IMG/VR virus record: IMGVR_UViG_3300046616_000386
Location: 1 to 20,471 of that record
Source of the DNA: a virus
DNA: 20,471 nt
Direction: 5' to 3' (one strand)
Position 1 is the first letter of the stretch. Every line of letters begins with the position of its first letter. The notes under the pieces were generated by a model. The model made no database searches. It was not told the origin of the DNA and saw only the letters and a list, made by a program, of their open reading frames with translations. The position numbers and the translations under genes were made by a program. Positions 1-20,471 of the stretch are shown piece after piece.

Positions 1-154
1 TCGCTCGTGAGGGGGAGGTGAACCGGAAGTGGTTCAGCTTGGCCGGGCGGGTGCCGGGCTTGCCGTCGCGGCGGGTCTTGCCGGTCGCCACGACGTGGCC
101 GATCCGGATCTCGCCGAGCTGCCGCATTCGGCGCTGGAGGTCGATGATGGGCAT
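1..154 (-). CDS. Start of a possible recombination directionality factor-like protein (partial, runs off the left edge)
   Basis: Only the first 51 residues are in the window. The ATG (152-154) shares one base with the stop codon of the upstream nuclease gene (TGATG), so the two are translationally coupled. The visible N-terminus begins MPIIDLQRRMRQLGEIRIGH and continues with a basic GKTRRDGKPGTRPAKL segment and FRFTSPSR. From memory, this beginning resembles actinobacterial proteins related to phiC31 Gp3, the factor that switches a serine integrase from integration to excision. A serine integrase in the same window fits that role, but the match is by recollection and the diagnostic central part lies outside. 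Alternative: a conserved early phage protein of unknown function. The gene is certain; the function is tentative. Confidence 0.5.
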   Translation of the reverse strand, partial: MPIIDLQRRMRQLGEIRIGHVVATGKTRRDGKPGTRPAKLNHFRFTSPSRA

Positions 155-1071
155 CAGGCGGCCCTCTCTTCAGTGGTGGCGGGCAGAGTGAGGGCAGGCC
201 GGACGACCTGCTTGGACAGGCCGGACACCCAGTCCGCGGCCTGCTGGACGATGCGGAACGCGGCGAACACCTGGTCGTCACAGACGACCGGGATCAGCCG
301 GTAGCCCTCCGGCCGCAGGTGCAGCACCACACCGGTGGAATGCGTTGCGGGCATCGGCACCGTCGACCCGTCCCGCAGCCACGCGACCTCGGCTTTGCGG
401 TACGCGGACATCTGCAACGCGGCCTCGGGGTAGACGCCTTTGACGTCGAGCTCCCCGCCCGTTTTCGTGTCGCCCATGAGGACCGTGTCGGCCGGGATGT
501 CGAACTCGGCGGCGATCAGCGGCGAGCGGAGCAGGTAGTCGAGGGTTCCGGCGTATCCGGCGGTGCGGTTGCCGACGACCATCTCCGACGCCTCGAAGGT
601 GACGTCCCACTCGCGGACGAAGCGGCCGAAGTGGTGGAGGTAGGGGGCCATCTCGGGGTCGTCGAGCAGGCCGGGGGCGATGGGCTGGCCGAGGACTTCC
701 GCTTCGATGATCTGGTGGACGGCGGACCCGATGTCGGCGCGCTCGTCCTTCTTACGGAGCGGGGCGCGGCGCAGCCAGTCGTACATTTCGGTGCGCTGGT
801 CGGGGTAGAGCGAGGCGTTGACGAGGGCGGGCAGGTTCGCGAAGGCGGTCTCGGCGACGAGGTTCGCGGCCCACAGGGCGAGGACGTCGCCCTTGGTGGA
901 GCCCTGGCTGAGGATGGTGGTGACGCGGCGGAGCTTGTCGCCGGTGACCTTGTCGCGGTACCAGCCTTGTGAGGGCTTGGGGATGCGGTCGGGCCCGGTG
1001 GGTACGGCGGCCGTTTTGCGGCGGCGGCCGGCGGCCGGGGCAGTGGCCCCGGCCTGCGCGGTGGTGCTCAC
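154..1071 (-). CDS. RecB/Cas4-like PD-(D/E)XK nuclease, probable phage exonuclease
   Basis: The 305-aa protein starts at GTG (1069-1071) after an AAGGA ribosome site, overlapping the upstream stop as GTGA. Motifs typical of the RecB/Cas4 nuclease fold appear in order: GxxxH-like GSAVH (about 115-119), GTLD (D178), GDTKTG (D201-x-K203) and QMSAY (Q220, Y224). D178, D201 and K203 are the likely metal and catalytic residues. No Cys cluster for an iron-sulfur site is visible, so it is closer to phage RecB-like exonucleases than to Cas4 with a 4Fe-4S cluster. Likely role: 5' or 3' end resection in phage recombination or replication. There is no recognisable single-strand annealing protein nearby in the window. 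It is the penultimate visible gene of the leftward early operon. The first ~35 residues are low-complexity and basic. Confidence 0.82.
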   Translation of the reverse strand: MSTTAQAGATAPAAGRRRKTAAVPTGPDRIPKPSQGWYRDKVTGDKLRRVTTILSQGSTKGDVLALWAANLVAETAFANLPALVNASLYPDQRTEMYDWLRRAPLRKKDERADIGSAVHQIIEAEVLGQPIAPGLLDDPEMAPYLHHFGRFVREWDVTFEASEMVVGNRTAGYAGTLDYLLRSPLIAAEFDIPADTVLMGDTKTGGELDVKGVYPEAALQMSAYRKAEVAWLRDGSTVPMPATHSTGVVLHLRPEGYRLIPVVCDDQVFAAFRIVQQAADWVSGLSKQVVRPALTLPATTEERAA

Positions 1072-1250
1072 GTACGGTCCTTCCGGGTGGTGGTGGGTGC
1101 GAGTGCGATGCCGATGAGGCAGACCCCGGCCGCGGCGAGGGTTCCGGCGGCGGATGCGGCGGTCCCGGTGAAGGGGATCGCGGCGACGGTGGAGGTGCAG
1201 GCGGCAGCGGTGGTGACGGCCGTCCAGTGGGCGGCGAGGCGGAGGCTCAT
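1068..1250 (-). CDS. Small hydrophobic (membrane) protein, unknown function
   Basis: A 60-aa protein whose start overlaps the preceding stop by 4 nt (ATGA at 1247-1250) and whose stop overlaps the nuclease start (1068-1071). Residues ~10-27 and ~33-52 are Ala/Thr/Gly/Leu-rich and could form two membrane segments, followed by a basic tail (TTTRKDRT) that would sit in the cytoplasm. I do not recognise a family. The tight overlaps on both sides support that it is translated. Position inside the early operon suggests an accessory membrane function, but nothing in the sequence says which. Confidence 0.65.
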   Translation of the reverse strand: MSLRLAAHWTAVTTAAACTSTVAAIPFTGTAASAAGTLAAAGVCLIGIALAPTTTRKDRT

Positions 1251-1843
1251 TCGTCGGCCTCCTCGTCGTACGCGGAGGCGACCTCGATCGGCGTCACGAC
1301 GTAGCCCGTCACCGACTCCTCGTTCTGGCCCGCGAACACCGACAGTTCCTCAGGGCTGAGCGGGTCAGAGTCGTCCGGGATCCACGCGAAGGTGATGCTG
1401 GAGCCCGTCAGCCATGAACGGCGTTCCTCGGTCTCGCAGTGTTCGCGGGCGGCCTCGCGGGTGGTGTACAGGCCCATCACGATCGAGTCGTGTGACGCGC
1501 GGTAGACCGTCACCTCGGGAGTGGCCGTCGCCGCCGTAGCGGTGGCCTTCTCCTCGACATCCGCGTTGAGCAGCGCCACCAAATACGCGGCCAGCACCGG
1601 GGAGTACGTCTCGAACTGCGGCCACGGGCAGCAGTCGTAGACGCCCTCCTCGTCGCGGATGGGACCGCCCGGGTAGTCGTCGATCATGTGGAGTGCGTCG
1701 CTGTTGTCGCCGGTGCAGGTGAGGGCGACTCCGGAGGGTGACTCGCTGTCGGTGTGGATGACCCGCCAGCGGGGCCGGTCTACGGTGTCGTGGGCGATGA
1801 GCGGCGCGACTGCGGCGCGCGCCTTCGCGAGGGCCTCGTTCAT
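1247..1843 (-). CDS. Conserved phage early protein, unknown function (acidic, 198 aa)
   Basis: Starts at ATG (1841-1843) after a GGAGG site with 5-nt spacing; overlaps the upstream stop as ATGA. The protein is acidic, with a DDYPGGPIRDEEGVYDCCPW stretch near residue 60, a segment with aromatic residues and Cys (CCPWPQFETYSP), a short Ala/Thr linker (ATATAATAT) around 101-107, and a C-terminal part ending YDEEADE. The layout suggests two small domains joined by a linker. No catalytic motif is obvious. I recall similar proteins in Streptomyces phages annotated only as hypothetical. Acidic early phage proteins are often inhibitors of host enzymes or DNA mimics, but that is speculation here. Confidence 0.75.
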   Translation of the reverse strand: MNEALAKARAAVAPLIAHDTVDRPRWRVIHTDSESPSGVALTCTGDNSDALHMIDDYPGGPIRDEEGVYDCCPWPQFETYSPVLAAYLVALLNADVEEKATATAATATPEVTVYRASHDSIVMGLYTTREAAREHCETEERRSWLTGSSITFAWIPDDSDPLSPEELSVFAGQNEESVTGYVVTPIEVASAYDEEADE

Positions 1844-2241
1844 GCCGTCCTCCGGTCCTGCTGCTCCGGAAGCGGGCTCTTCGCGAGGTGCACCGACGGG
1901 CCCTTCGACCCGAACCGGAACAACACCCGAGCCACCGCGGACAGTTCGGCCAACATGCGGCGGACATCCGACATGCGGACCTCGACCTGCGCCGTGTCCA
2001 TCCCCGCGACGTCCTCAACCTGCACGACGGACGCGTCCAACTCGCCCTCACGGGCCACCCCGGTGACAACTGCGGCCAACTCGTCGAGAGCGGCGATCAC
2101 ATCGTCGCGGGTGTCCTCGTCACCCCACCCGGCGACGAGGGTCATGAGGGTGTCGGTGCGGATCTGGTCGACGCGGAGGACCCCGTGGAGGTGGTTGGCG
2201 CCGAGGCTGAACGACTGCTGCGGCTTCTGGGAGTGGTTCAT
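1840..2241 (-). CDS. Conserved phage early protein, unknown function (133 aa)
   Basis: The start chosen is ATG at 2239-2241, which shares one base with the preceding stop (TGATG). The longer reading from 2286 would run into the upstream gene. The protein begins MNHSQKPQQSFSLGANHLHG and has helical segments (DDVIAALDELAAVVTGVA; VEVRMSDVRRMLAELSAVAR) suggesting a helical bundle, with a polar C-terminus. No domain recognised. It sits in the middle of the leftward early operon and its stop overlaps the next start by 4 nt. Confidence 0.72.
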   Translation of the reverse strand: MNHSQKPQQSFSLGANHLHGVLRVDQIRTDTLMTLVAGWGDEDTRDDVIAALDELAAVVTGVAREGELDASVVQVEDVAGMDTAQVEVRMSDVRRMLAELSAVARVLFRFGSKGPSVHLAKSPLPEQQDRRTA

Positions 2242-2483
2242 CAGGCACCGTCCTTCTGGGGCTTCACGCCCGCGGCCTGGTACCACTCGTGGAACTCGCC
2301 CGATCCCATGCCGGGCTCGGAGCCGTCGACCGCGGCCTGCATTGCGGTCGCGGCGGTGACGGCAAGCGTCGCGTGGACCTGCGCGGCGGCGAGGATGGCG
2401 ACCACATCGGTGCCTTCCTGATGGCCGTCGCGGACCTCGCGGAGCAGCTGCTCAGCACGGGTGTAGTGCTCGGGTCCGGTCAT
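2241..2483 (-). CDS. Small early protein, unknown function (80 aa)
   Basis: Start chosen at ATG 2481-2483 (MTGPEHYTRAEQLL), overlapping the upstream stop by 4 nt (2480-2483) and preceded by a purine-rich GGGGGCGC-type stretch. A longer in-frame reading to 2564 would overlap the neighbour heavily. The protein is a predicted helical module: an amphipathic N-terminal helix, an Ala-rich segment (VVAILAAAQVHATLAVTAATA) and an aromatic FHEWYQAAG near the end. The N-terminal pattern (HYxxAExLL) followed by repeated AILAAAQVHATLA is one I recall from many Streptomyces phage and host small proteins of unknown role. Confidence 0.7.
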   Translation of the reverse strand: MTGPEHYTRAEQLLREVRDGHQEGTDVVAILAAAQVHATLAVTAATAMQAAVDGSEPGMGSGEFHEWYQAAGVKPQKDGA

Positions 2484-2722
2484 CGGAGCGCCCCCTTCGG
2501 GCTGGTGGTGAGCAGGACGATCAGCGCGGCCGCGTCGAGGGCCGTGTTCCGCACGGCCACCCACACCGGGCCGGCCGCCGCACGACGGACAGCCGGACGT
2601 GGGTCGAAGTCCGCGAGGTCGGCGTCGATGAGGAGGAAGAACGGGACCAGCGAGGCGCTGAAGACGCCGACCGCGAGGGACAGGCAGGCGACGACGTCAC
2701 CCGGAGTGGTCTGGCACGTCAT
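2480..2722 (-). CDS. Small two-segment membrane protein, unknown function
   Basis: An 80-aa protein starting at ATG 2720-2722, overlapping the upstream stop by 4 nt. Hydrophobic stretches at ~8-30 (VVACLSLAVGVFSASLVPFFLL) and ~52-72 (PVWVAVRNTALDAAALIVLL) predict two membrane helices joined by a charged loop (DADLADFDPRPAVRR). No known family recognised. It is the second membrane protein candidate in the early operon, beside the 60-aa protein at 1068-1250. Confidence 0.68.
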   Translation of the reverse strand: MTCQTTPGDVVACLSLAVGVFSASLVPFFLLIDADLADFDPRPAVRRAAAGPVWVAVRNTALDAAALIVLLTTSPKGALR

Positions 2723-3387
2723 CGGGCGCCGCCCGTCTCGGGCAGGTCCCGGGACACGCGGTACGAGTGGTACAGCGGCCCGTCGTGCGGGTCCTCAACC
2801 GCTGCACGCTGCCCGTCCAGCAGAGCCCGCATCGCCTGCACCCGGGGCGTCGCGGCCTCGGCGTAAGACTCCTCACGGAGGACCTGCGTCGGCGCGAACA
2901 GCGCGGTCAGCTTGTCCGCCGACTCGGCCGCCGACGGCCCCTTGGCGGGCTCGGCCCGGTCCGCGCGCAGGGCCTGCACCGCGTCGTCAAGCGCCTCGTT
3001 CGTCGAGTGCCGCTCGGTCTCCAACTCGGCAACCCGAGCCCGCAACTTGGACCGCCCACGCTTCGCCGAGGCGAGCGCCAGCCGCAGCCGCGCGTTGTCC
3101 TGCTCCTCTTCCCAGCGGGCCAGGCACGCCCCCACGACGTCGTCGTGAGCCTGATCCAACTCCGACCGCAGCACCGGCCCCACCGGGACGGGCAGCGCGA
3201 ACGCAGACCCGACGATGCCCAACTCCGCGAGATCCGCCAGCGACACCAGCACCTCGTCCGGGACACCGGCCACCGAACCCGCCAGCGCGTACAGGCCACG
3301 CCCGTCAGAGGTCACCGCGCGCCGCGTCCAGCACGAGCCATCCGCCGTGTTCACCACCAGCGGGTGATGCGACACCGGGGCGCTCAC
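2719..3387 (-). CDS. Conserved phage early protein with coiled coil, unknown function (222 aa)
   Basis: GTG start at 3385-3387 chosen because it overlaps the upstream stop as GTGA; a longer reading to 3450 would cover the end of the previous gene. The N-terminal ~95 residues form a compact region (HPLVVNTADGSCWTRRAVTS, then a GVPDEVLVSLADLAELGIVG helix). Residues ~100-165 are rich in charged heptad-like repeats (ARWEEEQDNARLRLALASAK, LRARVAELETER) and should form a coiled coil. The C-terminus ends with aromatic and charged residues (DGPLYHSYRVSRDLPETG). I recall the same layout in Streptomyces phage hypotheticals. Function unknown. Confidence 0.75.
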   Translation of the reverse strand: MSAPVSHHPLVVNTADGSCWTRRAVTSDGRGLYALAGSVAGVPDEVLVSLADLAELGIVGSAFALPVPVGPVLRSELDQAHDDVVGACLARWEEEQDNARLRLALASAKRGRSKLRARVAELETERHSTNEALDDAVQALRADRAEPAKGPSAAESADKLTALFAPTQVLREESYAEAATPRVQAMRALLDGQRAAVEDPHDGPLYHSYRVSRDLPETGGAR

Positions 3388-3647
3388 AGGGCCACCGCCG
3401 AGCGGCCGATCAGCGGACCGAACTGCGCCTGAACCAGACCCAGCGTCCACGCGAAGCTCTCGCCCTCGCCGCAGTCCTCCGGGTTCGACGGCTGCGGGCA
3501 GGCGAGCAGCAGCTCACCCGACGCGGTGTGCCCATTCGGCACCCACACGTCACCCTCGCGGTCGACGAACACCGAAGCGGGCGGCGCCTCGTGCAGGGGA
3601 AGGACTCTGATCTGACCCGAGTCCGGGGTCTGGGATGATGTGCTCAA
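3384..3647 (-). CDS. Small early protein, unknown function (87 aa, TTG start)
   Basis: I chose TTG at 3645-3647 because AAAGGAAG lies about 9 nt upstream. The longer reading to 3896 covers a real gene in another frame (3727-3930) and is low-complexity there. The protein begins with a polar Ser/Thr/Gln stretch, then IRVLPLHEAPPASVFVDREG, a Cys-containing LLLACPQPSNPEDCGEGES segment and FAWTLGLVQAQFGPLIG. Possibly a small beta-barrel plus helix. No family recognised. The stop overlaps the next start by 4 nt. Confidence 0.66.
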   Translation of the reverse strand: MSTSSQTPDSGQIRVLPLHEAPPASVFVDREGDVWVPNGHTASGELLLACPQPSNPEDCGEGESFAWTLGLVQAQFGPLIGRSAVAL

Positions 3648-3686
3648 GGTGATCCACTTCCTTTGATGTGCTCTGGTGGATTGCCT

Positions 3687-3719
3687 GGGGTCGTTCCGGA
3701 TGGCAGTCCGGGCGGCCCC
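3687..3719. repeat. Hairpin in the 79-nt gap between early genes
   Basis: An inner stem CCGGA/TCCGG around a 6-nt loop is flanked by GGGG (3687-3690) and CCCC (3716-3719) that can extend it. It lies in the only sizeable gap of the leftward operon, just after the 67-aa gene. No T-run follows on the minus strand, so it is more likely an mRNA processing or stability element or a weak attenuator than a full terminator. Confidence 0.4.
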
Positions 3720-3726
3720 GCTTTCG

Positions 3727-3930
3727 TCAGGCGGCGTCGGCTGCCGGCGCCTGCGGCTCCGCGACGTGGGCGACAGGCGCGGTTTCCGCGGTCCGGCCGG
3801 CGGGCCGGGTGAGGATCCGGCGGAGCTTGTCGATGAGCTCGGGGCTTGCCTCCGGGGCGGCTGCGACGCGCTCGTGGATCTGCGCGATGACGGCATCTCC
3901 GAGGAGCGCTCGGCGCTCGGCGGCGTTCAT
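3727..3930 (-). CDS. Small conserved early protein, unknown function (67 aa)
   Basis: ATG start at 3928-3930 overlapping the stop of the Cro-like gene by 4 nt (ATGA). The protein has a helical N-terminal half (ERRALLGDAVIAQIHERVAA), a conserved-looking PELIDKLRRILTRPAGR segment and an Ala/Pro-rich tail. I recall very similar short proteins next to small XRE genes in Streptomyces phages and prophages. The role is unknown; tight coupling to the HTH gene suggests it may act with that regulator. Confidence 0.7.
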   Translation of the reverse strand: MNAAERRALLGDAVIAQIHERVAAAPEASPELIDKLRRILTRPAGRTAETAPVAHVAEPQAPAADAA

Positions 3931-4151
3931 GCGGCGGCCTCGATGGCGACGCGCTTGATGACGTCGCGCAGGTCAACGTCATATGCCTCGGCGAGGCGCA
4001 TGGCCGAGTTCAAGTCAGGCTGGGTCTCGCCGGCGAGGATCCGATAGACGGACGATTCGTTGATCCCGGTGCGGCGGAGGATGTCGGCTCGGGTCTTGTC
4101 GCCGTGGCGTGCGGCCACTTCGAGGACCTTGGGGATGTCCAGACGGAACAC
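3927..4151 (-). CDS. Small XRE-type DNA-binding protein, probable Cro-like early regulator
   Basis: I chose GTG at 4149-4151 (74 aa) because a strong GAGGGAGGTGA site lies just upstream; a longer GTG start at 4217 (96 aa) has no ribosome site and adds a disordered polar N-terminus. The protein is essentially one helix-turn-helix domain: DKTRADILRRTGINESSVYR supplies the two HTH helices and AGETQPDLNSAMRLAEAYDV the following helices. It is the first gene of the leftward early operon and is divergent from the plus-strand repressor, the classical Cro position. Expected role: binding the same operators to shut off repressor synthesis in lytic growth. This is inferred from layout and fold. Confidence 0.78.
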   Translation of the reverse strand: MFRLDIPKVLEVAARHGDKTRADILRRTGINESSVYRILAGETQPDLNSAMRLAEAYDVDLRDVIKRVAIEAAA

Positions 4152-4208
4152 GTAGTCACCTCCCTCGGTGGGCGGTTGGCAGGGGTTGTTGCTGGTAGCA
4201 GGGTGTTC

Positions 4209-4224
4209 CTTGCTCACGAGGGAG
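4209..4224. promoter_or_regulatory. Operator candidate O3 (degenerate)
   Basis: CTTGCTCACGAGGGAG matches the CTCCCT-n4-AGGGAG operator pattern with a perfect right half and a 4/6 left half. Its centre is 35 bp from that of O1, about three to three and a half helical turns. It would cover the start point of the proposed leftward promoter. Confidence 0.5.
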
Positions 4225-4254
4225 ACTCTGTCATGGAAGCACCCTCCCTCGCAA
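4225..4254 (-). promoter_or_regulatory. Proposed leftward early promoter PL
   Basis: On the minus strand, -35 TTGCGA (4254-4249) lies inside operator O1 and is followed after 18 nt by a weak -10 CAGAGT (4230-4225). Transcription would start near 4218, inside O3. Repressor on O1 and O3 would therefore block both the -35 box and the start site. The hexamers are imperfect, so the exact position is tentative. Confidence 0.38.
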
Positions 4255-4260
4255 GGGAGG
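4243..4260. promoter_or_regulatory. Operator candidate O1
   Basis: CCTCCCT-CGCA-AGGGAGG is a perfect 7-bp dyad with a 4-bp centre. It shares its half sites and spacing with O2 at 4379-4394, which marks both as binding sites for the same dimer, most likely one or both of the divergent XRE proteins. Confidence 0.72.
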
Positions 4261-4352
4261 ATGTTGTCTGTAGGGTATGAATTTTTACTAGAACGTGCGT
4301 TCGAGTACGGGAGTGAACTGCGTTGATGCAGGTGAGTGGCCTGATCATCACT

Positions 4353-4368
4353 CTTGCGCGCTAGGGAT
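4353..4368. promoter_or_regulatory. Possible fourth, weak operator (O4)
   Basis: CTTGCGCGCTAGGGAT has the same layout as O3 (CTTGC-n5-AGGGA) and matches 8 of 12 consensus positions. Its centre is 26 bp from that of O2. It may be a low-affinity site or chance. Confidence 0.28.
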
Positions 4369-4372
4369 TTTC

Positions 4373-4409
4373 TGGATACTCCCTATCTAGGGAGCTACAG
4401 TTCCGGGAC
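4373..4409 (+). promoter_or_regulatory. Proposed repressor promoter PR giving a leaderless mRNA
   Basis: -35 TGGATA (4373-4378), a 17-nt spacer and -10 TACAGT (4396-4401) place the start of transcription at or next to the ATG at 4410. There is no ribosome site before this ATG, which fits a leaderless message, common in Streptomyces regulators. Operator O2 fills the spacer, so the promoter should be directly controlled by the XRE proteins. Confidence 0.5.
4379..4394. promoter_or_regulatory. Operator candidate O2
   Basis: CTCCCT-ATCT-AGGGAG is a perfect 6-bp dyad (7 bp with the flanking A/T of the centre) with the same half sites and spacing as O1. It lies exactly between the proposed -35 and -10 boxes of the repressor promoter, which points to autoregulation or Cro-type control. 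Confidence 0.7.
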
Positions 4410-4868
4410 ATGGACGCCCCCACCCCCACCCGCGCGCGGCGCTTCGCGGAAATCGTTGTCCCAGCCGCCGAACGTGCCGGATACACCGGCCACGGATTCA
4501 AAGCGCGCTTCGCGCGGGACACCGGCATGACCGAAAGCAGCGTCGGCCGTATGTGGCAAGGGACTTCGCTGCCTGACCCTCGGTTCTACGAGGCCATCGC
4601 CGAGGTCACAGGCGTCCCACTGGGGCAACTGCTCGTCGAGAGTGGCATCCTGAAGGCCGAATCTCTTCAGTCACTGTCCGAAACTGATCGACCACCGGTA
4701 AGCTCCCGTCTCACTCCGGAAGAAGCAGCAGACCGGCTGGGTATCAAAGACGAAGTTGGCCGCCAGATGTTCCTCGCAACGTACGAGCGGCTCATGCGTC
4801 TACAGAACGAAGATGCCCCCGCCGATCACGCCGCCGACGACCACGGAGGAACAGCAGCACAGATGTGA
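4410..4868 (+). CDS. XRE-type repressor, probable phage immunity repressor
   Basis: A 152-aa protein with an N-terminal helix-turn-helix: GHGFKARFARDTGMTESSVG (about 27-46) followed by RMWQGTSLPDPRFYEAIAEV and GVPLGQLL. A linker (~80-98, Ser/Pro-rich) leads to a C-terminal helical segment (TPEEAADRLGIKDEVGRQMF, LATYERLMRLQ) that could mediate dimerisation, then an acidic polar tail. No LexA/CI-type Ser-Lys peptidase domain is visible, so induction by self-cleavage is unlikely. It is divergent from the Cro-like gene, has the operator O2 in its promoter, and is co-oriented with the membrane protein gene 12 nt downstream. This position makes it the best candidate for the lysogeny repressor. The start has no ribosome site and appears leaderless. 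Confidence 0.8.
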   Translation: MDAPTPTRARRFAEIVVPAAERAGYTGHGFKARFARDTGMTESSVGRMWQGTSLPDPRFYEAIAEVTGVPLGQLLVESGILKAESLQSLSETDRPPVSSRLTPEEAADRLGIKDEVGRQMFLATYERLMRLQNEDAPADHAADDHGGTAAQM

Positions 4869-4880
4869 GGCGGGTTGCGC

Positions 4881-5444
4881 ATGGACGTCACGGCCGGCAC
4901 AAGAGCCACCGCAATCTCCGCGGCGGTAGTCATGGCCGCAGGAATCACGATCATCCTCTACGGCGTCGTACGCAACGACCTAGCACGATCCCTCGGGGGC
5001 GCCTGCCTCACCATGACGTCGCTGACGCTGATAGCCCTGGTCGCGATCAGGCGGTGGGTCACCGACACCAGCGAGGACCGGCGCCTGCTCGCCGCATCCA
5101 TCAGGGAAGCGCAAGCGGAGAAGTCCCGGTACTTCGCGGCCAAGGCCGCACTGGAGAACGAGCAGGGGCGCCTCACCCGGGACGCGGCCATCGACCGTAG
5201 GCGTGCCGCTGCAGCGGCCATGGCTGAACGTGAGGCGCTTCACCAGCAGTTTGAGGAGCGGCGCGCTCAGCTCGTCTGCGAGACGTTCGAGATGGCCTTC
5301 GAGATGGCGCGCCAGGTCCCCGATGAGCACGCGCGGGCCGACGACAAGAGGGACGTGGTCATTCAGTTCCCGGTTCAGCAGCAGGAGCAGGAGCAGGCCC
5401 CGGCCCGGCAGAGGTCGCGCGGGCATAACGTGGTCGGTCCCTGA
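4881..5444 (+). CDS. Two-TM coiled-coil membrane protein linked to the repressor
   Basis: ATG at 4881 is used (187 aa); a TTG two codons earlier is possible, and GAGGCGGG provides the ribosome site. Residues ~9-28 (ATAISAAVVMAAGITIILYG) and ~38-56 (LGGACLTMTSLTLIALVAI) predict two membrane helices with a short loop. Residues ~65-145 form a long charged coiled coil (RRLLAASIREAQAEKSRYFA, MAEREALHQQFEERRAQL), and the tail is Gln/Glu-rich (VQQQEQEQ). It lies 12 nt behind the repressor on the same strand, so it should be expressed in lysogens. Such lysogen-expressed membrane proteins are often superinfection-exclusion factors; that role is inferred from context. Its last 86 nt overlap the end of the integrase gene on the opposite strand. 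Confidence 0.72.
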   Translation: MDVTAGTRATAISAAVVMAAGITIILYGVVRNDLARSLGGACLTMTSLTLIALVAIRRWVTDTSEDRRLLAASIREAQAEKSRYFAAKAALENEQGRLTRDAAIDRRRAAAAAMAEREALHQQFEERRAQLVCETFEMAFEMARQVPDEHARADDKRDVVIQFPVQQQEQEQAPARQRSRGHNVVGP

Positions 5445-6915
5445 ACCCGGGCTCCCCCGCGAACGTCAGCGTGATGCGGCCCGGCTCGATCGAGCGCACC
5501 CCGCGCACCCTCGACTTGTTCAGTTCGATGTTCACCACTGCCCGCAGCACCGTGCGCCGCTGCTCGATGGACAGCTCACCCCATCTGCGGTCCGCCTGAG
5601 GGTTCCCCAGCAGACTGCGCACCAGCGGCGGCGCCGTAGTCACCTCCGCTTCCTCCTTGGCCGCCGCGATCTGCGGCAACAGGCTCTCCTCGATCCCCGC
5701 GAGAGCCGTGATCGACAGCCTCGGCGTGTTGTCCGGACGGAGCGTGGACGCCAACTCCCGCGCCTCCGCCAACTGCTGCTCCAGCGCGGCCTTACGGGCA
5801 CGCGCGGCCGTGGCCTTCTTCTCCAGGCCGTCCGACTGGAACGCAGCGACAGACGCCTTCGAGACAAGCCAGTTGACCACCGCCTCCTCCACATAGGCGT
5901 CCAACTTCTCCTCGTGCATCTGCGTGTCAAAGGCCATCGAGCAGTGGTAGACGGTGCGACCCCGTGAGCGGCCGTGCTTGAGCGGCGGCTGCCCCTCGCA
6001 CTCCCCACACCGCGCGATCCCCGACAGCAGATGCTTCACCGACCAGTCCCGCACCGTCCGCCGCCCCTCGTTCTTGACGATGGCCTGCACCGCGTCGAAC
6101 AGCTCGTCGGACACGATGGCCGGCCATGTCGCCGGCCCGACGTCCTCCCCCTGGAAGACGCGGCGCCCCTTGTAGCCGACGTTCCGCAGCATGGTCGGTA
6201 GGTGGTAGTAGTCCCACGGGATGCCGGGCAGCCGGTCGCCGCGTGTTTTGAGGTCCTGGAGGATGGAGTATTCGGTCTCGCCCGCGGCGACCCGTTCGAA
6301 GATCTCCCGTACGACGGGGCCGCGCTCGGGGTGTTCGTACTGCTCGATGAGGTCGCCGCTGTCGGGGTCGTAGTGGCGGGCGTAGCCCCACAGGATCCGG
6401 CCGTGCGGGAGGCCCTTCTTTGCGTGGGCGCGGGTCGTCCGGAGCACGCGGTCACGGATGCCTTCGGCCTCGTCCTCCGCGGCGAGGGCGTCCTGCGCGG
6501 TGGCTTTGCGGTCCTCGCGCTTGGAGAGGTCGAAGACCTGCCCGTTGTAGCAGAGGAGGACGTTGTTCTCCATGCAGGCGTTGCGCAGCCGGATGTACGC
6601 CTCGATGTCGCGGTAGTAGCGGGAGGCCTCCCATGCGACGACGATGCGGCCGCGGCCGGACTCGATGGCGGCGAGGAGGGCTTCGAAGTCCTTGCGTTGG
6701 CGGCGGGCGTGGCGGGACGCGGAGCGGTCGACGTCCTGGTCGAAGACCTCGGCGACCGGCCAGTTGTACGTGTCGCAGATCTCGCGGCCGGAGTTGATCT
6801 GGTCGGCGACGGAGCGGCCTTTCTTCTTCGGGTCGCGGGAGGCGCGGCCGTAGAGGAGGGCGTCGAAGACTGTGTCGGGGTAGACCATGTGCAGGTACTC
6901 GGGCGCGATGGGCAT
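5359..6915 (-). CDS. int: Large serine integrase (site-specific recombinase)
   Basis: Catalyses recombination between phage attP and a chromosomal attB through a serine-DNA intermediate. With the ATG at 6913-6915 the protein has 518 aa; in-frame GTG (6954) and TTG (6969) starts are also open. The resolvase domain shows the catalytic motif YGRAS (Ser26, Arg24) and WEASRYYRD (Arg99, Arg102). The recombinase domain follows (~155-285, HGRILWGYARHYDP; VGYKGRRVFQG), then a zinc ribbon (C303-x2-C306, C325, H334), a coiled coil (~360-400) and an Ala/Pro-rich tail. Length and order are typical of phiC31/R4-class integrases. The fourth zinc ligand seems to be His, not Cys. The end overlaps the plus-strand membrane protein gene by 86 nt. 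A palindrome just upstream is a candidate attP. Confidence 0.95.
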   Translation of the reverse strand: MPIAPEYLHMVYPDTVFDALLYGRASRDPKKKGRSVADQINSGREICDTYNWPVAEVFDQDVDRSASRHARRQRKDFEALLAAIESGRGRIVVAWEASRYYRDIEAYIRLRNACMENNVLLCYNGQVFDLSKREDRKATAQDALAAEDEAEGIRDRVLRTTRAHAKKGLPHGRILWGYARHYDPDSGDLIEQYEHPERGPVVREIFERVAAGETEYSILQDLKTRGDRLPGIPWDYYHLPTMLRNVGYKGRRVFQGEDVGPATWPAIVSDELFDAVQAIVKNEGRRTVRDWSVKHLLSGIARCGECEGQPPLKHGRSRGRTVYHCSMAFDTQMHEEKLDAYVEEAVVNWLVSKASVAAFQSDGLEKKATAARARKAALEQQLAEARELASTLRPDNTPRLSITALAGIEESLLPQIAAAKEEAEVTTAPPLVRSLLGNPQADRRWGELSIEQRRTVLRAVVNIELNKSRVRGVRSIEPGRITLTFAGEPGFRDRPRYARATSAGPGPAPAPAAEPGTE

Positions 6916-6936
6916 GCCCTTGAGGGTAGCCAGAAA

Positions 6937-6988
6937 GCAACCTCCCCGGGCCACATTGTCAGGTGACAATGTGGTTGCGGGGGGTGGG
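6937..6988. other. Candidate attP attachment site
   Basis: The core is a perfect dyad of 11-bp arms, CCACATTGTCA and TGACAATGTGG, around a central GG (6951-6974). Beyond the arms, the outer flanks keep partial mirror symmetry (C-n-ACC-n-CCC on both sides, 7 of 14 positions), so the symmetric region spans about 50 bp. Size, a non-palindromic central dinucleotide and position just 5' of the integrase fit the attP of large serine integrases. It could instead be an operator controlling integrase transcription. Crossover would be at 6962-6963. Confidence 0.48.
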
Positions 6989-7005
6989 TAACCCTTAGAG
7001 ATCTC

Positions 7006-7023
7006 CCTTGCTACTCAGCAAGG
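7006..7023. repeat. Stem-loop between the 69-aa gene and the integrase
   Basis: CCTTGCT-ACTC-AGCAAGG forms a 7-bp stem with a 4-nt loop, 20 nt after the stop of the 69-aa gene. No T-run follows on the minus strand. It overlaps a CTCCCT half site (7003-7008) like those in the immunity operators, so it may be a weak terminator, an mRNA element or a repressor site controlling integrase. Confidence 0.42.
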
Positions 7024-7043
7024 ATCAAGTCGCCGACCTGCGG

Positions 7044-7253
7044 TTATTGCTGCGTCATCTCGTCGATGAGTTGCAGCGCGTCATCGAGGCGCAGGCGGAG
7101 TCGCTCGATGACCAGGATCAGGCCTGCGGCGGGGATGGCGCCGAGATCGGTGGCGCGCGCCATTTCGAGGTCGCGGCGCGCGAAGTCGATCCGGGCTGTC
7201 TGCTCCTCGGTCAGGCTGCAGTCGGCAGGGTGCTCGTACATGTGGGGGGTCAC
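7044..7253 (-). CDS. Small conserved protein upstream of integrase, unknown function (69 aa)
   Basis: Starts at GTG 7251-7253 or, alternatively, at the in-frame ATG at 7239-7241 (65 aa), which has AGGTGA 11 nt upstream. The protein is helical and charged: SLTEEQTARIDFARRDLEMA followed by GAIPAAGLILVIERLRLRLD and a short C-terminal helix, suggesting a small helical dimer. I recall similar sequences in Streptomyces phages as hypotheticals. It lies on the same strand as the integrase, 128 nt upstream, so it may be cotranscribed with it unless the hairpin at 7006-7023 or the proposed attP intervenes. Confidence 0.68.
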   Translation of the reverse strand: MTPHMYEHPADCSLTEEQTARIDFARRDLEMARATDLGAIPAAGLILVIERLRLRLDDALQLIDEMTQQ

Positions 7254-7327
7254 CTATTGCTGGGCGCGGGAGGTGTGGCGCGCCGAGGTGGGCGGCCGAT
7301 ACATGGGCAATGCAGGTAATTGTGTGT

Positions 7328-7355
7328 TCAAGTTTTGCATATGCGCAACAGTGTC
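7328..7355 (-). promoter_or_regulatory. Possible leftward promoter for the 69-aa gene and integrase
   Basis: The minus strand has a perfect -35 TTGACA (7355-7350) with a weak -10 AAACTT (7333-7328) after 16 nt. The 225-bp gap 7254-7478 between the divergent genes is AT-richer in this part and also contains GCATATGC. The -35 is convincing; the -10 is not. Confidence 0.38.
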
Positions 7356-7427
7356 AAGCTCACATCGCTCGAACGGGCGTTTTATTCGACCGGGGGTTGC
7401 GGCGTGGCCGGAACCTGATCTCGCAAA

Positions 7428-7445
7428 TGTACCAACGCTGGTACA
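7428..7445. promoter_or_regulatory. Operator-like palindrome before the small XRE gene
   Basis: TGTACCA-ACGC-TGGTACA is a perfect 7-bp dyad with a 4-bp centre, 33 bp upstream of the XRE start and touching a proposed -35 box. It is most simply the binding site for the XRE protein it precedes. Its half sites differ from those of the immunity operators, so it belongs to a separate circuit. Confidence 0.6.
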
Positions 7446-7478
7446 GACAACGATCACGCCGCCCACCAGCGTGTATGC
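7444..7478 (+). promoter_or_regulatory. Possible leaderless promoter for the small XRE gene
   Basis: CAGACA (7444-7449), 17 nt and CAGCGT (7467-7472) would start transcription at the GTG codon at 7479. No ribosome site precedes that GTG. Both boxes are imperfect. The upstream palindrome overlaps the -35 by two bases. Confidence 0.35.
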
Positions 7479-7712
7479 GTGCCAACCGATCCCCTGCCCG
7501 CCCGGGTACTCGCCCGCCGACAGGCCATCGGAGACCACATCCGCGCCGCCCGCAACGAGCGGAAGCTCACACAAGAGACGCTCGGCGAGCTCACAGGTCT
7601 CGACCGCAAGACGATCAACCGGATCGAACAGGGCACCCACGCGACGAGCATCGACCACCTGATCCTCATCGCCGACGCCCTCGACACCCCGCTCACCGAC
7701 CTCGTCAGGTAA
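7479..7712 (+). CDS. Small XRE-type DNA-binding regulator
   Basis: A 77-aa protein starting at GTG (7479), almost entirely one helix-turn-helix domain: IGDHIRAARNERKLTQETLG (17-36), then ELTGLDRKTINRIEQGTHAT and IDHLILIADALDTPLTDLVR. The pattern is close to the canonical XRE/Cro fold, and nearer to generic Streptomyces regulators than the two immunity proteins. It is transcribed opposite to the 69-aa gene/integrase pair with an 18-bp palindrome between them, so it may control itself and integrase expression. Downstream lies a set of hairpins that should end its transcript. Confidence 0.8.
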   Translation: MPTDPLPARVLARRQAIGDHIRAARNERKLTQETLGELTGLDRKTINRIEQGTHATSIDHLILIADALDTPLTDLVR

Positions 7713-7736
7713 CGGGCCGCCTCTCGACCCCGCTAC

Positions 7737-7787
7737 CTGCCCTACGCCGGAGGGCAGGGCGTCCGTCGCAGCGGGAACGGCCTTTTT
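7737..7787 (+). terminator. Possible terminator after the small XRE gene
   Basis: A hairpin CTGCCCT-n7-AGGGCAG (7737-7757) lies 25 nt after the XRE stop; a five-T run follows later at 7783-7787, 25 nt beyond the stem and preceded by GC-rich DNA. The T-run is not directly behind the stem, so this is a plausible but not canonical terminator. Confidence 0.42.
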
Positions 7788-7797
7788 CGGCGTGAGG

Positions 7798-7837
7798 TGA
7801 CCCGCCGCAGGCCCAGGGGGAGCACTACGGCGGGTCA
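7798..7837. repeat. 10-bp inverted repeat with a 20-nt loop
   Basis: TGACCCGCCG (7798-7807) and CGGCGGGTCA (7828-7837) are exact reverse complements. The long loop and absence of a following T-run make a simple terminator less likely than a protein-binding pair of half sites or an RNA structure. It lies in the 196-bp gap between convergent genes, which otherwise holds only other hairpins. Confidence 0.5.
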
Positions 7838-7841
7838 AGAC

Positions 7842-7864
7842 GGCCGCCCTTCGGATAGGCGGCC
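7842..7864. repeat. Hairpin in the convergent gap
   Basis: GGCCGCC (7842-7848) and GGCGGCC (7858-7864) form a 7-bp GC stem with a 9-nt loop. It is one of four consecutive hairpins between 7737 and 7905. Confidence 0.45.
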
Positions 7865-7869
7865 ATCCA

Positions 7870-7905
7870 CCCCGTGCTGGCCCTTTGGCCGTCACCAGCA
7901 CGGGG
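7870..7905. terminator. Strong hairpin, probable bidirectional terminator
   Basis: CCCCGTGCTGG (7870-7880) and CCAGCACGGGG (7895-7905) form a perfect 11-bp stem with a 14-nt loop, starting 4 nt beyond the stop of the minus-strand Cys-rich gene at 7909. Streptomyces terminators often lack a T-run. It sits between convergent transcripts, so it can serve both. Confidence 0.62.
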
Positions 7906-7908
7906 GGT

Positions 7909-8079
7909 CTAGCGGTAGCGGCGAATCTCGGATGCCGGGGCGGTCTGGATCTCCACCCGCTTGCACCGGTCGACGTGCCGGTAGACGGTCGTCCCGCCGG
8001 CCGAGGTGCCCGGGATGTCGTACTCGGTGTACTCCTCGTCGTCCTGGATCGTCTGGTCGCAGCGTCCGCAGATCTTCAC
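7909..8079 (-). CDS. Small zinc-finger-like protein (56 aa)
   Basis: GTG start at 8077-8079 chosen because GAGGGAG lies 6 nt upstream and the start overlaps the previous stop as GTGA; a longer reading to 8208 would run through the neighbour. The protein opens with CGRCDQ (C-x2-C), continues with an acidic DDEEYTEYDIPGTSAG stretch and has VYRHVDRCKR (H-x3-C), a pattern that could bind one zinc ion. I recall this arrangement (KICGRC...VYRHV) in many Streptomyces phages as a hypothetical. Role unknown; a zinc-stabilised nucleic-acid or protein-binding module is possible. Confidence 0.7.
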   Translation of the reverse strand: MKICGRCDQTIQDDEEYTEYDIPGTSAGGTTVYRHVDRCKRVEIQTAPASEIRRYR

Positions 8080-8417
8080 CGGTACTCCCTCACCAGTCGG
8101 TACAGGCCTCGCCCAAGCTCGCAACTCCCCGCGGTCTCCGCGCTCGCGCACTCCGTGCACGTCGTGGCATGCGTCAGGAGTGCACGGTGCGCCTGTAAGG
8201 CGACGCATCCGCGGCAGGCGCGCGGGTACCAGGACACGGGCTCACCCGCGCGGCTCGCGCTGTGCACGCCGAGATCGACCGCGGTCGCGGACGTGAGGGT
8301 GATCCCGTCCCACACGCAAGCCATCCCGCGGACCTGATGCTCGGATAGTCCGGCGATGCCAGGGATGGCTAACAGGCCGAGCACGCTGGCCTGGCTGGTG
8401 TGGGTTTCCGCTTGCAT
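8076..8417 (-). CDS. Cys-rich conserved protein, unknown function (113 aa)
   Basis: ATG at 8415-8417, with GGAGG 8 nt upstream. The N-terminal part contains the hydrophobic VLGLLAIPGIAGLSEHQVRG and a WDGITLTSATAVDLG segment. The C-terminal part has CRGC (near residue 70), TTCTEC and a later Cys, arranged so that a zinc-binding site is likely. It overlaps the next gene by 4 nt, so the two small Cys-rich proteins should be made together. I recall homologues in Streptomyces prophages but no known function. A long-spaced inverted repeat upstream (8432-8464) is a candidate control site. Confidence 0.7.
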   Translation of the reverse strand: MQAETHTSQASVLGLLAIPGIAGLSEHQVRGMACVWDGITLTSATAVDLGVHSASRAGEPVSWYPRACRGCVALQAHRALLTHATTCTECASAETAGSCELGRGLYRLVREYR

Positions 8418-8431
8418 GTCTCACGCCTCCG

Positions 8432-8464
8432 CGGTCACGGTGATCCGTCTCACACACGTGACCG
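8432..8464. promoter_or_regulatory. Inverted repeat upstream of the Cys-rich gene pair
   Basis: CGGTCACG (8432-8439) and CGTGACCG (8457-8464) are exact reverse complements with 17 nt between, centre to centre 25 bp. It lies 15 bp upstream of the ATG at 8417, where an operator would act on a promoter. It may be a site for the XRE-TPR regulator encoded just upstream. Confidence 0.42.
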
Positions 8465-8481
8465 TAGAAGGGGCACAGCAA

Positions 8482-8510
8482 AGGAGGGGGTAGCGGTCCT
8501 ACCCCCTCCT
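8482..8510 (-). terminator. Hairpin after the XRE-TPR gene
   Basis: AGGAGGGGGTAG (8482-8493) and CTACCCCCTCCT (8499-8510) form a perfect 12-bp stem with a 5-nt loop, 31 nt after the stop of the 417-aa regulator. TCCTACCCCCT recurs at 8524-8534, 27 bp away, so the segment may also act as DNA-binding sites. The simplest reading is a terminator. Confidence 0.6.
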
Positions 8511-8540
8511 CGACGGGTACGGTTCCTACCCCCTACGTGA

Positions 8541-9794
8541 TCACACGGGCACACCGAGTTCCCGCGCGAGCCCCAGCGCGTCATCCCGGACCATCCGCGG
8601 CCCCGACTTCACCAGCTCCGGCAACACGCTGCGGGTGTGCAAGTTGTACTGGATCGTCTCCGGAGACTCGCGGAAAGCCTTCCCCAGCAGCGACACCGCG
8701 GCCGTGCCCTCCCCCAGCATTCCGTGCGCGCGCGCCGACTCGATCAGATGGTACGAACGGCGCGTCGCCGACGGGATCCCCCCCAGATCCAACGCCTCCG
8801 CGACTTCGAGCGCCTTCGCGGGCTGCATCAGATCGTTGTGCATGGTGATCGCGTACCCGTTGACGATGCCCCGCCCGAACATCAGCCATGGGTGCGCGTA
8901 GTCGTCACCGAGCTGCCGGGCAGCAGCATCGGCCTTGTCCCAGTACCGCCACGCATCGCCCTGCTGGCCCGTCTTCGCGTACGACAGGGCCACCGCGAGA
9001 TACAGCAGCCCGCGGCGGGCAATGTGCTCCGGGTCCTCTCTGTCCTGCAACAGGGCGGCGGCCTGCTCGGCGAGGTCGACACGCGCCTCCGCAGCCTCAC
9101 CGGCGTCACGGTGGACGTGGTTCATGTACCAGGCGGCGGCCGCGATCGCGCGAGGGCTGTCCGCGTCCTGCGCGGCCGTCATAGCCCGGTCTCCGGTGAG
9201 GACGACGAGATCCGGCGCGGGCTGGAACGAGAGAAAGAGCTGCGCCAGGTGGTAGGTCTCCGCGAGCGAGACCAGCGCCCGCCGGCGCTCCGCCCCATCG
9301 AGGGCGCGGGCCGCGTGCTGGGTGTCGGCGAGGAGGCTGGGCAGCAGGCCGACGATGCGGGTGCGGTTCCCCTCCACCGCTGCCCCGTAGCCGGCGCGGG
9401 GGTCGCTGTCGTGCCACAGGCGCCACGCGGTCCGCAGGCGGGCGGCGAGGATCTCGGCGGACTCCGGCTCGCGGTCGTCGGGGGCGAGCTGGTAGGTGGT
9501 GAGGGCGCGCTTCACGGTCGGCAGATCGCCGTGCTCCGCCTTCGTGTACGTGGCGGCTGCGAGGCGTTCCTCGCCGGTGAGTTCGGCGAGGTCTTCGATG
9601 CCGAGGACGTGCGCGAGGCGGAGGAGTTTGGGGAGGCGGGGCATTCCGATGGAGCCTTTTTCGATGGCTTTGACCCACTCGGTGGACTGGTCCATGAGGC
9701 CTGCGACGACGGCGCGGGTTTTCCCGGTGCGTTCGCGGGCGTGTTGGACGCGCTGGCCGAAGGTAGGGGGTGCGGTGTCGGTGTGCTCGGGCAT
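8541..9794 (-). CDS. XRE regulator with TPR-like C-terminal domain (417 aa)
   Basis: Start ATG at 9792-9794 with GGAG 5-6 nt upstream. Residues ~11-65 form an XRE helix-turn-helix (TFGQRVQHARERTGKTRAVV, DQSTEWVKAIEKGSIGMPRL, LRLAHVLGIEDLAEL). The remaining ~350 residues are all-helical and carry TPR-like hairpins (ALVSLAETYHLAQLFLS; AIAAAAWYMNHVHRDAGEAA; LLYLAVALSYAKTGQQGDAW; AKALEVAEALDLGGIPSATR). The HTH-TPR layout is common among Streptomyces regulators and resembles, in outline, peptide-sensing RRNPP regulators of Firmicutes; a ligand is not shown. It is embedded in phage DNA between the lysis and integration modules. Its own 5' region carries a 25-bp inverted repeat (9804-9828), suggesting autoregulation. 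Confidence 0.82.
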   Translation of the reverse strand: MPEHTDTAPPTFGQRVQHARERTGKTRAVVAGLMDQSTEWVKAIEKGSIGMPRLPKLLRLAHVLGIEDLAELTGEERLAAATYTKAEHGDLPTVKRALTTYQLAPDDREPESAEILAARLRTAWRLWHDSDPRAGYGAAVEGNRTRIVGLLPSLLADTQHAARALDGAERRRALVSLAETYHLAQLFLSFQPAPDLVVLTGDRAMTAAQDADSPRAIAAAAWYMNHVHRDAGEAAEARVDLAEQAAALLQDREDPEHIARRGLLYLAVALSYAKTGQQGDAWRYWDKADAAARQLGDDYAHPWLMFGRGIVNGYAITMHNDLMQPAKALEVAEALDLGGIPSATRRSYHLIESARAHGMLGEGTAAVSLLGKAFRESPETIQYNLHTRSVLPELVKSGPRMVRDDALGLARELGVPV

Positions 9795-9803
9795 ACTGGA
9801 CTC

Positions 9804-9828
9804 CGTTCTGACCTAGACACTCAGAACG
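9804..9828. promoter_or_regulatory. Operator-like inverted repeat before the XRE-TPR gene
   Basis: CGTTCTGA (9804-9811) and TCAGAACG (9821-9828) are exact reverse complements with 9 nt between. The repeat begins 10 nt upstream of the ATG at 9794, so bound protein would block initiation. The likely ligand is the XRE-TPR protein itself. Confidence 0.58.
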
Positions 9829-9862
9829 CTACTCCCCCTCAGCGTGGGGGATATGGCGGTTG

Positions 9863-9899
9863 CGCCCCCTGTACGGCTCTTGGGCCTGTTCAGGGGGCG
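9863..9899. repeat. Inverted repeat in the divergent gap
   Basis: CGCCCCCTG (9863-9871) and CAGGGGGCG (9891-9899) are exact reverse complements with 19 nt between. It lies in the 140-bp gap between the XRE-TPR gene and the divergent 59-aa gene and may be an operator pair or a chance GC-rich dyad. Confidence 0.38.
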
Positions 9900-9934
9900 T
9901 GCCTGTATCGGGTGTCGGCCCGTAGGCTTGTCTC

Positions 9935-10114
9935 ATGTCCCCCGCCCCTCTGCCTAGCGGCGCCGTGCGGCCTGCTGCGGCCGTGAATGAGGACATCCGC
10001 GCTCTGTGGCCGCGTGCGGGGACGCAGCTCACGGCGGAGGAACGGGCGGCGTACGAGCGGCTGTTGGTGGAGTGGGCGGCCGCGGTCCGGGCCGACATCG
10101 TCGAAGCCGCGTAG
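9935..10114 (+). CDS. Small plus-strand protein, unknown function (59 aa)
   Basis: Begins ATG TCC CCC GCC and ends TAG at 10112-10114. After a variable Pro/Ala N-terminus (~20 residues), the C-terminal part is a clear helical module: EDIRALWPRAGTQLTAEERA followed by AYERLLVEWAAAVRADIVEA. I recall the pattern 'RALWPRAG...LTAEERAxYERLLxEWAAAVRADIVEAA' in small Streptomyces and phage proteins, often next to XRE regulators. A TAGGCT -10 box at 9923-9928 would place the transcript start at the ATG, so the message may be leaderless; no ribosome site is visible. A reading frame on the opposite strand (9829-10149) is judged a shadow. Function unknown; the position divergent from the XRE-TPR gene suggests joint control. 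Confidence 0.68.
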   Translation: MSPAPLPSGAVRPAAAVNEDIRALWPRAGTQLTAEERAAYERLLVEWAAAVRADIVEAA

Positions 10115-10127
10115 CTATCTCGCGGAA

Positions 10128-10145
10128 CTCCCCAGCCCTGGGGAG
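10128..10145. repeat. 18-bp palindrome after the 59-aa gene
   Basis: CTCCCCAG-CC-CTGGGGAG has perfect 8-bp arms and starts 14 nt after the TAG. The arms begin with CTCCC/GGGAG like the immunity operators, but the spacing differs, so I do not group it with them. The rest of the 123-bp gap up to the hairpin at 10211 shows nothing further. Confidence 0.45.
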
Positions 10146-10210
10146 ACATACAGCTCCTGGCGCCCTACCGTGATGGCGTTGAGGTTGTGATCTGGCGGTC
10201 CAGCAACCGT

Positions 10211-10238
10211 GCCCCCGGGTGGTGCCCGGGGGCTTTTT
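10211..10238 (+). terminator. Intrinsic terminator (plus strand), also usable by the lysis operon
   Basis: GCCCCCGGG-n5-CCCGGGGGC forms a 9-bp GC stem followed at once by TTTTT (10234-10238): a textbook Rho-independent terminator for plus-strand transcription, presumably that of the 59-aa gene 97 nt upstream. The hairpin also lies directly behind the stop of the collagen-like gene on the minus strand, where it can end the lysis operon. Confidence 0.8.
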
Positions 10239-10921
10239 CACAGGTACTTGCGGCGCGGGTCGAGGCCTGCGGCGAGCGGGGCCGGGGTGTCGCTGCTGCT
10301 CGGATCAGGAGCGCCGTCGCGGCGGCACACCAGCGCGTCGGGGTCGCCAGCGGGAGGCTGGAGGCTGTACCCGTCCGGGCAGGTCTGCCCATCCTGCCCA
10401 TCACGGCCGTCCGCCCCATCCTGCCCCGCGGGGCCAGCAGGCCCGGCAGGACCCTGCTCCCCCTGGGGTCCAGTGGGCCCGGTCGGGCCGGCCGCTCCGG
10501 GCGCACCGTTCGCGCCCGAGCTGCCCGTCGCGCCGGCCTTCCCCGGGGAACCGGACGGGCCCGGGCTTCCCGCGGGCCCCTGCGGTCCGGGAATCGGCAC
10601 CGGGACCTCAGCTCTAGCCGACAGCGACGGCACCGCCTTGCTCGGGTCCGGAGCCACCGGAGTCCCACCCCGCGCCTGCACCTGCGCCCGTAGCGCCCGC
10701 ACATCCCCCGCGAGCAAGCTGACCGCGTCGCCGCGCTTGTTCGCCTCGGCCGCGGCCGCCGCATACCGCCTGTCGGACGCTGCCCGGTCTGCGTCCGACG
10801 CTGCCCGGGCAGCGTCCACGCGATGCCACAGCGCCCACGAGAGGCCGAACAGAGCGACGATCGCGCACAGGACCGCGATGCCGCGCCAGTGGTGCACGAT
10901 CGTGCGCTCAGTACGGGTCAT
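10238..10921 (-). CDS. Membrane-anchored collagen-like protein (227 aa)
   Basis: Starts at ATG 10919-10921, overlapping the previous stop by 4 nt. One membrane segment at ~14-31 (GIAVLCAIVALFGLSWAL) with basic N-terminal residues suggests a cytoplasmic N-terminus. An Ala/Arg-rich helical stretch (~35-85) follows, then about 23 Gly-X-Y triplets (~112-180; GPQGPAGSPGPSGSP, GPTGPTGPQGEQGPAGPAGP), which should trimerise as a collagen-like stalk, and a C-terminal region with two Cys (TCPDGYSLQ; LVCRRDG). It ends the lysis/cell-wall operon after the holin. Collagen repeats in phages are usually in tail fibres; an N-terminal TM anchor here points to an envelope protein, perhaps a spanin-like or surface role. 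That part is inference. Confidence 0.78.
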   Translation of the reverse strand: MTRTERTIVHHWRGIAVLCAIVALFGLSWALWHRVDAARAASDADRAASDRRYAAAAAEANKRGDAVSLLAGDVRALRAQVQARGGTPVAPDPSKAVPSLSARAEVPVPIPGPQGPAGSPGPSGSPGKAGATGSSGANGAPGAAGPTGPTGPQGEQGPAGPAGPAGQDGADGRDGQDGQTCPDGYSLQPPAGDPDALVCRRDGAPDPSSSDTPAPLAAGLDPRRKYL

Positions 10922-11190
10922 GGGGGCGGGGTTCCTCCGAGTCTCATGATCTCGATCTCTAGTTTCGTCATCCTGATCAGGTCGTCATGACGCTGCAGGT
11001 TCAACCGGGCAAGCTCGGTCTGTGCGGCCGCCAGCTCAGTGCGCTTGGCGATCAGTTCCTCTTGGAGCTGGTCCGTCACCGAGTTGAAGCGGGAGAGACC
11101 GTTCTCCCCGCGCTTCCCGATGTACGCCACCACCGAGCCGGACAGCACGCCCACGCAGGCGAGGACCGCGCCGAGGGTGGTGGCGTCCAA
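10918..11190 (-). CDS. Small membrane protein with coiled coil downstream of holin (90 aa)
   Basis: TTG start at 11188-11190 with a strong AGGAGG 5 nt upstream. The N-terminal helix TTLGAVLACVGVLSGSVVAYIG (about 4-25) is a probable membrane segment, followed by KRGENGLSRFNSVTDQLQEE and a continuous coiled coil to ~80 (LIAKRTELAAAQTELARLNL, QRHDDLIRMTKLEIEIMRLG). It lies between the holin and the collagen-like protein and overlaps the latter by 4 nt. In lysis cassettes such one-TM coiled-coil proteins can be accessory holins, spanin-like or holin-interacting proteins; which is not decidable here. Confidence 0.75.
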   Translation of the reverse strand: MDATTLGAVLACVGVLSGSVVAYIGKRGENGLSRFNSVTDQLQEELIAKRTELAAAQTELARLNLQRHDDLIRMTKLEIEIMRLGGTPPP

Positions 11191-11213
11191 CAGGGCCTCC
11201 TATATGGACGCGG

Positions 11214-11522
11214 TCAGGCCGCCTTGACGAACGAGTCCTGCGCCCGGCCCGCGACGCCGACGGGCTTCCAGAACCCGAAGTGGCTCAGCACACCCGTACC
11301 GAAGCTCACGAGCGCGAGGACGGCCGCCGTACCCACGCTGTACCCGGCGTCGTGCGGGCCCGCGTACTCCGTGACGAACCCGGTCGCCGTGGACAGCGCG
11401 AGGAGCAGCACCGCCTTTATGCCCGCGTTGGTGACTCTCGTCGTGACCAGGCCGACGAGGACCGGGAGGACGACGGAGACGAGCAGGCCAAGCCAGTACA
11501 CCTGGTTGAGGTTGACGTTCAT
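11214..11522 (-). CDS. Holin (three-TM)
   Basis: Start chosen at ATG 11520-11522 (102 aa, MNVNLNQVYWLG), with CTGGAG upstream; the longer reading to 11579 overlaps the endolysin gene in another frame. Three hydrophobic segments: ~8-28 (VYWLGLLVSVVLPVLVGLV), ~34-52 (IKAVLLLALSTATGFV) and ~58-80 (SVGTAAVLALVSFGTGVL). The short polar C-terminus ends AQDSFVKAA. Size, topology and position 27 nt after the endolysin are those of class I-type actinophage holins, which open the membrane to let endolysin reach the wall. The QVYWLGLLVSVVLPVLVG pattern is one I associate with Streptomyces phage holins. Confidence 0.85.
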   Translation of the reverse strand: MNVNLNQVYWLGLLVSVVLPVLVGLVTTRVTNAGIKAVLLLALSTATGFVTEYAGPHDAGYSVGTAAVLALVSFGTGVLSHFGFWKPVGVAGRAQDSFVKAA

Positions 11523-11548
11523 GAGGAACTCCAGTTCGGTGAGAAGGG

Positions 11549-12412
11549 TCAGACGTTGGGGACGTGCAGCTTTGGCCAACTCGACGGGCCAGGAATGCCG
11601 TCCGCGGACGTGCCGGTGTAGCCGAGCTTCCGCTGCCAGGCCGCGTAGGAGCGCTCGTCGCCCGGGCCCCAGGTGTCGGCGTTGGCCGAGCTGGCGTAGT
11701 GGTTGCAGCCGACCGCGACGAGCCTCCGGTGCATCGCCTCGACGATCGGAGACCGGCGGCCGGTCCTGAAGAACGACGTCCCGGGGAACGGCTCATCGAC
11801 CGGCTTCGGCGCGGGCTTCGGCGGGGCGATGAACGCGGGCCACGATCCCGGGTCGACGTGCGTGTTCTCGGGGACCTCGGCGTGGGCGTACCAGCCGCCT
11901 TCGGTCTCCCACACGTGCTCGCTGCGGTGCGGGGTGAAGTCGGTGGGACGGCCCATGGGCCACGTTTGCGGGACGCCCCACGAGGTGACCCAGTCCTGGA
12001 GCTGCTGCCAGCCCTTGCACGGGGTGTCGTCGAGCTGCGCGTACACCTTGCCGTCCGGGGCCTTGCAGTACGGGAAGAACAGGGCCTCGATCTGGATCAC
12101 GACGCGGCCCGCGCGGTTCGTCCTGGTCCCGCCGGCCAAGTCCACGACGGACTTCGAGCGCGAGTCGGCCGGGTAGAACTGCGCGAACTCCCCAGTGAAC
12201 GGCGACCACAGGATGTGCGGCGCCATGCCGATCCCGCCGCCAGTGAAGTACGCCTTCAGGTTGGCGAACGGCACCAGGTCGACAGGCTTGGCCGCGGTGG
12301 CGTTCTTGTCCCACGTGATGTGGGCAATCGCCTTCGCCGGGTACTGGGTGTCGCACGGGGCGTGGTCCCCGACGTCGGCCCGTATCGTTCCGGGCATCCA
12401 CAGTTCAGGCAT
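11549..12412 (-). CDS. Endolysin: N-acetylmuramoyl-L-alanine amidase with peptidoglycan-binding domain (287 aa)
   Basis: Degrades host peptidoglycan at the end of infection. Start ATG at 12410-12412, with AGAGG upstream and 2 nt after the previous stop; the longer reading to 12481 runs into that gene. The N-terminal ~190 residues match the amidase_2 (PGRP-like) fold: AHITWDKN (H31), APHILWSPFTG (H66), NRAGRVVIQIEA and the closing AHAEVPENTHVDPG (177-189), whose His and Asp residues belong to the zinc site. A Pro/Ala/Lys linker (PPKPAPKPVDEP) leads to a C-terminal peptidoglycan-binding-like domain (~214-287; RSPIVEAMHRRLVAVG, DGIPGPSSWPKLHVPN). No signal peptide is visible, so export needs the holin next door. 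Confidence 0.9.
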   Translation of the reverse strand: MPELWMPGTIRADVGDHAPCDTQYPAKAIAHITWDKNATAAKPVDLVPFANLKAYFTGGGIGMAPHILWSPFTGEFAQFYPADSRSKSVVDLAGGTRTNRAGRVVIQIEALFFPYCKAPDGKVYAQLDDTPCKGWQQLQDWVTSWGVPQTWPMGRPTDFTPHRSEHVWETEGGWYAHAEVPENTHVDPGSWPAFIAPPKPAPKPVDEPFPGTSFFRTGRRSPIVEAMHRRLVAVGCNHYASSANADTWGPGDERSYAAWQRKLGYTGTSADGIPGPSSWPKLHVPNV

Positions 12413-12414
12413 CG

Positions 12415-12669
12415 TCAGGCCTCTTCTCGCTCGGGCCAGTGCCAGGTGCCGCCGTCGTGGCTGCCCTCGCTCTGCAGGCAACGGTCAGTGAATGTCGCGT
12501 CAGGCAGGAAGACGGTCACGTCGACAGGGACGGCGATGTTCTCCTTGTCGGCCTCCGAGACGCCTGAGGGGTAGGCGCCAACCTCGGTGATGATCGCCGC
12601 ACGGCACACAGGCTCACCGGTTGCGCGGCTGGTGTAGTGGACGATGCGGCCCACGGTGGGTTTTGGCAT
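12415..12669 (-). CDS. Small conserved phage protein, unknown function (84 aa)
   Basis: ATG at 12667-12669, 2 nt after the protease stop; the larger open frame upstream in the same frame is a shadow of the protease gene. The protein begins MPKPTVGRIVHYTSRATGEP, a beta-rich start with a VGRIVHY motif that resembles small SH3-like barrels, and contains VPVDVTVFLPDATFTDRCLQ and GGTWHWPE. I recall it in Streptomyces phages beside lysis or tail genes. It may assist binding or folding of the neighbouring wall-active proteins, but this is not shown by the sequence. Confidence 0.75.
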   Translation of the reverse strand: MPKPTVGRIVHYTSRATGEPVCRAAIITEVGAYPSGVSEADKENIAVPVDVTVFLPDATFTDRCLQSEGSHDGGTWHWPEREEA

Positions 12670-12671
12670 GG

Positions 12672-13511
12672 TCAGAGTCCCTTCGCGTTGAGCCAGGAGT
12701 GAGCGGCGAGCGCCATCGCCAGATCGGGATCCGCGGGCGCGGGCGGCGGAGTCGGGGCGGCCGTGAGCGCGGGCACCGTGACGTCGCCCTGCTGCGCAAG
12801 CAGCCACGCGAGGTCCGCGGCGGTGAAGTAGCCCCACCCCTTGTCGCCCCACGTGGTGTTCCAGGAGTTCGGCACCCAGTACTCGCCCGTGCTCGCGTCG
12901 TACCGGCACAGCTCCAGCTCGTGGCCGCCCGCGATGCCAGAGGAGCGGTCGACGAGGATCCGGCCGTCGGTGGCCGTGTCGAACATCGAGTTCAGCCACT
13001 CGATGCCGATCATCACGGGCCCCGCCTGGAGTGCCGAGTTGAGCGCGGCGATCGAGAACGCGTGTGTGTAGCTGGCTGCGAGGCCGAGCGCCTTCAGGGC
13101 CTTTGCCACGCCGATCCCCGTGGAACCGGTGTCGTCCGGCGGATACGTGCCGGACACCCCGTCGAGGACGGTGGCCAGCGCGTACAGGGAGATCGCGAAC
13201 GCCTCGTCCAGCGGATGGACCCCCGCGGTGAACGCGCCGTGCGACGCCGCGGCCGCGGCCGGCGTGATGGTGACCGACGTCCACCCGGTCCGGCCCGCGG
13301 AGTCCGTGCCGAGCACGCCGGCGCCAGCGTTGCCTGTGCAGCTGCCCAACGAGCCCTGGTCGAGGATCGGCGTGCGGCGCGTCCATTCGACGGTCCTGAT
13401 CGCGGACCGCGGGAGGACCCCGTGCGCGTAGGCCAGCGACCGGGGGTCGTGCTCGATGTGCCTGCCCAGGCGGAACGGGCCGCGCTGCTCGGTGATGTGG
13501 TGGATGGTCAT
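12672..13511 (-). CDS. Papain-like (C1) cysteine protease (279 aa)
   Basis: Start chosen at ATG 13509-13511 ([10 protein letters not shown]) with AAGGAG 4 nt upstream; the longer reading to 13691 has a low-complexity, non-conserved start. The C1 family triad is visible: oxyanion-hole Gln52 and nucleophile Cys58 in [12 protein letters not shown], His197 in GGHELEL, and Asn215 in [17 protein letters not shown], the last being the classic NSW-x4-5-WG-GY signature of papain. No signal peptide or prodomain of the cellular type is present; about 40 residues precede the core. It lies between tail proteins and endolysin. Possible jobs: virion-borne protease acting on host envelope proteins during entry, or a processing enzyme in late infection. 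Which one is not decided by the sequence. Confidence 0.85.
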
Positions 13512-13545
13512 GGGGCTCCTTGGACGGCGGTGGTGTCCTGCTCCG

Positions 13546-13574
13546 GTCTCTAAAGAGACGATACGGTTCGTCTC
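13546..13574 (-). terminator. Hairpin with T-run between tail and lysis modules
   Basis: On the minus strand GAGACGA-n6-TCGTCTC (13574-13555) forms a 7-bp stem followed directly by TTTA. The right arm can instead pair with the next AGAGAC (GTCTC-n4-GAGAC, 13559-13546), so two alternative hairpins compete, an attenuator-like arrangement. It lies in the 112-bp gap between the 65-aa gene and the protease and may reduce read-through from tail into lysis genes. Confidence 0.52.
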
Positions 13575-13623
13575 GCCAACTTGCCTGAGCAGTCCCGGTG
13601 TGGATCTCCTCAGAAACCACGGG

Positions 13624-13821
13624 CTATATGACGGTGATGACCTGCTCGTACTGCTGCGCGACCACACTGCCCACACCAGCCGTACCAGCAAGGAACGCCC
13701 TCACAGCGTTCACCACATCGATCTCCTGCACGACGGGCGTCTCCTGATCGATCGCGGTGATATTCACCGACACCACAGGCTGACCGCTCCCGTTCTTTCC
13801 AGTAATCACATACGTGGGCAC
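13624..13821 (-). CDS. Small conserved phage protein in tail module (65 aa)
   Basis: GTG start at 13819-13821 with GGAG about 8 nt upstream. The protein is beta-rich at the start ([20 protein letters not shown]) and then helical ([20 protein letters not shown]), with a beta-like end (QYEQVITVI). It resembles small structural or assembly proteins placed after minor tail genes in Streptomyces phages, but I do not know a function. Short gap to the upstream tail gene (13 nt) supports cotranscription. Confidence 0.72.
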
Positions 13822-13834
13822 AGTCCCAACTCCT

Positions 13835-14389
13835 TTAGGCGATGCGCTGGAGGCGCAGCCAACTGTCGGTATAAAGAGTGGTGGCGGTCGCGGACGAGGT
13901 TCCCTGTGCCCAGTCCAGAGACACCGTCCCCGACGTCGGTCCGACGCGAATCGTCCCGTTGATGGTCACCACCAGCGTTGCTCCAGCCCCGAGGGCGCCA
14001 TGAACTCGGCCCGCCCCCAGATCGGCGGATTCCGTACGGATCAAATAGCCCGTCCCGCCCGACGTGTTAAGAGTGAGGGTCGGCGTTGCGTTGGAGCCCA
14101 CGACGTTGTTACCGGCTCCCAGTGCCATCCATTCGCCAAGCGCTTGAGAAGGTGCGGTCACCTGCAATTTGAAATCGCCAGCGGTATCACCGTCATACTT
14201 GAGCCAGCCGTCCATGATGTACACGGCATTTGCTTCGACAGAGAATTGCAAATGGGGATCAGCCGATGCTGTTGTTGTTGCCGAACGTGAGGTGTCCGCA
14301 GTTTTGCGGGCCACCTGCGGCAGCATCGACCGCAGCAGTGCGGCGGCGAGTCGCTGCCCTGCGAGGGGCGTGGGATAGGCCTCCGGCAT
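13835..14389 (-). CDS. Virion-associated protein, probable minor tail or tail-fibre component (184 aa)
   Basis: ATG at 14387-14389 with AAGGAGG 5 nt upstream, 10 nt after the end of the large tail gene. An N-terminal helical part (AGQRLAAALLRSMLPQVARK) leads to a beta-sandwich-like domain: HLQFSVEANAVYIMDGWLKY, GDFKLQVTAPSQALGEWMAL, LTLNTSGGTGYLIRT, GATLVVTINGTIRVG, SWLRLQRI. This is a pattern I recall in Streptomyces phage structural proteins. Base composition looks less GC-rich than in neighbours (runs such as ttgcaatttgaaatc in its reading), perhaps marking a later acquisition. Likely role: fibre tip or decoration contacting the host surface. Confidence 0.74.
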   Translation of the reverse strand: MPEAYPTPLAGQRLAAALLRSMLPQVARKTADTSRSATTTASADPHLQFSVEANAVYIMDGWLKYDGDTAGDFKLQVTAPSQALGEWMALGAGNNVVGSNATPTLTLNTSGGTGYLIRTESADLGAGRVHGALGAGATLVVTINGTIRVGPTSGTVSLDWAQGTSSATATTLYTDSWLRLQRIA

Positions 14390-14399
14390 GACAGCCTCC

Positions 14400-17300
14400 T
14401 TACTCGGCGAGAATTGTTGGATAGGCGAGCCGTACGTCCTCGCCGGCGGAGTGCGCTTTGACGACGCCGTTGATGGAGCGGGCGACGGTGAAGTTCTGCG
14501 GGTTCAGCAGTTGGAAGACGGCGTGCGTGAACTGGACGGGCAACACGTTGGTGTTGGCGGCGTCGAGGATCGAGCGGACGCCGACCGACCCGGCAGCCGT
14601 TTGTGAAGTGTCCGTGGCGGTCGCCTGCCAAATGTGCGGTTCGACTTGGCCACGCGGCCACGCTTTGGCCCGAAGGGTGGACCCTTGCACCTGAAAGCGG
14701 AGGGTGAAATAGGCGGCCGCCGCGTGGGTTCCAGGGATGGGCACGGTTGCGAGATCGGTTTGGGCGCCGCCGACACGCTTTTCCAGCACCAGCGTGAGCG
14801 TCTGATCGGGGTTGAACGCGATGCGCGCGTTGTAGTTGTTGCCGACATCGGTGTAGCGCGCCATGAGGTGCGTGTAGTGCGGGCCGCCCGTGGCCAGAGC
14901 ATTCGTCGCCACATCCATTTGCAGATCGACGTCCGCCGACGGCGACGGGATTACGGTGTGACGGTTCGAGTTGATGGCGCCCAGGGAATGCATGGCGTCG
15001 GTGCCCTGGGTGGAGTAGTCGGACGCCGAGCCGCCCGACGTGGTCCACGTCTGCCCGCTGTCGGCGGTCCCCCAGCCGTTCGCGACGGTGCGGGTGAACG
15101 TGTCCAGCACTGCGGGCGTTACGACGCCTGCCCGCATCACCTCGCCGCCCACGCGGATGTCGAAGGGGAGGTCATCGTTCGTGGTGTCGCTGGCGAGACG
15201 GAACACGATCTCGTCGGCGTACAAGATGTTCGAGGACGGCGGGAAACTTGGCACGGTCGGCGAGAGGTTCGCGTATACGGCGCCTCCGGGTGGCGTCACC
15301 GTCTGCTGGAAGAACGTCCACGTGTTCGCCGCGACTTGCTGGTCGTTGGCCGTGGTCGACAGGTACCCGTGGGAGACGTCGAACCAGTTCACGTTCAAGT
15401 CGACGTTGCGGGACACCGCGCACAGCAGCCACCCCGACAGCGTGTACTGCTGGCCCACCGTCACCGCGATCTGCTCGGAGCCCGCGTTCGGGAACTGCGA
15501 GACGCCATCCGGGGTGATCTGGAGCGACCACGACCCGCCGAACGGCGGCAGGCCGGGTGTGGCCACGCGGGCGAGCGTGGCGCCGGACGCCGTCCAGTTG
15601 GACAGGTCCACCTCGAAGTTGCGGTTCGTGTTGAGCTGCCCGGACCGGACCCAACCCGGGCCTGAGGTAGTGGCCACGGTGACGCTCGTCGTTGTCGAGT
15701 CGAGGCCTGCGGCGAGCTGGCTGCCGTCGGTGTCGATCCGGGCTGTCGTCGTGTCGAGGTAGCCGATCGAGTTGTACGGGCTCGCCGGCGCGCAGGTGAA
15801 CGTGAGCCGGTGCTCGAAGTGGGTGATGGACTCCTCGAAGCCGAGGACCAGCTGATCGATGCTGTCGGTCCCCAGGAACGTCGGCGGATTCACGACCTGG
15901 ACCCGGTCGCCCATCCGCAGCCCCAGCACAGCCCGCCGCATGTCCGGGGTGATGCTCGGGTGCGCAAGGTTCACCGAGATCTGCGGGTAGCGGGCTTCGT
16001 CGACGGTGCCGAGGTGGACGCGCCACGCAGCCTGATCCAGCAGCGTTGGTGTATCGGAGGTAGCCAGGTTCAGGGCGAGCGCTGAGTTCGCGTTCGGCCC
16101 GTACACGCCCACTCCGGCCGGAGGCGGTGCAGTCGACAGCGGGCCGGCCGTCTCCTCGTAGGTCGCGGTCACGCCGCCCACGGAGACGGTGACGCGGTTG
16201 GCGAGGTAGCGGTCATCCTCCACCGGGGTGGGCACTTCAGCCAGGTTAGAGCTCGTGTAGTTCAGTGTCAGCGCCGGGTCCTGGTTGTACAGGGAAGCGC
16301 GGGTGCGGTAGCCGAGGCCAAGCGCCGAGGGGGTCTCATACAGCAGCCCGTCGTCCGCGAGGACGGCCTCTTGGATGACGCCGAGCGGGTTCTGCTTGGG
16401 CTGCGCGCCCATGTCGGCGGTGTCGTCGAGGTCGCCCACCCACTCGAACGGAATCCCCGACTCTCCGCACAGGCGCTGAATCCGGCGCCCCGCACTCTCA
16501 CCGACCGGGTTGAGGCGCACCCCAAGCGCGTCGATCGCCGTGATCGCGTTCTCCACCGTCGCATGCCCAACCGCCACTCCTGGCAGGAACGCCGTACCAG
16601 CCGGCCCGGACACGGCGCGCGCCGCGGGCCCGAACTGCACCCGGGTGACGCGGGTCAGCTGCACCAGGCCCTGGCTGTCGTTGACGCTGTAGGTGACGCC
16701 GGAGGTGACGTCCCGCAGTCGGACCTGCCGGGTGATGCTGGTGCCGGATTCTTGGAGTTCGATCGACACGTACAGGAGGCGTCCGCGGACGTCGACGGTG
16801 GAGGGCAGGCCGATGCCGAGGAACGTGCCGTCGCTCGCGCAGGTGCGTAGTACGAGGCTGTTGGCGGCGTCGGTGGTCGAGTAGTACAGCTCCCAGAACT
16901 GTGCGGATCCTGCGGAGTAGTCGACCTGGTCGATCGAGCAGATCACCTTGCCGTCGGAGAGTCCGGCGGCGGGGATGTGGCACAGGAATCTGACCTGTGT
17001 GGCGGTGGGGTCGTCGTAGGCGGCGACGCCTCCGGACAGGTAGCTGCTGGTGAGGTCGGGCAGCGGATCCGATGCCCCGAACCCGCTGTAGGAGGCGAGG
17101 GCTGGGGTCCCGGAGATTGTCATCGGGGAGCCGCTGACTATCGCGGACGCGATCGTCGTCGCGTCCGAGGGGTCCTCACACGGCCAGTACGCCTTTACCG
17201 ACGTGGGGAGCGGATTTGCGACCGCGTTGTAGATCACGCTGCGCTCGGGTGCCGGGCCCTGCGCGAGGCGCTGCAAGATCCCGTTGACGGCGATGTCCGT

Positions 17301-17729
17301 CCACACGTCCGCGCCTGTGGGGTCCCACGACGGCGCCCACTTCGGGACCTCGCCCCACACGCGGTAGCTCTTGCCGCCCATCCCGTCCGGGACGGAGATC
17401 CTGACCGACTGATTACGCACGAGGAGCCCGTACCAGGCGCCCATCGGGTTGCGGCGGCTGAAGCGGCCGTCCTGGTTCTTCAGCGGCATCGAGGCGCTGG
17501 CCTGTTCGGTCTGGTTGCCTTCGTCGCGGATGCCGCGGGTGAGGTTGATCCGCCCTTGGTCGTCGCGGACCATGGCGTACGGGGTGATGTCCGTCCACAC
17601 GCCGTTGATGAGCAGCTCGACCGTGACTGGCTGCCCGTTGCCCGCTTCCCCGGACGCGCCGAGGGGACCGGCCGCGACGCGCATACGCCGCTGCCAGCCC
17701 ATCACGTGCGCTGCGACACCTCCCGGCAT
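14400..17729 (-). CDS. Large minor tail protein with lectin- and carbohydrate-binding-like domains (1109 aa)
   Basis: ATG at 17727-17729, 3 nt after the preceding stop. The N-terminal ~165 residues (VELLINGVWTDITPYAMVRD; QASASMPLKNQDGRFSRRNP; WGEVPKWAPSWDPTG) match the start of actinophage baseplate-hub or minor tail proteins. Residues ~175-395 form a LamG/ConA-like sandwich (AYWPCEDPSDA onward). ~395-690 continue the hub-like core (DALGVRLNPVGESAGRRIQR; LGLRMGDRVQVVNPP). ~700-846 look like a CBM4/9-type jelly roll (NRNFEVDLSNWTASG; GQQYTLSGWLL; YADEIVFRL). ~876-1075 is a second ConA-like domain (DTFTRTVANGWGTADSG; HYTHLMARYTDVGNNYNARI). The modules suggest binding to cell-wall glycans, so this is a strong candidate for receptor recognition. 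It follows the tape measure protein and a 167-aa tail protein. Confidence 0.85.
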   Translation of the reverse strand: MPGGVAAHVMGWQRRMRVAAGPLGASGEAGNGQPVTVELLINGVWTDITPYAMVRDDQGRINLTRGIRDEGNQTEQASASMPLKNQDGRFSRRNPMGAWYGLLVRNQSVRISVPDGMGGKSYRVWGEVPKWAPSWDPTGADVWTDIAVNGILQRLAQGPAPERSVIYNAVANPLPTSVKAYWPCEDPSDATTIASAIVSGSPMTISGTPALASYSGFGASDPLPDLTSSYLSGGVAAYDDPTATQVRFLCHIPAAGLSDGKVICSIDQVDYSAGSAQFWELYYSTTDAANSLVLRTCASDGTFLGIGLPSTVDVRGRLLYVSIELQESGTSITRQVRLRDVTSGVTYSVNDSQGLVQLTRVTRVQFGPAARAVSGPAGTAFLPGVAVGHATVENAITAIDALGVRLNPVGESAGRRIQRLCGESGIPFEWVGDLDDTADMGAQPKQNPLGVIQEAVLADDGLLYETPSALGLGYRTRASLYNQDPALTLNYTSSNLAEVPTPVEDDRYLANRVTVSVGGVTATYEETAGPLSTAPPPAGVGVYGPNANSALALNLATSDTPTLLDQAAWRVHLGTVDEARYPQISVNLAHPSITPDMRRAVLGLRMGDRVQVVNPPTFLGTDSIDQLVLGFEESITHFEHRLTFTCAPASPYNSIGYLDTTTARIDTDGSQLAAGLDSTTTSVTVATTSGPGWVRSGQLNTNRNFEVDLSNWTASGATLARVATPGLPPFGGSWSLQITPDGVSQFPNAGSEQIAVTVGQQYTLSGWLLCAVSRNVDLNVNWFDVSHGYLSTTANDQQVAANTWTFFQQTVTPPGGAVYANLSPTVPSFPPSSNILYADEIVFRLASDTTNDDLPFDIRVGGEVMRAGVVTPAVLDTFTRTVANGWGTADSGQTWTTSGGSASDYSTQGTDAMHSLGAINSNRHTVIPSPSADVDLQMDVATNALATGGPHYTHLMARYTDVGNNYNARIAFNPDQTLTLVLEKRVGGAQTDLATVPIPGTHAAAAYFTLRFQVQGSTLRAKAWPRGQVEPHIWQATATDTSQTAAGSVGVRSILDAANTNVLPVQFTHAVFQLLNPQNFTVARSINGVVKAHSAGEDVRLAYPTILAE

Positions 17730-17732
17730 GGA

Positions 17733-18236
17733 CTACTCGTCCCAGACCACGAAGCAGGTTGCGTTCACCGCGGCGCCGAACGTGGCCCGCACGCGCAGGA
17801 ACCGGCTGACGGAGATGATCGGCCTTTCGTCCGGCATCCACTGGTAGTAATAGTTGATGTCCGTCGATCCGGCCGTGGGCGGGACGAGGTTGACGTCGAA
17901 CGTGCGGGTCGCGGCCACGGTGCCTTCGGCCGACGCGGTGTAGCCGGTCCCGGTTGTCGAGAGCGTCATCAGCGACGCGGGCGCGTTCGGGTCGAGGGGC
18001 TGCACCCCGGAAGCGACGTGCGCCGTGACGGTCGCGGCGACGTCGGTCTGGATCAGTTCGACCTGCCCGGCCGACCCGGGCACCCCGTCGAGGGTGAACC
18101 CCCACGAGATGAGCTGAATCTGCCGCGACGCCGGGGTGGCGATCTGAAGCATGGTCTTGATCGCCGTGCCCGTCGTCACCTTCTGCTGGGCTGCGGTCGT
18201 GGGCATCGGCCCGTTGAAGCACTTGTAGCGATGCAT
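17733..18236 (-). CDS. Conserved phage structural protein, tail module (167 aa)
   Basis: ATG at 18234-18236 with GGGGAGAG 3 nt upstream, 10 nt after the tape measure stop. The protein begins MHRYKCFNGPMPTTAAQQKV followed by TGTAIKTMLQIATP, RQIQLISWGFTLDG, VELIQTDVAATVTAHVASGV and NYYYQWMPDERPIISVSRFL. The beta-rich layout suggests a jelly-roll or Ig-like fold. I recall close sequences in Streptomyces phages, placed between the tape measure and the minor tail genes, which makes a tail-tip or decoration role likely. No enzyme motif is seen. Confidence 0.78.
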   Translation of the reverse strand: MHRYKCFNGPMPTTAAQQKVTTGTAIKTMLQIATPASRQIQLISWGFTLDGVPGSAGQVELIQTDVAATVTAHVASGVQPLDPNAPASLMTLSTTGTGYTASAEGTVAATRTFDVNLVPPTAGSTDINYYYQWMPDERPIISVSRFLRVRATFGAAVNATCFVVWDE

Positions 18237-18246
18237 CTCTCTCCCC

Positions 18247-20471
18247 TTACGGGCGCCCCATCAGGGCGACTTGGACGTTGCCGCCGCGGACGCGGACGAA
18301 CTGACGCAACTCCCGGGCCAAGAACTCGTCGTAGCGGGACGAGCCGCTGGAGCGGATCTCCAGTTCCACCCGCACCACCCCGCCACCTCCGCCGGCCATG
18401 CGGCGGGAGTCCGGCCCGGACCACACCCGCGACCCGACCGGCAGATCGAGGAGCTCGGGCTCGTGCTCGCCCACCCACGTCAGCCCCCCGCGCAGGCCAC
18501 CCGACGCGGCGGCGCCGACGATCCCGCCCGAGGCCTTCCCCTTGACCGCACGCGAGAGGGCCTTCTCCATGACCTTCGCGAGATTCGACATGGCTTTTTC
18601 CAACTTGTCCTGCTGCTTGGTCAGCGAGGTGACGAGCTTCTCCTGTGCCTTGATCGCAGCCCCGTACACCGCGTCCGCTGTGGTCGAGCCCGCGGACGAG
18701 GCCGCCTTCGCGATCTGACCCTGAAGGGAGTTGATCGACGAGATCTCCGACCCCGAAGCCCCCAGTAGGGCGCCCGCGGTCTCCAGGCCGCCGCCGTTGA
18801 CACCGGCCTCGGCGATCTGCTGAATCAGATCCTTCGATAGGCCCTTGCCCTTCAGGCCCTTCAGCGCATCCGCGAACGCCGACGCCTTGTCCCGGGACTG
18901 GGTGAGGCCGCCCATGAGGGAAGCGACGGTGACGGTGCTCCCCGCAGAGACGCCCTGGGTGATGCTCGACGACGACAGGACGTTGCCCTTGACGCTGTCC
19001 GACAGCTGGGACGCCGAGTTCTTCAGCCCGTCGAGTTTCGTCTTCGCGCTGTCGAGGCTGCGGGTGACGCTGGACAGCTGCTTGTCGTACCGGATCAGGG
19101 ACTTCCCGACCGAGTCGAGTTCCTTCTCCAAACGCGCCTCGGTGCGGCCATGGAACGCGGCCCGGATCTGGCCGGCGGCCTCATTCAGCGCCTGCGTCAG
19201 ACTGCCCAGATCGGCAGGGCTCCCAAGCGACCGCTCGAACGGTGTCGTGTGGTAGCCGGCCATCCGGCCGAAGTGAGAGATGCCGAACCCGCCGGACAGT
19301 GCAGAGCGGGCGCTCTTCTCCGCTGCGGTGAGGCCGCCCTTTGCGAAGTGCGGAACCTTGTCGTCGTTGATCGCCTCCAGCAGCGACCGGTACTTACTGG
19401 TCTGCCGTTTGTTGACGATGAACTCTCCGCCCATCGCGAGCAGGGCTACATCGTCCTGGGTGCCGGAGCCGCCCTCGATCGACCCGCCGTCGGCGTAGCG
19501 GCGCACCAGGCCACCACCCGCGTACTTGCCGCCCTCGTGGAAGACGTTCCCTGCGTTGGAGGTGGACGTCTTCGTGATGACGTAGGTCGTCGCGGTCTTC
19601 CCGTTCAGGTTGGAGATCGCCGCGGAGACGCTCCCGATCTGGCTGAGCGCGCCCCCGGTCTTCGCGGTGACCGACACCTTGCCGTTCGGGAGGCGTTTCA
19701 CCTTGAACCCGAACGCCTCCAGCACCTTCTCCGCGCCCCCCGACAGCGTCTTGAGGGTGACGGACTTCGCCCCGGGTGTCCGCTTCACCGCGGCATTGAA
19801 CGAGTTGAGGTCGCGGGTGGCGTCCTCGGTGTTCATCTTGACCTTGGCTGTCTTGTCCGGGATCCGCAGGATCTGATCGGCGAGCGCCTTCGCCTGGTCC
19901 TTGCTCAGGCCCATGGCCTGCGCCGACTTGATCAGCTCGGACCGGCCGCGGGAGTAGATTCCGTTGACGGTCTCCCACGACGAGCCCGACTCCCGCGCGC
20001 TGGTGGCGGCCGAGTCGGTCTTGTCCGCGAGGTCCTGTAGGGCGGACGCTGCGTTCCTGGCCTTCTCCGAGCCGAGGTTGAGGACCCCGTTCGTCATGCT
20101 CAGAGCGCCCGCGTTGTCTTTCGCGGCTTTCGACGCAGCGTCGATCGCCGCTTCGAAACCGATCATCCCGCCCAAGCCCTGGCGATTCACATTGTTGAGG
20201 GCCTGGATCGCGCCGCGCAGCCCGTCCGCGCTGGCTTTCTGCGAGTCCAGCTTCGCGGCCGTGTCCTGAGCCGCCTGCCCGAACAGGCCCTGCGACTCAG
20301 CGGTGAGCTTCGCCTCCAATGCCTGATCGGCCAAGGCGGACTTGTAGTCGTCGAGACTGCTCTTGAGCTCCTTGAAGTCCTTCGGCTTGAGCTTCTTCCC
20401 AACCGCCTCCAGGGCCTTGGCGGCAATGTCCGCCTTACCTCCCTTGACGAGATCGGCCAGGGACTTATCGA
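18247..20471 (-). CDS. Tail tape measure protein (partial, runs off the right edge)
   Basis: The frame stays open to the right end (740 residues visible), so the TTG at 20334 is not the true start. The protein is mostly helical with long coiled coils (EARLEKELDSVGKSLIRYDK; KAQEKLVTSLTKQQDKLEKA) and Gly/Ser/Ala-rich joints, typical of a siphophage tape measure. A conserved motif of this family, MGGEFIVNKRQTSKYRSLLE, appears roughly 340 residues after the TTG, preceded by Gly-rich GGKYAGGGLVRRYADGG; another WVGEHEPELLDLPVGSRVW lies near the end. It sets tail length and carries phage DNA through the host envelope. It is the first tail gene in this direction and is followed by the 167-aa and 1109-aa tail proteins. 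Confidence 0.9.
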   Translation of the reverse strand, partial: DKSLADLVKGGKADIAAKALEAVGKKLKPKDFKELKSSLDDYKSALADQALEAKLTAESQGLFGQAAQDTAAKLDSQKASADGLRGAIQALNNVNRQGLGGMIGFEAAIDAASKAAKDNAGALSMTNGVLNLGSEKARNAASALQDLADKTDSAATSARESGSSWETVNGIYSRGRSELIKSAQAMGLSKDQAKALADQILRIPDKTAKVKMNTEDATRDLNSFNAAVKRTPGAKSVTLKTLSGGAEKVLEAFGFKVKRLPNGKVSVTAKTGGALSQIGSVSAAISNLNGKTATTYVITKTSTSNAGNVFHEGGKYAGGGLVRRYADGGSIEGGSGTQDDVALLAMGGEFIVNKRQTSKYRSLLEAINDDKVPHFAKGGLTAAEKSARSALSGGFGISHFGRMAGYHTTPFERSLGSPADLGSLTQALNEAAGQIRAAFHGRTEARLEKELDSVGKSLIRYDKQLSSVTRSLDSAKTKLDGLKNSASQLSDSVKGNVLSSSSITQGVSAGSTVTVASLMGGLTQSRDKASAFADALKGLKGKGLSKDLIQQIAEAGVNGGGLETAGALLGASGSEISSINSLQGQIAKAASSAGSTTADAVYGAAIKAQEKLVTSLTKQQDKLEKAMSNLAKVMEKALSRAVKGKASGGIVGAAASGGLRGGLTWVGEHEPELLDLPVGSRVWSGPDSRRMAGGGGGVVRVELEIRSSGSSRYDEFLARELRQFVRVRGGNVQVALMGRP

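Follow-up and report, generated by a model that had tools for sequence, protein, structure and literature searches.

A palindromic site next to a large serine integrase gene: probable core of the attP of a temperate Streptomyces phage, with comEC as its predicted target

The stretch of DNA analysed here (the window) is an IMG/VR virus record of 20,471 bases that, taken as a whole, has no close relative among phage or plasmid records. On its minus strand (5359–6915) lies a gene for a large serine integrase of 518 aa, recognised by Pfam Resolvase and Recombinase domains and by a match to the phrog_95 integrase family (E = 8e-71), and 35–38% identical to annotated phage serine integrases. The gene (int) starts with the ATG at 6915, a start that relatives keep as MPIAPE. 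Residues 303–331 of the integrase hold zinc-ribbon-like ligands: C303 and C325 are invariant in 26 sequences, residue 306 is either C or H, and a likely fourth position is occupied by D, H or C; the ribbon itself has no Pfam match. Upstream of int is a palindrome (6951–6974), whose centre lies 47 bp from the int start, followed by a 69-aa open reading frame on the same strand (7044–7253), a divergent HTH gene (7479–7712, plus strand), a second regulator gene (8541–9794, minus strand) and tail genes. Over the regulator region, identity to Streptomyces phage Chymera reaches 74%. Adjoining the HTH regulator gene 8541–9794, the segment 8482–8534 contains two copies of GGGTA-CGGT-CCTACCCCCT as direct and inverted repeats, a possible operator, and further on a strong hairpin (10775–10817) has 21-nt arms, 90% complementary, separated by 1 nt.

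Direct reading of the palindrome gives CCACATTGTCA (6951–6961), GG (6962–6963) and TGACAATGTGG (6964–6974), that is two perfect 11-bp arms around a central dinucleotide, as the original prediction had described. The same prediction, made from the bare sequence, saw mirror-like flanks and a symmetry of ~50 bp. Both are borne out: a repeat-finding program extends the inverted repeat to 22 nt on each side (6940–6961 and 6964–6985, 77% complementary), and an outer motif, ACC-n-CCC on the int strand, stands in mirror orientation on both sides at about positions 16–25 from the centre. In 60 dinucleotide shuffles of the whole window, palindromes with arms of at least 11 bp and a spacer of 2 arise at a mean of 0.03 per shuffled window, and at 0.15 if any spacer from 0 to 10 is allowed. 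The core, TTGTCANNTGACAA, has no second copy within the window, even with up to 3 mismatches. Since the window also contains one longer gapped palindrome (8482–8510) and the 43-bp hairpin (10775–10817), length alone is not distinctive, and the site at 6951–6974 stands out by its place and its conservation.

Relatives of the integrase were collected by scans with a 4-sequence integrase alignment, which was needed because a scan of genome contigs with the single integrase sequence gave no match; 15 loci in bacterial genomes and 16 in viral contigs were recovered in this way. Searches against solved structures, by phmmer and with a profile, returned no useful relative. In a side-by-side alignment of the 110 bases that precede the int ATG, most of the close viral contigs and a plasmid have phage sequence on both sides, with a conserved GTAACCCACC stretch, a palindrome and then int. 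This plasmid (NZ_CP108596.1, locus L005, Streptomyces sp. NBC_01177) is a 51.8-kb circular record with tail genes, an integrase 60% identical to that of the window, an intact attP and a gene order similar to that of the window; it is an extrachromosomal form of a related phage. Three Streptomyces chromosomes retain the int side of the palindrome and carry, outward from its centre, another sequence common to all three. At more distant integrase loci (L010–L021, 44–54% identical), a different, non-comEC sequence is found at the same junction position before int.

The sequence shared by the three chromosomes is comEC, with its Competence and metallo-beta-lactamase domains. In these lysogens, S. 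stelliscabiei (L007), S. cahuitamycinicus (L008) and Streptomyces sp. ISL-98 (L009), whose integrases are ~61–72% identical to that of the window, attL consists of comEC up to the centre and phage sequence from there on. A family search in the same genomes located the missing start of comEC: in S. stelliscabiei it is separated from the rest of the gene by a prophage of 72,507 bp, in ISL-98 by one of 43,582 bp, and in S. cahuitamycinicus it lies on another contig; at attR, it adjoins the P half of attP. Two lysogens have exactly CC in common between attL and attR, and the third has CCGGACA, the shared bases beginning in each case at the position of the central dinucleotide of the window. In three relatives, attP is thus divided between the ends of the prophage, at a position aligned with the centre of the palindrome. 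The original prediction had proposed this palindrome as a candidate attP and had named junctions at 6962–6963 in prophage relatives as its own test; such junctions occur in three lysogens, at both prophage ends, and support the proposal.

Rejoining the flanks restores an open reading frame in all three lysogens, in which ComEC is encoded in frame across the junction (THLLAVSGANFTILLALF or its counterpart). The joined 120-bp attB was also compared with 101 Streptomyces genomes, 69 of which have some match, mostly unbroken across the junction; the best empty comEC site is 88% identical over 113 bp, while a few of the 69 matches are short and unspecific. In all nine empty comEC sites that were read, the junction holds CC, which corresponds to the first two bases (GG) of a glycine codon in a VSG motif.

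The symmetry of the site is a family trait. Twelve attP sites were compared, nine of them intact and three reassembled from junctions. With the axis placed at the central CC, 60.8% of arm positions 1–20 are complementary, as against 21–33% when the axis is shifted by 1–8 bases. A left arm is more complementary to its own right arm than to those of other phages (P = 0.00035), hence the two arms changed together. Positions C2, T5, T6 and A9 hardly vary among the attP arms, and the asymmetric central CC (GG on the plus strand) is present in 12/12 attP sites, in the three attL/attR pairs and in the nine empty attB sites. The arms vary between phages, but the axis and the central CC are constant.

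From the junctions of the three prophage relatives and the axis common to the 12 sites, the attP of the window can be delimited as 6937–6988, with two 25-bp half-sites, P′ on the int side (6937–6961) and P (6964–6988), around the crossover dinucleotide 6962–6963 (GG on the plus strand, CC on the int strand). This organisation is that of the attP of the LI / A118 large serine integrase, a pseudo-palindrome in which 25-bp half-sites with inner recombinase-domain and outer zinc-domain parts surround the crossover dinucleotide (PMC3783163); the sequences differ. The inner palindrome (6951–6974, positions 1–11 of each half-site, including the nearly invariant C2, T5, T6 and A9) would be the contact of the recombinase domains, and the outer arms, with CACCCCCC on the int strand in P (6979–6988) and the mirror of this motif in P′ (6937–6946), are, by analogy with LI integrase, the presumed contacts of the zinc domain.

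Which host site the phage itself uses is predicted from relatives, as the bacterial genomes scanned contained no lysogen of the phage itself. In the integrase tree, the window falls in a clade of 11 sequences, moderately supported at its base (84/97), with three subclades that hold one comEC lysogen each, and it groups with the integrase of S. stelliscabiei (95/97). Because the integrase of the window lies inside the clade that contains all three comEC lysogens, comEC is the simplest prediction for its target. On the side of the DNA, the comEC B arm of two lysogens scores 7.7 bits against the attP inner profile (99th percentile of random sequence, 1.9), and in viral contig L003 (about 1116–1132) the P arm has as its innermost 12 bases GTGAAGTTGGCC, identical to the B arm of the comEC attB of S. 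stelliscabiei. The inner arms of the window match the comEC B arm at 5/12 bases. With the outer profile, the B′ arms of comEC attB score at inward shifts of 1, 3 and 5 and the B arms at none; the 5-bp inward shift of the zinc-domain motif described for LI integrase on attB (PMC3783163) is therefore allowed by the comEC B′ arm, but it is one of three shifts that all score.

The region between attP and int is also conserved. A −10-like box, TACCCT (6923–6928, minus strand), stands 7 nt before the ATG, and a TANNNT box is found 5–7 nt before the int ATG in 25/26 relatives, where 7% would be expected; a Shine–Dalgarno-like motif before int is absent in 26/26 relatives examined. Together, the conserved spacing of TANNNT and the lack of a Shine–Dalgarno motif suggest that the int mRNA is leaderless and is transcribed from a promoter overlapping the outer part of P′. 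A scan with the sigma-70 consensus returned no promoter near the attP site, though the conserved box is present there. According to the original prediction, integration at an attP here would part int from both the 69-aa gene and the promoter. The first part stands, the 69-aa gene being at attR and int at attL in the lysogens; the second does not, and loss of the int promoter on integration is rejected, since the conserved −10-like box, located between the crossover and int, is kept in the three comEC lysogens.

Across attP from int, the 69-aa gene is conserved in 12 loci and was not recognised in two others (L031 and L036). Its product has no family match; the model is a two-helix helical hairpin (pLDDT 86), and a fold search with this model gave generic helical-hairpin matches only, none with E ≤ 0.001. 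In phiJoe, the gene for the 62-aa recombination directionality factor (RDF) is placed in the same way with respect to attP and int, which makes the 69-aa protein the first RDF candidate of this system. Streptomyces phage Joe (phiJoe, KX815338; PMC5311408) likewise has a ~50-bp attP directly upstream of int, with an inverted repeat (CCATCTGGGGGCAGATGG) centred on GG and a small open reading frame across attP, encoding the RDF gp52. However, BLASTP hardly aligns the two integrases (E = 0.05), no alignment or sequence similarity is seen between gp52 and the 69-aa protein, gp52 is divergent from int whereas the 69-aa gene is on the int strand, and phiJoe has its attB in a radical SAM gene, not in comEC. 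Judged by these features, the module of the window resembles that of phiJoe in layout and is not a close relative of it. Insertion into comEC has a precedent outside Streptomyces: streptococcal prophages Phi1207.3 and Phi10394.4 are serine-recombinase prophages inserted at a dinucleotide inside this gene (PMC4260502). In contrast to the window, they belong to Firmicutes, use a GA dinucleotide and carry two or three resolvases at their ends instead of one large integrase adjoining attP. A search for comEC and attB with serine integrase or with Streptomyces found no report in the collection of papers covered.

The palindrome is thus best explained, with a probability put at about 0.94, as the core of the attP of a temperate Streptomyces phage, whose serine integrase would recombine attP with an attB in comEC at the central dinucleotide. 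The evidence for this reading is in sequence: the junctions of relatives at the dinucleotide, the in-frame comEC after rejoining, the unoccupied sites and the axis of symmetry common to 12 attP sites. One dimer of the integrase (518 aa) would bind the two attP half-sites and a second dimer the attB inside host comEC. Following the usual chemistry of serine integrases, both sites would be cut at the central dinucleotide (GG on the plus strand, CC on the int strand), and the halves exchanged and religated. The prophage would then have attL at its int end and attR at the end with the 69-aa gene, and comEC would be split at the VSG codons. In layout and presumed mechanism, the system corresponds to serine-integrase systems already known.

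Operators are typically perfect short palindromes, and with HTH genes nearby and a position just upstream of the int promoter box, the palindrome could be taken not for attP but for an operator through which a phage repressor (e.g. the HTH proteins encoded at 7479–7712 or 4410–4868) regulates int or the 69-aa gene. This is very improbable: prophage junctions fall exactly at the centre of the palindrome, which argues against an operator as its sole function, the sequence of the arms changes from phage to phage around a fixed axis and central CC, and the symmetry spans ~50 bp, with a single copy in the window, operators usually being present in more than one. Metagenome virus records can be prophage fragments, so that the window might be the end of an integrated prophage and the palindrome an attL or attR. 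Hardly any weight can be given to this view either, for both sides of the palindrome are phage, one with int and the other with the 69-aa gene, regulators and tail genes arranged as in the circular phage-like plasmid NZ_CP108596, and the attP-type outer motif is present on both arms, comEC sequence not being seen.

Two further possibilities keep the site as attP. Integration at a host site other than comEC would agree with the non-comEC sequence at the junction of more distant integrases of the family and with the limited similarity between the inner arms of the window and the comEC B arm, but it is unlikely: comEC is the target of all three integrases of the clade whose junctions are known, although their identity to that of the window ranges from 72% in one down to 61% in another, and the attP of S. 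stelliscabiei, which targets comEC, also matches at just 5/12. A control function of attP, compatible with its role in integration, deserves more credit, though we lean against it. Integrase bound to P′ would cover or touch its own promoter and repress int, attP doubling as an autoregulatory operator. The TANNNT box is ~34–39 bp from the centre, placing the −35 region inside the P′ arm, and the presumably leaderless start is conserved in 25/26 relatives. P′-bound integrase could compete with RNA polymerase; against this, the sigma-70 scan shows no consensus promoter.

Taken as an attP with a comEC target, the site may belong to a self-contained, comEC-specific cassette characteristic of a clade of Streptomyces phages. 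This cassette would comprise int with a leaderless promoter overlapping the outer attP, attP itself and, directly across it, a new helical-hairpin RDF, and its crossover would be tied to the conserved Gly codon in the VSG motif of ComEC, at the first two bases of that codon, with lysogeny breaking a DNA-uptake gene and precise excision restoring it. As a whole, this picture is tentative and rather doubtful in its full extent.

From a guess on raw sequence, the analysis has arrived at a mapped integration system, with its attP, the crossover base, and an attB assigned to a host gene. The integration sites in use are those of phiC31, phiBT1, TG1, R4, SV1, phiJoe and Samy (PMC12924846), to which the comEC site, common in Streptomyces, would add another. 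The analysis also names a candidate for the RDF, the part that is usually missing for new integrases. In a survey of large serine recombinases, DNA competence genes are reported to be strongly enriched among the targets, and the main text does not name comEC (PMC10083194). The system described here adds a Streptomyces case to this reported tendency of elements carrying large serine recombinases to disrupt genes for DNA competence.
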